A stretch of 64,000 nt of DNA, taken from assembly GCF_902810435.1 (NCBI RefSeq), contig NZ_LR778174.1, positions 979,501 to 1,043,500 on the forward strand. Direction: 5' to 3'. The translations under genes and the position numbers were made by a program. The notes beneath the pieces were generated by a model. That model was not told where the DNA came from, did not search any database, and worked only from the letters and a program-made list of their open reading frames with translations. Numbering within the stretch: position 1 is the stretch's first letter; every line of letters starts with the position of its first letter. Shown in pieces: positions 1 to 64,000 of the stretch. The stretch is from Veillonella parvula. Its GTDB lineage: Bacteria; Bacillota; Negativicutes; Veillonellales; Veillonellaceae.

Positions 1-65
1 TATATAATTGTGAAAGTTTTTAGATAATGGTATACTTAAACAATAGTATTTCTAGGAGGATTATC

Positions 66-1274
66 ATGATTAGTGCTCAAGAACAAGTGCGCCAAATTAA
101 ACATGGTGTAGCGGATTTAATTAACGAACAAGATCTTGTAAAAAAAATAGAGAAATCCATTAAGGAAAATAAACCACTAGTTGTAAAACTAGGTTTGGAT
201 CCAACGGCTCCAGATATTCATTTGGGACATACTGTTCCTCTTCGCAAGCTGCGTTTATTCCAAGAATTTGGTCATCAAGTAGTGATCGTCATCGGTGGCT
301 TCACTGCTCGTATTGGTGATCCTACTGGTAAAAGTGTTACTCGTCCACCATTAACAAAAGAAGAAGTATTGAAAAATGCTGAAACTTATAAGACACAAAT
401 CTTCAAGGTATTAGACCCAGAAAAAACAATCGTTCGTGACAATAGTGAATGGTTAGAATCTATGAATTTTGCTGACGTACTTCGTTTGGCTAGCTCTTAT
501 ACAGTTGCCCGTATGATGGAACGCGATGATTTCAGCAAACGCTTTAAAGAAGGTCGTCCTATTGGCGTGCATGAGTTCATGTACCCATTGATGCAAGGTC
601 ACGATTCTGTTGCATTACATGCAGACGTTGAATTTGGTGGCACAGACCAAACTTTTAACCTGTTGATGGGGCGTCATTTACAAGAGTTAGAAGGTCAAGA
701 GCCACAAGTTGTTATTACAATGCCATTGCTTGAAGGCCTTGACGGCATTCAAAAAATGAGTAAATCTTTGGGCAATTACATCGGTATTGATGAAGAACCT
801 AAAGAAATGTATGGTAAAGCAATGTCCATTCCTGATGAATTGATGATGCGTTATTTCATGCTCGTTACAGATATGTCTATTGAAGAGCAAGAGGACATGA
901 CAAAGCGTCTTGAATCCGGTGAATTGCATCCGCGTGATGCCAAGATGCAATTAGCACGTACCATTGTTCGCTTGTACCATGGTGAAGAAGCTGCTCTCGA
1001 AGCGGAAGAAGAATTTAAACGGGTGTTCCAACAACGCGCCATGCCTACAGATATTCCTGAGTACGCTATGGATGCACCAACAGAACCAATCTTTGTCCCA
1101 CAATTCTGTACAGATGCTGGCTTAACTGCATCTAATGGTGAAGCCCGTCGCTCCATTAAAGCAGGTGCTTTCAAAGTAAATGGCGAAAAATATAACGAAG
1201 AAAACATTACTCTTGAAGACGGCATGATCCTTCAAGTCGGTAAACGCAAATTCCTAAAAATTAAATTTAACTAA
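66..1274 (+). CDS. tyrS: Tyrosyl-tRNA synthetase
   Basis: This class I aminoacyl-tRNA synthetase charges tRNA-Tyr in the cytoplasm. The HIGH-type signature HLGH is at residues 52-55, and KMSKS is at about 230-234. A C-terminal S4-like RNA-binding segment contains [18 protein letters not shown]. At 402 residues it matches the longer TyrZ-like bacterial type. The start at 66 follows AGGAGGA at 54-60; an upstream in-frame ATG at 27 has no ribosome site. A short hairpin terminator follows the stop. The window begins too close to show whether a T-box leader precedes it, and none is visible in the 65 bases present. Confidence 0.96.
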
Positions 1275-1276
1275 TA

Positions 1277-1318
1277 TAAAACTGTGATGAGGTACAGAAA
1301 CCTTGTCACAGTTTTTTT
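1277..1318 (+). terminator. Rho-independent terminator after tyrS
   Basis: The arms AACTGTGA (1280-1287) and TCACAGTT (1306-1313) form a stem followed by a run of T. Confidence 0.85.
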
Positions 1319-1493
1319 ATCTATTTTGTCTATAAGATTATTTATCTACTGAATCTACTATTTGTGAAGCAAAAAATGACTTACAAGTTAATGTATAATA
1401 AATATAAACGATAAATATAAAATACAAATTTGATACATAAAAGACTTAAATAGATATTATATAAATTTACTATAATTTTTAAGAGGACCATAT

Positions 1494-2135
1494 ATGGACA
1501 AAGTACTAAACAACTTTTTAGAACAACGAGAACATACTGTTCTTACAGATATTGATGTTATCACGGCGGCAGTAGCCGTGCCTCTATTAGAAATCGATGG
1601 AGAAAATCATGTGGTGTTTACTGTGCGTAGTAATACATTGCGACGTCAACCTGGTGAAATCAGTTTCCCTGGCGGGCACTGTGAGCCTAATGATAAAAGC
1701 GGTGCTCATACAGCCATGCGCGAATGTTCTGAGGAACTGGGTATAGATTTAGATCAAATTGAACTGCTAGGCAATTTAGACTGTCTAGTATCTGCCATAG
1801 GTGTAAAACTATATGCCGTAGCAGTGCGACTACATACAAGTGATTTAAAACCAAATTCCGATGAAGTAGGAGAGGTATTTACAGTTCCCTTACAATATCT
1901 ACTAGACATGGAGCCAACCGTAGGTCACTTAGACATAGCTACAAGACCGTTGCGTGATTTTCCGTTTCATCTATTAGAAGGTTATAATATTGACTGGAAA
2001 ATTAGACAAAACTATTCCGTCTATTTCTATCCCTATAAACAATACACCATATGGGGACTTACGGGGCGAGTACTAAAGAACTTTTTAGATATATATAGGG
2101 AAGTTTATTTGCATATTAATGCTCATATAAATTGA
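1494..2135 (+). CDS. Nudix hydrolase, probable CoA pyrophosphatase
   Basis: This is a 213-residue Nudix protein. The Nudix box begins at FPGGHCEPND and ends with RECSEELGI, so the metal-binding RExxEE core is intact. The sequence just ahead of it (RSNTLRRQPGEISFPGG) resembles the CoA-pyrophosphohydrolase subgroup (NudL/YeaB type), which cleaves CoA to 4'-phosphopantetheine and 3',5'-ADP; that substrate is inferred from the motif. A ribosome site AAGAGGA precedes the ATG. It stands alone: tyrS upstream is terminated, and ppsA has its own promoter overlapping this gene's stop codon. Confidence 0.85.
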   Translation: MDKVLNNFLEQREHTVLTDIDVITAAVAVPLLEIDGENHVVFTVRSNTLRRQPGEISFPGGHCEPNDKSGAHTAMRECSEELGIDLDQIELLGNLDCLVSAIGVKLYAVAVRLHTSDLKPNSDEVGEVFTVPLQYLLDMEPTVGHLDIATRPLRDFPFHLLEGYNIDWKIRQNYSVYFYPYKQYTIWGLTGRVLKNFLDIYREVYLHINAHIN

Positions 2136-2160
2136 CAGATTTTAAATTAAGGTATACTAT
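2132..2160 (+). promoter_or_regulatory. Predicted ppsA promoter
   Basis: TTGACA at 2132-2137 overlaps the stop codon of the Nudix gene. The -10 is TATACTAT: TACTAT at 2155-2160 gives a 17-bp spacer, and TATACT at 2153-2158 gives 15 bp. Confidence 0.6.
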
Positions 2161-2212
2161 TTATGTGTAAAAGGTTTAATGTGTTGCACTAATTAATCTA
2201 GGAGGTTCTCAC

Positions 2213-4594
2213 ATGAATCGCGAAATAGCATACGTACTTTGGTTTGATGAATTACAACGTGAAGATGTTAATTTAGTAGGTGGCAAGTCTTCTTCATTAG
2301 GGGAATTGACATCCTCCACTAATGTACCTGTACCTTATGGCTTTGCAACAACTGCTCATGGTTATCGTGAGTTTATGAAAGCTACAGGTTTAGAAGATAA
2401 AATCCGTGCTGAACTTGATGCGTTAGATGATGTAGAAAATTCTGCATTATTGCGTGAAGTGTGTGCTAAGATTCGCCACATGATTTGCGAAGAAGAAATG
2501 CCTAAAGATTTGGCAGATGCTATCCGTCATGCTTATGAAGAACTTGGTAAAAAAGTAAACGAAGAAAATCCGTTCGTAGCTGTTCGTTCTAGTGCAACAG
2601 CAGAAGATTTGCCAGATGCAAGCTTTGCAGGCCAACAAGATACGTATTTAAATGTTCGCGGTGCTGATGTTATCATCGAAAAAGTAAAAGAATGTTACGC
2701 ATCTACTTTCACAGACCGTGCAACATACTACCGTGTAAAACAAGGCTTCGATCATATGACAGTAGCATTGAGTGCTGCGGTTCAAATGATGGTATTCTCT
2801 AAAGCAGCCGGCGTAATGTTTACTGTTGATCTTGTAACAGGTAATGATAACAATATTCTTATTGAAGGCTCTTGGGGCCTTGGTGAATATGTTGTACAAG
2901 GTACGGTTACACCAGATAATTTCCGTGTGGATAAAGAAAAGATGGAAATTACGGACCGTATGATTAACGATAAACATGTCCGCCTTGTTCGTAAAGCCGA
3001 TGGTGACTGCGTTGAGGAAGTGGTTCCAGCCGACGAAGCAAAACAACAAGTTATTACAGATGCTCAAGTTTTGGAACTTGCAGAATATGCAAAAGCAATC
3101 GAAGAACATTATGGTTGCTACATGGATATGGAATGGGGCGTAGATGAACGCAATGACAAGATATGGATCTTGCAAGCTCGTCCAGAAACAGTTTGGTCAC
3201 GCAAAGAAAAATCAGAAACATCCGAAAAAGCTAGCACATTAGATGCAGGTAATCGCGATATTATTGTAAAAGGTTTGCCAGCATCCCCTGGTAATGCAGC
3301 AGGTAAAGCTCACGTTATAATCAATCCTGAGGATATCGATGAGTTCAAAGAAGGCGAAATCCTTGTTACAGCTATGACAGCTCCTGATTGGGTGCCAGCC
3401 ATGAAAAAGGCAAAAGCAATTGTTACTGATGCTGGTGGTATGACTTGTCATGCGTCTATCGTTAGCCGTGAGCTTGGTATTCCTTGTATCGTAGGTACTA
3501 AGAGTCGTAGTCATGAAGCGACTACCTCTATTAAAGATGGTCAAATGATTACCGTTGATGCTACAAATGGTATCGTATATGATGGCGTATTAGAAGATAT
3601 CGTCAAAAAGCCTGAAGCTCAAGTTTCTACAGGGGCAGCAGCTGAATATGTACCTGTAACAGGCACTAAGATTTACATGAACTTAGGTGATCCTGATTTG
3701 GCCCAAAAATATGGTGTACTACCATGTGATGGCATCGGTCTCATGCGTGAAGAGTTCATTTGGACAACCTTTATTCATGAACATCCATTGCACCTTATCG
3801 AAACAGGGCGCAGTGACTTCGCTGTAAATACATTGGCGGAAGGTATGCGTAAAGTATGCCAAGCATTAGCCCCTCGCCAAGTAGTAGTTCGTTTGAGCGA
3901 TTTCAAATCTAGTGAATACCGTGACCTTAAAGGTGGCGATAAATATGAACCGCATGAATCCAGTGCATTACTTGGCTGGCGTGGCGCATCTCGCTACTAT
4001 GATCCTAAGTACACACCTGCTTTCAAATTAGAATTAGAAGCAATCAAAAAAGTACGTAACGAATTTGGTTTCAAAAATCTACAAGTTATGATTCCATTCT
4101 GCCGTACTGTGGAAGAAGCTGAATTGGTGACTAATTTGATGGCGCAAGAAGGTCTTGCACGTAGCAAAGACTTTAAAGTATGGCTTATGGCGGAGATTCC
4201 ATCTAACATTATCTTGGCTGATCAATTTAATAAATACGTAGATGGTTATTCTATCGGTTCTAACGATTTGACTATGCTTGTACTTGGTTGTGACCGCGAT
4301 AATGAAACAGTTCAACATATCTATGATGAACGTAATCTAGCAGTTCGCAGAGCAATTCATCACCTTATTGAGGTGGCCCATAAAGATGGTAAAACTGTAT
4401 CCATCTGTGGCCAAGCGCCAAGCGTATATCCTGAACTTTGCGAATTTCTTGTGAAGAGCGGTATCGACTCCATTTCTGTTAACCCAGATGCAGTAGTTAA
4501 TACTAAGAAAATGGTGGCTCAAATTGAACAACGAATTATGCTTGATGCTATGACTGGTCGTGGTCGTCAAGAATCTGACGAACTAACTTGGTAA
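2213..4594 (+). CDS. ppsA: Phosphoenolpyruvate synthase
   Basis: This enzyme converts pyruvate, ATP and water to PEP, AMP and phosphate. In a lactate user it would be the entry step of gluconeogenesis. The order of domains is an N-terminal ATP/pyruvate-binding domain (about 1-330), a swivelling phosphohistidine domain (about 355-435) and a C-terminal PEP/pyruvate barrel. The motif GGMTCHASIVSRE carries the catalytic His413, with Thr411 two residues earlier, the position modified by DUF299 regulators. The length of 793 residues is typical. AGGAGG lies upstream of the ATG. Its two likely regulators follow directly downstream. Confidence 0.95.
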   Translation: MNREIAYVLWFDELQREDVNLVGGKSSSLGELTSSTNVPVPYGFATTAHGYREFMKATGLEDKIRAELDALDDVENSALLREVCAKIRHMICEEEMPKDLADAIRHAYEELGKKVNEENPFVAVRSSATAEDLPDASFAGQQDTYLNVRGADVIIEKVKECYASTFTDRATYYRVKQGFDHMTVALSAAVQMMVFSKAAGVMFTVDLVTGNDNNILIEGSWGLGEYVVQGTVTPDNFRVDKEKMEITDRMINDKHVRLVRKADGDCVEEVVPADEAKQQVITDAQVLELAEYAKAIEEHYGCYMDMEWGVDERNDKIWILQARPETVWSRKEKSETSEKASTLDAGNRDIIVKGLPASPGNAAGKAHVIINPEDIDEFKEGEILVTAMTAPDWVPAMKKAKAIVTDAGGMTCHASIVSRELGIPCIVGTKSRSHEATTSIKDGQMITVDATNGIVYDGVLEDIVKKPEAQVSTGAAAEYVPVTGTKIYMNLGDPDLAQKYGVLPCDGIGLMREEFIWTTFIHEHPLHLIETGRSDFAVNTLAEGMRKVCQALAPRQVVVRLSDFKSSEYRDLKGGDKYEPHESSALLGWRGASRYYDPKYTPAFKLELEAIKKVRNEFGFKNLQVMIPFCRTVEEAELVTNLMAQEGLARSKDFKVWLMAEIPSNIILADQFNKYVDGYSIGSNDLTMLVLGCDRDNETVQHIYDERNLAVRRAIHHLIEVAHKDGKTVSICGQAPSVYPELCEFLVKSGIDSISVNPDAVVNTKKMVAQIEQRIMLDAMTGRGRQESDELTW

Positions 4595-4610
4595 CAATAT
4601 AGTTATAGTG

Positions 4611-4640
4611 AAAGAGGAGGCCTGTGGGTCTCCTCTTTTT
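4611..4640 (+). terminator. Terminator after ppsA
   Basis: The perfect arms AAAGAGGAG (4611-4619) and CTCCTCTTT (4630-4638) end in a T run. Confidence 0.85.
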
Positions 4641-4692
4641 CTGAATGGTAACTTACGATATAATACAAACAGAGATGAAAGGGGGTTACCGT

Positions 4693-5322
4693 GTGAAACT
4701 GTCGAAACGACAAGAACAAATTGCTCAAATCGTTCGCGAAGAAGGTCCAGTAACAGGTAGTGCCATTGCTGAACATTTAGAGGTCACAAGATCTGCGCTG
4801 CGCTCAGATTTATCTGTATTGACCATGTTAGGTGTGTTAGATGCACGTCCAAACGTAGGCTATTACTATGTAGGACTTTCAAAGGAAACACAAACGGCTG
4901 AGCGATTAAAGTCATTTCTGGTAAGTGATGTATTATCTCAAGCAGTCGTGGTCAATGGGGATACGAGTTTGTATGATACAATTGTCACATTATTTACAGA
5001 GGATGTAGGTACCATATTAGTGTGTGATGGCTCATACCTAATGGGTGTGGTATCTCGGAAAGATTTATTACGCGCCTCTATGGGACAAACAGATTCGCAT
5101 ACCATGCCTATATCCATGATTATGACCCCTGTAAGCAAGGTTATAGCGGTGGAGCCTACCGATACTTTGGTAGAGGCTGCACAGAAAATGATAGATTATG
5201 AAGTAGATTGTTTACCTGTCGTCGTTTGTGAGGATGTAGGTAACAAGAAACGCTTAAAGGTTGTGGGCCGTGTATCAAAAACGACGGTAGCAAAAGTATT
5301 TTTAGAATGTAGCATATACTGA
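4693..5322 (+). CDS. ccpN: CcpN-like HTH/CBS-domain repressor
   Basis: This 209-residue regulator has an N-terminal helix-turn-helix (RQEQIAQIVREEGPVTGSAI, EHLEVTRSALRSDLSVL) followed by two CBS domains (about residues 65-205). This is the architecture of CcpN, the repressor of gluconeogenic genes in Bacillus subtilis. In that organism ccpN also sits directly before the DUF299 gene, as it does here. The GTG at 4693 is preferred because AAAGGGGG lies 7 bases upstream; an in-frame ATG at 4645 lies inside the preceding terminator region. Adenylate nucleotides are plausible CBS ligands. That ppsA is its target here is inferred from adjacency. Confidence 0.85.
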   Translation: MKLSKRQEQIAQIVREEGPVTGSAIAEHLEVTRSALRSDLSVLTMLGVLDARPNVGYYYVGLSKETQTAERLKSFLVSDVLSQAVVVNGDTSLYDTIVTLFTEDVGTILVCDGSYLMGVVSRKDLLRASMGQTDSHTMPISMIMTPVSKVIAVEPTDTLVEAAQKMIDYEVDCLPVVVCEDVGNKKRLKVVGRVSKTTVAKVFLECSIY

Positions 5323-5332
5323 GGTTGATAGA

Positions 5333-6154
5333 ATGGCAGAAAAAATTATTTATGCAATATCGGATTCCCTGGGGGAAACTGCTGAGGCTGTAGCGAGAGC
5401 TACGGCGAGTCAATATGATAAGGAGCAAATTGAAATTGTCCGCATTCCCTATATTGATAGTGAAAGCCAAATTGATGAGGTTATAGACGACGCAAAACGT
5501 GGGAATCATGTTATTTGCCATACCATTGTATCTGCGTCTTTACGTAAGTATTTGCATGAGAAGGTGGCTGAATATAATATTCCGGCTGTGGATATCATGG
5601 GCCCTGTTCTCGATGCAGTTGGTACTATTGCAACTACTAAACCGCGCATGACGGCAGGTATGGTTCATAAGCTCGACCAAGAGTATTTTAAAAAGGTTGA
5701 AGCTATTGAGTTTGCCGTGAAATATGATGATGGTAAAAATCCATCTGGTTTTGAAAAGGCCGATATAGTTATTATTGGTGTATCTAGAACTAGTAAGACA
5801 CCATTGTCCATGTTCTTGGCATACAAAAAGATTAAAGCCGCAAATTTGCCACTAGTGCCAGAGGTACCGTTGCCAGAGGAATTATTCAAAATTCCGGCAA
5901 AAAAAATCGTGGGCCTTATTATAGATCCATACAAATTAAATAATATTCGTAGTGAACGTTTACGCGCTATCGGTCTTGAAGACGAAGCAAATTATGCATC
6001 TATTGAGCGTATTCAATCTGAATTGGATTATGCAAAGGCTATTATGCGTCGTTTGCACTGCCAAGTGTTAGATGTTTCTAATAAATCCATTGAAGAAACA
6101 GCTTCCCTTGTTATGCAATTGATCGATAAAAATCGCGCGTCGGAGGGTAAATGA
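5333..6154 (+). CDS. ppsR: PEP synthase regulatory kinase/phosphorylase (DUF299, PpsR-type)
   Basis: This is a bifunctional regulator of the DUF299/PSRP family. Members use ADP to phosphorylate a threonine near the catalytic histidine of PEP synthase or pyruvate phosphate dikinase, and use phosphate to remove it. The P-loop-like motif GVSRTSKTPLS starts at residue 149. At 273 residues it is normal for the family. It lies 10 bp after the CcpN-like gene and overlaps dgt by 4 bp, so the three are probably one transcript. The only candidate target in the window is PpsA, so assignment as a PEP synthase regulator rather than a dikinase regulator is inferred from context. Confidence 0.9.
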   Translation: MAEKIIYAISDSLGETAEAVARATASQYDKEQIEIVRIPYIDSESQIDEVIDDAKRGNHVICHTIVSASLRKYLHEKVAEYNIPAVDIMGPVLDAVGTIATTKPRMTAGMVHKLDQEYFKKVEAIEFAVKYDDGKNPSGFEKADIVIIGVSRTSKTPLSMFLAYKKIKAANLPLVPEVPLPEELFKIPAKKIVGLIIDPYKLNNIRSERLRAIGLEDEANYASIERIQSELDYAKAIMRRLHCQVLDVSNKSIEETASLVMQLIDKNRASEGK

Positions 6155-7140
6155 ATATACGTGAACAAATAGAGGAGAGGGAGGCTTTGCTTCTTTCTCC
6201 CTATGCAGCTAAAAGCCGCGATGCAATCCGTGATATAGAAGAAAAGCCTGATCCACTTAGAACCGCGTTTCAACGCGATCGGGATCGCATCATTCATAGT
6301 AAATGTTTTAGACGGTTAAAGCATAAGACACAGGTATATATTGCGCCAGGTGACCATTATCGGACACGCATGACTCATACCCTTGAGGTAGGTCAAATCG
6401 GTCGTACTGTGGCTCGTGCATTACGTTTAAATGAAGACCTTGTGGAAGCTATTGCCATGGGCCATGATGTGGGGCATACACCATTTGGTCATGTAGGTGA
6501 ATATGCATTGCGAGATATGGTGGGGCACTTTAATCATAATGAGCAAAGTTTGCGCATGGTTGAAGTATTAGAAAGACATGGTGATCATCAAGGTCTCAAT
6601 TTAACCACCGTTGTTCGAGATGGCATCGTAGGTCATACAGGGGCTACAATTCCTGTGACTTTAGAGGGTCAAATTATTCGTATTGTAGACCGCATTGCGT
6701 ATTTATGTCATGATTTTGATGATGCACAGCGAGCAGGTATGTTGACGGCAGAGGCGCTGCCTTTTGAAGTGCGTGAACATTTTGGTATGACTCCATCTAG
6801 TATGATTACTGCAATGGTTGAGGATATGGTACGCGAATCCTTGGATAAGCCAGTTATATCTATGTCTGCTGATGTGGAAATGACGATGAATCTATTCCGT
6901 CAATTTATGTTTAAACATGTATATTTGGCACCAGCTTTAATTCCGGATCGCAAGAAGGCATCCCATGTGGTGAAAAATTTATTTACTCACTTCATGGAAC
7001 ACCCTGATGATATGGAAGGCTGTGAAACAGGTAAAGCGTTTTACTCTACACTTGATGTAGTTGATTATGTAGCAGGCTTAACAGATCAATATGCTATTAA
7101 GTTATTTAAGCAATATTATATTCCAAATATTACATTATAA
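6151..7140 (+). CDS. dgt: dGTPase-like HD-domain triphosphohydrolase
   Basis: This 329-residue member of the Dgt family hydrolyses dNTPs to deoxynucleosides and triphosphate. The HD-domain metal ligands are visible: RTRMTHTLEV (first His), MGHDVGHTPFGH (the HD pair and following His) and a distal Asp in CHDFDDAQRAG. It resembles the shorter Firmicute dGTPase-like type rather than the 505-residue E. coli enzyme. Its ATG overlaps the stop of the preceding gene as ATGA, which indicates translational coupling. A strong bidirectional terminator separates it from the convergent rpmB. Confidence 0.9.
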   Translation: MNIREQIEEREALLLSPYAAKSRDAIRDIEEKPDPLRTAFQRDRDRIIHSKCFRRLKHKTQVYIAPGDHYRTRMTHTLEVGQIGRTVARALRLNEDLVEAIAMGHDVGHTPFGHVGEYALRDMVGHFNHNEQSLRMVEVLERHGDHQGLNLTTVVRDGIVGHTGATIPVTLEGQIIRIVDRIAYLCHDFDDAQRAGMLTAEALPFEVREHFGMTPSSMITAMVEDMVRESLDKPVISMSADVEMTMNLFRQFMFKHVYLAPALIPDRKKASHVVKNLFTHFMEHPDDMEGCETGKAFYSTLDVVDYVAGLTDQYAIKLFKQYYIPNITL

Positions 7141-7162
7141 ATAACAAAAAATTATAAATAAC

Positions 7163-7201
7163 AAAAAAGTAGTTAGTTCAAAATGAACTAACTACTTTTT
7201 T
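7163..7201. terminator. Bidirectional terminator between dgt and rpmB
   Basis: A long perfect hairpin runs from 7163 to 7201, with AAAAAAGTAGTTAGTTCA as the left arm and a three-base loop. It is flanked by A and T runs, so it can serve both converging genes. Confidence 0.9.
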
Positions 7202-7240
7202 GGGGCTCTAGAACCCCAAAGAGTACATGTACTTTTTATT

Positions 7241-7429
7241 TTACGCGCGTGTAACTTTATTAGAACGAAGGCAGCGAGTGCATACGTTTACTTTTTTAGT
7301 AGCACCGTCTACAACCGCCCGTACTCTTTGAATGTTCGGTTTCCAAGTTTTTCTTGTGCGAATGTGAGAATGACTCACGTTCATACCGCTAGATGTGGAT
7401 TTACCACATACTTCGCAAAGGTTTGCCAT
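7241..7429 (-). CDS. rpmB: Ribosomal protein L28 (bL28), zinc-ribbon form
   Basis: This is a 62-residue 50S subunit protein. It carries two CxxC pairs (C5/C8 and C50/C53), so it is the zinc-binding version of bL28. The ATG at 7429 is preceded on the - strand by AGGTGG; an in-frame ATG 12 codons further upstream would add a non-conserved extension. It is one of only two genes on the - strand and is divergent from recG. Confidence 0.95.
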   Translation of the reverse strand: MANLCEVCGKSTSSGMNVSHSHIRTRKTWKPNIQRVRAVVDGATKKVNVCTRCLRSNKVTRA

Positions 7430-7652
7430 AGTTTCCACCTCCAAGCTTAATCTATAACATAACAAAAGTATATTATCATAAAGAATAGCTTAAAGCAAGT
7501 GTTTTTGTCGTACATATTGCTCTTTTTATGAAATATACTACAATATAAGGTATACTATATATCATATTCTAAGATATAAATGGACTTTTACACAAGGATA
7601 TACAGAAATTGGATATATCTCATGTGTTTATCATATATTTAAAGGAGTTTTT

Positions 7653-9695
7653 ATGGATGAACGATTGACGACTATAAAAGGAATTGGTCCTGGTCGCGAG
7701 AAACAATTGTATAAATTGGGAATTACCAATGTTACATCCTTATTGACTTACTTCCCTAGAACCTATGAAGACCGCCGTACGATTTATAGTATTGGTGATT
7801 TAAAATCAGGTATGACAGGTGGTGTTGTAGGTACTGTTATTGCCGTACAAGAGAAACGCCCTCGCCCTCGATTGTCTATTTTAGAGGTCGTCATTGCAGA
7901 TGGCACAGGACCTCTGAAGATTGTTTTGTTTAATCAAGGGTATAAAAAGAACTTTTACAAAAAAGGACAGCGTATATATGCATATGGTAAGGCTGAGTTT
8001 CAATATGGTTCCATGCAAATGAATACACCGCAAATGGAAAATTTAGGAGACGGTGGTGAACCAGATCGAGGTATCGTTCCTATTTACGCGCTTGCTGATG
8101 GGGTATCTCAGTTTGTGGTTCGTTCAACTGTACGTAATTGGTTCGCAGCTAACCATGAATTACCAGAGATTTTACCTGTGGAGGTTCGTGATGATCATCA
8201 TTATATGAGTCGCTATGATGCTTTTAAAATGATGCATTTTCCAGACTCCTCAGAGCTCTATGAAAAGGCTCGTTATCAATTGGCCTATGAAGAGTTGTTC
8301 GTCATGCAAGCTGGCTTAGCTTTGTTGCGAAATAAAGAACAATGCCATAGAGGGCCTAAAATGGGACCAAATGGGGAACTAATAGCTCAGTGTATAGAGA
8401 ATTTACCATTTTCCTTAACAGGTGATCAACAACGAGCGTTAGAGGATATTCGTACTGATATGGAAGATGAACGACCTATGCAACGTTTGTTGCAAGGTGA
8501 TGTAGGCTCAGGTAAAACTATTGTGGCTACCTTGAGTTTATTAAAAGCTATCGAAAATGGGTATCAGGGGGCATTGATGGCCCCTACGGAAATTCTAGCG
8601 GCTCAACATTATGAAGGAATACGAACTGTATGTGCTAATTTAGGTATTACCATAGAATTATTAACGGGATCCTCTACGAAAAAAGAGAAAGAATACATCT
8701 ATGAGGGCTTAGCAGATGGCAGAATCCAAATGATCATTGGAACGCATGCTCTTATCCAAGAGGGGGTTAATTTCCATAATTTAGGCCTTGTTATCATTGA
8801 TGAGCAACATCGCTTTGGTGTAAATCAACGGGCGAGATTGCAACAGAAGGGAACATATCCTCATGTACTTATCATGACGGCTACACCAATCCCTCGTACC
8901 ATGACATTATCCGTATATGGAGATTTAGCAGTATCTTTAATTAAAGAAATGCCACCAGGTCGAAAACCTGTTAAAACATATGCTGTAGATAGTTCTTATA
9001 AAGAGAGATTACGCACTTTCTTTGGTAAGGAAATGGCGGAAGGGCGTCAGGTCTACGTGGTGTGCCCTCTTGTAGAAGAATCCGAAAAATTAGACTTGCA
9101 AGCTGCTGAGGAATTGTATCTAGAATTAAAAGAGTACTTTTATAAGGCCTATGAAGTGGGCCTCGTTCACGGTCGTATGAAGCCAAGTGAAAAAGATGAA
9201 GTGATGAATGCCTTCCATAGGGGTGAAATTTCATTACTTGTTTCTACAACAGTTATCGAAGTGGGGGTTAATGTGCCAAATGCGACCATTATGTGCGTTG
9301 AAGGGGCAGAGCGATTTGGTCTGTCTCAGCTACATCAGCTGAGGGGGCGTGTAGGCCGTGGTGCTCATCAGTCCTATTGCATTCTTGTTAGTGATTCTAA
9401 AAATGATGTAAGTCAAGAGCGTTTAAAGTTGATGGAACAAATCCAGGATGGATTTGAGCTTGCAGAGCAAGATTTATTGATTCGTGGTTCAGGACAATTG
9501 TTTGGATTAGCTCAATCAGGACTACCTGATTTGCGTGTTGCTAATATCATCAAAGATATTGAGATTTTAGTAAAGGCTCGCAAGGATGTGCTAGATTTTG
9601 CAAATCAATTCGGAATAGAAAAATTAGAATCTATCATGAAAGAAGAATTAGAAAAAAGATTTGGTGAAAAATTTCTAAGAATATTGTATAATTAA
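7653..9695 (+). CDS. recG: ATP-dependent DNA helicase RecG
   Basis: RecG is a branched-DNA translocase that reverses stalled forks and processes Holliday junctions. The 680-residue protein starts with a wedge/OB region (GIGPGREKQLYKLGI near the N terminus), followed by two helicase lobes. Walker A is GDVGSGKT at 282-289, the DEQH box is at 383-386, and QLRGRVGRG is motif VI. AAAGGAG precedes the ATG. It is read away from rpmB. Confidence 0.95.
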   Translation: MDERLTTIKGIGPGREKQLYKLGITNVTSLLTYFPRTYEDRRTIYSIGDLKSGMTGGVVGTVIAVQEKRPRPRLSILEVVIADGTGPLKIVLFNQGYKKNFYKKGQRIYAYGKAEFQYGSMQMNTPQMENLGDGGEPDRGIVPIYALADGVSQFVVRSTVRNWFAANHELPEILPVEVRDDHHYMSRYDAFKMMHFPDSSELYEKARYQLAYEELFVMQAGLALLRNKEQCHRGPKMGPNGELIAQCIENLPFSLTGDQQRALEDIRTDMEDERPMQRLLQGDVGSGKTIVATLSLLKAIENGYQGALMAPTEILAAQHYEGIRTVCANLGITIELLTGSSTKKEKEYIYEGLADGRIQMIIGTHALIQEGVNFHNLGLVIIDEQHRFGVNQRARLQQKGTYPHVLIMTATPIPRTMTLSVYGDLAVSLIKEMPPGRKPVKTYAVDSSYKERLRTFFGKEMAEGRQVYVVCPLVEESEKLDLQAAEELYLELKEYFYKAYEVGLVHGRMKPSEKDEVMNAFHRGEISLLVSTTVIEVGVNVPNATIMCVEGAERFGLSQLHQLRGRVGRGAHQSYCILVSDSKNDVSQERLKLMEQIQDGFELAEQDLLIRGSGQLFGLAQSGLPDLRVANIIKDIEILVKARKDVLDFANQFGIEKLESIMKEELEKRFGEKFLRILYN

Positions 9696-9755
9696 GAGGT
9701 AGGATTAATAAGTATATAAGCATCGATAATATTAGATTTTATCTGGCTTTTTTCC

Positions 9756-9784
9756 TTGTTTATATGTCCTTCATACCGTATAAT
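9756..9784 (+). promoter_or_regulatory. Predicted promoter of the tautomerase gene
   Basis: TTGTTT (9756-9761) and TATAAT (9779-9784) are separated by 17 bp, about 44 bp before the start codon. Confidence 0.6.
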
Positions 9785-9827
9785 AGAACAAACAATTTAT
9801 TTCATTTTTTCATCTATGGAGGTTAAT

Positions 9828-10013
9828 ATGCCAATTATTCATGTAGAGCTCGTCGAAGGGCGTACAAAAGAACAAAAGAAACAATTAGGTGAAGCAATTA
9901 CAAAGGCTGCGGTTGATATCGTAAATGTTCCTGCTGATGCAGTAAAAGTTATCTTCGTAGATATGAAAAAAGACGATTATATGGAAGGCGGCATTTTGCG
10001 GTCTGAACGCTAA
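9828..10013 (+). CDS. 4-oxalocrotonate tautomerase family protein
   Basis: This is a 61-residue protein starting MPIIHVELVEGRT. After removal of Met it exposes Pro1, the catalytic base of the tautomerase superfamily. The length fits the single-domain hexameric 4-OT/YwhB type. The start at 9828 follows GGAGG; an upstream ATG at 9756 overlaps the predicted promoter and would mask the N-terminal proline. It is monocistronic, with a promoter before it and a strong hairpin after it. The physiological substrate cannot be told, since most members outside aromatic catabolism have none assigned. Confidence 0.88.
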   Translation: MPIIHVELVEGRTKEQKKQLGEAITKAAVDIVNVPADAVKVIFVDMKKDDYMEGGILRSER

Positions 10014-10014
10014 G

Positions 10015-11544
<1,530 letters not shown>

Positions 11545-11559
11545 TAATGGAGTATTACA

Positions 11560-12282
11560 TTGAATAAACGTATTTCTGTTTTATCTGTGCCTATCGATTG
11601 TGTCACAATGGATGAGGCAGTCCAACGTATTTTACAATTAACTGAACAGCCGGGGCTACATTTAGTAGCAACGGCTAATGCAGAAATGGTTATGTTGGCT
11701 AATGAAAATCCTACATTGCACTCCATATTGAATAATGCTAGTCTCGTCGTTCCCGATGGGGCTGGCATTTTGTGGGCTGCAGAGCGTCAAGGAGAACATG
11801 TGCCTGAACGCGTAACAGGTGTAGACGTAACTATGGAATTGTTTAAAGTTGCGGCGACTCATCAAATTCCTGTATACTGCTTGGGGGCGGCACCTGGTGT
11901 TGCTCAACGAGCGATTGATAATATATCTGCTCAGGTAGGTGCATTAAATATAGCAGGAATTCATGACGGATTCTTTGATAGTGCAGAGGAACAAGAAATC
12001 ATTAAATCTATAGCTGAATCTAAGGCAAAATTGGTATTTGTTGCCTTAGGTGTGCCAAAGCAAGAACAATGGATTGCAGAAAAGTTGAGTCACCTCGATG
12101 GCGTAGTTGCCATTGGAATTGGTGGTTCCTTTGATGTCTTGGCAGGTAATATTCCTCGGGCCCCAGAATGGATGCAACGAAATCGACTTGAATGGTTGTA
12201 TCGATTATATTTAGAACCTCAACGGATTGGCCGTATGTTGGCTATTCCAAAGTTTATGTGGACCGTTATTAGAAATAAATAG
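11560..12282 (+). CDS. WecG/TagA/CpsF family glycosyltransferase
   Basis: This 240-residue GT26 enzyme is of the TagA/WecG type. Members transfer N-acetylmannosamine or ManNAcA to lipid-linked GlcNAc at the inner face of the membrane. Typical segments are NAEMVMLANENP, PDGAGILWAA and FVALGVPKQEQWI. A TTG at 11560 is chosen because it gives the family's usual N terminus (NKRISVLSVPIDCVTMDEAV); the next in-frame ATG would cut this off. A diderm without teichoic acid would use it for LPS or another envelope polymer. This role is inferred, as are links to psd and pssA downstream. Confidence 0.82.
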   Translation: MNKRISVLSVPIDCVTMDEAVQRILQLTEQPGLHLVATANAEMVMLANENPTLHSILNNASLVVPDGAGILWAAERQGEHVPERVTGVDVTMELFKVAATHQIPVYCLGAAPGVAQRAIDNISAQVGALNIAGIHDGFFDSAEEQEIIKSIAESKAKLVFVALGVPKQEQWIAEKLSHLDGVVAIGIGGSFDVLAGNIPRAPEWMQRNRLEWLYRLYLEPQRIGRMLAIPKFMWTVIRNK

Positions 12283-12296
12283 AGGAGTGTTGAATC

Positions 12297-12938
12297 GTGC
12301 CTACAGGACCAATAATTAAGGAAGGGTTTCCTCTGATAGGAGCTATGCTCATTATCACTGTGGTGTTAGGATATTTAGGACATTATGTAATTGCGATTAT
12401 TTCATTTATTCTGGCATTATTTTTCGTTAATTTCTTTAGAAATCCTAAACGTGTAATCCCTCAAGATCCAGATTTGATTTTATCCCCAGCGGACGGTAAA
12501 ATCATGGATATTTCTGATGTATACGAAGATATTTACTTACATAAAGAGTGTAAAAAAGTAACTATTTTCTTATCTGTTTTTGACGTGCATGCTAATCGTG
12601 CGCCTATTGATGGTAAAATTACGTACCGTCACTATACGATGGGTAGTTTCCTACCAGCATTCAAAGATGATGTAGGTTTTGAAAATGAACGTCATACTAT
12701 TTGTATTGAAAATGATCGTACTTCCGTATTAGTAACGCAAATTGCGGGCCTTTTAGCAAGACGTATCGTATCTTGGACAGACCTAGATAGTGTACTTGAA
12801 CGCGGTCAGTTGTACGGGATGATTAAGTTCGGTTCCTGTACTGAGCTCTATATGGATAAGAATGTAGAGTTGTTCGTGGAAAAAGGTCAACATATTACAG
12901 GTGGTGATACTGTTATCGGGAGGTTACGACATGAATAA
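12297..12938 (+). CDS. psd: Phosphatidylserine decarboxylase proenzyme
   Basis: This enzyme converts phosphatidylserine to phosphatidylethanolamine. It is the short bacterial type (213 residues) with N-terminal hydrophobic segments (about 10-50). The self-cleavage site is in MIKFGSCTEL: the serine after the glycine, Ser180, would become the pyruvoyl group. SPADGKIMDI and the DVHANRAPIDG motif are also characteristic. It starts with GTG after GAGGAG, and its end overlaps pssA by 8 bp, so the pair is coupled. Confidence 0.92.
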   Translation: MPTGPIIKEGFPLIGAMLIITVVLGYLGHYVIAIISFILALFFVNFFRNPKRVIPQDPDLILSPADGKIMDISDVYEDIYLHKECKKVTIFLSVFDVHANRAPIDGKITYRHYTMGSFLPAFKDDVGFENERHTICIENDRTSVLVTQIAGLLARRIVSWTDLDSVLERGQLYGMIKFGSCTELYMDKNVELFVEKGQHITGGDTVIGRLRHE

Positions 12939-13602
12939 ATCTATTATTCCAAATTTATTTACTAGTGCAAACTTAGCATTTGGTGTTCTTGGTATTACGT
13001 TGTCTGCTACTAATAATACATTCTGCGCAGCCATATGTATATTATTGTCTTTAGTAGCAGATGGGTTAGATGGGCGCGTAGCAAGAGCTTTAAATGTTGC
13101 AGGACCAATGGGCCGGGAACTTGATTCTCTGTCTGATGTAGTGGGATTTGGTGTAGCGCCTGCCTATATGCTTTATATGAAAGAATTAAATGGTTTAGGA
13201 TGGATTGCATATGTGCCATTATTAGCTTTTGCAGTGCTTGGTGCATTTCGTTTAGCGCGATTTAATATTAAAACTGACGAAGTTCATGGCTATTTTGAAG
13301 GTTTACCAATTCCAGCCGCTGGATGTTTAGCGGCGACTTACGTATTGTGTGGCGTATCGGTACCTCAATTTGTGTTGGTAGTTTGTATGATTGGTATAGG
13401 TCTCCTTATGGTTAGTGAAGTTAAATATCCCGATTTTAAAGGTAAAAGTGAGATTTATATCAATAAACTTTCTATTGTACTCACAGCCATATTTGTTATA
13501 GCTTGTCTCGTGTATGATTGGCATACATGGGCCGTTATGATTTTTGCTGGCTATGTAATGTTTGGGCTTATTAACGGGGCTTTAAATATAGTACGTAAAT
13601 AG
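12931..13602 (+). CDS. pssA: CDP-diacylglycerol-serine O-phosphatidyltransferase
   Basis: This 223-residue integral membrane enzyme makes phosphatidylserine, the substrate of Psd. The CDP-alcohol phosphatidyltransferase signature is complete: DGRVARALNVAGPMGRELD, then SLSD, which gives the DG-x2-AR-x8-G-x3-D-x3-D pattern. Several hydrophobic helices follow. The ATG at 12931 has GGGAGG upstream and lies inside the end of psd. Confidence 0.93.
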   Translation: MNKSIIPNLFTSANLAFGVLGITLSATNNTFCAAICILLSLVADGLDGRVARALNVAGPMGRELDSLSDVVGFGVAPAYMLYMKELNGLGWIAYVPLLAFAVLGAFRLARFNIKTDEVHGYFEGLPIPAAGCLAATYVLCGVSVPQFVLVVCMIGIGLLMVSEVKYPDFKGKSEIYINKLSIVLTAIFVIACLVYDWHTWAVMIFAGYVMFGLINGALNIVRK

Positions 13603-13621
13603 ATGTGTGGAGGAGAATAGT

Positions 13622-14884
13622 ATGAATTACCTACTGGATCTATTACTGATTCCTATGCAGGTAATAATCGTAATTTATACGGTTTATTATTTTATACTCG
13701 CTGTCGTAGGTATGTGGCGATCGCGAGTACATAAAAATTATACCCCTAAAAATTCCTTTGCCATCGTTGTATGCGCTCATAATGAGGAAGCTGTTGTTGG
13801 TGAGTTAGTTAAAAACTTACGTGGCCTAGATTATCCAGATGATCTGTACGATATTTTTGTAGTTGCCGATAACTGTACAGATAAGACTGCGGAAGTAGCA
13901 AGTGCTGCTGGCGCTAATGTACATGTACGTGAAAATAAACAAGAAATAGGCAAAGGTTATGCCATGGGGTGGATGTTTGATCGGGTAGAACAAATGGATC
14001 GGAAATATGATGCATTCCTGATTTTTGATGCCGATAATTTAGTACATCCTCAATTTATGTTAGAAATGAATGATCATCTTGAAAAAGGTGAGTCTGTAAT
14101 TCAAGGTTACTTGAACTCTAAAAATCCAACTGACTCTTGGGTAGCCGGTACGTTCTCCATAGCCTTTTGGATGGTTAACCATATGTGGCATTTAGCAAAA
14201 TATCGTCTTGGATTATCTACGGCCTTAGGTGGTACAGGCATGTGTATTCGTACATCTATTATTCGCGAATACGGTTGGGATTGCAATAGCTTAACCGAAG
14301 ATATGGAATTTTCCATGAAACTATTGACTCATGGTATCCGTACTTGTTGGGGGCATGATGCTATCGTATACGATGAAAAGGTTACGACTATGATGGCTTC
14401 TTGCAGACAACGTTTACGATGGGCTCAGGGGCAATTTGACTGTGCGGGTCGATATATTCCTAAATTATTTGCTATTGGTATCAAAACAGGGAATATTATG
14501 ATTTTGGATGGTATATTCCAAGTGAGTCAACCTTATTTCTTATTGTTGACAACCGTATACTTGGTGTTATCCTACATCAATGCGTATACTCCAATTTATA
14601 CAAATATTTTGTATCAAATTATGCCTATGTCTGTATGGACAATTATAGGTGTTGGTCAATATCTATTCCCATTAATTGTATTGTTGAAAATCAAGGTACC
14701 ACCAAAGATTTGGTTCTATTATTTACTATATCCATTATTTGTTTATTCTTGGATTCCAGTAAATATTTTAGGGTGGTTCCGCCGTCATAATAAGGTATGG
14801 TCTCATACAGTCCATACGAGAGCTGTGGGCTTAGATGATGTTAAATTAACACGTATGGGCAATATGAATAAGAATGAAAAATAG
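13622..14884 (+). CDS. Processive-type family 2 membrane glycosyltransferase
   Basis: This 420-residue protein has one N-terminal membrane segment, a cytoplasmic GT2 domain and about three C-terminal membrane segments. The catalytic signatures are VVCAHNEEAVV, IFDADNLV (DxD), TEDMEFSMKL (ED) and QRLRWAQGQ, the QxxRW motif of processive synthases such as cellulose or hyaluronan synthase. The ATG at 13622 sits after GGAGGAG; a GTG at 13607 overlaps that ribosome site. It lies in tandem between pssA and surE. The polymer or lipid it makes is unknown; a glycolipid or exopolysaccharide are the two options the context allows. Confidence 0.8.
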   Translation: MNYLLDLLLIPMQVIIVIYTVYYFILAVVGMWRSRVHKNYTPKNSFAIVVCAHNEEAVVGELVKNLRGLDYPDDLYDIFVVADNCTDKTAEVASAAGANVHVRENKQEIGKGYAMGWMFDRVEQMDRKYDAFLIFDADNLVHPQFMLEMNDHLEKGESVIQGYLNSKNPTDSWVAGTFSIAFWMVNHMWHLAKYRLGLSTALGGTGMCIRTSIIREYGWDCNSLTEDMEFSMKLLTHGIRTCWGHDAIVYDEKVTTMMASCRQRLRWAQGQFDCAGRYIPKLFAIGIKTGNIMILDGIFQVSQPYFLLLTTVYLVLSYINAYTPIYTNILYQIMPMSVWTIIGVGQYLFPLIVLLKIKVPPKIWFYYLLYPLFVYSWIPVNILGWFRRHNKVWSHTVHTRAVGLDDVKLTRMGNMNKNEK

Positions 14885-14901
14885 AATCTGTAGGAGTGAC
14901 T

Positions 14902-15663
14902 ATGCATATTTTAATGTGTAATGACGATGGCATTTTAGCAGATGGTTTACGTCATCTTGCATCGTATTTAAGTCAATATTATAGAATTACCGTTGTAGCA
15001 CCTGCTAATGAGCAAAGTGCTAAATCCCATGCATTGACGACCGAGGTTCCATTGAAATTAGATGCTTGCAATGGCGAGGATGAAAATCCTCGCCTTTATG
15101 CTCTAACGGGAACGCCGTCCGATTGCATGAAGTTCGGTCTCAGTTATTTATTGGCTGATGATATGCCAGATCTTGTAATTTCTGGAATTAATCATGGATT
15201 TAATTTAGGCTCTGATGTATTGTATTCCGGCACTGTTTCGGCAGCTATGGAAAGTGGTTTTTACGGTATTCCCGGTTTAGCATTATCTGTTGAGAGATAT
15301 TCTGTTGAACGGGGAGACGAGATGCATCCATTTATACATGAATTGATTGAGAAAATTTATGTGGCGGGTCAGTTTAGCGGTTTACTAAATGTGAACTTCC
15401 CATTACGTGGCACATGTGATTGGGATCATTTTAAAATGGTGAGCCAAGGCTTACAAACCTACAGTAATATTATCGAAGCTCGCATTAATTCAAGAGGACA
15501 GGATTATTATTGGTTAGCTGGCGAGCTAGACTATGGTGCTGAAAGTGTTCCTACAGATGTAGAATTTGCCCGTAAAGGCTATATTACAGGTGTCGCACTT
15601 ACATGGAAACAACAATGTGATACGGATATGAAAAGGGTTCAAAATATTTTAGATGAAATATAA
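14902..15663 (+). CDS. surE: 5'-nucleotidase SurE
   Basis: SurE removes phosphate from nucleoside 5'- and 3'-monophosphates. The metal-binding N terminus MCNDDGILADGL is intact, and the motifs TGTPSDCMKFG and SGINHGFNLGSDVLYSGTVS are conserved. The protein is 253 residues from the ATG at 14902, which follows TAGGAG; the GTG at 14896 would overlap that ribosome site. It ends the psd-pssA-GT2-surE run. Confidence 0.93.
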   Translation: MHILMCNDDGILADGLRHLASYLSQYYRITVVAPANEQSAKSHALTTEVPLKLDACNGEDENPRLYALTGTPSDCMKFGLSYLLADDMPDLVISGINHGFNLGSDVLYSGTVSAAMESGFYGIPGLALSVERYSVERGDEMHPFIHELIEKIYVAGQFSGLLNVNFPLRGTCDWDHFKMVSQGLQTYSNIIEARINSRGQDYYWLAGELDYGAESVPTDVEFARKGYITGVALTWKQQCDTDMKRVQNILDEI

Positions 15664-15671
15664 AAAATATG

Positions 15672-15700
15672 TTGACATTGCTTAGGGATGTCTGTATAAT
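15672..15700 (+). promoter_or_regulatory. Consensus promoter of tRNA-Leu
   Basis: TTGACA (15672-15677) and TATAAT (15695-15700) both match the sigma-70 consensus exactly, with a 17-bp spacer. The tRNA begins 18 bp further on. Confidence 0.88.
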
Positions 15701-15717
15701 AACAAATGTTCCGATAC

Positions 15718-15801
15718 GCCGGAGTGGCGGAATGGCAGACGCACTTGACTCAAAATCAAGCGGGTAACACCGTGTGGGTTCAAGTCCCACCTCCGGCACC
15801 A
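15718..15801 (+). tRNA. tRNA-Leu (anticodon CAA)
   Basis: The acceptor arms GCCGGAG (15718-15724) and CTCCGGC (15791-15797) pair fully, followed by A and an encoded CCA. The anticodon stem CTTGA/TCAAG encloses the loop CTCAAAA, so the anticodon is CAA, reading UUG. A long variable arm (CGGGTAACACCGT) marks it as class II, and GTTCAAGTC is the T loop. It has its own consensus promoter and terminator. Confidence 0.95.
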
Positions 15802-15806
15802 ACATT

Positions 15807-15840
15807 AGGCGGTAAGACTTTTGTCTTACCGCCTATTTTT
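15807..15840 (+). terminator. Terminator after tRNA-Leu
   Basis: AGGCGGTAAGAC (15807-15818) pairs with GTCTTACCGCCT (15823-15834), followed by ATTTTTA. Confidence 0.9.
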
Positions 15841-15895
15841 ATATTTATAAATTTATATACTATAATATACATTATTAATTTCATGAGGTGACAGT

Positions 15896-16687
15896 ATGGA
15901 TCAAGGTGTAATTGATTATATTACAAATATCTTTGATATTCCTAAACTTACTCAACAGGTTAGCGCTGTACAGATGCCATTGCCATTATCTCGCTTGGCA
16001 GAAATACCATTAGATGGATCTGTAAATCAGTGCCAAGGATTTTGTTATAATTCCAAAAAAGACGTTTTTGCTTTAGCTTGTATTAATTCAGATAATACGA
16101 AGCAAATTATTTATGAAATTAATCCAAAAACTTTTACTGTTGTTGCAAAATATGAGTATAGTTATAAAAGTTTATTAGGTCATATGAATACCTTAACTTA
16201 TAATTCTGTCAATAATCGTTACTATACAACAAATGCTGTTGTAAATGGATATAACCTTACTCCTATTGAAGCGGATAGCATGATTGTTGAAGCACCGATT
16301 AAACTAAAAGAGAAAGTTTTTAATTTTGCATATGATAAAGTACGCAATGAATATGTATCAATTGTGCCTTTAACAAACTCTGAACGGACAATTAATTATT
16401 ACGACTCCAATTTTAATCGTATTCGTTCTTATAAAATTGATGCTAACCATACAAACTTAAATAATAACGGTGCTTACGCAACTAATGGAAATACTTTATT
16501 TACAACGTTGACAACCTTTGTATACGTCGATGAAGAGGGGGTTGTTAAAAATATTAGCCCTTATGCTTCTGGAATGGAAGTAGAAGACATGGATTGTCGA
16601 AATGGTCAAATGTATATGGCGGTTAATCGCAAAGGTAAAGTTGAAATTTATAGTTTGCCTAGCCTACCATTTTCGGTAAATGTCTAG
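15896..16687 (+). CDS. Unrecognised propeller-like repeat protein
   Basis: I do not recognise a family for this 263-residue protein. It shows about five degenerate repeats of 40-50 residues, each with a short hydrophobic strand followed by Tyr-Asn/Asp or similar: QGFCYNSKKD (near 50), NTLTYNSVNN (near 101), FNFAYDKVRN (near 145), GAYATNGNTL (near 194) and EDMDCRNGQM (near 232). This spacing suggests a beta-propeller. There is no signal peptide, lipobox or membrane segment, so it appears cytoplasmic. GAGGTG lies before the ATG. It sits alone between the terminated tRNA-Leu and acpS. Confidence 0.7.
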   Translation: MDQGVIDYITNIFDIPKLTQQVSAVQMPLPLSRLAEIPLDGSVNQCQGFCYNSKKDVFALACINSDNTKQIIYEINPKTFTVVAKYEYSYKSLLGHMNTLTYNSVNNRYYTTNAVVNGYNLTPIEADSMIVEAPIKLKEKVFNFAYDKVRNEYVSIVPLTNSERTINYYDSNFNRIRSYKIDANHTNLNNNGAYATNGNTLFTTLTTFVYVDEEGVVKNISPYASGMEVEDMDCRNGQMYMAVNRKGKVEIYSLPSLPFSVNV

Positions 16688-16755
16688 ATATTATTTATGT
16701 TTTAATCCCCTTTATGAGTGTATAATAATAGTATTAGGGTATTTTAGGAGCTATT

Positions 16756-17127
16756 ATGAAATTAGGGAATGATATTATAGAGATTGACCGTATACGTCAA
16801 GCTATAGAGAAATCAAGTTCATTTAAAGCGCGCGTTTATACGATTCATGAGATTGAATATTGTAAAAGTCGGAATAAAGGATGTTACGAATCCTTTGCAG
16901 GTATATATGCTGCAAAAGAGGCTTTTATTAAAGCTTTAGGCACAGGGATGAGGCATGGATCATGGCAAGATATAGAGATTTATCATGATAAATGGGGCGC
17001 ACCCTTAATTCGTTTACAAGATACTTTCAAAGATATTTACGAAACATCAGGTTATACTGATATTCATGTATCGATTAGTCATTGCAAGGATTATGCAATG
17101 AGTACAGTTATACTTGAAGGAGCATAA
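16756..17127 (+). CDS. acpS: Holo-[acyl-carrier-protein] synthase
   Basis: AcpS transfers 4'-phosphopantetheine from CoA to acyl carrier protein. The 123-residue protein shows the two family motifs: GNDIIEIDRI at the N terminus (metal-binding Asp) and FAGIYAAKEAFIKALGTGM (metal-binding Glu). It is followed within a few bases by nnrDE, the common bacterial arrangement. Confidence 0.94.
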   Translation: MKLGNDIIEIDRIRQAIEKSSSFKARVYTIHEIEYCKSRNKGCYESFAGIYAAKEAFIKALGTGMRHGSWQDIEIYHDKWGAPLIRLQDTFKDIYETSGYTDIHVSISHCKDYAMSTVILEGA

Positions 17128-17128
17128 G

Positions 17129-18706
17129 ATGAATATTTTAACTACAGAAGATGCTCGATTTATAGATCGAGAGGTTCCTAAGCAATTAGGAATCTCTTTA
17201 GAAATCCTCATGGAAAATGCTGGGCGTGGTATCGTAGATGCCTTATGGGGAGAGTACGATTTATTTTCCCTGAATAATGGCCGTTCCATAAATAGTTTTG
17301 TTTTATTCATATGTGGTACGGGTAATAATGGGGCAGATGGCCTTGTAGCGGCTCGCCATTTGATGGAGCAAGGCGTACCAGCACAAATTGTACTAGTAGG
17401 AGATATAAACAAGTGTAGTGATCTTTTTGCAGTGCAAATTGAGCGCTGCAAAGCTATGGGCTGTAGCATCGATATGTATGATGAATTCAATGATTGGTCC
17501 AACGTAGCCATCGCTGTGGAAGGCATCATGGGAACGGGCTTTACTGGAAGGTTAAAAGAGGTGACCATCGATATATTAAATGATATTGATACTATGCGTA
17601 GTCAGTATAATTTTGATTTGTGGGCTATTGATGTACCTGCAGGTTTGGATGCTACTACTGGTCATGTAACTGAAGGCACACTGACCTATGATTATACTGT
17701 TACTTTTGGAGCTATCAAACAAGGTTTGTTATTATATCCCGGAAAGGCTATAGGAGGAACCGCTGTGGTTGCTCCATTGGGTGCTCCTTGGCAGCAGGTA
17801 CTGGGTGAACGTGTTAGAACTATAACCATTGATTCTGATTTAGCAGAAAAAATTATCAACTATCGTACTCCAATGGCGCATAAAGGTGTCAATGGAAACA
17901 CTTTAATTATTGGTGGTTCAAATGATATGATAGGAGCCCCTATTTTGGCTGCTGAAGCGGCAGTTCATAGTGGTGCTGGTAAAGTAACATTAGCTGTACC
18001 CCAAATAATTAAACAGATTGTACAAAGCCGTGTCATACCTGAGGTGATGGTTACTTCCACAGAGACTAATAAAGAACTTTTTGATTGTCGCCAAGTTGTT
18101 GCTATGGGACCTGGTTTAGGTCGCACCCGTGAAATCTGTAATTTAGTGGAGCATATCTTAGATGCTTACGAAGGAGCATTAGTACTAGATGCTGATGCTT
18201 TGTATGCATTGGGACATGTTGGTTGTGTTAATAAAGATGCTTTGCGAGATGGTGATATTGAGTTTGCATATACAGTGGAAAAAGAACTTCCATATTGTGT
18301 CATGACACCGCATTTAGGTGAATTTAGTAGACTTATTGATTTACCTATTAAATGGATTGAGCGTCATTATATCATGTTGGCTAGAGAATTTGCTAAGGCT
18401 CATCAAGTTACTCTTGTACTAAAAGGAATTCCTTCAATTGTGGCATTACCTGATGGAACAGTGTATGTAAATACTATTGGTAATGCGGGCATGGGTACTG
18501 GCGGTATGGGAGATGTACTGACTGGTGTAATTGCTGGTTTTATAAGTCAGGGTTATTCACTACAAGATAGTGCTGTTCTCGGTGTATATGTACATAGTCG
18601 TAGTGCAGATATTCTGAATGAAACAAAGAGTTGGGGTTATACTCCGAGTGATGTCAGTGCTTCTTTAGGCTTCGTGGTTAGTGAATTATTGGGAGATTAT
18701 GAATGA
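17129..18706 (+). CDS. nnrDE: Bifunctional NAD(P)H-hydrate epimerase / ADP-dependent hydrate dehydratase
   Basis: This is a two-domain metabolite repair enzyme that restores NAD(P)H from its hydrated forms. The N-terminal YjeF domain (about 1-215) is the epimerase, with CGTGNNGADGLVAARHL. The C-terminal ribokinase-like domain (about 235-525) is the ADP-dependent dehydratase, with GPGLGRTREI, MTPHLGEFSRL and GNAGMGTGGMGDVLTG. The ATG at 17129 is used because AAGGAG lies 7 bases upstream; a TTG at 17114 inside acpS would overlap that site. Its stop overlaps the next start as ATGA. Confidence 0.93.
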   Translation: MNILTTEDARFIDREVPKQLGISLEILMENAGRGIVDALWGEYDLFSLNNGRSINSFVLFICGTGNNGADGLVAARHLMEQGVPAQIVLVGDINKCSDLFAVQIERCKAMGCSIDMYDEFNDWSNVAIAVEGIMGTGFTGRLKEVTIDILNDIDTMRSQYNFDLWAIDVPAGLDATTGHVTEGTLTYDYTVTFGAIKQGLLLYPGKAIGGTAVVAPLGAPWQQVLGERVRTITIDSDLAEKIINYRTPMAHKGVNGNTLIIGGSNDMIGAPILAAEAAVHSGAGKVTLAVPQIIKQIVQSRVIPEVMVTSTETNKELFDCRQVVAMGPGLGRTREICNLVEHILDAYEGALVLDADALYALGHVGCVNKDALRDGDIEFAYTVEKELPYCVMTPHLGEFSRLIDLPIKWIERHYIMLAREFAKAHQVTLVLKGIPSIVALPDGTVYVNTIGNAGMGTGGMGDVLTGVIAGFISQGYSLQDSAVLGVYVHSRSADILNETKSWGYTPSDVSASLGFVVSELLGDYE

Positions 18707-19647
18707 CAAATAGAATACAACGCTTTATAGCTTTCTTGTTGGTATTATGTATTCCTATCTTTGCCATTGCAGGATGCACAAATAATGATGTAGCAAACGC
18801 AGCAAATCAAGCAACTACTAACGCTAATGGGGCTTACTCGATCGATACTAAAACGACTACCCCTGAAGGTAATCTAGATGTATATATGCTAGATATTGGT
18901 CAGGGGGATGCTATATTACTTAAGGTAGGCGATGAGTATAGCATGATCGATACTGGTGACATAGAACATCGTGAAAATATTGTAGCTCAACTTAAAACTA
19001 TGGGGGTAACAAAGCTGAAAAATATTATTATCACGCATCCTCATGCTGATCATATGGGTGGTTTCTATGCTATTGCAAAGGCTATGCCTATTGAAAATGT
19101 ATATGATGATGGTATTGCCGTTGATAATAATATGTACAAAACTTATGAAAAGTGGATTGAGAAAAATAAAATTCAACGAACTACTTTGAGAAGTGGAGAT
19201 GTAGTTGATTTTGGACATGGTGCTGTATTCATAGTATATGCTCCTTGGATTGAACCTTTAACTGATAAAAAAGGGGAGACAGATCTTAATAATAATTCTA
19301 TTGTAGGTAAATTAATCTTCGGTAAATTCTCTATGCTCTTCACGGGTGATGCTGAATGGCAAGAAGAGAAAAAACTTATAAAAGAGCAGAATTCCAGATT
19401 GTTTGCTCGTATTCTTAAGGTAGGTCATCACGGTTCTCGTACAAGTAGCTCTGAAGATTTTTTGAAATCTATTAAGCCTGAAAGTGCATTAATTTCAAAT
19501 GGCATGTATAATAAGTATGGTCATCCTCACGATGTGACATTACGTCGCTTGCAGGAAAATAATATTGCTATTTACCGTACAGATACGATGGGACGTATTC
19601 ATATTAGTACGGATGGGAATGAATGGCAAATTACAACTGAACGTTAG
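18703..19647 (+). CDS. ComEC-like metallo-beta-lactamase-fold lipoprotein
   Basis: This 314-residue protein has a lipoprotein signal ending IAGC, so it should be anchored outside the cytoplasmic membrane. The rest resembles the C-terminal metallo-beta-lactamase domain of the DNA uptake channel ComEC: YMLDIGQGDAILLKVG, the metal motif ITHPHADHMGG (HxHxDH), FTGDAEWQEE and VGHHGSRTSSSEDFL. It lacks the membrane channel of ComEC. A phosphodiesterase or nuclease activity is plausible but unproven. It is translationally coupled to nnrDE. Confidence 0.85.
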   Translation: MTNRIQRFIAFLLVLCIPIFAIAGCTNNDVANAANQATTNANGAYSIDTKTTTPEGNLDVYMLDIGQGDAILLKVGDEYSMIDTGDIEHRENIVAQLKTMGVTKLKNIIITHPHADHMGGFYAIAKAMPIENVYDDGIAVDNNMYKTYEKWIEKNKIQRTTLRSGDVVDFGHGAVFIVYAPWIEPLTDKKGETDLNNNSIVGKLIFGKFSMLFTGDAEWQEEKKLIKEQNSRLFARILKVGHHGSRTSSSEDFLKSIKPESALISNGMYNKYGHPHDVTLRRLQENNIAIYRTDTMGRIHISTDGNEWQITTER

Positions 19648-19809
19648 TTTTGATTACTTATACAAAAAATTATTTTTATGAAACTGTTTTTTGTGTATTC
19701 TGTATAAGGTCTTTATATAGTAATATGTGTAATCGGCATACTAATCTTCATGTTTGTATGAAATAATCTATTTATAATCTAACATTAGTTTATGGATAGA
19801 TTGGAACGA

Positions 19810-19847
19810 TGAGATTTTGATAGATAAAAATATCATCGACTCATCTC
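19810..19847 (+). other. Imperfect hairpin in the amidase leader
   Basis: GATGAG and CTCATC enclose a second arm pair TTGATA/TATCA in the 246-bp gap before the amidase gene. No T run follows, so it is not a clear terminator. No other element is evident in the gap. Confidence 0.35.
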
Positions 19848-19892
19848 TATGGTTTGGACACTATGTATGTCAGTTAGATTGGAGTGAATGTA

Positions 19893-20990
19893 TTGCGTAA
19901 ACTATTTTTAATGTGCCTTGCAGTCTTGATGGCGATACCTTTATTATTGACTCAAGCAAAGGCAGCTAATTTGGAAGATGCTCGATGGGTGACTAGAACA
20001 GATGCACCTGTACCATATGTTCGTATTGTTATGGACTTATCGGCACCTATAAAGGCATCTGCATCAATTAGCAAAGATGGGAAAACTACGACTGTTACTT
20101 TAAAGAATACAAAGCTAAAGACGGCTAAAGAGAACATTTCTATGGACTCAGCTATTGCTAGCTCTGCTAAACTTTCACAAGATGGCAGAGACGTTAAAGT
20201 AACAATCAAGACACCTTCATCTATTGATACTAGTGATGTAAAGGTTTTTTCCTTGAAAAAAGATACGGTTAATAAGAAACCGTATCGTATCGTTGTTGAT
20301 GTTCAGAAAAAAGGTGCTGTAGCTAAGCCTGCTTACTATGGTAAAAAGCCATCTCAATCTGCACATCCAGCAAAAAATGTACCTACAGGATCTGGTAAAT
20401 ACTCTACTAGTGGCGGTTTATCTGGCAAAACAATTACTATTGACCCAGGACATGGTGGTAGTGATTCTGGTGCTATTGGACCTCACGGTGTACAAGAGAA
20501 AAACATTACACTACCAATTTCTATGTATTTGAAAAAATCTTTAGAAAATCGTGGTGCTAAAGTACTTTTGACTCGTACTACCGATGTAGATGTATATGGT
20601 CCTAATGCAAGTGGTGTTGATGAATTGGGGGCTCGTGTTAACGTGGCTAACCGTAGTAATTCTGATGTTCTTGTGAGCGTTCATATCAACGCATTTAATA
20701 ATCCTAGCGTTGGTGGTATTGCAACATATTACTATAGCAAAACTGGTAACGATGCTCGATTAGCACAAAAGGTACAATCTCAAATTGCTGACACACCTGG
20801 TTTCAATGGTGATCGTGGCATTCAAGAAGGTAACTTATACGTGTTGAGACATTCTAATATGCCTGCAATTCTTGTAGAGCTTGGTTTTATTTCTAACCCT
20901 AATGAGGAACGTGTGCTACAATCTCCTCAAACTCAAGAAGACTTTGCTAACCGCATTGCAAATGGTATTGCTAATTACTTTGGAGGTTAA
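19893..20990 (+). CDS. N-acetylmuramoyl-L-alanine amidase with AMIN domain
   Basis: This is a secreted zinc amidase that cleaves the amide bond between MurNAc and the stem peptide. A signal peptide (RKLFLMCLAVLMAIPLLL, cleavage after QAKA) precedes an AMIN domain (about 30-140), which usually targets the enzyme to the cell wall or outer membrane, and an Amidase_3 domain (about 170-365). The catalytic features are TIDPGHGGSDSGA, QEKNITLPIS, SVHINAF and ILVELGFISN. The TTG at 19893 has GGAG 8 bases upstream; the alternative GTG at 19884 overlaps that site. The GerMN lipoprotein gene follows after 3 bp. Confidence 0.9.
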   Translation: MRKLFLMCLAVLMAIPLLLTQAKAANLEDARWVTRTDAPVPYVRIVMDLSAPIKASASISKDGKTTTVTLKNTKLKTAKENISMDSAIASSAKLSQDGRDVKVTIKTPSSIDTSDVKVFSLKKDTVNKKPYRIVVDVQKKGAVAKPAYYGKKPSQSAHPAKNVPTGSGKYSTSGGLSGKTITIDPGHGGSDSGAIGPHGVQEKNITLPISMYLKKSLENRGAKVLLTRTTDVDVYGPNASGVDELGARVNVANRSNSDVLVSVHINAFNNPSVGGIATYYYSKTGNDARLAQKVQSQIADTPGFNGDRGIQEGNLYVLRHSNMPAILVELGFISNPNEERVLQSPQTQEDFANRIANGIANYFGG

Positions 20991-20993
20991 TCG

Positions 20994-21554
20994 ATGAAAT
21001 TACGTAAACAAGTTCTATCGATTCTCTGTGTAGGTATGCTGGCATTTGTAGTGGGTTGTACACATGAACAAGCTCCTACAACAGGTAAAAGTGAACCTAC
21101 GCAAGAGACGAAAGTCAATAAGGATGCAGAAACAAGTAAAGTATCTCAAGAAAAGGTTAAGATGGCCTTCTTTGTTCCTACAGAGGATGGTTCTGGGGTA
21201 AAACAAACTACCGTTGAGATGGAGGCGAATAAAGTTACGCCTAAAGCAGCTCTTTTAGCAATGTTAAATGCCGATAGAGCACAAAAATATCCAGTCTTCT
21301 CTAAGGATATTGAAATTACATCTGTTACTGTAAAAGATGGTATTGCTTCTGTTGAAGTAAATGATGCATTCGTAAAGGGTAATGGCGGAGACTTAACTGT
21401 TAAATTACAAATGGCTGCTATTGTAAATACATTGACATCCTTTGATAATATTAATGGTGTTCTATTTGTCAATAATGGTAAAAAAGTGCCAACTGTAGGT
21501 TCCTTTGATACTAAAGAACCTGTTAAGAGAATGACGAATCTAATTAAAAAATAA
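20994..21554 (+). CDS. GerMN-domain lipoprotein
   Basis: This 186-residue protein has a lipoprotein signal ending VVGC (Cys22) and a low-complexity charged linker. One GerMN domain (about 55-180, AFFVPTEDGSG through FVNNGKKVPTVG) resembles a Gram-positive spore germination and cell-wall module. It starts 3 bp after the amidase gene and is terminated directly afterwards, so the two form a bicistron. A role in controlling or localising the amidase is inferred from this pairing. Confidence 0.85.
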   Translation: MKLRKQVLSILCVGMLAFVVGCTHEQAPTTGKSEPTQETKVNKDAETSKVSQEKVKMAFFVPTEDGSGVKQTTVEMEANKVTPKAALLAMLNADRAQKYPVFSKDIEITSVTVKDGIASVEVNDAFVKGNGGDLTVKLQMAAIVNTLTSFDNINGVLFVNNGKKVPTVGSFDTKEPVKRMTNLIKK

Positions 21555-21570
21555 TTCTTTTAAAGACATT

Positions 21571-21610
21571 TATAGCAGATAGTTGTTATATCAACTATCT
21601 GCTATTTTTG
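21571..21610 (+). terminator. Terminator after the GerMN gene
   Basis: TAGCAGATAGTTG (21573-21585) pairs with CAACTATCTGCTA (21592-21604), followed by TTTTTG. Confidence 0.9.
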
Positions 21611-21666
21611 TTGTCTTTTATATATGTTACAATACAATAAGTAATAAACGGAAACTAGGTGATCAG

Positions 21667-22647
21667 ATGCAATTAAAAGATGTAGGGGAATTTAATTTCA
21701 TTCGCCAAATTCAAGATAACACAATATATAATCCTAATACTGTAGTGTATGGTATTGGTGATGATTGTGCTATTTATAAAGCAGAACAAAATACAGAGCA
21801 ATTGATAAGCACTGACACAATGGTGGAAGGTGTTCATTTTAGCTTTCACTATATGATGCCCTATGATGTAGGGTATCGCCTTATGACGGCTAATTTAAGT
21901 GATGTTGCGGCTATGGGTGGCATTCCTAGACAAATTGTATTATCTGTAGCCGCACCAGACCATGTTGATACAGTCATTCTTGATGAAATTTATAGGGGAA
22001 TTAAAGATCAATGTATGCGATATCAACTCAATATATTGGGTGGAGATACGGTACGTACAGAAGGGCCCATGGTTTGGACTGTAACAATTATCGGAGAGGT
22101 TCCTAAAGGCACTGCGGTTATGCGAAGTGGTGCGAAAGTAGGAGATGTTGTAGGTGTTACAAACTATGTAGGTTATGCAGCTACAGGCTTAGGAGCGTTA
22201 TCATATAATTTAGTAGGCTATGATATGACCAAAGTGGGGCATCAACGTCCCGAACCACAGATTGAATTGGGGCAAAAATTGCGACAGCTTGGTATCCATA
22301 GTATGAATGACATTAGCGATGGACTAGGTAGTGAATTGAATGAAATTGCTACAGCTAGTAATGTTTCCATTGTATTTGAAGAACAAGCAATCCCTCTACA
22401 CGAGGAGACTTACGAATTAGCTAAGCATTTACAAACTAATCCAGTAGATTATGCTTTGTATGGTGGAGAAGACTTTCAGTTAGTCTTTACGGCGCCAAAA
22501 TCACTACTTTCGGAATTGGAAAAGCTAGCAGGCATTACGTTGATAGGAGAAGTTTTATCTGGCCCCCCACGGGTTCAAATGGTAACATCTGATAAAACGA
22601 TTAAGACTGTAGAAGCGAAAGGATATAATCATTTTCATGAAGGATAA
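21667..22647 (+). CDS. thiL: Thiamine-monophosphate kinase
   Basis: ThiL phosphorylates thiamine monophosphate to the active cofactor thiamine diphosphate. It is an ATP-grasp-unrelated PurM-like enzyme of 326 residues. Motifs include GIGDDCAIY, STDTMVEGVHF, NLSDVAAMGG, GGDTVRTEG, NDISDGLGSEL and LYGGEDFQLVF. The ATG at 21667 follows AGGTGA; an in-frame ATG at 21583 lies within the preceding terminator. It is the first gene of a tightly packed operon ending at the ANTAR regulator. No TPP riboswitch is visible in the leader. Confidence 0.95.
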   Translation: MQLKDVGEFNFIRQIQDNTIYNPNTVVYGIGDDCAIYKAEQNTEQLISTDTMVEGVHFSFHYMMPYDVGYRLMTANLSDVAAMGGIPRQIVLSVAAPDHVDTVILDEIYRGIKDQCMRYQLNILGGDTVRTEGPMVWTVTIIGEVPKGTAVMRSGAKVGDVVGVTNYVGYAATGLGALSYNLVGYDMTKVGHQRPEPQIELGQKLRQLGIHSMNDISDGLGSELNEIATASNVSIVFEEQAIPLHEETYELAKHLQTNPVDYALYGGEDFQLVFTAPKSLLSELEKLAGITLIGEVLSGPPRVQMVTSDKTIKTVEAKGYNHFHEG

Positions 22648-23131
22648 GGTACAGGTTCATTTAAAGACTCATACAGTAAAAGACACACAACAATTTGGTC
22701 AATTATTAGGCGAATGGGTTAAACATAATGGGGACCCTCTTTGTATAGCACTAGTTGGTGACTTGGGGACAGGAAAAACACATTTGTCGCAAGGAATTGC
22801 AAAGGGCTTTGGGGTTACTGAAGAAATTACAAGTCCTACCTTTGCCATCATGAATACCTATGATGTGAATCGAACTCATTTATATCATTTTGACGTATAT
22901 CGCTTGGAAGATATTAGTGAACTGGAAAATATTGGCTTTTATGAGTATACAGAAGATTGCGTATCCATTGTAGAATGGGCTGATAAATTTCCTCATGAAT
23001 TGCCTGATGAAACACTATGGATTTATTTAACGCGCATTGATGATACAAGCCGATCCATTACATTAGTTAGTGATTACCTTACAGCGGATGATTTAGTAGA
23101 AATAGGAGGCCCATATGTGGTTGGGAATTGA
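22637..23131 (+). CDS. tsaE: tRNA t6A biosynthesis ATPase TsaE
   Basis: TsaE is the ATPase of the TsaB-TsaD-TsaE complex that makes N6-threonylcarbamoyl-adenosine in ANN-decoding tRNAs. The 164-residue protein has Walker A GDLGTGKTHLSQ and the family motif SPTFAIMNTY, with IVEWADKF further on. It overlaps thiL by 11 bp and tsaB by 17 bp. Confidence 0.94.
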   Translation: MKDKVQVHLKTHTVKDTQQFGQLLGEWVKHNGDPLCIALVGDLGTGKTHLSQGIAKGFGVTEEITSPTFAIMNTYDVNRTHLYHFDVYRLEDISELENIGFYEYTEDCVSIVEWADKFPHELPDETLWIYLTRIDDTSRSITLVSDYLTADDLVEIGGPYVVGN

Positions 23132-23873
23132 GACGAGCTCACTTGTGTCGAGTGTGGCTTTAATGGATGAAAGTTGCCTAATTGGGGAATTGACCATTCA
23201 AGCTGGATTGACTCATTCTGAGCAGTTGGTACCTCATATTGATATGTTATTACGGACCTGTCAAGTTGAAAAAAGTGAATTAAAAGGGATTATGGTTAGC
23301 ATTGGACCCGGTTCTTTTACAGGGTTACGGATTGGTATGGGGACCGCTAAAGCTATGGCTTATGCCTTACAAATTCCTTTATATGGTGTAATGACCATGG
23401 ACAGTTTAGCTCGTAATGTGGCTTATACGGACCGCACGATTTGTACTGTTATCGATGCTCAGAAAAAACATGTTTATGCAGGTATCTACAAATATGATGA
23501 TAATGAATTGGTTTGTAAAGAGGAACCTTTTGTCATTGCTGCTAATGATTTATTAGATCGACTCCGAGCATCTGAAGAACATGTAGTGTTCCTTGGGGAT
23601 GGCGTTAAGCGAATAGAAAAGCTATTAGATGAAAGTGATACAAATTTAACAATTTTAGATATCTCGCAACGTATTCCAAAAGCTAGTTCTCTATTACTGG
23701 CTGGCCGTAGATTGGTAGACTCTGAAGAGAGTTCTGATCCTATGGATATGGTTCCTTATTATATTCGACGCTCAGAAGCAGAAGTGTTATGGGAAGAACG
23801 CCATAAGGATAATCCTGAAATGTTGAACCAAAATCCTGCAGTTATAGTTACTGAGGCAGCGGGAGTCGAATAA
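23115..23873 (+). CDS. tsaB: tRNA t6A biosynthesis protein TsaB
   Basis: This 252-residue ASKHA-fold protein forms the inactive partner of TsaD in the t6A complex. The N terminus LGIETSSLVSSVALMD and the motif GPGSFTGLRIGMGTAK are characteristic. It lies within the tsaE-tsaB-rimI-tsaD order, with overlapping ends on both sides. Confidence 0.94.
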   Translation: MWLGIETSSLVSSVALMDESCLIGELTIQAGLTHSEQLVPHIDMLLRTCQVEKSELKGIMVSIGPGSFTGLRIGMGTAKAMAYALQIPLYGVMTMDSLARNVAYTDRTICTVIDAQKKHVYAGIYKYDDNELVCKEEPFVIAANDLLDRLRASEEHVVFLGDGVKRIEKLLDESDTNLTILDISQRIPKASSLLLAGRRLVDSEESSDPMDMVPYYIRRSEAEVLWEERHKDNPEMLNQNPAVIVTEAAGVE

Positions 23874-24322
23874 TGGAGATTCGTTTGGCTACAATAGATG
23901 ATGCTCAAGCTATCTATGCTATTGAACAACAGTCTTTTTCTGTTCCTTGGAGTTTAGAATCTGTTCTCGTTGAGTTAGAAGGGGCATCAAATAAATTATA
24001 TATGGTAATTTGTGAGGAGAACAAAATTGTTGGATATGCAGGTGCTTGGCTTGTATACGATGAAGGTCAAATCACGAATATCGCTATTATTCCTTCCGCA
24101 CGAGGTAAGGGATATGGATCAAAACTTACCAAGCAATTAATAGATGAATGTCTTACGAGAGGTATGAAAGAAATTTTCTTAGAGGTGCGCATATCTAATT
24201 TAGCAGCATTGGCTATGTATAGAAATTTAGGATTTTCTGTAAAAGGAATTCGTAAAGATTATTATTCAGAGCCTACGGAAGATGCTTATATTATGTCTCT
24301 CGTTTCAGAGGAAATAGAATGA
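23873..24322 (+). CDS. rimI: Ribosomal protein S18 alanine N-acetyltransferase
   Basis: This is a 149-residue GNAT acetyltransferase. The acetyl-CoA-binding motif is IIPSARGKGYGSKL, and the C-terminal NLAALAMYRNLGF is typical of RimI. It is commonly encoded between tsaB and tsaD, as here, with one-base and four-base overlaps. It may also acetylate other N termini. Confidence 0.92.
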   Translation: MEIRLATIDDAQAIYAIEQQSFSVPWSLESVLVELEGASNKLYMVICEENKIVGYAGAWLVYDEGQITNIAIIPSARGKGYGSKLTKQLIDECLTRGMKEIFLEVRISNLAALAMYRNLGFSVKGIRKDYYSEPTEDAYIMSLVSEEIE

Positions 24323-25350
24323 GTATATACACATTAGCCTTGGAAAGTAGCTGTGATGAAACCTCTGCTTCTGTCCTTAAGGACGGGCGCACCGTTTTGT
24401 CTAATGTTATTTCAAGCCAAGTACCAATACATAGAAAATTTGGTGGCGTTGTACCTGAAATTGCATCACGTCATCATATAGAACAAGTTATACCTGTTAT
24501 AGACCAAGCATTACGTGATGCGAATGTGACTCTACAAGATATCAATCATATTGGTGTTACGTATGGGCCAGGTCTTGTAGGGGCTTTATTAGTTGGTATA
24601 GCTGCTGCAAAAGGGTTATCCTTTGCTACAGGGATTCCCTTGGTGCCAGTGCACCATATGGAAGGTCATATTTTTGCTAACTTTTTAGCTAATCCAGAAC
24701 TGGAGCCTCCGTTTTTAAGTCTTGTTGTATCTGGTGGTCATACCATGTTAGTACATGTAAAAGGATATGAAGATTTTGATGTTCTTGGTCAAACACGAGA
24801 TGACGCAGCTGGTGAGGCTTTTGATAAGATTGCACGGGTTATGGGATTTCCTTATCCAGGGGGTCCTCATATCGATGCCCTTGCCGCTGAAGGGAATCCA
24901 GAGGCTATTGAATTTCCAAAGGCTTTAAGTGAGCCAGGTAATTTTGAATTTAGCTTTAGTGGTTTGAAATCCGCAGTTTTAAACTATTTAAATAGTAAGC
25001 AACAAAAGAATGAGCCTATTAATCAAGCTGATGTGGCCGCATCGTTTCAAAAGGCCATCGTAGATGTGTTAGTAGAAAAGACGAAAGATGCCGCACATAC
25101 TTTAGGTGAAAGTCGTATTACTATTGCTGGCGGTGTATCAGCTAATAAAGGATTACAAAAGGCTTTAGAAGCTATGTGTATAGAAGAAGGTTTTACTTAT
25201 TACAAACCACATAAAATTTTGTCTACTGACAATGCGGCCATGATTGGATGCCGAGCTTATTATATGGCGCAGGCCGGAAAATTTTGCGATTTAACATTGA
25301 ATGCAAAGCCCAGTGTTGAAATTGGATACGTATCTTGGAAAGAGGATTAA
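24319..25350 (+). CDS. tsaD: tRNA N6-adenosine threonylcarbamoyltransferase TsaD
   Basis: TsaD transfers the threonylcarbamoyl group to A37. The 343-residue protein shows the metal-binding HHMEGH motif, LESSCDETSASVL at the N terminus, SGGHTMLV and FSGLKSAVLNYL. It is the last t6A gene of the operon and leads with about a 2-bp gap into the sensor kinase gene. Confidence 0.96.
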   Translation: MSIYTLALESSCDETSASVLKDGRTVLSNVISSQVPIHRKFGGVVPEIASRHHIEQVIPVIDQALRDANVTLQDINHIGVTYGPGLVGALLVGIAAAKGLSFATGIPLVPVHHMEGHIFANFLANPELEPPFLSLVVSGGHTMLVHVKGYEDFDVLGQTRDDAAGEAFDKIARVMGFPYPGGPHIDALAAEGNPEAIEFPKALSEPGNFEFSFSGLKSAVLNYLNSKQQKNEPINQADVAASFQKAIVDVLVEKTKDAAHTLGESRITIAGGVSANKGLQKALEAMCIEEGFTYYKPHKILSTDNAAMIGCRAYYMAQAGKFCDLTLNAKPSVEIGYVSWKED

Positions 25351-25352
25351 TC

Positions 25353-26744
25353 GTGGATATTGGTCAAGATATATTAAATAGAACACCATTAGGACCATTA
25401 CAAACCTCATTACTTGAGCATATTAGTAAACTCATATCCTTTGGCGAGTCTTTAACTCGTCAAAGGATACAGATTTTTACCCCCCTACTAGAGACAGGAC
25501 AAGGTGAGAGATCACAACAATGTGCAGATATGCTATGTATAGAACGCAGTAATCAAGGGATTACTACACGTCAATTAAAAGGCAATCATACGTGGCATGC
25601 TATGATGAAAGATGGTCAACCACTTATCGGGTTAGATGACAAACCGCGTCAATATGTCTTTCCTATCGTAGACAACGGAGGTCGTATTATTGGGGGTATA
25701 TCTTTTACATTATCACCATCTATTAAGGCAGAACAATATGAGCAAGAATACCTTTTGTCTGATACGATGCAACGTCTTATGCTGACGGCTACTGATGAAC
25801 AAATATTGTCTTACGAACCCATGTCCTATTTTGATGGTTTAATTATTTTCGACGACACTTATAAAATACTGTATGCTAACGATGCAGCTATGAAGTTAGT
25901 AGATGTATTAGGCTTTGATCGTCGCTTGGTAGGTTCATCAATTTTTAGCAGTACCTTAAAGATGTCCGCTATACAGCAAGTATTATCAGATAGAAGTATA
26001 CGTACAAATGAAGAAATCTATCAAGATATGGTAATTCGTCAGCACATGATTCCTATTGCTATGGGGCGCAATGAAACGAGGTGCTTTTTAGTTCTTCATG
26101 ATTGTACTCGTGAAAGTAAACAGCAACAAGAATTATTGGTTAAAAATTCCATTATCAAAGAGGTTCATCATCGTGTAAAAAATAACTTACAAACTGTAGC
26201 AGGGTTATTGCGTATGGAGGCGAGACGCTCTAGCTTGCCAGATGTAAAGCAAGCACTCCAAGAGGGGATTAATCGCATCGAGAGCATGGCTCTAGTTCAC
26301 GATATAGTGTCTCATTACGATGAGGATTATATTGGTATCCGATCAATTTACGATGAATTATGTCGTTTGTTGCGTATGAGTATGGTGCGACAAGATCAAG
26401 AGGTTACTTTTACTTACAGTGGCGAAGATATGCTAATTTCTTCTCATATGGCGAGTTATGTATCTCTTATTATTAATGAATTGATTACGAATAGCTTAGA
26501 ACATGGGTTAGACGGGAATCGTGGAAATGTTCATCTAGCAGTTACTGATGCAGGTAGTACAATTAAACTGGCTTTTACAGATAACGGAAAAGGATTGCCT
26601 AGTGATTTCTCTGTTTCTTCTAATAAACGGTTAGGTTTAACAATTATTAATAATTTAGTTACTCATGAATTAAAAGGAAGTTTATCCATAGAAAATACTG
26701 GAACAGGTGTATTGGTGACGATATATATGAAAAAGGAGGCATAA
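25353..26744 (+). CDS. Sensor histidine kinase, PdtaS-like (HisKA_2)
   Basis: This 463-residue kinase has no membrane segment and should be cytosolic. The N-terminal half resembles a GAF-like sensor followed by a PAS-like segment (about 150-250). The dimerisation box EVHHRVKNNLQTVAGLL (His272/273) is the HisKA_2 type found in PdtaS and EutW kinases. A HATPase domain follows (INELITNSLEHG, FTDNGKGLP). The GTG at 25353 follows AGAGGA; an in-frame TTG at 25335 lies inside tsaD. The ANTAR regulator starts directly after its stop, so the two are a pair. The signal sensed is unknown. Confidence 0.88.
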   Translation: MDIGQDILNRTPLGPLQTSLLEHISKLISFGESLTRQRIQIFTPLLETGQGERSQQCADMLCIERSNQGITTRQLKGNHTWHAMMKDGQPLIGLDDKPRQYVFPIVDNGGRIIGGISFTLSPSIKAEQYEQEYLLSDTMQRLMLTATDEQILSYEPMSYFDGLIIFDDTYKILYANDAAMKLVDVLGFDRRLVGSSIFSSTLKMSAIQQVLSDRSIRTNEEIYQDMVIRQHMIPIAMGRNETRCFLVLHDCTRESKQQQELLVKNSIIKEVHHRVKNNLQTVAGLLRMEARRSSLPDVKQALQEGINRIESMALVHDIVSHYDEDYIGIRSIYDELCRLLRMSMVRQDQEVTFTYSGEDMLISSHMASYVSLIINELITNSLEHGLDGNRGNVHLAVTDAGSTIKLAFTDNGKGLPSDFSVSSNKRLGLTIINNLVTHELKGSLSIENTGTGVLVTIYMKKEA

Positions 26745-27323
26745 ATGCGCGTTTTAATCGTGGATGATGAATCCCTAATACGTATGGATTTACGAGATAT
26801 TATTGAGTCTTGTGGTCATGAAGTCGTTGCAGAAGGTACAAATGGTGTTGAAGCTTTAGCACTTTGTAAAAAACATAAGCCAGATATTATATTGATGGAT
26901 GTTAAGATGCCAGAATTAGATGGTATTGAGGCGGCACGTCAAATTGGCTTTCACCATGAAGCACCTGTAGTATTATTAACAAGTTATAGCCAGCAAGATT
27001 TAATCGATAAGGCTCGAGATTCTGGTGTATATGGCTATTTAATTAAACCAGTACGGGAGGAACAGTTAGTTCCTACCTTAGAGATGGCTTTAGGTCGCTA
27101 TAAAAGTGATGCTCAGTTGCGCGAAAAGATGGCTGAGCTAGAACAGTCATTAGAAGATCGTAAAATCATTCAAAAGGGAACTGGTATATTAATGGAACTA
27201 TATTCTATATCTGAAGTGGAAGCGTATAATCGGATCCGCACTTTAAGTATGAATAAACAAATATCTATTATAGAAACATGTAATCTCATCATTAAACAGT
27301 CTAATAAGTCAAATAATATCTAA
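26745..27323 (+). CDS. ANTAR-domain response regulator (PdtaR/EutV-like)
   Basis: This 192-residue protein has a receiver domain (1-120) with acidic pocket DDES and phosphoacceptor Asp52 in ILMDVKMPELDG. A coiled linker (LREKMAELEQSLEDRK) leads to a C-terminal ANTAR domain (about 145-190). ANTAR proteins bind paired hexaloop RNA hairpins and prevent transcription termination, so this regulator should act on leader RNA, not DNA. AAGGAGG lies in the end of the kinase gene. Its RNA targets are not evident in this window. Confidence 0.92.
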   Translation: MRVLIVDDESLIRMDLRDIIESCGHEVVAEGTNGVEALALCKKHKPDIILMDVKMPELDGIEAARQIGFHHEAPVVLLTSYSQQDLIDKARDSGVYGYLIKPVREEQLVPTLEMALGRYKSDAQLREKMAELEQSLEDRKIIQKGTGILMELYSISEVEAYNRIRTLSMNKQISIIETCNLIIKQSNKSNNI

Positions 27324-27340
27324 AAAGTCAAAAAATCAAA
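27307..27340 (+). promoter_or_regulatory. CtsR-like GTCAAA boxes upstream of groESL
   Basis: AGTCAAA (27326-27332) and AATCAAA (27334-27340) are spaced one base apart, and another AGTCAAA is at 27307-27313. The same 8-bp period occurs at the ctsR promoter. They lie just upstream of the groES -35. Confidence 0.5.
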
Positions 27341-27348
27341 ATTAGTAC

Positions 27349-27376
27349 TTGCAATTATTTTAACTTCGGTTATAAT
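27349..27376 (+). promoter_or_regulatory. Predicted groESL promoter
   Basis: TTGCAA (27349-27354) and TATAAT (27371-27376) are separated by 16 bp. The CIRCE operator covers the expected start point. Confidence 0.8.
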
Positions 27377-27387
27377 AATACTTGTGA

Positions 27388-27414
27388 TTAGCACTCAATG
27401 AGTTAGAGTGCTAA
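27388..27414 (+). promoter_or_regulatory. CIRCE operator (HrcA site)
   Basis: TTAGCACTC (27388-27396), a 9-base spacer and GAGTGCTAA (27406-27414) match the CIRCE consensus exactly. HrcA repression, relieved by heat or unfolded protein, is expected. Confidence 0.97.
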
Positions 27415-27454
27415 TAAATTATGGAGATTAACTAGTAAAAAGGAGTGACATTAT

Positions 27455-27736
27455 ATGTTAAAACCATTAGCTGACCGCGTTCTTATCCGTCTAGAAGCAA
27501 AAGAAGAAAAAACTAAAAGTGGTATCTTCCTTCCTGATACAGCTAAAGAAAAGCCTCAAGAAGGTGTAGTTGTAGCTGTAGGTGCTGGTAAAATATATGA
27601 CAATGGTCAACGTGTAGCTCCAGAAGTTAAAGTTGGCGACACTGTTATGTTTGCAAAATATGCTGGTAGCGAATTAGAAATCGATGGCGCTACTCATTTG
27701 ATTATTAGCGAACGCGATATTTTAGCAGTATTATAA
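27455..27736 (+). CDS. groES: Co-chaperonin GroES
   Basis: This 93-residue protein caps the GroEL ring. The start [14 protein letters not shown] and the mobile loop region [21 protein letters not shown] are typical. AAAGGAG precedes the ATG. It is the first gene of the bicistronic groESL operon under CIRCE. Confidence 0.97.
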
Positions 27737-27743
27737 TCGCTGA

Positions 27744-27766
27744 TTTATAGTCTATATGACTATAAA
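27744..27766 (+). other. Intercistronic hairpin between groES and groEL
   Basis: TTTATAGTC (27744-27752) and GACTATAAA (27758-27766) form a perfect 9-bp stem with a 5-base loop. No strong T run follows, so it more likely affects mRNA processing or stability than termination. Confidence 0.5.
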
Positions 27767-27836
27767 AACTGATGATACATTCTATATTGCCTAAGGGCAC
27801 ATATATTTCGTTACATTGGATAGTGTTACTATTTAG

Positions 27837-29474
<1,638 letters not shown>

Positions 29475-29507
29475 TCAGCTGGTTAGAATTAATTTTATAA
29501 GAAATAT

Positions 29508-29562
29508 AATAATCCTAATGAATTGTGAATTACATTTTTCATATTCATTAGGATTATTTTTT
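29508..29562 (+). terminator. Terminator after groEL
   Basis: AATAATCCTAATGAAT (29508-29523) pairs with ATTCATTAGGATTATT (29543-29558), followed by T residues. The rest of the 333-bp gap to doxX holds AT-rich sequence and two promoter candidates. Confidence 0.88.
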
Positions 29563-29670
29563 ACTGATAAATTAATCTATTGTAAGGGTGTAATATTTTA
29601 AATAAGATATTATTATATTCAAGCTGACCAGATTTAAAGTGACTAGATTATGTTGATTACATCGATAAAA

Positions 29671-29754
29671 TTGATTTTGTATACAATGTATGATATAATT
29701 CTATAGAATTTAATAGTGAGTCTTATTGACATAGTTATTCTCTAATAGTATAAT
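29671..29754 (+). promoter_or_regulatory. Tandem predicted promoters of doxX
   Basis: The proximal one has exact TTGACA (29726-29731) and TATAAT (29749-29754) with a 17-bp spacer. A second has TTGATT (29671-29676) and TATAAT (29694-29699), also with 17 bp. Confidence 0.75.
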
Positions 29755-29807
29755 TAGTGTATCGAATTTATTCGATTTGTTATATTTGAATTGAAAGAAG
29801 GATCACT

Positions 29808-30224
29808 ATGTTGAACTTTATTTTTAAAAGTAAACCTAATTATGTAAATTTTGGCTTATTGATTTATCGCCTTGCATTGGGCATTTCCATGTTTTATCAT
29901 GGTTATTTAAAATGGCTTAGCGGAGCTGAAGGGCTCTACAAAGTAGGGACTATGTTAGCACCTTTAGGTGTATCCGGTGGTTATGAGATGTTAGGCACTA
30001 TGGCAGCACTTGCAGAAATGATTGGTGGTATTCTCATTGCAGTAGGATTATTTACACGTATTGGTGCTACTCTAGTTGTAGGTACTTTAGCAACTGCGAC
30101 TATTGTGAGTTTGAATGGTAGTTTCTTTAGCTGGGACTACCCATCTCAATTAGGCTTTGGTGCACTTATGTTATTCTTTGCTGGTGCTGGTCGCTTTAGT
30201 TTAGATAAAGCTTTATTTAAATAA
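29808..30224 (+). CDS. DoxX family membrane protein
   Basis: This 138-residue protein has four predicted membrane helices and typical DoxX segments: LALGISMFYHGYLKWL, AALAEMIGGILIAVGLFTRIGA and a C-terminal GAGRFSLDKAL. Family members are linked to redox or oxidative stress handling, and the precise role here is unknown. It is monocistronic, with a consensus promoter and a terminator, which suggests steady and strong expression. Confidence 0.88.
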   Translation: MLNFIFKSKPNYVNFGLLIYRLALGISMFYHGYLKWLSGAEGLYKVGTMLAPLGVSGGYEMLGTMAALAEMIGGILIAVGLFTRIGATLVVGTLATATIVSLNGSFFSWDYPSQLGFGALMLFFAGAGRFSLDKALFK

Positions 30225-30238
30225 TTAGGAAATTAGAA

Positions 30239-30272
30239 TAAAAGACTCATCGGCTGATGAGTCTTTTATTTA
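30239..30272 (+). terminator. Terminator after doxX
   Basis: AAAAGACTCATC pairs with GATGAGTCTTTT across a 4-base loop and is followed by ATTTAT. Confidence 0.85.
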
Positions 30273-30287
30273 TGTAGAAAGGTTATC

Positions 30288-31544
30288 ATGAACAAAAAAA
30301 CAGTTCCATTCACGTCAGAACAATTAGAAAATATTATTGCTCAGTATCCAACTCCATTCCATATTTATGATGAAGAAGGAATTATTGAGAATATGAAATC
30401 TTTCATCAATGCATTCTCTTGGAATAAGGGATTTAAGCAATATTTTGCAGTTAAAGCAACTCCAAATCCGTATATCATGCGTTTGTTACAAAAGCTTGGG
30501 GTTGGCGCAGACTGTTCTTCCTTAGCGGAACTACTTTTATGTGAAAAAGTGGGTATTACGGGCCATGATATTATGTTCACATCTAATGATACACCATATG
30601 TGGAGTATAAAAAGGCACTTGAAATGGGTGCAATCATCAATCTTGATGATATTACACATATCGAATATTTAGAAAAAAATCATGGCTCTTTGCCAGATAC
30701 ATTCTGCGTGCGTTATAATCCGGGTTCTTTAAAAGAAGGGGGCAATACAATTATTGGCCTTCCTGAAGAAGCTAAATATGGTATGACACGCGAACAAATA
30801 TTTGAAGCGTACAAACAATTACAAGCTAAAGGTGTAAAACACTTTGGTATTCATACAATGGTTGTTTCTAACGAACTTGATATTGACGGTTTAGTTGGTA
30901 CAGCAGAGCTTTGCTTTAATCTTGCTGTAGATATTAAAAAAGAACTTGGTATCACTGTTGAATTTATTGATTTAGGTGGAGGTGTAGGTGTAGCTTATAA
31001 ACCAGAACAAACACCAGTAGACTTCCGCGTATTAAGCAAGGGTGTAGAAGAAGCGTATAATCGAATTTTAGTAGCTAATGGACTTAATGATGTAGCATTG
31101 GCTTATGAATGTGGGCGTATGGTAACAGGTCCATTTGGTTATCTTGTTTCTACTGCTATTCATAAAAAAGATATTTATCGTCATTACATCGGTTTAGATG
31201 CTTGTATGGCAAATCTTATGCGTCCGGCGTTGTATGGCTCTTATCATCACATTACCGTAATGGGGAAAGAAAATGCTCCCAAGGATCATGTATATGATGT
31301 AACAGGCTCCTTATGTGAAAATAATGATAAATTTGCTATTCAACGAGAGCTGCCAAAAATTGATATTGGAGATCGTGTCATCATTCACGATGCTGGTGCA
31401 CATGGACATTCTATGGGTTTCAATTATAATGGTAAATTACGTTCTGCAGAGTTATTGCTACATAAAGATGGCTCTGTTACACAAATTCGTCGTGCTGAAA
31501 CATATGATGATTTATTTGGAACTCTTGATTTTTCAAACCTATAA
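30288..31544 (+). CDS. lysA: Diaminopimelate decarboxylase
   Basis: This PLP fold-III enzyme converts meso-diaminopimelate to lysine. The 418-residue protein has the PLP lysine in FAVKATPNP, the phosphate-binding DLGGGVGVAY, ECGRMVTGPFG, and GSLCENNDKFA with the cross-subunit active-site Cys. It follows the streptococcal subfamily, in which the usual HxGS motif is altered (here HTMVVSNE). It follows the doxX terminator; no dedicated lysine riboswitch is seen, and its promoter is unclear. Confidence 0.88.
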   Translation: MNKKTVPFTSEQLENIIAQYPTPFHIYDEEGIIENMKSFINAFSWNKGFKQYFAVKATPNPYIMRLLQKLGVGADCSSLAELLLCEKVGITGHDIMFTSNDTPYVEYKKALEMGAIINLDDITHIEYLEKNHGSLPDTFCVRYNPGSLKEGGNTIIGLPEEAKYGMTREQIFEAYKQLQAKGVKHFGIHTMVVSNELDIDGLVGTAELCFNLAVDIKKELGITVEFIDLGGGVGVAYKPEQTPVDFRVLSKGVEEAYNRILVANGLNDVALAYECGRMVTGPFGYLVSTAIHKKDIYRHYIGLDACMANLMRPALYGSYHHITVMGKENAPKDHVYDVTGSLCENNDKFAIQRELPKIDIGDRVIIHDAGAHGHSMGFNYNGKLRSAELLLHKDGSVTQIRRAETYDDLFGTLDFSNL

Positions 31545-31651
31545 TTTAATATTGAGAATCGAATAGGATGAGAATTAATATTAATAAAAACCTATCAATA
31601 TATGTAATACTTGATATTCTTTTAATTCCTGTATATTTTAGTAGGAATATC

Positions 31652-31680
31652 TTGCTATCATTTAGATAAGAATGTATAAT
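31652..31680 (+). promoter_or_regulatory. Predicted promoter of a short RNA ahead of suf
   Basis: TTGCTA (31652-31657) and TATAAT (31675-31680) have a 17-bp spacer. Transcription should begin near 31687 and meet a terminator at 31727. Confidence 0.6.
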
Positions 31681-31686
31681 GAGTGT

Positions 31687-31759
31687 AGATTGTTATGCAC
31701 ATACTTGCTAAGTTGGCGAGAATTACGGCGGTATTCACGTTAGTGCGTACCGCCTTTTT
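31687..31759 (+). ncRNA. Candidate small RNA or terminated leader upstream of sufC
   Basis: A roughly 70-nt unit lies between a promoter and an intrinsic terminator. It contains a small hairpin (CTTGC/GCGAG, about 31705-31721), and the terminator stem is GGCGGTA (31727-31733) with TACCGCC (31748-31754), followed by TTTTTA. I recognise no known riboswitch. It could be an attenuator for suf, a free small RNA, or a processed lysA 3' end. Confidence 0.5.
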
Positions 31760-31763
31760 ATAT

Positions 31764-31791
31764 GTGTCAGTATATACGTTTTATATATAAT
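31764..31791 (+). promoter_or_regulatory. Predicted suf operon promoter
   Basis: The -10 TATAAT is at 31786-31791, with a weak -35 GTGTCA at 31764-31769 (16 bp). The 13 bases TATAATGAGTGTA are identical to those at the upstream promoter (31675-31687). Confidence 0.5.
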
Positions 31792-31838
31792 GAGTGTATG
31801 TTTCTTATGGTTACATACAAATAAAAGGAGTGAACATT

Positions 31839-32582
31839 TTGGCTGAATTACTTCAGATAAAAGATTTAAAGGTATCTGTTGAAGAGAAACAAATCTTAAA
31901 AGGTATTGATTTAACAATTAATAAAGGTGAAATTCATGTTGTGATGGGGACAAATGGTGCTGGTAAATCTACACTTGCTAATGCAATCATGGGTAACTCT
32001 ACATATACAGTAGATAGTGGTTCTATCATTTTTGATGGTAAGGATATTACGGAAGATGCAGTAAATGATCGTGCAAAAGCGGGTATTTTTATGTCCTTCC
32101 AAAATCCAATTTCTATTCCTGGTATTACTGTAGAAAACTTCATTCGTACAGCTAAATCCACAATTACTGGTGAAAATGTACGTGCATTATCTTTCAAAAA
32201 AGAATTGAAAGAAAAAATGGATGAATTATCCTTTGATTTATCTTATGCGCAACGTTATGTAAATGAAGGCTTCTCTGGTGGTGAACGCAAGAAGAATGAA
32301 ATTCTTCAAATGTCCATTTTGAATCCTAAATTGGCTATTCTTGATGAAACTGATTCTGGCCTTGACGTAGATGCGGTTCGTATCGTATCTGAAGGTGTAC
32401 AACGTTTCCATAACGAAGAAAATGCTGTATTAATCATTACTCATCATAACCAAATTTTACAAAAACTAAAACCAGACTATGTTCATGTGTTGATCAATGG
32501 CAAGATTGTTAAAACTGGTGATGCTTCTCTTGTACGTGAAATCGAAGAAAAAGGTTATGACGCATACAAAGCATTAGCATAG
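31839..32582 (+). CDS. sufC: Fe-S cluster assembly ATPase SufC
   Basis: SufC is the ABC-type ATPase that powers the SufBCD scaffold. The 247-residue protein has Walker A GTNGAGKSTL, the signature FSGGERKKNEI and Walker B LAILDETDSGLD. TTG at 31839 follows AAAGGAG by 8 bases and gives the usual start (A)ELLQIKDL; the in-frame GTG at 31794 has no ribosome site. It heads sufC-sufB-sufD-sufS-sufU. Confidence 0.94.
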   Translation: MAELLQIKDLKVSVEEKQILKGIDLTINKGEIHVVMGTNGAGKSTLANAIMGNSTYTVDSGSIIFDGKDITEDAVNDRAKAGIFMSFQNPISIPGITVENFIRTAKSTITGENVRALSFKKELKEKMDELSFDLSYAQRYVNEGFSGGERKKNEILQMSILNPKLAILDETDSGLDVDAVRIVSEGVQRFHNEENAVLIITHHNQILQKLKPDYVHVLINGKIVKTGDASLVREIEEKGYDAYKALA

Positions 32583-32590
32583 GAGGCATA

Positions 32591-34000
32591 ATGGAAGAAA
32601 GAAAGAAAACCCAAGTCGCGGATATGGACCGTGGCGTCTATGATATAAAGAACGAATTTGAATATTCTTATATCTCTGATGCTGGTTTAACAGAAGATAT
32701 TATCCGTGAGATTTGGTCTAATAAAAATGAACCAGAATGGATGCTCGATTTCCGTTTAAAGTCTTTGGAAATCTATAATCGCATGGGCATTCCAAATTGG
32801 ATTCCTGATATCTCGGGCTTAGATATGGCAAATATTCATACATATGTTAAGCCTAAAGTAGATATGAAAGAAAACTGGGATGAAGTTCCAGAAGAAATTA
32901 AAAGTACTTTTGACCGCTTAGGTATTCCAGAAGCGGAAAAAACATCTCTAGCTGGTGTTGGTGCTCAATATGATTCTGAAGTTGTTTACCACAGTATTCA
33001 AGAAGATCTTGTTAAGCAAGGTGTTATCTATACTGATATCGAAACAGCATTACATGAACATGAAGAAATCGTAAAAAAATACTGGATGACATTAATTCCA
33101 CCTACAGACCATAAATGGGCTGCTCTTCACGGTGCCGTTTGGTCTGGTGGTTCCTTCGTATACGTTCCTGCAGGTGTACAAGTAGAGATTCCATTGCAAT
33201 CTTACTTCCGTTTGAATGCACCAGGTGCTGGTCAGTTCGAACATACGATGATTATCGTAGAAGAAGGGGCTAAATTGCACTTTATCGAAGGTTGTTCTGC
33301 TCCTAAGTATGATGTGTCTAACCTGCATGCAGGCGCTGTTGAACTGTTCGTTAAAGATAATGCTACATTGCGTTATTCTACAATTGAAAACTGGTCTAAA
33401 AACATGTACAACCTTAACACAAAACGTTGTGTAGTAGGTAAAAATGGTACAATTGAGTGGGTATCTGGTTCCTTTGGCTCCAAAGTTTCTTGTTTGTACC
33501 CAATGAGTATTCTCAACGGTGAAGGTGCACATGCTGAATTTACAGGTGTAACATTCGCAGGTGAAGGACAATTCCTCGATACAGGTTGTAAAGTGGTACA
33601 TAATGCACCATATACAACAAGTAATGTAAACTCTAAATCCATTTCTAAATCCGGTGGCGCTGCAATTTATCGTGGCCTTTTGAAGATTGGCCCTAAAGCT
33701 GAACATTCCAAAGCAACAGTTTCTTGTGAATCCTTGATGCTTGATGCTGAGTCTCAATCTGATACAATTCCGGCTATTATCGTAGAAAATGACAATGTGG
33801 ATTTAGGTCATGAAGCTAAAATCGGTCGTATTTCCGACGAAGCAATTTTCTATCTTATGACTCGTGGTATTAGCGAAGAAGAAGCTCGTGCGATGCTAGT
33901 TCGTGGCTTCGTAGAGCCAATCTCTAAAGAATTGCCACTTGAATATGCAGTAGAAATGAACAATCTAATCAATCTTGAATTAGAAGGTTCTATCGGTTAA
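32591..34000 (+). CDS. sufB: Fe-S cluster assembly scaffold SufB
   Basis: This 469-residue beta-helix subunit builds the nascent Fe-S cluster together with SufC and SufD. Motifs such as WAALHGAVWSGGSFVYVPAG, HFIEGCSAPKYD and the C-terminal ISDEAIFYLMTRGISEEEA are typical. AGGAGG lies in the gap after sufC. The order C-B-D-S-U differs from the C-D-S-U-B order of Bacillus. Confidence 0.96.
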   Translation: MEERKKTQVADMDRGVYDIKNEFEYSYISDAGLTEDIIREIWSNKNEPEWMLDFRLKSLEIYNRMGIPNWIPDISGLDMANIHTYVKPKVDMKENWDEVPEEIKSTFDRLGIPEAEKTSLAGVGAQYDSEVVYHSIQEDLVKQGVIYTDIETALHEHEEIVKKYWMTLIPPTDHKWAALHGAVWSGGSFVYVPAGVQVEIPLQSYFRLNAPGAGQFEHTMIIVEEGAKLHFIEGCSAPKYDVSNLHAGAVELFVKDNATLRYSTIENWSKNMYNLNTKRCVVGKNGTIEWVSGSFGSKVSCLYPMSILNGEGAHAEFTGVTFAGEGQFLDTGCKVVHNAPYTTSNVNSKSISKSGGAAIYRGLLKIGPKAEHSKATVSCESLMLDAESQSDTIPAIIVENDNVDLGHEAKIGRISDEAIFYLMTRGISEEEARAMLVRGFVEPISKELPLEYAVEMNNLINLELEGSIG

Positions 34001-34009
34001 GGAGGAATT

Positions 34010-35056
34010 ATGAGCGAATTACTATTTAATGAACTCCCTAGACCGACATTCAGATGGTTGCGCGTTAATCATACTGTAAGCTCTCTAGCTGGAGAAGATA
34101 CAGCGGTACAATCCATCGCTGTGGAAGCTAATAAAAATATACTTTCACCATTACCTGTTGGTACAGCATTACTAGATGGTAATTATGAAGGTGCTAATAA
34201 AGAAGCTGTTCATGTATTAGTTGAAAAAGCGGAAGGCTATGCTATCAATGTGCCTCCTAAGGCGAAAGAAGTTGTAGGCATCCGCATTGATGCTAATGCT
34301 CGTGTAGCAAACCGTTTCCAATTTATCGTTGGTGAAGGTGCTGAGCTAGAAGTACAATTCTATGTAACTGGTTCTGGCGATGCATTGACAAATGTTAGCT
34401 ATTTAAACGAATACGATGTGAAAGAAGCTGGTAAGGTTGTAGTAAAAAAGGTAAATCTTTTGCCTGAACATGTACAGCATATCGAGCATCGATACACTAA
34501 ATTAGAAGAAAAAGCAGATGTAGAATACATCAATATTGAAATTGGTGGCAGTGAAAACATCTTGAATTACTATCATGATTTAGTAGGTCAAGAATCCCGT
34601 ATGGTTCATGACATTGCTTATCTTGGTAATAAAGAGCAAAAATTTGATATTTCTATGGTTATGAGTCATGGTGGTAAAAAATCATTTAGTGATATTCATA
34701 CCTTAGGTGCTCTTAGTGGCAATTCTAAAAAATCCTTCAGAGGGACCCTTGATTTCCTTAATGGAGCAACAGCTTCTGAAGGTGCAGAAGAAGATACTTG
34801 CTTATTGTTAGATCCAACTGTAAAATCTGTTTCGTTACCACTTTTATTGTGTAAAGAAGATAATGTAGTTGGTAATCATGCAGCAAGTGCAGGCCAAATT
34901 GATCATAATAAATTGTTCTATATCATGAGCCGTGGCTTTAGTGAGGTAGAGGCAAAACATATCATTGTTGAATCTATGATTCGACCTATTATTGATCGCA
35001 TTGGTGATGAAACGATTGAAGAAGCAGCGTTAGCAGCTGTACGTAATAAAATTTAA
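34010..35056 (+). CDS. sufD: Fe-S cluster assembly protein SufD
   Basis: This 348-residue paralogue of SufB completes the SufBC2D scaffold. The C-terminal half carries the shared pattern (HNKLFYIMSRGFSEVEAKHII), while the N-terminal region is divergent as usual for SufD. TAAGGAGG precedes the ATG. Confidence 0.92.
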   Translation: MSELLFNELPRPTFRWLRVNHTVSSLAGEDTAVQSIAVEANKNILSPLPVGTALLDGNYEGANKEAVHVLVEKAEGYAINVPPKAKEVVGIRIDANARVANRFQFIVGEGAELEVQFYVTGSGDALTNVSYLNEYDVKEAGKVVVKKVNLLPEHVQHIEHRYTKLEEKADVEYINIEIGGSENILNYYHDLVGQESRMVHDIAYLGNKEQKFDISMVMSHGGKKSFSDIHTLGALSGNSKKSFRGTLDFLNGATASEGAEEDTCLLLDPTVKSVSLPLLLCKEDNVVGNHAASAGQIDHNKLFYIMSRGFSEVEAKHIIVESMIRPIIDRIGDETIEEAALAAVRNKI

Positions 35057-35068
35057 AGAGGCGTTTTT

Positions 35069-36298
35069 ATGAGACCAATTGCAGAAGCATACAAAGACTT
35101 TCCTATATTACATAAAGAGCATAATGGGCATCGTGTTATCTATTTAGATAGCGGTGCTACTGCTCAAATTCCACAGTCCGTAATTGACCGTGTTGTGGAA
35201 CATATGACACAACGTAATGGTAACCCACATCGTGGTTCTCATATTTTAGCCATTGAAGCATCTGAAGACTATGAAAATGCACGGGATCGCGTAGTTGAAT
35301 TTATCAATGCTCGCGAACGAGAAGAGGTTATATTTACACGTAATAGTACGGAGTCAATGAACTTGATTGCCCACAGCTATGGCCTTCATAATGTGAAAAA
35401 AGGTGACAAGATTGTCATTACTGTTGCTGAACATCATGCGAATCTTGTAACATGGCAATATGTGGCAGAACAGACGGGGGCAACCTTAGAATACATGTAT
35501 CTTGATGAACATGGGCACTTAAAAGATGGTGAAATCAATAAAATTGATGAAAAGACTAAAATTGTTGCTTTCGCTCATGTTAGTAACGTGCTTGGTATGG
35601 AATTCCCAGTAAAAGAATTAACTGAGAAGGCTCACTCTGTAGGTGCTATTGTTGTTCTAGACGGTGCTCAATCTACACCTCATAAAAAAATTGACGTACA
35701 AGCATTGGATTGCGATTTCTTCGTATTCTCTGGCCATAAAATGTGTGCATCTCAAGGGATTGGTGTACTATACGGTAAACGTGATTTATTAGAAACTATG
35801 CCTCCATTCCTATTGGGTGGCGATATGATTGAGTATGTAAAAGAGCAAACTGCTACATTCAATGAGCTTCCATATAAGTTTGAGGCAGGTACTCCAAATG
35901 CTGATGGTGCCGTTTCCTTGCATGCAGCTATTGACTATTTGGAATCCTTTGGAATGGATGCTATAGAAGCCTATGAAGAGGAGTTAGTAGCTTATATTCT
36001 TCCTAAGATTGTTGAATTGCCACATGTCCATGTTATTGGTTCTCAGAATCCTAAGGAAAAACATGGCGTTATTGCGTTCACTGTAGATGATGTACATCCT
36101 CATGATGTAGCTACAATTTTGGATTCTAAGGGAATCTGCGTTCGTTCCGGTCACCATTGTGCACAACCATTAGGTGCGTTCTACAATGTATCTGCATCTA
36201 CTCGTTTAAGTATGTACTTATACACTCGCAAGGAAGATTTAGATGCATTCCTTGAAGTATTAAAGACTGTTCGTTCAGTAATGGGTTTTAAAGATTAG
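35069..36298 (+). CDS. sufS: Cysteine desulfurase SufS
   Basis: SufS is the PLP-dependent sulfur donor for cluster assembly. The 409-residue group II desulfurase has the PLP lysine Lys224 in FSGHKMCASQG and the persulfide-forming Cys364 in RSGHHCAQPLG. It is encoded just before its sulfur acceptor SufU. Confidence 0.95.
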   Translation: MRPIAEAYKDFPILHKEHNGHRVIYLDSGATAQIPQSVIDRVVEHMTQRNGNPHRGSHILAIEASEDYENARDRVVEFINAREREEVIFTRNSTESMNLIAHSYGLHNVKKGDKIVITVAEHHANLVTWQYVAEQTGATLEYMYLDEHGHLKDGEINKIDEKTKIVAFAHVSNVLGMEFPVKELTEKAHSVGAIVVLDGAQSTPHKKIDVQALDCDFFVFSGHKMCASQGIGVLYGKRDLLETMPPFLLGGDMIEYVKEQTATFNELPYKFEAGTPNADGAVSLHAAIDYLESFGMDAIEAYEEELVAYILPKIVELPHVHVIGSQNPKEKHGVIAFTVDDVHPHDVATILDSKGICVRSGHHCAQPLGAFYNVSASTRLSMYLYTRKEDLDAFLEVLKTVRSVMGFKD

Positions 36299-36312
36299 GA
36301 GAATTACCACTA

Positions 36313-36738
36313 ATGGAAATGGATCAATTATATACGGAACTTATTTTGGAACATAACCAAGATAAACGTAATAAGCATGAATTATCTGAATTTACAAATT
36401 CTGAACATGGACATAACCCTAGTTGTGGTGATGATCTAACATTACAACTCAATGTAGTAGATGGTATCATTAAAGATGCTGCATATACAGGTTCTGGCTG
36501 TGCTATTAGCCAAGCATCTGCATCTATGATGATTGATATCATTAAGGGCAAATCTGTTGAGGAAGCACTTCGTTTAGTAGAAATTTTCTTGGGTATGATT
36601 AAAAAAGAGATTACCGATGAAAATGAGTTAGAAGAATTAGAAGATGCTATGGCTCTACAAAATATTTCTAATATGCCAGCACGTGTAAAATGTGCAGTTC
36701 TTGCATGGCATACATTGAAAGAGGCTTTAAAGAAATAA
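36313..36738 (+). CDS. sufU: SufU-type sulfurtransferase
   Basis: SufU accepts persulfide sulfur from SufS in Firmicute SUF systems. The 141-residue protein keeps the three zinc/sulfur cysteines: NPSCGDD (Cys38), GSGCAIS (Cys63) and VKCAVLAW near the C terminus. The insertion region typical of SufU over IscU is present. A second in-frame ATG two codons later is an alternative start. Confidence 0.93.
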   Translation: MEMDQLYTELILEHNQDKRNKHELSEFTNSEHGHNPSCGDDLTLQLNVVDGIIKDAAYTGSGCAISQASASMMIDIIKGKSVEEALRLVEIFLGMIKKEITDENELEELEDAMALQNISNMPARVKCAVLAWHTLKEALKK

Positions 36739-36739
36739 T

Positions 36740-37423
36740 ATGAAGAAAACGATATTATTTGATTTAGATGGAACCTTAACTGACTCTCAAGAAGGTATTC
36801 TTAAAAGCATTAAATTTGCATTGGAACATTTCGGTTATACTGTACCTGATGAAGAAACATTACAATTGTTCTTAGGACCACCATTGGTAGATGCTTTCCA
36901 AGAACATTGTGGTTTGACCTTTGAGCAAGCGGAAGAAACATACTTTAAATTCCGTGAACGTTATGGTACCATCGGTAAATTTGAAAATAAAGTATATCCG
37001 AATATTGTAGACTTATTGGCTAAATGCAAAACTGAACAATATACTATAGCTGTAGCTACTGCAAAACCAGAACATTATGCTAAAGATATTCTTGATCACT
37101 TTGAATTGACACCATACTTTGATGTTATTGTTGGTGCTAATTACGAAGCGGGATTGTTACACAAAAAAGAAATTCTTGAAAAAGCTCTCACACTATGTGG
37201 TAACCCATTAACTGATGAAAATGGTCGTCGATTGACATTCATGGTTGGAGATCGTAAGTACGATGTAGAAGCAGCTAATGAACTTGGCTGTATCTCCATT
37301 GGCGTTACCTATGGTTATGGTACGGAATCTGAGTTAAAAGAAGCGGATGCCGAATATATCTGTGACGATGTTGATGAAATTGCTGATGTTCTCAATCTTG
37401 AAGAAATGATGGTTCGTAGATAA
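36740..37423 (+). CDS. HAD-superfamily phosphatase, Gph/PpaX-like
   Basis: This 227-residue HAD hydrolase has motif I FDLDGTLTDSQEG, motif II in AVATAKPEHY, and the motif III/IV stretch VGDRKYDVEAANELG. The helical cap suggests a phosphoglycolate phosphatase-like or pyrophosphatase-like enzyme, and the substrate cannot be told. Its ATG begins two bases after the sufU stop, so it is translationally coupled to the suf operon. Confidence 0.87.
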   Translation: MKKTILFDLDGTLTDSQEGILKSIKFALEHFGYTVPDEETLQLFLGPPLVDAFQEHCGLTFEQAEETYFKFRERYGTIGKFENKVYPNIVDLLAKCKTEQYTIAVATAKPEHYAKDILDHFELTPYFDVIVGANYEAGLLHKKEILEKALTLCGNPLTDENGRRLTFMVGDRKYDVEAANELGCISIGVTYGYGTESELKEADAEYICDDVDEIADVLNLEEMMVRR

Positions 37424-37456
37424 GCTATATAAATAGAATTACATATCAACCCAAAT

Positions 37457-37487
37457 AAAAAGCTAGAGGAAATCCTCTAGCTTTTTT
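37457..37487. terminator. Terminator between the suf operon and the SpeD-like gene
   Basis: GCTAGAGGA (37462-37470) pairs with TCCTCTAGC (37473-37481), with A residues before and T residues after, so it can serve both converging units. Confidence 0.88.
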
Positions 37488-37503
37488 GCATCTTCATTTT
37501 ATG

Positions 37504-38010
37504 TTATTTTTTTAGGCCACTTTTTTTAGCTAATGTTTTGATAACCTTAGCACTTTGTTTTTTCAACTTGCCCCCTGTTTGTTTGAGTTGGATACGTGTA
37601 CGAGAAACACGACCAAGTGTAGTAATCTTAGTTTTGCGACGTGGCTTCATATCACGTTCGTTACCAAAGTCGCCACGTTGCACACTCGTTGCCTTTACTT
37701 TTTCAGCTCTAAAAGATTTACGTAGGGCTTTCATAATTAATGTAAGTGGTAATGTTTGCTCGAAGGAATACAAATCAACTGCTACATAACCAAGTGCAGG
37801 ATATGTGTGCAATGTAAAGTGAAAACCTGGTGCGACAGAAAGGAGGGCGATTTCCTCGTCCATAACTTGACAACTGATTTCATCTACATCAAGTTCAGCT
37901 AAGTCAAATGCGGTTGCTACACTTTCCTGTACAGCTGTAGCGGATGAAATTGCGTCTTCATCGCAGGAATATAAATCAATTAACAGTTCTTGTCCTAATG
38001 CTTCTGCCAT
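37504..38010 (-). CDS. SpeD (AdoMet decarboxylase)-family protein lacking the pyruvoyl serine
   Basis: Residues 1-115 of this 168-residue protein align without gaps around the core to prokaryotic S-adenosylmethionine decarboxylase (HTYPALGYVAVDLYS against HTWPEYGYAAIDLFT). The self-cleavage motif SESH is replaced by APGFH: the position of the pyruvoyl-forming Ser63 is Phe63, and the proton-donor Cys83 is also Phe. His68 remains. It therefore should not process or decarboxylate AdoMet. Residues 122-168 form a tail with 13 Lys, 5 Arg and no acidic residue, suggesting nucleic acid binding. The ATG at 38010 follows GGAAGGTG. It is divergent from ctsR. Family membership is clear; the function is unknown. 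Confidence 0.82.
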   Translation of the reverse strand: MAEALGQELLIDLYSCDEDAISSATAVQESVATAFDLAELDVDEISCQVMDEEIALLSVAPGFHFTLHTYPALGYVAVDLYSFEQTLPLTLIMKALRKSFRAEKVKATSVQRGDFGNERDMKPRRKTKITTLGRVSRTRIQLKQTGGKLKKQSAKVIKTLAKKSGLKK

Positions 38011-38045
38011 AACAACACCTTCCTTCAGAAAATAATATCTCATTT

Positions 38046-38075
38046 ATTATACATAGATTTAAGGATTAAGTCCAA
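38046..38075 (-). promoter_or_regulatory. Predicted promoter of the SpeD-like gene
   Basis: On the - strand, TTGGAC (38070-38075) and TATAAT (38046-38051) are separated by 18 bp. Confidence 0.55.
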
Positions 38076-38095
38076 TTATATGAGAATACATTAAA

Positions 38096-38189
38096 AGTCA
38101 AACGTTATTTTTATAAAATTTGACTTTTATATTGACTAAGGTCAAAAAGTCAAATATAATAGAGTTATGTTAAAGAACAAATAGTCAAA
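38096..38189 (+). promoter_or_regulatory. Cluster of GTCAAA boxes (probable CtsR operator)
   Basis: AGTCAAA at 38096-38102, TTTGACT at 38119-38125, tandem GGTCAAA (38140-38146) and AGTCAAA (38148-38154), and AGTCAAA at 38183-38189 surround the ctsR promoter. The tandem pair sits exactly between -35 and -10. This fits autoregulation by CtsR, whose heptad is RGTCAAA. Confidence 0.7.
38132..38160 (+). promoter_or_regulatory. Predicted ctsR promoter
   Basis: TTGACT (38132-38137) and TATAAT (38155-38160) are separated by 17 bp, and the spacer is filled by two GTCAAA boxes. Confidence 0.8.
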
Positions 38190-38223
38190 ACTATAGTAAA
38201 TAAACTTTAAAGGGGTGTTTTTT

Positions 38224-38703
38224 ATGAGTATGATAGCTGATAAAATAGAAAAATTTATATTAGACCGTATGCGTGAAGAACAAGAAAAGCTAATTTTAAA
38301 GCGTAATGAATTGGCTGATGAATTAGATTGTGCGCCATCCCAAATTAGTTACGTATTAAGTACGCGTTTTTCTAATGAGCGCGGTTTCGATGTTGAGTCA
38401 AGACGTGGCTTGGGTGGATATATTCGAATCAAAAAAATTAACCCAGAAAGTTCAGATTCTTTACCTGCTGTTACAACTTATCGGATTTATGAAGGTCCAA
38501 ATACGGTAGAACGATTAATTGATATGCGAGATGTAGATCAATCATTATTTCAATTATTACAATCTGAAAAGATTACCCGTCGTGAAGCTCAATTGATGCA
38601 TAATTCTTTTGCTACATTAATTGAAAATGTAGACGTAGAAGAACGTAATGATGCTGTTCGTCAATTATATGCATCAATGGTGGACACTTTGCGGAAGGAG
38701 TGA
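38224..38703 (+). CDS. ctsR: CtsR transcriptional repressor
   Basis: CtsR represses class III heat-shock genes (clp and often groE). The 159-residue protein has the N-terminal winged HTH (LADELDCAPSQISYVLSTRF) with the glycine-rich wing RRGLGGYIRI that senses temperature in the family. The C-terminal domain is the McsA/McsB-responsive part. ATG at 38224 follows AAGGGGTG. It leads mcsA and mcsB, with its probable operator upstream. Confidence 0.95.
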   Translation: MSMIADKIEKFILDRMREEQEKLILKRNELADELDCAPSQISYVLSTRFSNERGFDVESRRGLGGYIRIKKINPESSDSLPAVTTYRIYEGPNTVERLIDMRDVDQSLFQLLQSEKITRREAQLMHNSFATLIENVDVEERNDAVRQLYASMVDTLRKE

Positions 38704-38709
38704 TGATTT

Positions 38710-39249
38710 GTGTTATGTGATCATTGCCATAAAAATGAAGCTACTATCCATATGACTAATATCATAAATAATCAAAAGACTGAGCAACATCTTTGCAGTA
38801 GTTGTGCCACCAAGTTACAACAAGCTGGGAAATTATCTCCTTATAGTTCTTTTATGAATGATATGTGGGATAATAACTTTTTTACTAATGATTTTTTTAA
38901 GAATATGGTGTATCCAGATAACTTATTAAAAGCTCATCAATCTAAGAGCTGCCCTCAGTGTGGTATTACTTATGATGAATTCAATCGGGTAGGTAAGTTT
39001 GGCTGTGGTCAATGTTATGAGACTTTTAATAGTGAAATAAATCCATTATTAGAACGAATACAAGGTAGTTCTGAGTATGAAGGGACTATACCTAGTCGTG
39101 GTACTAATGTATTTAAAGCAAAGTATGAAGTAAAGCAATTGCGCCGCCAATTAGATACAGCTATTCAAGCTGAAAACTTTGAAGAAGCTGCAATTTTGAG
39201 AGATAAAATTAAAAATCTAGAAGTTATCATTGATGGTGATAACGAATAG
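38710..39249 (+). CDS. mcsA: McsA, activator of the protein arginine kinase
   Basis: This 179-residue protein has two zinc-binding clusters (CDHCHKNEATIHMT with CSSC, and CPQCGITYDEF with CGQC) and a C-terminal UVR motif (LRRQLDTAIQAENFEEAAIL). It activates McsB and links it to ClpC. The start is GTG after GGAAGGAG. It lies between ctsR and mcsB. Confidence 0.93.
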   Translation: MLCDHCHKNEATIHMTNIINNQKTEQHLCSSCATKLQQAGKLSPYSSFMNDMWDNNFFTNDFFKNMVYPDNLLKAHQSKSCPQCGITYDEFNRVGKFGCGQCYETFNSEINPLLERIQGSSEYEGTIPSRGTNVFKAKYEVKQLRRQLDTAIQAENFEEAAILRDKIKNLEVIIDGDNE

Positions 39250-39258
39250 GAGGTTCTT

Positions 39259-40320
39259 ATGTTAGATACTATATTGGACTCTCCGCTAAGTCAGTGGCTG
39301 TGTCAGGATACAGAGGCGACAGACCACATTGTAATTTCAAGTCGTATACGATTGGCGAGAAATTTTGATGATATATTGTTTACGAATCGTGAAGATACAG
39401 TTTCCTTAGAAAAAGTGAATACAATCTCTCGAGGCCTATTGCCAATATTAAAAAAGGCTGATGAGCACCAATATACAAATATTAGCCTTGAGCAATTAAG
39501 TCAACGTGAGCGTGCTGTCTTAGTTGAAAAGCATTTAATGAGTCCTGCTTTAGAGGAACAATTACCGTATCGTAATTTGATTGTATCTGATGATGCTTCT
39601 ATCGCAATTATGGTAAATGAAGAAGATCATTTACGTATTCAATCTATGGCTCCAGGACTTAAATTGCAACAAGCTTATAATCATGCGGTTCAAATTGATA
39701 AAGCTATCGAAGCAAAATACCCTTATGCCTTTGATGAGCGATTTGGTTATTTAACTGCTTGCCCCACTAATGTGGGTACAGGTTTACGGGCCTCTGTTAT
39801 GTTACATTTACCCGCATTGACGTTATCTGGTCGTATTACGAGACTCATTCGTAACATAATACAACTAGGTTACTCTGTACGAGGGTTGTATGGGGAAGGT
39901 TCCGAAGCTTTAGGTTGTATTTACCAGATTTCTAATCAACGAACGATGGGTATTAGTGAAGAAGCAACTATTGAGCAATTGATTAAAATCGTAGAAGGAA
40001 TTATTGCAGAAGAACGAAAGTCTCGGCAATCTTTATTACACAACGATAAAGAAGGTTTGGAAGATATACTTTGGCGATCCTATGGAATTTTACAATATGC
40101 ACGACGTGTAAGCGGTAAAGAGGCACTTAGTAAGCTTAGCGACATTCAATTAGGTGTAGATTTAGAAATATTACCATTCTGGGGTAAAGATACTTTTAAT
40201 GAGCTTGTTGCTATAACTAGACCAAACTTCCTCTCTAAATACTTAGGTAGTGAAAATTTGACAGATACCGATCGCGACAGCTATCGTGCAAAGGTGATAC
40301 GTCAAAAACTTTCAAATTAA
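39259..40320 (+). CDS. mcsB: Protein arginine kinase McsB
   Basis: McsB phosphorylates arginines of CtsR and other proteins, marking them for ClpCP. The 353-residue protein has a phosphagen-kinase fold: VISSRIRLARNFDD is the N-terminal nucleotide-binding motif, and LTACPTNVGTGLRASVMLHLP holds the catalytic-site Cys and the flexible loop. AGGAGG precedes the ATG. Confidence 0.95.
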   Translation: MLDTILDSPLSQWLCQDTEATDHIVISSRIRLARNFDDILFTNREDTVSLEKVNTISRGLLPILKKADEHQYTNISLEQLSQRERAVLVEKHLMSPALEEQLPYRNLIVSDDASIAIMVNEEDHLRIQSMAPGLKLQQAYNHAVQIDKAIEAKYPYAFDERFGYLTACPTNVGTGLRASVMLHLPALTLSGRITRLIRNIIQLGYSVRGLYGEGSEALGCIYQISNQRTMGISEEATIEQLIKIVEGIIAEERKSRQSLLHNDKEGLEDILWRSYGILQYARRVSGKEALSKLSDIQLGVDLEILPFWGKDTFNELVAITRPNFLSKYLGSENLTDTDRDSYRAKVIRQKLSN

Positions 40321-40477
40321 TATAAATACATAAATAATTAATGCATGATTATTTATTTTGTATAGATTGATTTATATAATTTTCTTAGTTTACCGTTAAG
40401 AGATTTGTAAAAAATAGTAAATATTAATACTAGATAGCATAATAGATTAATAGAGTTTAATAATATTTTTGATATTC

Positions 40478-40500
40478 CAATGGTTATTTCACCATTGTTT
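40478..40500 (+). other. Hairpin in the 234-bp mcsB-clpC gap
   Basis: CAATGGT (40478-40484) and ACCATTG (40491-40497) form a 7-bp stem followed by only three T, so at most a weak terminator. A TATAAT at 40375-40380 lies upstream without a convincing -35. No GTCAAA box is seen in this gap. Confidence 0.35.
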
Positions 40501-40554
40501 ATATATATTTGAAAAGAAATAATTACAATTTACATAGATAGATGAGGTGATATT

Positions 40555-43002
40555 ATGATGCAACGGTTTACAGACGATGCACAGCGTGTTCTTTCGTTAG
40601 CTCAAGAGGCTGCTTTGGAGTTAGGACATGACTATGTTGGTACTGAACACGTACTCATTGGCCTTACAAAGGTTAAAAATGGTGTAGCAGCTAAAGCTTT
40701 AGAAGAGCTTGGCCTTGTTACAGAAGATATTTTTGAAGCTGTAGAAGAACATGTAGGACGTGGTAATAAAAAGGCAACGTCAATATATATGACACCTCGC
40801 GTTAAACATGTACTTGAGCTTGCCATTCAAGTAGCAAATCAAATGAATCACAATTACGTTGGTACTGAGCATATTCTATTGGGCCTACTTAGCGATGGTA
40901 GCGGTGTTGCAGTTGCTATTTTACGAGCTATGAATATACGTAGTAATGATGTAGTAGAAGCAATTCGTAGTATTCTTGGCTCGAATAAAGGTAGCAATAA
41001 TGGTGGTCAAGAGGGAATAAATAGCAATAATGATTTAGGTGAGCTGTCAGATTTTGCAACTGATCTTAATGAGTCTGCTAAACAAGGTAAGATTGATCCT
41101 GTTATTGGCCGCGATACGGAGATTCAACGAGTCATTCAAATTCTCAGCCGTAGAACTAAAAATAATCCTGTTCTTATTGGTGAACCAGGTGTAGGTAAAA
41201 CAGCTATTGCCGAAGGCTTGGCACAGCGTATTGTGACTGATAATGTACCGGAGATTTTACGTAATAAACGCATTATTTCTCTTAGTATTGGTTCTATGTT
41301 AGCGGGTGCCAAGTACCGTGGTGAATTTGAAGAACGGTTAAAAAAAGCCATTGATGAAGTACAACAACATGATGATATGATTATCTTTATAGATGAAATT
41401 CATACATTGGTTGGGGCAGGTGCTACTGAAGGCGCTATGGATGCAGCTAATATCTTAAAGCCTGCTTTGGCACGAGGTGAATTCCAAGTTATCGGTGCCA
41501 CAACACTTGATGAATATAAGAAATATATAGAAAAAGATGCTGCTTTAGAGCGTCGTTTTCAACCCGTTCAAGTAGGAGAGCCTAACGAAGAGGATGCTCT
41601 TGAAATTTTAAAGGGATTAAGAGATCGGTATGAAGCTTTCCATAAGGCTAAGATTACAGATGAGGCATTAACAGCAGCTGTGTCTTTATCTAGCCGATAT
41701 ATTACAGATCGATTCTTACCTGATAAGGCTATCGATGTAGTCGATGAAGCTGCATCTAAGGTTCGTATGAAAGTATTTTCTTCAGCACCTGATGTTAAAG
41801 CATTAGAGGATCGCCTCAATACAGTTAAGAAAGAAAAAGAAGCTGCGGTTACGTCTCAAGATTTCGAAAAGGCTGCAAAGCTTCGCGATGAAGAACAATT
41901 ACTATTAAAAGAAATTGGTGATAAAAAATCTATTGCTAAAGAAAAAAGCGATCAAAAGTTAATAGTAACAGAGGAAGACATAGCTGCTGTAGTAGCGCAA
42001 TGGACAGGCATTCCAGTGGCTAAAATTGCAGAAGAAGAGTCTGCAACCTTACTACATTTGGAAGAAGAACTTCATAAACGCGTAGTAGGTCAAGATGAGG
42101 CTGTTACTGCTGTAGCTAAAGCTGTACGCCGTGCAAGGGCTGGATTAAAAGACCCAAAACGGCCTATTGGTTCATTCTTGTTCCTTGGGCCAACTGGTGT
42201 AGGGAAAACTGAGCTAGCAAGAGCGCTTGCATCCTCCTTGTTCGGCGATGAATCTGCTATGATTCGACTTGATATGTCTGAATATATGGAAAAACATACT
42301 GTGTCTCGCTTAGTCGGTGCCCCTCCAGGTTACGTAGGCTATGAAGAAGGTGGACAATTAACAGATGCGGTACGTCGCAAACCATATAGCGTTATCCTCC
42401 TCGATGAAGTGGAAAAGGCACATGCAGATTTCTTTAATATTTTGTTACAAGTTCTTGATGATGGTCGTCTTACTGATAGTCAAGGAAGAACTGTAGATTT
42501 CAGAAATACAGTTATTATTATGACAAGTAACTTAGGTGCTAAAGCTTTACATAAAAACTCTCCAGAACTTGGTTTCTTAGCGGCTAAAAAATCTGATTTC
42601 AATGTAGATGAAAATAAAGAAATTGAGTTTAAAGAGGCTAAGAAGTCAGTAATGGATGCGGTGAAACGTCATTTTAGACCTGAGTTTTTAAACCGTATTG
42701 ATGAAATGATTGTATTCCATCCATTAACAGAAGAGGACTTAAAAGAAATTGTAACTATCTTGATGAGTGATGTTACAAAACGCCTTGAAGCGCGTGATTT
42801 ACAATTAGAAATCTCTCCTGAGGCTATGCATTTACTTGTTAAGGAGGGCTCTGATTTCACAATGGGGGCTCGACCATTAAAACGTGCTATTCAACGTTTA
42901 ATTGAGGACCCAGTGTCCGATCTTATTTTGAAAGGAGATGCAAAAGAAGGTAAAATTATTAAAGCAGATGCAAAGGATAACGATCTTGTTGTATCAATAT
43001 GA
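40555..43002 (+). CDS. clpC: ATP-dependent Clp protease ATPase subunit ClpC
   Basis: ClpC unfolds substrates for ClpP, including arginine-phosphorylated proteins. The 815-residue protein has two N-terminal Clp repeats (1-145), AAA+ module 1 with [13 protein letters not shown], a central UVR-containing region (about 415-450) and AAA+ module 2 with [13 protein letters not shown]. It lies after ctsR-mcsA-mcsB but is separated by 234 bp. Confidence 0.97.
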
Positions 43003-43062
43003 TAAAAATACAAATTATACAGTTGATGACTACCTTTCATATAAAAAATATAAGTTAAATGG

Positions 43063-43068
43063 TATACT
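43063..43068 (+). promoter_or_regulatory. Extended -10 promoter upstream of radA
   Basis: TATACT is preceded by TG one base upstream (TGGTATACTAT), an extended -10. The same GGTATAC core precedes tyrS, ppsA and recG. Confidence 0.5.
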
Positions 43069-43109
43069 ATAAAATGATGATAGTTAACCATGTAGTAAAA
43101 TTATGCATA

Positions 43110-43148
43110 AAAGGTCATGAATGGTTATCATTCATGACCTTTCTTTTT
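43110..43148 (+). terminator. Terminator hairpin between clpC and radA
   Basis: AAAGGTCATGAATG pairs with CATTCATGACCTTT across GTTAT, followed by CTTTTT. It lies downstream of the extended -10 promoter, so it may also act as an attenuator for radA. Confidence 0.85.
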
Positions 43149-43165
43149 AAATGTATTGAGGTGTT

Positions 43166-44539
43166 ATGGCAAAAGCAAAATCTGTATTCTTTTGTCAAAA
43201 TTGTGGGGCTGAATCCTCTAAGTGGATGGGCCGTTGTCCACAATGTGGAGAATGGAATACATTAGTTGAAGAAATAATTAAAGAAACTAAACATAGTCGA
43301 ACACCTTCTCGAGGTGTTGGAAATCAAACGGCGAAGCCTACCGCCTTGCCAGATATCGAAATTTCTTCTATTGCACGCGTATCTACAACCTTTGGTGAAA
43401 TTGACCGTGTATTAGGTGGGGGCATAGTGCCTGGTGCTCTAATGCTTTTAGGTGGTGATCCTGGTATTGGTAAATCTACTCTGTTACTACAAGTATCCCA
43501 GAAGGTAGCCGATACAGTAGGAGCAGTTCTTTATGCATCTGGTGAAGAGTCTCAGTTACAACTTAAACTTCGAGCAGAACGACTGCATATTAATAGTGAA
43601 CGGTTACAAGTTATTGCAGATACTGATCTAGATCATATATTGGAGCAAGCTGAAGCAATGACTCCTTCCTTACTAGTCATTGACTCTATACAAACTATGT
43701 ATACTGGAGATATAGATGCTGCGCCAGGCAGTGTTAGTCAAGTTCGTGAATGCACATCTCGCCTACTTCGCTTCTGTAAAGAACGAAATATACCTACTGT
43801 AATCATTGGCCATGTAACAAAGGAAGGCAATATTGCAGGGCCTCGTATGTTAGAGCATATGGTAGATGTAGTGCTTTACTTTGAAGGGGAGCGTTCTTAT
43901 CAATTCCGTATATTACGGTCCATTAAAAACCGTTTTGGATCTACATCAGAAACAGGCATTTTTGCTATGGTAGAGGAAGGGTTACAGGAATTGTCCAATC
44001 CGTCTGCTTCTCTTTTAGCCGAGCGTTCCGATGAAGAAAGCGGCAGTGCTGTTATGATTTACCTCGAAGGGGTTCGCCCCATCTTGGTAGAGGTACAAAG
44101 CTTGGTCGTTACTACGGCTTTTGGTATGCCTAGACGTACGGCGATTGGTTATGATCTTAACCGGTTAATCGTATTATTAGCAGTCTTAGAAAAACGCTGT
44201 GGCTTTACATTAGGTAATAAAGACGTGTATGTAAATGTTATCGGTGGTCTCAAGGTAAATGAACCTGCTTGTGATTTATCTATGGCGGTTGCCATTGTGT
44301 CAAATCTGAAAAATCGAATCGTTCCAACAGATATGGTAATTTTAGGTGAAGTAGGCTTAACTGGTAATGTTCGCAGTATTCCTCGCATTGAACAGCGTAT
44401 AAATGAAGCCAAGAAATTAGGTTTTAAAAAGTTTATTATTCCTGAAGGCAACTATAAACAAATTAAGGATAATGATAGTTCTATCAAAATTAAAGGTGTC
44501 AAATCTATACAAGAGGCGATGCAACTCGTATTTTCATAA
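43166..44539 (+). CDS. radA: DNA repair protein RadA
   Basis: RadA is a RecA-like branch migration helicase. The 457-residue protein has an N-terminal zinc finger (CQNCGAESSKWMGRCPQCGEW), Walker A GGDPGIGKSTLLL, the diagnostic KNRFGSTSE and a C-terminal Lon-like domain (VNVIGGLKVNEPACDLSMA). It is followed after 15 bp by the yacL-type gene, the usual Firmicute order. Confidence 0.95.
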   Translation: MAKAKSVFFCQNCGAESSKWMGRCPQCGEWNTLVEEIIKETKHSRTPSRGVGNQTAKPTALPDIEISSIARVSTTFGEIDRVLGGGIVPGALMLLGGDPGIGKSTLLLQVSQKVADTVGAVLYASGEESQLQLKLRAERLHINSERLQVIADTDLDHILEQAEAMTPSLLVIDSIQTMYTGDIDAAPGSVSQVRECTSRLLRFCKERNIPTVIIGHVTKEGNIAGPRMLEHMVDVVLYFEGERSYQFRILRSIKNRFGSTSETGIFAMVEEGLQELSNPSASLLAERSDEESGSAVMIYLEGVRPILVEVQSLVVTTAFGMPRRTAIGYDLNRLIVLLAVLEKRCGFTLGNKDVYVNVIGGLKVNEPACDLSMAVAIVSNLKNRIVPTDMVILGEVGLTGNVRSIPRIEQRINEAKKLGFKKFIIPEGNYKQIKDNDSSIKIKGVKSIQEAMQLVFS

Positions 44540-44554
44540 TTAGGAGGTGATTTC

Positions 44555-45706
44555 ATGATTTATCGGATTTTACGCTATGTAATAGCCATTTTAGTAGGTA
44601 CAGCAGCCTACGTGGGAATGGATAGCTTAGCACCTATTATTGACCCATATTTGGTTTCTCAATTTGAATCTTTTGGGGACATGTCGTTAACAATTGCACG
44701 TATTGCAGTATTAATCGTAGGTACTCTATTAGGCCTTGTTATTGGTTATCTGATTTCATCATTTATTCTGAAACAAGGTTTAGTAATTGCTAAAAGATTA
44801 GAGCGTATTCTTACTCATATTCCAAATCAAGAATTGATTGCAGGCACCATCGGTTTATTATTCGGCCTTATTATTGCAAATCTAATTGGTGTTGCATTCA
44901 ATCAAGTACCTATTATAGGACCTTATATTCCTATAATTTTGAGTGCTATTTTTGGATATAGTGGACTTAAAATCATGGCTCGTAAAGGACCCGAAATGTA
45001 CAATAATTACGTACAACAATGGGGAGGAGATAGCACTAAAAAAACAAGTCGTTTTAAAATGTTTTCAACTCATAAATTAGATAAATCCTCTAGTACGCCA
45101 AAATTACTAGATACTTCAGTTATCATTGACGGTCGTATCAAAGAACTATGTGCTACGGGCTTCATTGAAGGCCCTCTTATGGTGCCACTATTTGTATTAA
45201 ATGAGTTACAGGTAATTTCTGACTCTGCGGATGCTACGAAACGCAACCGTGGTCGACGTGGCCTTGATATTTTGAAGGATATGCAAGATGCCAATAAGGT
45301 AGCTATAGAAGTTGTTGAAGATGATTATGATGATCTTGTAGAGGTTGATTCAAAACTTATGCGACTTGCTTTAGATAAGCAGTGGAAATTGATGACTAAT
45401 GACTTTAACTTGAATAAGGTGGCTCGTGTACAAGGTATTGAAGTGCTTAACCTTAATGAATTGGCAAATGTATTAAAACCTGCTCTAATCGCTGGAGAAT
45501 GGATTCGCGTTCAAATCATGAAAGAAGGTAAGGAAGTACACCAAGGTGTGGCTTATCTCGACGATGGCACGATGATTGTCGTAGAGGATGGTAAGCCTTA
45601 TGTTGGTCAAAATGTAGAGGTTATGGTTACATCCATATTACAAACGAGTGCAGGACGGATGATTTTTGCTCGTGTAGATGGAGGACAAAATGGGCAAGGC
45701 AATTAG
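44555..45706 (+). CDS. PIN/TRAM-domain membrane protein, YacL-like
   Basis: This 383-residue protein has N-terminal membrane helices (about 1-145). A PIN nuclease domain begins at LLDTSVIIDGRIKEL, with further acidic residues in VLNELQ and TNDFNLNKVA, and a TRAM domain ends it. It belongs to the YacL family found next to radA and ispD in Firmicutes; a membrane-bound ribonuclease role is likely but uncertain. AGGAGGTGA precedes the ATG. Confidence 0.88.
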   Translation: MIYRILRYVIAILVGTAAYVGMDSLAPIIDPYLVSQFESFGDMSLTIARIAVLIVGTLLGLVIGYLISSFILKQGLVIAKRLERILTHIPNQELIAGTIGLLFGLIIANLIGVAFNQVPIIGPYIPIILSAIFGYSGLKIMARKGPEMYNNYVQQWGGDSTKKTSRFKMFSTHKLDKSSSTPKLLDTSVIIDGRIKELCATGFIEGPLMVPLFVLNELQVISDSADATKRNRGRRGLDILKDMQDANKVAIEVVEDDYDDLVEVDSKLMRLALDKQWKLMTNDFNLNKVARVQGIEVLNLNELANVLKPALIAGEWIRVQIMKEGKEVHQGVAYLDDGTMIVVEDGKPYVGQNVEVMVTSILQTSAGRMIFARVDGGQNGQGN

Positions 45707-46865
45707 TTGTATCGTTCTCGCTGCAGGTGCTGGTCGCCGTATGGGATACAAAGAAAATAAGATATTTATTCCTTTAGGGGGACATTCTATTATTCAACGT
45801 ACCATACAAAATGTAGAAAAGATTGAAGGTTTAAAAGAAATTATTCTTGTTGTAGCTGAAGGCGAACAAGAATATATGTCTAACCATATTCAAGGGTTGG
45901 ATTTGCATATTCCTGTAAAGATAGTATTTGGTGGAAGAGAACGTCAAGATTCTGTGGCATATGGTCTCAAAGCTGTATCAGAAGATAGTAATATTGTGCT
46001 AGTTCATGATGGAGCGCGTCCATTAGCATCAACTAAACTGTTTGATTCTGTTGTTAGGGCCGCAATAGAATATAGAGCTGCTACTGTAGGTGTCCCTGCT
46101 ACGGATACGATTAAACGGGTTAATACAGAGCATACCGTAATAGAAACCTTGAAACGCAGTGAGTTATACCAAATTCAAACACCACAAGGCTTTCAAAAAG
46201 ATCTATTTAAAGAGGCCCATCAAAAGGCTCATGACGAAAAATATTTAGGCACTGATGATGTGTCCCTCGTCGAGTATTTAGGTAAGCCTGTACATATAGT
46301 AAGTGGAGACTATTGTAATATTAAGGTGACCACACCTAATGATATTGCAGTAGCAAAACGATATTTAGGAATTGAGGATAAGCGTATGCGCGTTGGATTT
46401 GGTTATGATATTCATCAATTAAAAGCAGGGCGTCCTTGTATCTTAGGTGGTGTTCATATCGAGTCTGACCTTGGTCCTGATGGTCACTCCGATGCAGATG
46501 TTCTCATTCATGCATTGATGGATGCCATGCTAGGTGCCGCTGGTTTACGGGATATTGGATACTATTTTCCACCTGAAGACGACCAGTATAAAGGGATTTC
46601 TAGCATGCTTTTACTAGAAAAAGTAAATTTCTTATTGAAAGAACGTGGGTTACAAGCCTATAATATTGATATTATGGTTATTTCTGAGACACCTAAATTA
46701 AAACCTCACATCGATATGATGAAGTCTAATTTACAGTCTATTTTAGAGATACCATTAGATCGTATTAGTATTAAAGCGACAACAAATGAAATGCTAGGGG
46801 CTATTGGTCGCCGCGAAGGCATTGCTGCACAAGCTGTCGTTTCTGTATATGAAGGAGAGATTTAA
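45690..46865 (+). CDS. ispDF: Bifunctional IspD/IspF isoprenoid enzyme
   Basis: This fusion of two non-mevalonate pathway enzymes has 391 residues. The N-terminal IspD part (about 1-230) is MEP cytidylyltransferase, with IVLAAGAGRRMGYKENK. The C-terminal IspF part is MECDP synthase, with RVGFGYDIHQLKAG, SDADVLIHALMDAMLG and the ATTNEMLGAIGRREG end. The ATG at 45690 has GGAGG 5 bases upstream, inside the end of the yacL-like gene. In many bacteria the two are separate neighbours. Confidence 0.95.
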   Translation: MGKAISCIVLAAGAGRRMGYKENKIFIPLGGHSIIQRTIQNVEKIEGLKEIILVVAEGEQEYMSNHIQGLDLHIPVKIVFGGRERQDSVAYGLKAVSEDSNIVLVHDGARPLASTKLFDSVVRAAIEYRAATVGVPATDTIKRVNTEHTVIETLKRSELYQIQTPQGFQKDLFKEAHQKAHDEKYLGTDDVSLVEYLGKPVHIVSGDYCNIKVTTPNDIAVAKRYLGIEDKRMRVGFGYDIHQLKAGRPCILGGVHIESDLGPDGHSDADVLIHALMDAMLGAAGLRDIGYYFPPEDDQYKGISSMLLLEKVNFLLKERGLQAYNIDIMVISETPKLKPHIDMMKSNLQSILEIPLDRISIKATTNEMLGAIGRREGIAAQAVVSVYEGEI

Positions 46866-46867
46866 TC

Positions 46868-48337
46868 ATGAGTTCCATGAAAGTTCGTTTTGCTCCAAGC
46901 CCTACGGGTCCATTCCATATTGGTGGTGCTCGTTCTGCTTTATTTAACTGGTTATTAGCACGTAAGGAAAAAGGCACATTTGTATTGCGCATTGAAGATA
47001 CAGATTTAGCTCGTTCTACACGTGAAAGTGAAGAGAATATTAAAGCTTCCTTACAATGGCTTGGCATGAACTGGGATGAAGGCATTGATGTAGGTGGTAA
47101 TAATGGTCCTTACCGTCAAACAGAACGTCTTGATTTATATAAAGAAGTAACACAACGCTTATTGGATGAAGGTAAAGCTTATGAGTGTTACTGCACACCT
47201 GAAGAGTTAGATGCGGTGCGTCAAGATCAAATGGATCGTGGGGAAACACCAAAATACAACGGTCATTGTGAACACTTAGATGAAGAGACAAAGGCTAAAT
47301 ACATTGCTGAAGGTCGTAAACCTACAATTCGTTTGCGTGTACCGTTGAATAAAACATACGCTTTTGATGATATGGTACGTGGGCATGTATCCTTTGAGTC
47401 CAATGGTGTAGGTGACTTCGTTATCGTTAAATCCGATGGTATTCCTGTATATAACTTTGCTGTAGTAATGGACGATCATATGATGGGGATTACTCACGTT
47501 ATTCGTGCAGAGGAACATCTATCCAATACACCTCGCCAAATGGCTATCTATGAAGCTCTTGGTTGGGAGGTCCCTAAGTTTGGTCATATTTCTTTGATTC
47601 TTGGTAAAGATTACAAAAAAATGTCCAAACGTCATGGTGCTACCTCTGTTGAACAATACAAACAATTAGGGTACTTGCCAGAAGCACTTGTAAACTTCTT
47701 GGCACTTCTTGGTTGGGCTCCTGAAGGTGAAGAAGAATTCTTCACACAAGATGAATTAATTCAGGCTTTCTCTATGGATCGGGTAGCGAAAAATCCTGCT
47801 GTGTTTGATATTGATAAATTGAACCATATAAATTTCCACTATATGAAGAATTTGAGTGATGAAGAGTTATTCCATCTTTGTTTACCGCATTTGAAAGAGG
47901 TTGGTTTAGCTCCAGATAGCTTGAATCAAGCTGATATTGATTGGTTGGCATTATTATGCTCTACATTCCGTGATCATATTAGCTATGGTGCTCAAATTAA
48001 AGATCATGTAGGCTTGTTTATGGGCGAAACAGTATTCCTTGAAGAGGGGCATGAAGAGGAGTTGCGTGCTGTATTGAATGAAGAAACAGCTCCAACAGTT
48101 CTCGGCGCTTTCCGGAATGCATTGGCTGAACTTGATGAAATTACACCTGAAGTTGTAAAAGCAACAATCAAGGCCGTAATGAAAGAAACCTCTTTAAAAG
48201 GTAAATTCGTATTTATGCCAATCCGTGTAGCTTTAACAGGTCAAATGCATGGTCCGGATTTGAATAATATTGTTACATTACTTGGTAAAGAAAAGTGCTT
48301 ACATCGTTTAGATAATGTAGGTGCATTAACAAAATAA
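46868..48337 (+). CDS. gltX: Glutamyl-tRNA synthetase
   Basis: This 489-residue class I synthetase has the HIGH region RFAPSPTGPFHIGGARSALF and KMSKRHGATS. Whether it is discriminating or also charges tRNA-Gln cannot be told from sequence alone. It starts 2 bp after ispDF, so it is cotranscribed with it. Confidence 0.95.
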   Translation: MSSMKVRFAPSPTGPFHIGGARSALFNWLLARKEKGTFVLRIEDTDLARSTRESEENIKASLQWLGMNWDEGIDVGGNNGPYRQTERLDLYKEVTQRLLDEGKAYECYCTPEELDAVRQDQMDRGETPKYNGHCEHLDEETKAKYIAEGRKPTIRLRVPLNKTYAFDDMVRGHVSFESNGVGDFVIVKSDGIPVYNFAVVMDDHMMGITHVIRAEEHLSNTPRQMAIYEALGWEVPKFGHISLILGKDYKKMSKRHGATSVEQYKQLGYLPEALVNFLALLGWAPEGEEEFFTQDELIQAFSMDRVAKNPAVFDIDKLNHINFHYMKNLSDEELFHLCLPHLKEVGLAPDSLNQADIDWLALLCSTFRDHISYGAQIKDHVGLFMGETVFLEEGHEEELRAVLNEETAPTVLGAFRNALAELDEITPEVVKATIKAVMKETSLKGKFVFMPIRVALTGQMHGPDLNNIVTLLGKEKCLHRLDNVGALTK

Positions 48338-48353
48338 ATTTGATCAATTAATC

Positions 48354-48392
48354 AAAGGAGTTCACGTAACAAGTGTTATGTGAACTCCTTTT
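48354..48392 (+). terminator. Terminator after gltX
   Basis: AAAGGAGTTCACGTAAC (48354-48370) pairs with GTTATGTGAACTCCTTT (48375-48391) across AAGT. Confidence 0.88.
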
Positions 48393-48399
48393 GTATGTG

Positions 48400-48428
48400 T
48401 TGTTAATATTCTATAGAAATGCTATAAT
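48400..48428 (+). promoter_or_regulatory. Predicted promoter of the BASS transporter
   Basis: TTGTTA (48400-48405) and TATAAT (48423-48428) are separated by 17 bp. Confidence 0.65.
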
Positions 48429-48473
48429 AATCGGCGTATTAAATTTTGATTTATTATGAAAGCGAGTGTTTTT

Positions 48474-49427
48474 ATGAGTGTTATTCGTTCTATTAATCAC
48501 TTATTCAATAGTTATCTATCCTGGATAGTACTATTGATGGCTGTTTTAGCATATATGCTACCTGCAGTATTTTCTTGGATGACTCCATATATTGCTTACA
48601 TGCTACAGTTTGTTATGTTTGCGATGGGGTTAACATTAACGGCTCAAGTCTTTATTGATGTATTTAAGCAACCAATGAAGGTTATTCTCGTATCCGTAAT
48701 CCAATTCTTATGGATGCCATTGGCAGGTTTCTTAGTAGCCTTAGCATTTAATTTTCCTCCAGAAGTTGGGATTGGTTTTATCTTGTTGGGTGCATGTCCT
48801 GGTGGTACTGCTTCTAATGTAATGACCTTCCTTGCAAATGGTAATGTTCCCTTATCCGTATCAGCAACAACTGTATCCACATTATTGGCACCTATTTTAA
48901 CGCCTTTATTTGTCGTATTATATGCAGGTGCAACATCTTCTATTGAAATTCAATTTATGCCAATGTTTATATCCATTGTAAAAATCGTGTTAGTACCAAT
49001 TATTTTGGGGATTGTATTGAATTACTTTATTGGCGCAAAAATTGAACCTGTAAAATCTGTATGTCCAACCATTGCAGCTATCGCGGTATTGCTTATCTTG
49101 GCAGCTGTAACTGCAGTTAACCAAAAGCAAATTGCCGAAACTGGTTTCATTATTTTTGTAGCGTGTTTAGTACAAAATTTGAGTGGTTATGTTGTGACAT
49201 ACTTTATATGTAAAGCTCTTAGTATTGATGTGTCTTCTCGTCGTGCTATGCAAATCGAAGTGGCTATGCAAAATTCTGCATTATCCGTATCTTTAGCACT
49301 AAAACACTTTACACCACAAGCTGCGGTAGCAGGTGCAGTATTCTCCATTATTCATAACTTTACAGGATCTATTTTTGCCGGTATTTGCCGTAAACATGAT
49401 GATCAAGATAAATTAGAAAATGCTTAA
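48474..49427 (+). CDS. Bile acid:sodium symporter family (BASS) transporter
   Basis: This 317-residue membrane protein has about nine to ten helices. The family segments LLGACPGGTASNVMTFLANGNVPLSVSATT (two parts: GGTASNV and the discontinuous helix) and EVAMQNSALSVSLA are present. Bacterial members carry organic acids such as pantoate or pyruvate-like keto acids rather than bile salts, and the substrate is not assignable. The ATG at 48474 is preferred; the ATG at 48456 has no ribosome site. Confidence 0.87.
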   Translation: MSVIRSINHLFNSYLSWIVLLMAVLAYMLPAVFSWMTPYIAYMLQFVMFAMGLTLTAQVFIDVFKQPMKVILVSVIQFLWMPLAGFLVALAFNFPPEVGIGFILLGACPGGTASNVMTFLANGNVPLSVSATTVSTLLAPILTPLFVVLYAGATSSIEIQFMPMFISIVKIVLVPIILGIVLNYFIGAKIEPVKSVCPTIAAIAVLLILAAVTAVNQKQIAETGFIIFVACLVQNLSGYVVTYFICKALSIDVSSRRAMQIEVAMQNSALSVSLALKHFTPQAAVAGAVFSIIHNFTGSIFAGICRKHDDQDKLENA

Positions 49428-49585
49428 TATTAATTGATTTGATGTAATGACATTATTATTACTTGTGTGCTATAAAAGCTATTGTTATGAATGATAATAG
49501 TAATTTAATATTCTGATTATATATCCTCATCTTTCTAATTAAGCTATTTAAAATACCTATGTATGATATGTGAATAGCTGCCTAT

Positions 49586-49605
49586 GAAAGATGGGGATCT
49601 TTCTT
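49586..49605 (+). other. Hairpin downstream of the BASS gene
   Basis: GAAAGAT (49586-49592) and ATCTTTC (49597-49603) close a GGGG tetraloop. The following T run is short. Between 49428 and 49612 I see no gene, and this hairpin may be a weak terminator. Confidence 0.4.
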
Positions 49606-49612
49606 GTAAATA

Positions 49613-49641
49613 TTGACATTCTATAGCTTTATTGGTAAAAT
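49613..49641 (+). promoter_or_regulatory. Predicted promoter of the cysS T-box transcript
   Basis: TTGACA (49613-49618) and TAAAAT (49636-49641) are separated by 17 bp. Confidence 0.75.
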
Positions 49642-49647
49642 ATTTTT

Positions 49648-49905
49648 ATATATGAATATAGATTATTTTAATAGCTGAGACTGAAAGAAGTACTCTACAA
49701 CTAACTTTTTAGCGAGAACCGATGGTGGGAGGGTTCATGGATAGGTAGATGAAATGCATTCACGAGCTGACACTCCGATTATAGGTAGGTTTGTCCGGCG
49801 ACGCACCGTTATGCGATGAGTGGGTATCGCTATTGGTACCTAACAGAGTGGAACCGCGGACCATCGTCTCTGTATGAGATGAGAGGTCTTTTTTATTTTA
49901 CAAAA
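49648..49905 (+). promoter_or_regulatory. T-box riboswitch (Cys specifier) ahead of cysS
   Basis: The leader contains the T-box AGAGTGGAACCGCGG at 49845-49859, followed by a terminator hairpin and TTTTTT (49859-49894). Stem I shows AGTA and the AGCGAG-GATGGTG-GAG pattern of its distal part (about 49712-49731). The codon TGC at 49755-49757, followed by A, sits in the expected specifier loop, so uncharged tRNA-Cys should cause readthrough into cysS. Confidence 0.92.
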
Positions 49906-49923
49906 TTGGAGGCATCGGTAACG

Positions 49924-51372
49924 ATGAGAGAAATTACTGTTTATAATACTATGACGCGCCAAAAAGAGGTTTTTAATCCTGTAACACCAGGTGAGGCAAA
50001 AATGTACGTATGTGGTGTCACACCATACAATCATCCTCATATTGGCAATGCTCGTCCTTTTGTGACTTGGGACGTAATTCGTCGCTATATGAAACATGTA
50101 GGCTATAAAGTAACCTATGTACAAAACTTTACTGATGTGGATGATAAAATCATCAATACTTCTAATGGTGAAGGCGTCTCTTGGGATACCATTGCAAATC
50201 GTTATATCGATAGTTATTTTGAAGTAATGGATGCATTAGGTGTACAACGGGCTGATATGTATCCACGTGTATCTACGCATATTGATGATATCATTGCTAT
50301 GATTAAAACATTGATTGACAAGGGCTACGCCTATGAACTCGATGGCGATGTATATTATAGTGTGGAGAAATTTGAACATTACGGTGAGTTATCTGGTCGT
50401 ACATTAGACGATATGGAGGCAGGCGCACGTATTGAAGTAGATGGTCGTAAGAAGAATCCTATGGACTTTGCTTTGTGGAAAGCAGCAAAACCTGGTGAAC
50501 CTTATTGGGAAAGCCCATGGGGGAATGGTCGTCCAGGCTGGCACATTGAATGTTCTGCTATGAGCCAAAAATATTTAGGCACAGAATTTGACTTCCACGG
50601 TGGTGGTAGCGATTTGATTTTCCCTCATCATGAAAATGAAATTGCTCAATCAGAAGGTTGCTCTGGTCAACATCCAGCAGTGCGCTACTGGTTGCACAAT
50701 GGTTTTATCACTATTAACTCTGAAAAAATGTCTAAGTCCTTGAATAATTTCTTCTTGGTAAAAGATATTTTAGAACAATATAGTCCTGATGCATTGCGTT
50801 ATTTCTTATTGAGCACGCATTACCGTAGCCCATTAGATTTCTCTGATGAGCGTCTAGAAGAAGCTAATAAATCTTTGGAACGGTTAAGCACAGCTATTGA
50901 AAACCTTCTTTACCTTGAAAAATGTGAGCCAGGCTCATGTGATGAAGCTCAACGCTTATTAGAAAAAGCGAAAGCATACGAAGAAGAATTTGAGGATGCT
51001 ATGAGTGATGATTTCAACACTGCTCTAGCAACTTCTAGTATGTTCGGTCTTGCAAAAGAAATTAATATCTACTATCAAGCTGTAACAAGTAGAGAAGGCG
51101 TTGTTTGCCAAGAGGCAATTGCTGAAGTGAAACGAATCTTCAAATTTATGACAGATGTTATTGGTGTTCTTGAAAAAGCTTGGGAAGGCAATACGGGTGC
51201 TAATGCTGCTGAATACGAAGAATTAATGCAAGTTATTCTTTCTGTACGTCAAGCTTGTCGGGACCAAAAGCAATGGGCATTAGCTGATTGTATTCGCGAT
51301 CGATTAGCTGAGATTGGTATTACTATTGAGGACTCCCCTCAAGGTGCACGGTGGAAAAAACGTGAAGTTTAA
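49924..51372 (+). CDS. cysS: Cysteinyl-tRNA synthetase
   Basis: This 482-residue class I synthetase has CGVTPYNHPHIGNARPF (zinc-ligand Cys and HIGH-type motif), GWHIECSAMS (second zinc region), FPHHENEIAQ and KMSKS. ATG at 49924 follows GGAGG; an in-frame ATG at 49816 would lie inside the T-box. Its 3' end overlaps mrnC by 11 bp. Confidence 0.96.
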   Translation: MREITVYNTMTRQKEVFNPVTPGEAKMYVCGVTPYNHPHIGNARPFVTWDVIRRYMKHVGYKVTYVQNFTDVDDKIINTSNGEGVSWDTIANRYIDSYFEVMDALGVQRADMYPRVSTHIDDIIAMIKTLIDKGYAYELDGDVYYSVEKFEHYGELSGRTLDDMEAGARIEVDGRKKNPMDFALWKAAKPGEPYWESPWGNGRPGWHIECSAMSQKYLGTEFDFHGGGSDLIFPHHENEIAQSEGCSGQHPAVRYWLHNGFITINSEKMSKSLNNFFLVKDILEQYSPDALRYFLLSTHYRSPLDFSDERLEEANKSLERLSTAIENLLYLEKCEPGSCDEAQRLLEKAKAYEEEFEDAMSDDFNTALATSSMFGLAKEINIYYQAVTSREGVVCQEAIAEVKRIFKFMTDVIGVLEKAWEGNTGANAAEYEELMQVILSVRQACRDQKQWALADCIRDRLAEIGITIEDSPQGARWKKREV

Positions 51373-51838
51373 ACAATTTCAATTCTTAAAGAATGAAGCG
51401 ATAAAAAAACTGACGGCTCTTGAAGAAGAGCCGCTTCGTTTGCGTAATCGGACTATAGAAGAGTGCCTAAGTGCTGATGCAGTTATGCTAGCTTATATCG
51501 GCGATGCAGTATACTCCATGTATGTACGCGAACGAGTAGTGCAAATGAATATCACAAAGGTACAGGTATTGCATACAATTGTTACTGAATTTATTTGTGC
51601 TAAATCACAGGCGAAAGTATTGCTAGAAATAGAAGATGCTTTCACAGAAGAGGAACAAGCTATTGCACGCCGTGCTAGAAATAGTAATGTAAACGTGCCT
51701 AAAAGTAGTACTGTTCAAGAATATCGCAGTAGTACGGCCTTTGAAGCAGTACTAGGATTTCTTTATGAAACGCGCCAAGAAGACCGCTTACAGCATATCT
51801 TGGGGCAAGCCTTTTCTATAACTCTACGAGGTATGTAG
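51362..51838 (+). CDS. mrnC: Mini-ribonuclease III
   Basis: This 158-residue RNase III-fold enzyme lacks a dsRNA-binding domain. In B. subtilis it matures 23S rRNA. The catalytic acidic segment is MLAYIGDAVYSMYVRERV, and AFEAVLGFLYE holds the second acidic site. The GTG at 51362 follows GGTGGA and overlaps the cysS end. The order cysS-mrnC-rlmB-yacP-sigH is conserved with Bacillus. Confidence 0.93.
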   Translation: MKFKQFQFLKNEAIKKLTALEEEPLRLRNRTIEECLSADAVMLAYIGDAVYSMYVRERVVQMNITKVQVLHTIVTEFICAKSQAKVLLEIEDAFTEEEQAIARRARNSNVNVPKSSTVQEYRSSTAFEAVLGFLYETRQEDRLQHILGQAFSITLRGM

Positions 51839-51839
51839 T

Positions 51840-52571
51840 ATGGATAATTATATTGTAGGTCGCAATGCGGTTAAAGAAGCCCTTAAAAGTGGCCGTTCTA
51901 TTCAACGTATTCTGGTCAGTGAAGATAAGGTAAAAACAGGGTTAGCTGATATTGTAGGCCTTGCTAAATCTCAAGGAATTGAAGTTAGACCTACACCAGT
52001 TAAACAGATGAATAAGTACGATTTGGAGGTACCACATCAAGGGGTTATAGCTCTTGTATCGGCCGTTCAATTTAAAGAATTGGGAGAGGTATTACAAGAA
52101 ACGACACATGAGGTTCCTTTACTCATCTTAACGGATGGGGTTGAAGACCCACATAATATGGGAGCTATCATTCGTACTGCTGAATGTGCGGGAGCTACGG
52201 CTGTACTCATTCCTAAACGACATAATGCGCCTATTAATGCTACTGTTGCAAAGACATCTGCTGGAGCTATTGAACAAATTCCACTTGTACAAATTGGCAA
52301 TGTAGTGCAAACCATTAAACAACTTCAAAAACAAGGATTTTGGGTAATGGGGGCTCATATGGAAGGTGATCGTACCTTGTATGAAGCAGATATGACAATT
52401 CCTACGGTTATAGTCATTGGTAATGAAGGTAAGGGGATTAGTCGCGTTGTAAAAGAAGCTTGTGATTTCCTTGTAACAATTCCTATGTATGGAAATTTGA
52501 ATTCTTTGAATGCATCTGTTGCAGCTGCAGTTCTTATGTATGAGGCGGTACGTCAACGCCAGGCGAAATAA
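51840..52571 (+). CDS. rlmB: 23S rRNA 2'-O-methyltransferase RlmB (TrmH family)
   Basis: This 243-residue SPOUT methyltransferase begins with an L30e-like substrate-binding domain (IVGRNAVKEAL) and carries the AdoMet knot motifs DPHNMGAIIRTAECAGA, VIGNEGKGI and SLNASVAAAVLMYEAVRQ. Methylation of G2251 is the E. coli role; the exact site here is inferred. It starts one base after the mrnC stop. Confidence 0.9.
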   Translation: MDNYIVGRNAVKEALKSGRSIQRILVSEDKVKTGLADIVGLAKSQGIEVRPTPVKQMNKYDLEVPHQGVIALVSAVQFKELGEVLQETTHEVPLLILTDGVEDPHNMGAIIRTAECAGATAVLIPKRHNAPINATVAKTSAGAIEQIPLVQIGNVVQTIKQLQKQGFWVMGAHMEGDRTLYEADMTIPTVIVIGNEGKGISRVVKEACDFLVTIPMYGNLNSLNASVAAAVLMYEAVRQRQAK

Positions 52572-52573
52572 TC

Positions 52574-53107
52574 ATGCTAAAAGATATTTTAATTGTAGAC
52601 GGCTATAATGTTATTTTTGCTTGGACTCATTTGAAAAAATTGGCTCATGAGTCTTTAGAACATGCGAGAATGGAGCTTCGAGATAGATTGTTGAACTATG
52701 GTAAATTTAAGGGTTACGAAGTAATCCTTGTATTTGATGGTAAGTATACAAAATCTGGAGGTTCCATTGAATCTATTACAAGTGGATTTATCGAAGTGTA
52801 TACTGAGGATGGAGAAACGGCGGATTCCTTTATTGAACGAGAGGTATTTTTACGTAAAGGCAAATATACTAATGTATATGTTGTAACCTCCGATGGGGCA
52901 GAACAGAATCAAATTCTAGGCTCTGGCGGGTTGCGCATTCCTGCTCGTGAGTTGCAAAATATGATTCGTATTGCTAAGGAAGAAGAACGACTTCAATATG
53001 CTCATGAACATAGACGTGATCAATTCTCAGTGCGTCGTAATGAAGTGGGAGGTTTATTATCTCCTGAAGTTGCTGAAAAGCTCGAGAAATTGCGTCGAGG
53101 TCATTGA
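52574..53107 (+). CDS. NYN-domain endoribonuclease, Rae1/YacP-like
   Basis: This 177-residue NYN (PIN-like) domain protein begins ILIVDGYNVIFAW with the first catalytic Asp. VFDGKYTKSGG and VTSDGAEQNQILGSGG supply further acidic residues. In B. subtilis the homologue Rae1 cleaves mRNA in the ribosomal A site. It sits between rlmB and sigH as in Bacillus. Confidence 0.9.
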   Translation: MLKDILIVDGYNVIFAWTHLKKLAHESLEHARMELRDRLLNYGKFKGYEVILVFDGKYTKSGGSIESITSGFIEVYTEDGETADSFIEREVFLRKGKYTNVYVVTSDGAEQNQILGSGGLRIPARELQNMIRIAKEEERLQYAHEHRRDQFSVRRNEVGGLLSPEVAEKLEKLRRGH

Positions 53108-53110
53108 TAG

Positions 53111-53139
53111 TTGAAAATCATATACCGTTCCAGTATAAT
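53111..53139 (+). promoter_or_regulatory. Predicted sigH promoter
   Basis: TTGAAA (53111-53116) and TATAAT (53134-53139) are separated by 17 bp. Confidence 0.65.
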
Positions 53140-53180
53140 AAATATATTGGTTTTTCTCGCTCAATTGTAAGGAGGAGCTT

Positions 53181-53855
53181 ATGAAAATGATTCATACACG
53201 CAAGTCCGATTACAATTTCAAGGAAATGACCGATGAGCAAGTTGTGGTCATAGCTCAGGAAGAGCAAAATGAGTTTGCAATCGATTATATTGTTAATAAA
53301 TATAAGAACTTTGTAAGAGCTAAGGCTCGCTCCTATTTTTTGGTAGGTGCCGACCGAGAGGATATCATCCAAGAAGGGATGATTGGACTCTATAAGGCGA
53401 CGCGAGATTTTAAACATGATAAATTAGCGTCTTTTAGAGCCTTTGCGGAACTTTGTATAACTAGACAAATTATTACAGCTATTAAATCGGCTACAAGACA
53501 AAAACATGCGCCTTTGAACTCCTATATATCCTTAAATAAACCGGTGTATACAGAGGACTCTGAGCGTACATTGATTGAAATGCTATCTTCAACAAAGATT
53601 ACAAATCCTGAAGACCTCATTATCAGTCAAGAGGAACTAGATGATATTGAGCGCAATATTGGTCATATTTTAAGTGATCTCGAATGGGAAGTCTTGGAAG
53701 GATACCTTGATGGACGTTCCTATCAAGAAATGGCTGAGGTCACAGATCGTAGTGTTAAATCTATTGATAATGCGCTACAAAGGGTAAAACGTAAATTAGA
53801 GAAGTATTTAGAACATCGTGTATTGGGCTCGCATCGAGCATCACAGGAAGGATGA
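53181..53855 (+). CDS. sigH: RNA polymerase sigma factor, SigH-like
   Basis: This 224-residue sigma-70 family factor has region 2 (YFLVGADREDIIQEGMIGLY, FRAFAELCITRQIITAIKSA) and region 4 (LEGYLDGRSYQEMAEVTDRS). Similarity in both regions and the position after yacP match SigH, which in Bacillus drives early sporulation and competence genes. The present organism appears non-sporulating, so a competence or stationary-phase role is more likely. GGAGGAG precedes the ATG. Confidence 0.88.
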   Translation: MKMIHTRKSDYNFKEMTDEQVVVIAQEEQNEFAIDYIVNKYKNFVRAKARSYFLVGADREDIIQEGMIGLYKATRDFKHDKLASFRAFAELCITRQIITAIKSATRQKHAPLNSYISLNKPVYTEDSERTLIEMLSSTKITNPEDLIISQEELDDIERNIGHILSDLEWEVLEGYLDGRSYQEMAEVTDRSVKSIDNALQRVKRKLEKYLEHRVLGSHRASQEG

Positions 53856-53860
53856 CAGTC

Positions 53861-54097
53861 GTGACAAATTTCTTAATGATTGTAGAAGTAATCGTATCTA
53901 TTTTATTAATTGTAGTAGTTGTTGCACAAAATAGCAAAAATGCAGGCATGGGCGGTGCTGTTTCTGGTGCGGCAGACTCTTCTTTTGGTGGTAAGCAACG
54001 CGGTTTAGATGCTTTCTTATCTAAATGTACGATTATATTGGGGATTATCTTTGCTGTGTTGAGCTTAGTGTTAGGGGCAATGATTAATCAATTCTAA
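53861..54097 (+). CDS. secG: Preprotein translocase subunit SecG
   Basis: This 78-residue inner-membrane protein has two hydrophobic helices. The pattern VVVVAQNSKNAGMGGAVSGA, then FGGKQRGLDAFL, is typical of SecG. The GTG at 53861 is favoured because AGGAAGG ends at 53851; the ATG at 53852 has no spacing to that site. Confidence 0.92.
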   Translation: MTNFLMIVEVIVSILLIVVVVAQNSKNAGMGGAVSGAADSSFGGKQRGLDAFLSKCTIILGIIFAVLSLVLGAMINQF

Positions 54098-54102
54098 TGA
54101 TG

Positions 54103-54130
54103 AAAGCCTGCTTTGCAGGCTTTTTCTTTT
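54103..54130 (+). terminator. Terminator between secG and rnr
   Basis: AAAGCCTGC (54103-54111) pairs with GCAGGCTTT (54115-54123), followed by TTCTTTTTT. Some transcripts must pass it or start after it to express rnr, as no clear promoter follows. Confidence 0.85.
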
Positions 54131-54155
54131 TTCATCCTAATAAGGGGGTGCAGAT

Positions 54156-56519
54156 TTGAAGAAGAAGGTATTGGACTTTTATAAATCTATACAACCACAT
54201 GCATACCATATTGAGGATGCAGCAATGGATAATCGTATTCGAGGTGGCAAAGATCTTGAAATGTTTATTCGATCTGCGAAAATGCTCGCCCGTGAAGGCG
54301 TATTAACTTCATCTCGACCAGATGTATACCGATATGAAGATCAACAGCATGAAGAATATGAAGGTATCTACAAAGGATATCGTAAATCTTATGGATTTGT
54401 TATTATGCTAAATGATGAAGATATTTATGTAGCAGAACAAAATAAAGGAACTACTATGCATAATGATAAGGTACGTGTTCGTATTGTACCATCAGATTAT
54501 ACAAAGCATAAACGTGAAGGCATCATCGTTGATGTTATTGAGCGTGCTAATGAAACCATAGTTGGTACTTACGACAGACAACAACACTTCGGCTTTGTTG
54601 TACCAGATGATGAACGTATTGGAACAGATATTTTTGTAGATTTAAAAGATACTTTAGATGCTCGGAGTGGAGCTAAGGTACTAGTAAAAATTACAAAATG
54701 GCCTGAAGGCAATAAAAAACCTGAAGGAATTATAACAGAAATTTTAGGCTATAAGGGGGATGTAGGCCTAGACATTAACTGTATTATGGCTAATCATAAG
54801 ATTCCTTTTGCATTCCCTAAAGAGGTAATTGAGGCAAGTGAGAAGATAGATACTATTGTTCATGAAGATCCGAAGCGGTGGGATCTTAGAGACTTACAAA
54901 TGGTAACTATCGATGGAGAAGATGCAAAAGATCTTGACGATGCTGTAAGTGGTCGTAAATTACCAAATGGTAATTATGAGCTAGGCGTACACATTGCGGA
55001 TGTTAGTCATTATGTTACTTCAGGCCAGCCTATTGATAATGAAGCATACAAGCGGGGGACTTCAGTTTACTTAGTGGACCGCGTAGTACCAATGTTACCA
55101 GAGGTATTATCGAATGGTATTTGTAGTTTAAATGCCCATGAAGATCGCTATGCTATGACGTGTATGATGGAAATTGATGATTCAGGTACAGTTGTTAATT
55201 ATCGTATTCGTCCGTCTATTATCCATGTAGGACGTCGTTGCAGCTATAAAGAAGTTTATAAAGCGTTAGAGGAAAATATTGTTCCTGACGATTTAGTAGA
55301 TTTTATTCCTATGCTTCGTGACTTAGCAGAAATTTCTAAGATTTTAAATCGTATGCGTCGTCGTAGAGGGGCATTAGACTTTGATTTTTCGGAATATAAG
55401 GTATTACTTGATCTCGATGGTACACCGTTGCGTATCGTAAAACGCGATCGAACTATGGCAGAGCGGCTTATCGAAGAATGTATGCTCATTGCTAATGAGA
55501 CGGTAGCTACGCATTTAAAGGATACTCAACGTACATCGGTATATCGTATTCATGAACATCCTAGTGAAGAAAAATTGGATTTATTCCAAAAGGTATTACA
55601 TTATTTAGGTCAAACTCTTGTCCTTAGTGCTGATGGTGTAACACCACGAGATTTCCAAAAAATCCTTGATGTAGTGAAGGGACAAGATATCGAGCAAGTG
55701 GCTCAAATTATGACCTTACGTTCTATGCAGCAAGCGAAATATAGCATTGAAAACGTCGGCCATTTTGGGTTAGCATCCACTTGCTATACGCATTTTACAT
55801 CTCCCATTAGACGTTATCCGGATTTGATGGTACATCGACTTTTAAAAGCGGATATGCACTGGAAGGGTGGATACTCTAAACGAGATGTAGATGAAGCTTT
55901 CTTAGCTGGTGCTGTGGAACATTCTTCCATACAAGAACAAGTGGCAACCGAGGCAGAACGAGAAACTACGGATCTAAAGAAGACTCAATACATGGTTCCA
56001 TTTGTAGGTGAAGTTTTTGAAGGCACTATTGCGAGCATAACCTCCTTTGGCATGTTCGTAGAGTTAGAGAATGGTATCGACGGTCTCGTGCATATTAGCA
56101 TGATGAACGACGATTATTATTTCTTTGACGAAGAACATTTTGTTCTTGTTGGTAAGCGGACAGGTAAAACCTATCACTTAGGTGAAAAGGTTACTGTTAC
56201 ACTTGTAAAAGCCGATGTAGAAAAGAAACAAATCGATTTTGTTCTTGGTGAAGTAGATAATCTGATGGCTATCCAAGAACAATTGAGTAGTGGCTCTGAC
56301 CATGCTACTAGTCGTGATGGTTTTGGAAATCTAAAGGGGCGAAAGTCATCCCGAAAAAACGGTAGAAAAACTTCTAAACGAGATGATTCAAAAGCTGGGC
56401 GTTCTAGATATGATGCTTTCAGTAAAAAATCTAAAAAAGGTAAATCGAGTCGCAAGAAGTCAAATAAAGCTACAAAACGTAGTCAATCTAAAAAATCTAA
56501 AAGTAAACGTAAACGATAG
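54156..56519 (+). CDS. rnr: Ribonuclease R
   Basis: RNase R is a processive 3'-to-5' exoribonuclease that degrades structured RNA and, with tmRNA-SmpB, the faulty mRNA. The 787-residue protein has N-terminal cold-shock domains, the RNB catalytic block (TIDGEDAKDLDDAVSGRKL, with the metal-binding Asp cluster), an S1 domain (VFEGTIASITSFGMFVELEN) and a 70-residue Lys/Arg/Ser-rich tail. It starts with TTG after AAGGGGGTG. It stands before smpB, its functional partner. Confidence 0.95.
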   Translation: MKKKVLDFYKSIQPHAYHIEDAAMDNRIRGGKDLEMFIRSAKMLAREGVLTSSRPDVYRYEDQQHEEYEGIYKGYRKSYGFVIMLNDEDIYVAEQNKGTTMHNDKVRVRIVPSDYTKHKREGIIVDVIERANETIVGTYDRQQHFGFVVPDDERIGTDIFVDLKDTLDARSGAKVLVKITKWPEGNKKPEGIITEILGYKGDVGLDINCIMANHKIPFAFPKEVIEASEKIDTIVHEDPKRWDLRDLQMVTIDGEDAKDLDDAVSGRKLPNGNYELGVHIADVSHYVTSGQPIDNEAYKRGTSVYLVDRVVPMLPEVLSNGICSLNAHEDRYAMTCMMEIDDSGTVVNYRIRPSIIHVGRRCSYKEVYKALEENIVPDDLVDFIPMLRDLAEISKILNRMRRRRGALDFDFSEYKVLLDLDGTPLRIVKRDRTMAERLIEECMLIANETVATHLKDTQRTSVYRIHEHPSEEKLDLFQKVLHYLGQTLVLSADGVTPRDFQKILDVVKGQDIEQVAQIMTLRSMQQAKYSIENVGHFGLASTCYTHFTSPIRRYPDLMVHRLLKADMHWKGGYSKRDVDEAFLAGAVEHSSIQEQVATEAERETTDLKKTQYMVPFVGEVFEGTIASITSFGMFVELENGIDGLVHISMMNDDYYFFDEEHFVLVGKRTGKTYHLGEKVTVTLVKADVEKKQIDFVLGEVDNLMAIQEQLSSGSDHATSRDGFGNLKGRKSSRKNGRKTSKRDDSKAGRSRYDAFSKKSKKGKSSRKKSNKATKRSQSKKSKSKRKR

Positions 56520-56527
56520 AGGAGAAT

Positions 56528-56998
56528 ATGGCAAAGAAATCTAGCCCATCGCTTATTGCTGACAATCGTAAGGCGCGTCATGATTTTCATATTCATGAAA
56601 CCTATGAAGCTGGTATTGCTTTAACAGGAACTGAAATAAAGTCTATTCGTCAAGGTAAGCTTAATCTTAAGGACAGCTTTTGTCGTATAGATAAAGGGAA
56701 AATTTTATTGTATGGTGTACATATCAGTCCGTATGAACAAGGTAATCGTTTTAACCATGAACCGGAGCGGACACGCAAGTTGTTGATGCATAAATCTGAA
56801 ATCAATAAGTTACATGCTCAAGTTAAGGAAAAAGGATTTTCTTTAGTGCCGCTAAACTTTCATTTCAGTCACGGTTATGTAAAGGTTACTGTAGGTCTAG
56901 TAACTGGTAAGAAACTTTATGACAAGCGTCAAGATATGGCGGAACGTGATGCCAAGCGCGATATTGCTAAGCGAATCAAAGAACAACAAAAATATTAA
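56528..56998 (+). CDS. smpB: SsrA-binding protein SmpB
   Basis: SmpB delivers tmRNA to stalled ribosomes. The 156-residue protein shows ARHDFHIHETYEAGIALTGT and EIKSIRQGKLNLKDSF, and ends with the basic helix KRDIAKRIKEQ that enters the mRNA channel. It is cotranscribed with rnr, and ssrA lies 2.7 kb downstream. Confidence 0.96.
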   Translation: MAKKSSPSLIADNRKARHDFHIHETYEAGIALTGTEIKSIRQGKLNLKDSFCRIDKGKILLYGVHISPYEQGNRFNHEPERTRKLLMHKSEINKLHAQVKEKGFSLVPLNFHFSHGYVKVTVGLVTGKKLYDKRQDMAERDAKRDIAKRIKEQQKY

Positions 56999-57006
56999 GA
57001 GTCATA

Positions 57007-57040
57007 AGGAATCAAGTCGATATGGCTTGGTTCTTTTTTA
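57007..57040 (+). terminator. Terminator after smpB
   Basis: GAATCAAG (57009-57016) and CTTGGTTC (57026-57033) pair with one G-T, followed by TTTTTT. Confidence 0.75.
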
Positions 57041-57045
57041 TATAT

Positions 57046-57077
57046 TTGTTAACTATAATATTTTTAGTGGTTGATAA
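57046..57077 (+). promoter_or_regulatory. Candidate BirA operator
   Basis: TTGTTAACT (57046-57054) and GGTTGATAA (57069-57077) are inverted half-sites separated by 14 bp. They resemble the Firmicute BirA box (TTGTTAACC and GGTTAACAA); the left arm matches 8 of 9 and the right arm 7 of 9, by recall of the consensus. The right arm overlaps the -35 of the downstream promoter. Confidence 0.65.
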
Positions 57078-57099
57078 AAATACAGTGAGAATTTATAAT
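57071..57099 (+). promoter_or_regulatory. Predicted promoter of the bioW operon
   Basis: TTGATA (57071-57076) and TATAAT (57094-57099) are separated by 17 bp. The -35 lies within the candidate BirA box. Confidence 0.7.
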
Positions 57100-57153
57100 G
57101 TAAACAATAAGAGGTGTTTGTAGTTGACATTTTCTAAGTAGAGGAGATATATT

Positions 57154-57654
57154 ATGAATCAGAACATTCGGTACATTACAGAGGTTGCTATTTTAACTGC
57201 CATGATTACTGTATTAGGGGCTATTAAAATACCTAATGTCATTCCAGGTATAGAGTTTCAACTATCAGCCCCGTTGGCGGTAGCGATATGTGCCGTATTC
57301 GGATTTAAAAAGTATATTATAAGTGGTTGTTTATCTAGTCTAATAGGCTTAGCATTAGGTACTCAAACTATTTTAAATGTTATGATTGCTATGCAATTCC
57401 GGCTCATTGTGGGACTAATCCTTTGGATTTGCCATAATCACATGATAGGTATTATGGTTTCTGGTCCAATTGCATCTGCTTTAGCGCGATTATCCTTGTC
57501 TTTATACGTTGGTAAGGCTGCATTACCGATGATAGCTCTCGCAGTTCCAGGTATGATCTTTACAGTAATTATGGCACCAGTATTTGTGAAAGTATTCCAT
57601 AAAATTCACAACCAAGTACCTCAAAGTAATGTAGTTAAAGGTAAGGTATCATAA
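57154..57654 (+). CDS. Small membrane protein, ECF S-component-like, in bioW operon
   Basis: This 166-residue protein has about five hydrophobic helices. The start (RYITEVAILTAMITVLGAIK, then PNVIPGIEFQLSAPLAV) resembles substrate-binding S components of energy-coupling factor transporters in size and layout. I cannot place it in BioY or another named S family. It is the first gene of an operon with bioW (overlap of one base) and bioF, behind a candidate BirA box. Uptake of pimelate, or another biotin precursor, is a reasonable inference. No ATPase or EcfT gene is nearby. Confidence 0.75.
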   Translation: MNQNIRYITEVAILTAMITVLGAIKIPNVIPGIEFQLSAPLAVAICAVFGFKKYIISGCLSSLIGLALGTQTILNVMIAMQFRLIVGLILWICHNHMIGIMVSGPIASALARLSLSLYVGKAALPMIALAVPGMIFTVIMAPVFVKVFHKIHNQVPQSNVVKGKVS

Positions 57655-58382
57655 TGGACGAATTATATAGTGTGCGTATGCGCGCGGCTCAAGGTGGTCC
57701 CCATGAAAACGGGGGCCACCATATTTCTGGCGCAGAACGCATTGTGACCTTAAATCAAGTTGGAGCTATCGCTCAGTCTTTAGCCGAACGAGCACTACAT
57801 CATAGTAAGGGGACAGCTGATTTTATCAATATTACAGTGGACTTGATTCCTTCAGAAACAATTACATATATAGAATGCTTAAAAGTAAATGAACATTTTG
57901 CTAATACTGTTGCTGAGGCGCATCAATTAGCTGTTGAACTTTTACAGGGCGCTGATATTAGTGAAACTGCTGTTAAACATGCTATTTATCTATTAGAAGG
58001 TTTAGATTCATCTATGCGAGGTGCTATGTTGGTTGACGCAATTTCTGGTGAGCGCATAGATTCTGGTAACCGTGGTGTTCGCGTGAGTCATATGGACTCC
58101 TTTGATTCTGAAAAACTAGGGGATAATGAACATATGAGAGAGGCCTTAGTATTGGCCTCTAAAGTACAATCTGCTGAAGGGATTGTAGGTGAATTATGTT
58201 GGTCTGATGATCCTGATTACACAGTAGGCTATGTGGCTTGCAATGATATTTACCATCGAATTCCTAGCATGAAAGAATTTGGATCTAATCTAGGAGGGCG
58301 TGTATTTTTTGTTAAAACAAATACTGATGTGGACTGTGTAATCAAGTATTTGGAAAAAGCACCAGTACTTGTTCAGCGGTGA
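57654..58382 (+). CDS. bioW: 6-carboxyhexanoate-CoA ligase (pimeloyl-CoA synthetase)
   Basis: BioW activates free pimelate to pimeloyl-CoA with ATP. The 242-residue protein has the family start YSVRMRAAQGGPHENGGHHI and SGAERIV, with GSNLGGRVFFV near the end. It overlaps the membrane protein gene upstream and is followed at once by bioF. BioW implies that pimelate is the biotin precursor here, instead of the BioC/BioH route. Confidence 0.94.
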   Translation: MDELYSVRMRAAQGGPHENGGHHISGAERIVTLNQVGAIAQSLAERALHHSKGTADFINITVDLIPSETITYIECLKVNEHFANTVAEAHQLAVELLQGADISETAVKHAIYLLEGLDSSMRGAMLVDAISGERIDSGNRGVRVSHMDSFDSEKLGDNEHMREALVLASKVQSAEGIVGELCWSDDPDYTVGYVACNDIYHRIPSMKEFGSNLGGRVFFVKTNTDVDCVIKYLEKAPVLVQR

Positions 58383-58386
58383 TTGT

Positions 58387-59547
58387 ATGTATAAATTCTT
58401 CCAAGAGCAATTAGATAATAAAATCAATAACCTAAATTTGCGCACATTAACGGAATATTGCCCTATAGACGCAGTACGGGTTAGAAGAGATGATAAAGAA
58501 TATTTGATGATGGCATCAAATAACTATTTAGGGCTTACTTTTGATGAACGTGTAATAGAAGGGGCCATTAAAGGGGCTCAACAATATGGTACTGGATCAG
58601 GTGGATCGCGTCTAGTATCCGGTACATTTCCCTTGTTTACAGATCTTGAAAGAGAACTAGCAAAATTTAAGAATACAGAAAAAGCCCTCGTATTTAATAC
58701 GGGTTACATGGCAAATGTAGGAACCATTTCTGCCATAGCAGATAAGAATACTATTATTTTTAGCGATGCTTTAAATCATGCTAGTATTATAGATGGTTGT
58801 AGACTGAGTAGAGGATCTGTAAAGGCTTATAACCATTGTGATGTAGACGAATTAAAGTATTTATTGAAAGAAGTAGAACGAAATACAAGAAAGCTAATTG
58901 TCACAGATGGTGTATTTAGCATGGATGGCGATATAGCTCCATTGGATAAGCTCTACGAGCTTAGCCGTGAGTATAATGCTTTACTTATGGTAGACGATGC
59001 TCATGCGACGGGTACCATTGGTAGCGGTCATGGAACGGCTGCTTATTATGGTCTTGAAAAAGAAGTGGATATTCAGCTAGGTACATTGAGCAAATCGTTA
59101 GGTTCTGTTGGCGGCTATGTAGCTGCTAATAGCACCATCATTGATTATCTTGTGAATATGAGTCGTAGCTTTATATTCTCCACTGCATTATCTCCTGCTG
59201 ACATAGGGGCAGCCCTGGCTACATTACATGTTCTTGAGTCTGATACATCTGTTTTAAGGCGACTACAAAATAATGTGAACTATATGGCAGATTGCTTAAA
59301 TTCTATAGGAATATATGCTACGAATGATACTCCAATTTTCCCAATACTTATCGGTAGTAATGAGGATACTCTAACAGTATCAAATTATTTATACAATGCT
59401 GGAATTATAGGTACAGCGATACGTCCGCCTACAGTTCCTGTTGGTGAAAGTAGAATTCGTTTAACCGTTACAGCTGCTCATAATAAAGAACAAATTGATT
59501 ATGTGTGCCAATCACTGCATAATGCTTTGAAGCAATTAGACTCATGA
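58387..59547 (+). CDS. bioF: 8-amino-7-oxononanoate synthase
   Basis: BioF condenses pimeloyl-CoA with alanine. The 386-residue PLP enzyme has NNYLGLTFDERVIEGA, GTGSGGSRLVSGT, DDAHATGTIG and the PLP lysine Lys236 in LGTLSKSLGSVGGY. The ATG at 58387 follows GCGGTG, and the alternative TTG at 58369 lies within bioW. A related 2-amino-3-ketobutyrate CoA ligase is the other possibility, made unlikely by bioW. No bioA, bioD or bioB follow. Confidence 0.92.
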   Translation: MYKFFQEQLDNKINNLNLRTLTEYCPIDAVRVRRDDKEYLMMASNNYLGLTFDERVIEGAIKGAQQYGTGSGGSRLVSGTFPLFTDLERELAKFKNTEKALVFNTGYMANVGTISAIADKNTIIFSDALNHASIIDGCRLSRGSVKAYNHCDVDELKYLLKEVERNTRKLIVTDGVFSMDGDIAPLDKLYELSREYNALLMVDDAHATGTIGSGHGTAAYYGLEKEVDIQLGTLSKSLGSVGGYVAANSTIIDYLVNMSRSFIFSTALSPADIGAALATLHVLESDTSVLRRLQNNVNYMADCLNSIGIYATNDTPIFPILIGSNEDTLTVSNYLYNAGIIGTAIRPPTVPVGESRIRLTVTAAHNKEQIDYVCQSLHNALKQLDS

Positions 59548-59677
59548 TAGTAGATAATATATCTAAATAAAGACAGTATTAAAAGAATCCTAAATTGATT
59601 GGTTAATTAGTCTATATTAGATAAATCGAGTAGTCTAAGAAGAGTGAATATATCTGAACTGTAAAGGTTTCATACAA

Positions 59678-59706
59678 TTGACAGTAATACCAAATAGGCT
59701 TATAAT
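59678..59706 (+). promoter_or_regulatory. Consensus promoter of ssrA
   Basis: TTGACA (59678-59683) and TATAAT (59701-59706) match the consensus exactly with a 17-bp spacer. Confidence 0.88.
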
Positions 59707-59722
59707 TATTAAACCGACGCAC

Positions 59723-60064
59723 GGGGATGTAAAGGTTTCGACAGGGGTGCGTGTGGTATAGATAGCGAGTCGGCGTTCCATGAGGCCGTTAAACGGTGGG
59801 AAAACATTTAAACGCAGAAGAAAATTTTGCATTAGCTGCATAAGCTACGTCCCTCATACTTGTGCCTACCAAGTGTGAATGGACGTCAAACAGTAGGCTG
59901 GTCTAATTTAGTTGTTCATATGAATTAGGCGAGACAATATGAACTGGGGTTGTGTAGCTTGTCTGTGAGCGATAGCAACCTGAGACTTAAATCATAGACT
60001 GTGCTCGGAGAAGTCTATATGGCAACACTTTTGGACAGGGGTTCGACTCCCCTCATCTCCACCA
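59723..60064 (+). ncRNA. ssrA: Transfer-messenger RNA (tmRNA)
   Basis: The ends GGGGATG (59723-59729) and CATCTCC plus ACCA (ending 60064) form the tRNA-like acceptor. GTAAAGGTTTCGACAGGG follows the 5' end, and GGGGTTCGACTCCCC is the T arm. The tag reading frame at 59814-59843 encodes AEENFALAA and stop, a nine-residue degradation tag ending in the usual ALAA. It works with SmpB and RNase R encoded upstream. Confidence 0.96.
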
Positions 60065-60163
60065 AAATAGAAGCGTACATTTTAAGAAATAAGTCTGCGC
60101 TTACAGATAAATTTGTGATTATTCGGCTATAATTGATATAGAACAGCCGATTAAATGGTTTTA

Positions 60164-60197
60164 AAACCGTCTAGGTAGATTCTTAGGCGGTTTTTTG
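60164..60197 (+). terminator. Terminator downstream of ssrA
   Basis: AAAACCGTCTA pairs with TAGGCGGTTTT (one G-T), followed by TTTT. An additional TCGGCT/AGCCGA hairpin lies at about 60123-60150. Confidence 0.8.
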
Positions 60198-60256
60198 TAT
60201 ATTAAACATAAAATTTTCATATTAATTTAAATAAAGAATCTTAGAGGTGATAAGAC

Positions 60257-60874
60257 ATGGAAATTTTACTTATGTCATATTTAGCAGGAGCAAAAAGTAT
60301 AACAAAAAAGTATCTTTCAAAAATGGTTTCAAATAAAATAATTTTTATTCCTACTGCTGGAAATGTTGAACCATATACTGGATATATTGATGAAGGTGTT
60401 GAGATGTTAAAGTCTTTAGGATATGAATTGGAAATTATTGATATTTCTAAATATGATGAAGATTATTTAAAGAATAAACTTTCAAAGACTGAATGTATCT
60501 GTATATCTGGTGGTAACACATTTTATCTATTACAAGAGCTGAAAAAGAAAAATCTTATAGGCCTACTTTATGAAAGAATCAAAGAAGGCTTATTATATAT
60601 TGGTGAATCTGCTGGCGCAATTATTATGTCTGAAAATATTGAATATAATCAGATAATGGATGATAAAAGTATAGCATCTGAATTAGATGATTATATGGGT
60701 GTAAATGTATTTAATCATTATGTTTTACCTCATATAGGGGAATATCCATTTGAAGAGACTGCTCAGAAAACATTAGATACTTATCAAGATAAGATACCAT
60801 TAGTGCCGATAAACAATAATGAAGTAATCTTAGTTGAGGATCATGGTTATACGGTATTAACTGAAAAAAAGTAA
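60257..60874 (+). CDS. Peptidase S51 family protein (dipeptidase E-like)
   Basis: This 205-residue protein has a class I glutamine amidotransferase-like fold. The S51 features are CISGGNTFYLLQEL and YIGESAGAIIMSENI, where GESAG carries the nucleophile Ser; a His follows in NHYVLPHIGEYP. Members cleave Asp-X dipeptides or cyanophycin, and the substrate here is unknown. The gene has only one Arg codon (AGA) and frequent ATA for Ile, unlike its neighbours, which suggests acquisition from elsewhere. AGAGGTG lies upstream of the ATG. Confidence 0.85.
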   Translation: MEILLMSYLAGAKSITKKYLSKMVSNKIIFIPTAGNVEPYTGYIDEGVEMLKSLGYELEIIDISKYDEDYLKNKLSKTECICISGGNTFYLLQELKKKNLIGLLYERIKEGLLYIGESAGAIIMSENIEYNQIMDDKSIASELDDYMGVNVFNHYVLPHIGEYPFEETAQKTLDTYQDKIPLVPINNNEVILVEDHGYTVLTEKK

Positions 60875-61026
60875 ACTAGTAATATATAGTTTTATAATTC
60901 TAAAACTATTTAAGTTCATATTGAATATAAAATGTCAATAGTTTTAACATTTTTGTTGTATACAATATATGTGGGTTTAATCAGATTTTATCTATGTTCT
61001 ACAAAGGTAGAGGGGTATCGGAAAAA

Positions 61027-61055
61027 TTGACTTTATCTATATTATCCTGTAAAAT
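61027..61055 (+). promoter_or_regulatory. Predicted promoter of the RND efflux operon
   Basis: TTGACT (61027-61032) and TAAAAT (61050-61055) are separated by 17 bp. No obvious palindrome for a TetR-type repressor is seen in the gap. Confidence 0.65.
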
Positions 61056-61118
61056 ATATAAAGATATTTATGAAATTATGTGACATGAATGATTCGTTTC
61101 TGAAAAGGAGTACAGATA

Positions 61119-62246
61119 ATGAAGTATCGTTATTCCCGTATGTTAGCAGCTCTCGTAATGTCTGCTGTGATGATTGCAGGGTGTGGCAACAATCAACAGC
61201 AAGCTGGTGAGATTAATGTTAATACATATAAACTTACAACAAGTGATACACAAGTTGATCAAACATTTGCTGGTACTGTAGTTGCGGAGAACTCTGTAGC
61301 TGTACATGCTCGTGTAAGTGGTTATATTGTTGAGAAGTTTGTAAAAGGTGGGGAACAAGTAGTAGCGGGACAACCATTATATCGAATTGATTCTCGTCAA
61401 TATGAAGCGAGTCTTGCTAATGCAGAAGCACAAGCAGCTCAAGCTAATGCAAACTTGAAAAATGCTGAAGTAGATCTTCAACGTTATGAAACTTTGGCAT
61501 CACAAGATGCGATTGCTCAACAACGTGTAGATACGCAACGTAGTGCTACAGAGCAAGCTAAGGCTACTTATGAAGCGTATGAAGCATCCGTGAAAATTGC
61601 TCAAGATAATATGGGGGATACCATGGTATATGCACCATATTCTGGTACATTACGCATGGATGACGTAGATACAGGCACTTATGTTCAGGCTGGCTCTACT
61701 ACATTGGTTACAATCGATTCTATTGATCCAATCTTCGTTGAGTTTAGTATGACTGAGCAAGAATATCTTGATTTTATGAAGAATCCTACAACGGATGATT
61801 CTAATGGTCCAAATATTCAATTAAAACTTGCTGATGGCGAAACATATAATGAACTTGGTTCTATCGTGCAAGCGGCTAAGAGTTTAGATCAATCTACGGG
61901 TAAGCTTGTATTGAAAGCGTCCTTCCCAAATCCTAATCATTTATTATTACCTAATATGTATGCTACTGTTGTTTCTCCTGGTGAAAAGATTAAAAATGCA
62001 ATCCTTGTACCAAGTCGTGCAATTTTACAAATCATGGACAAAAACTTTGTTTATGTTGTAAATGCAGCTGGTGTAGTAGAACAAAAGACAGTAGAGATTG
62101 GTGGTACTAAAGGTAATGAAACGATCATTAAATCTGGTTTGGCTGCTGGTGATACAATCATCGTTGACGGCTTAACTAAGGTGAAAAATGGCGTAAAAGT
62201 AAATGGCAAACTACTAACTAAAGAACAGTTGAAAGCTACAAAATAA
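61119..62246 (+). CDS. RND efflux periplasmic adaptor lipoprotein (AcrA-like)
   Basis: This 375-residue membrane fusion protein joins an inner-membrane pump to an outer-membrane channel. The lipobox IAGC (Cys22) anchors it to the inner membrane. It has a biotinyl-lipoyl half motif (VAVHARVSGYIVEKFVKGG), a coiled-coil hairpin (about 95-165, Ala/Gln-rich), a second lipoyl half (TMVYAPYSGTLRMDDVDTG), and beta-barrel and membrane-proximal domains. AAAAGGAG precedes the ATG. The pump gene begins 14 bp after its stop. Confidence 0.92.
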   Translation: MKYRYSRMLAALVMSAVMIAGCGNNQQQAGEINVNTYKLTTSDTQVDQTFAGTVVAENSVAVHARVSGYIVEKFVKGGEQVVAGQPLYRIDSRQYEASLANAEAQAAQANANLKNAEVDLQRYETLASQDAIAQQRVDTQRSATEQAKATYEAYEASVKIAQDNMGDTMVYAPYSGTLRMDDVDTGTYVQAGSTTLVTIDSIDPIFVEFSMTEQEYLDFMKNPTTDDSNGPNIQLKLADGETYNELGSIVQAAKSLDQSTGKLVLKASFPNPNHLLLPNMYATVVSPGEKIKNAILVPSRAILQIMDKNFVYVVNAAGVVEQKTVEIGGTKGNETIIKSGLAAGDTIIVDGLTKVKNGVKVNGKLLTKEQLKATK

Positions 62247-62260
62247 AAGGAGGATAGATC

Positions 62261-64000
62261 GTGTCGAAATTCTTTATTAATCGACCTATCTTTGCCATCG
62301 TAATAGCCATTGTTATCACGTTGGTAGGGCTTATCTCTATGATGAACCTTCCGGTAGCTCGATATCCACAAATTTCTCCACCTACAGTTCAAGTTAATAC
62401 TGCTTATACTGGTGCAACTGCTCAAGTTGTTAATGATACAGTAGCCAGTGTTATTGAAACGCAGATTGTAGGCGTACAAGATATGGACTATATGACATCT
62501 AATAGTTCCAGTAACGGTAGCTATTCGTTGACTGTTCAGTTCAATCAAGGTACAGATGCTGATATGGATGCGGTTAATACGCAAAACCGTGTTCAAGCAG
62601 CACTTGCACAATTGCCTTCAGAGGTACAAGCTGTAGGTGTTACAACCACTAAATCTTCTGGTGATATGGCACTTATATTCTCTTTGAGTTCACCAAATGG
62701 CACATATGATGCAACATTCTTAAAGAACTATGGTACCAATTATATGATGGATACTATCAAATCCATTAAGGGTGTTGGTTCTGTACAAGAGTTCGGATCT
62801 GATTATTCTATGCGCATTTGGCTAGATCCTGCGAAGATGCAAAAACTTGGTGTTACTATCTCTGAAGTTACAGCGGCTATTAAAGGTCAAAACTTACAAG
62901 CTGCAGCAGGTACAGTAGGGAAAAACCCTACAAATGGTGAACAAGCCTTTCAATATCCTATCAAAATTGATGGACGTCTCGTAACACCTGAACAATTTGG
63001 TAATATTGCTATTAAAAGTACTAATGGTAAGGTATTACATCTAAAAGATGTCTCCCGTATTCAAATTGGGGCTGAAGGATATGACTTCATCGCAAAATCT
63101 GCTCATAAAGAGGTTGCCGGTTTTGCTATTTCCCTACAAAATGATGCTAATGCATTAGAAACAATTGCTAATGTTAAGAAAGTTCTAGATGAGCAATCTA
63201 AATCCTTCCCACCAGATATGCAATATAACGTAGTTGTAGATAATACTAAATTCGTAAGTGCATCTATTAATGAGGTTGAGCATACATTTGTAGAGGCATT
63301 ACTCCTTGTTTTAGTTGTAGTATATGTCTTCTTACAATCTTGGCGCTCCACAATCATTCCTATGATTGCTGTGCCAGTATCTTTGCTTGGCACATTTGGC
63401 GCTTTTGTTTTATTAGATTTCTCTATTAACACTTTGACGCTTTTTGCCATGGTTTTGGCTATCGGCCTTGTTGTTGACGATGCTATCGTCGTAGTAGAAG
63501 CTGTTGAGTACGAATTAAAGTATAATGGATTGTCTCCAAAAGAGGCGGCTATTAAAGCGATGGAAAACGTACAAGGACCAGTAATTGGTATCGCCTTTGT
63601 ATTGACTGCTGTATTTGTACCAGTTGCGTTCATGGGTGGTATGACAGGTATTCTTTACAAACAGTTCGCATTGACGATTGCCGTTTCCGTTGTAATTTCT
63701 GCTATTATCGCACTTGTGTTGACACCAGCATTATGTGCTACAATGTTGAAAGCACATATAGCTAAAGAGCGTGAAGATTGGTTACATCGCCAATTAAATA
63801 AATTTAATGCTGCTCTAGAACGATTCAGTAATTGGTATGGTCTCCAATTAGCGCGTTTAAGCCATCGTTTGAGTTTAACTGTTATTGCATTGCTAGTCTT
63901 TGCAGGTGGTACAGCCTTAGTATTTCACTTCTTACCAACTTCTTTCGTACCAGCTGAAGATAGTGGTTACTACATGATTGCTATTAATGAGCCACCTGGT
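62261..64000 (+). CDS. RND multidrug efflux permease (AcrB/HAE1 type), partial
   Basis: The reading frame is open from GTG at 62261 to the window end, 580 codons of an expected length of over 1000. It starts with SKFFINRPIFAIVIAIVITL, typical of HAE1 pumps. LAIGLVVDDAIVVVEAVEYE contains the paired Asp residues of the proton relay in transmembrane helix 4, and FVPVAFMGGMTGILYKQFAL matches helices 5-6. AAGGAGG precedes the GTG. A TolC-like channel is expected nearby but outside the window. The 3' end is not seen. Confidence 0.94.
   Translation, partial: MSKFFINRPIFAIVIAIVITLVGLISMMNLPVARYPQISPPTVQVNTAYTGATAQVVNDTVASVIETQIVGVQDMDYMTSNSSSNGSYSLTVQFNQGTDADMDAVNTQNRVQAALAQLPSEVQAVGVTTTKSSGDMALIFSLSSPNGTYDATFLKNYGTNYMMDTIKSIKGVGSVQEFGSDYSMRIWLDPAKMQKLGVTISEVTAAIKGQNLQAAAGTVGKNPTNGEQAFQYPIKIDGRLVTPEQFGNIAIKSTNGKVLHLKDVSRIQIGAEGYDFIAKSAHKEVAGFAISLQNDANALETIANVKKVLDEQSKSFPPDMQYNVVVDNTKFVSASINEVEHTFVEALLLVLVVVYVFLQSWRSTIIPMIAVPVSLLGTFGAFVLLDFSINTLTLFAMVLAIGLVVDDAIVVVEAVEYELKYNGLSPKEAAIKAMENVQGPVIGIAFVLTAVFVPVAFMGGMTGILYKQFALTIAVSVVISAIIALVLTPALCATMLKAHIAKEREDWLHRQLNKFNAALERFSNWYGLQLARLSHRLSLTVIALLVFAGGTALVFHFLPTSFVPAEDSGYYMIAINEPPG

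Follow-up and report, generated by a model that had tools for sequence, protein, structure and literature searches.

A probable pimelate-binding ECF S component of the BioX family, encoded with bioW behind BirA-like operators in Veillonella

The biotin locus

From a closed 2.15 Mb genome with Veillonella as its nearest named relatives, we analysed a 64 kb window (positions 979501-1043500); feature coordinates below are counted from the start of the window, and the operon with its promoter, operators and upstream hairpin lies on the + strand. The window holds a compact biotin operon in the order S-bioW-bioF, where S is a 166-aa membrane protein (57154..57654) that we place, from fold search, co-occurrence with bioW and a staphylococcal homologue following bioW, as a BioX-family ECF S-component-type protein and the predicted pimelate-binding subunit. 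Its stop codon shares one base with the ATG of bioW, as stated in the initial annotation. The assignments of bioW and bioF were likewise upheld, as both exceeded curated cut-offs: bioW (57654..58382), 6-carboxyhexanoate(pimelate)--CoA ligase, matched PF03744 with an E value of 1e-79 and passed the cut-off of NF002360, and bioF (58387..59547) matched TIGR00858 at 461.7 bits, over cut-off. A consensus scan placed a terminator-like hairpin with a T tail after smpB (57006..57036), which divides the rnr-smpB genes from the biotin operon. The operon is preceded by a promoter, TTGATA-17-TATAAT (57071..57099), with TTGATA at 57071-57076, TATAAT at 57094-57099 and 11/12 consensus matches.

Two further features were observed at the locus. 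The biotin operon stands between smpB and the tmRNA gene (56528-60064), both partners in ribosome rescue. The 5' part of bioW contains a 10-bp G+C-rich inverted repeat (57693-57720) that covers the codons of the GGPHENGG motif.

BirA-like operators and BirA

Two BirA-like operators overlap the promoter. The first, O1 (TTGTTAACT-N14-GGTTGATAA, 57046..57077), was found as originally described, with inverted half-sites (57046-57054 and 57069-57077) 14 bp apart and the right half over the -35 of the promoter. In the 64 kb, a degenerate BirA-type pattern matched only at the place of O1 (0.00 expected from shuffles). The second, O2 (ATGTAAACA-N15-AGTTGACAT, 57098..57130), covers the -10 end together with the start region and is a perfect match to the core TGTNAAC-N17-GTTNACA (0.01 expected by chance). 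O2 was overlooked in the first reading and is both a better match than O1 and more conserved: all of the seven distinct loci scanned in near Veillonella (L003, L006-L011) kept it, and O1, conserved in part of Veillonella, was missing from two of them (L008 and L011).

Conservation of the operator was also seen across the homologues. Scanning 70 homologous loci with the pattern GTHAAC-N15-18-GTTDAC, we found BirA-like boxes within 300 bp upstream of S in 57/70 homologues, against 0.07 predicted by shuffles and 10/1673 for other tiles of the same loci. Most of the 13/70 homologues without a box have S within a longer operon, after bioB or bioF. The expectation that the same operator would precede bioB, bioD and bioY in this genome held in part, as one box adjoins bioB and two, one of them with two mismatches, lie upstream of bioD-bioA, but at the loci scanned neither of the two BioY genes had a BirA-like box upstream. 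Scanning the whole genome for operators with the gap fixed at 16 bases gave a list at chance level (6 sites per strand vs 10 for the reversed pattern), and sites from the whole-genome list were kept only if pathway context was present.

The genome encodes one BirA of the repressor type, with HTH_11 over cut-off plus the ligase domains. S is predicted to belong to the BirA regulon, with an operator over its promoter that is conserved in relatives and common to other bio genes. The boxes indicate biotin control, and do not indicate the substrate of S.

Fold and family placement of S

The AlphaFold model of S had moderate confidence (pLDDT 67.8, pTM 0.60; built on a 9-sequence alignment of the window and related loci only) and contained six helices, with a short hairpin following helix 1. 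In a Foldseek search of this model against the PDB the top 19 matches were all S components, with a probability of 1.00 for 18 and 0.85 for one, and the first match beyond these had a probability of 0.15. The matched proteins included RibU, BioY, ThiT, PanT, FolT and HmpT, and the best TM score was to BioY (4dve), at 0.68 on the query. S components that couple to ECF modules are recognised by a small-xxx-A (AXXXA) motif in helix 1 (PMC11109136); in that helix of S, position 12 was A/G/S in 55/55 sequences and position 16 was A/G in 42/55. We consider it very likely that the 166-aa protein is an ECF S-component-type protein.

By sequence, S fell into no established family. It had no Pfam match, neither to QueT (PF06177) nor to BioY (PF02632, none up to E 10) nor to any other family, and no Pfam or NCBIfam model scored over cut-off, so comparison with the S-component models of both collections found no S family for another vitamin into which it would fall. 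Resemblance to S-component models was below or near threshold: TIGR04522, and ECF_trnsprt (PF12822), which gave marginal matches in 8/55 members (best 0.0025) and none for the window protein. Searching solved structures by sequence, first with S alone and then with a profile of 55 sequences, returned nothing relevant. Profile comparison with the genome's two BioY proteins, which score 117-123 bits, aligned helix 1 only (34 columns, probability 34%), and kinship to BioY by sequence was dropped on account of this restriction. BioY, the ECF biotin S component, is similar to S in predicted fold and in a short weak profile match, but differs in that S lacks a PF02632 match and is tied to bioW.

Across 55 sequences R83 and R112 were invariant, position 25 was K/R and position 34 was E/D. 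Two absolutely invariant arginines and a near-invariant lysine would suit a dicarboxylate ligand.

The second BioY gene of this genome (L112:2044-5022; about 1406000-1409000 of G000:C1) lies directly upstream of a thiolase gene and of a gene for a short acyl-CoA ligase of the AMP-binding type. No BirA-like box is nearby, and the substrate of this BioY may not be biotin.

Co-occurrence of S and bioW within the class

Of 380 genomes sampled from the class, 120 had S and 142 had bioW. Every genome with S also had bioW, leaving 22/142 bioW+ genomes without S. In 84/120 genomes S immediately preceded bioW on the same strand, and in 23/120 it was near bioW in another arrangement. In the other 13/120, S was on a contig other than that of bioW; some of these are fragmented assemblies. 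Where S was unlinked (G041, G059 and others) it lay among unrelated genes and retained BirA-like boxes of its own.

We then restricted the set to 224 genomes with at least 90% completeness and a strong bioB. Of these bioB+ genomes 102 were bioW+S+, 13 bioW+S-, none bioW-S+ and 109 bioW-S-. With S in 102/115 genomes that have bioW and 0/109 that do not, S tracks the pimelate (BioW) route and not biotin synthesis generally. At the genus level the association gave p about 2e-14, although S and bioW are usually linked and are often gained or lost together in a single event, so that p-values overstate independence; the unlinked S cases are the stronger argument. Within genera that had clear cases on both sides (g27, g30, g57, g94, g97), S tracked bioW. 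Mirror-tree distance correlations among S, BioW and BioF were 0.65-0.82 and did not separate the partners.

The bioW and bioF genes were fused in one frame of ~640 codons in several genomes (L061, L062, L087-L092, L095, L096), and many bioW genomes without S carry the fusion.

Homologues outside the class and BioX

A survey of 249 genomes of the phylum yielded confident S homologues in eight genomes outside the class, all of which adjoin bioW (8/8); 5/8 of these clusters had a BirA box as expected. An 80-genome subsample chosen to include the eight contained 12 bioW+ genomes, 4/12 of them without S. A match in one genome without bioW (G427, 6e-4) was taken as another S component and not as an S homologue.

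Homologues were also found on plasmids of Mammaliicoccus sciuri, Staphylococcus equorum and S. xylosus (E 2e-17 to 1e-13). At all three loci the S homologue is the gene after bioW, in the order bioD-A-B-F-W-S or a remnant of it. The S. aureus operon is bioDABFWX, with bioX last (PMC12642757). From this match of position, together with homology tested on the plasmid copies, S is very probably BioX. Aligned along almost their full length, the staphylococcal proteins were 34-36% identical to S (35-38% by tblastn), and they share with it K25, E34FQ, S38AP, R83, R112, P132-G133 and T137. Like S, they adjoin bioW, and the M. sciuri bio operon has a BirA box ahead of it as here, whereas gene order differs, with bioX last in staphylococci and first in the window. 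The order X-W-F seen here recurs in the BioXWF operon named for Lysinibacillus (Bacillus) sphaericus (PMC11089781, which lists Gloeckler et al. 1990 among its references), a likeness of gene order.

Two of the staphylococcal plasmid copies are annotated by NCBI as 'QueT transporter family'. These homologues scored 27 bits against QueT (PF06177), below the cut-off of 33.7, and the window protein had no match. The context of QueT is queuosine, while that of the S gene is biotin. The plasmids themselves (L153-L155; Mammaliicoccus, Staphylococcus) carry biotin operons, complete or in part, with the BioX homologue as their last gene, and one was typed as conjugative.

The ECF module

An EcfA/EcfT search of the genome was positive, with EcfA1 and EcfA2 over curated cut-offs and EcfT a cut-off-passing PF02361 match. 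The three genes are together elsewhere in the genome (L113), adjoining ribosomal protein genes and rpoA. Such grouping of EcfA1, EcfA2 and EcfT is the usual arrangement of a shared ECF module. Since EcfT occurs in almost every genome of the class (194/195), its presence does not discriminate.

Pimelate supply

A 2024 review described the pimelic acid source for BioW as unknown, both in B. subtilis and in all other strains (PMC11089781), but B. subtilis is reported to make free pimelic acid through fatty acid synthesis and to incorporate pimelate supplied from outside as well (PMC7645780). In the window's genome neither BioC nor a P450 (BioI) was found, and the latter was detected in 0/28 genomes of the family. 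BioC was over cut-off in 12/252 genomes, all bioW+, and its distribution was uneven: 5/13 bioW+S- vs 7/102 bioW+S+ genomes (p 0.004; 0.027 at genus level). BioC, through which the pimeloyl moiety can be made inside the cell, was thus enriched in bioW genomes without S, and one genome (G115) has bioC within its bioW cluster. Most S-bearing genomes therefore lack the best-known dedicated pimelate route, which is no more than suggestive in view of the B. subtilis report. The 7 genomes with both BioC and S, and the 13/115 bioW+ bioB+ genomes without S, were counted against import of pimelate by S. Since some bioW+ genomes have no S, pimelate can reach BioW by other means.

Proposed function and alternative explanations

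We propose that S/BioX is probably the substrate-binding S subunit of a BirA-controlled ECF importer for pimelate (heptanedioate). The original suggestion of an uptake component for pimelate or another biotin precursor is supported, as a prediction, by the S-component-type fold and the strict co-occurrence with bioW. Between the two kinds of substrate pimelate is better supported, as S never occurred without bioW (0/109 bioB+ bioW- genomes). We infer docking on an ECF module, pimelate as the substrate, the direction of transport and BirA binding, as follows. S would capture traces of external pimelate, with the invariant arginines and the lysine pairing with its two carboxylates. It would presumably dock on the shared EcfA1-EcfA2-EcfT (EcfAA'T) module encoded elsewhere in the genome, and then topple, releasing pimelate in the cytoplasm. 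BioW would convert pimelate to pimeloyl-CoA, and BioF, BioA, BioD and BioB would finish biotin. When biotin is plentiful, BirA with biotinyl-AMP would bind O1 and O2 over the promoter and turn the operon off.

Alternative substrates within the same transport system are unlikely. S could act as a BioY substitute under BirA, an S component that takes biotin or one of its late precursors (KAPA, DAPA or dethiobiotin), in keeping with BioY as the best TM match of the fold and with BirA-type operators like those of known biotin uptake genes. Such a protein is predicted to occur in bioB+ bioW- genomes and in auxotrophs, but S was absent from 109/109 of the former and, across the class sample, was never found in a bioW- genome. 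The genome moreover already has two BioY proteins, and S has no match to their family. Slightly more doubtful is import of a related dicarboxylate or pimelate derivative, such as a longer diacid of odd chain length or an ester of pimelate, with conversion to pimelate inside the cell; the same co-occurrence with bioW would be expected, and the invariant basic residues would suit any diacid, but no conserved converting enzyme was seen beside the S gene, whose constant partner is bioW.

Roles other than import fit less well. Receptors, too, can have the S-component fold (PMC11109136), and S could be an exporter or a membrane sensor of biotin-pathway status; we regard this as very improbable for a protein of only 166 aa that has no kinase or other output domain and bears the ECF-coupling motif in a genome with two ECF ATPases and EcfT. 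For staphylococcal BioX, a 2025 paper states that it may be an acyl carrier protein (PMC12642757), and as such, or as an enzyme partner, it would aid BioW in making pimeloyl-CoA, as suggested for S. aureus. The constant adjacency to bioW agrees with this role, which is nevertheless highly improbable, to a degree not reached by any other that we considered, given a six-helix membrane protein with a mean hydropathy of 1.1, two acidic residues in all and the predicted fold of S components; the carrier-protein motif DS[LIVM] was present in 0/86 homologues.

Implications for biotin synthesis with BioW

ECF importers as a kind of system and the gene name bioX in staphylococci are known already. Our literature search, which omitted most subscription journals, found no report of a pimelate transporter or of pimelate uptake by one, and no earlier proposal of a function for BioX of the kind made here, although the 1990 bioXWF work may contain one. 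We lean towards the broader view that BioX is an ECF importer dedicated to pimelate, a simple aliphatic dicarboxylate, and that many BioW 'prototrophs' may scavenge pimelate. Import of pimelate by BioX, if true, would give a function to a long-standing orphan gene of biotin synthesis, and the acyl-carrier suggestion for staphylococcal BioX would fall. Such import would also account for the substrate supply of BioW genomes that lack BioC. A previous study counted 246 BioW genomes as prototrophs (PMC6593275), and such genomes would need re-reading as possible pimelate scavengers. Pimelate may then be a traded public good in communities.
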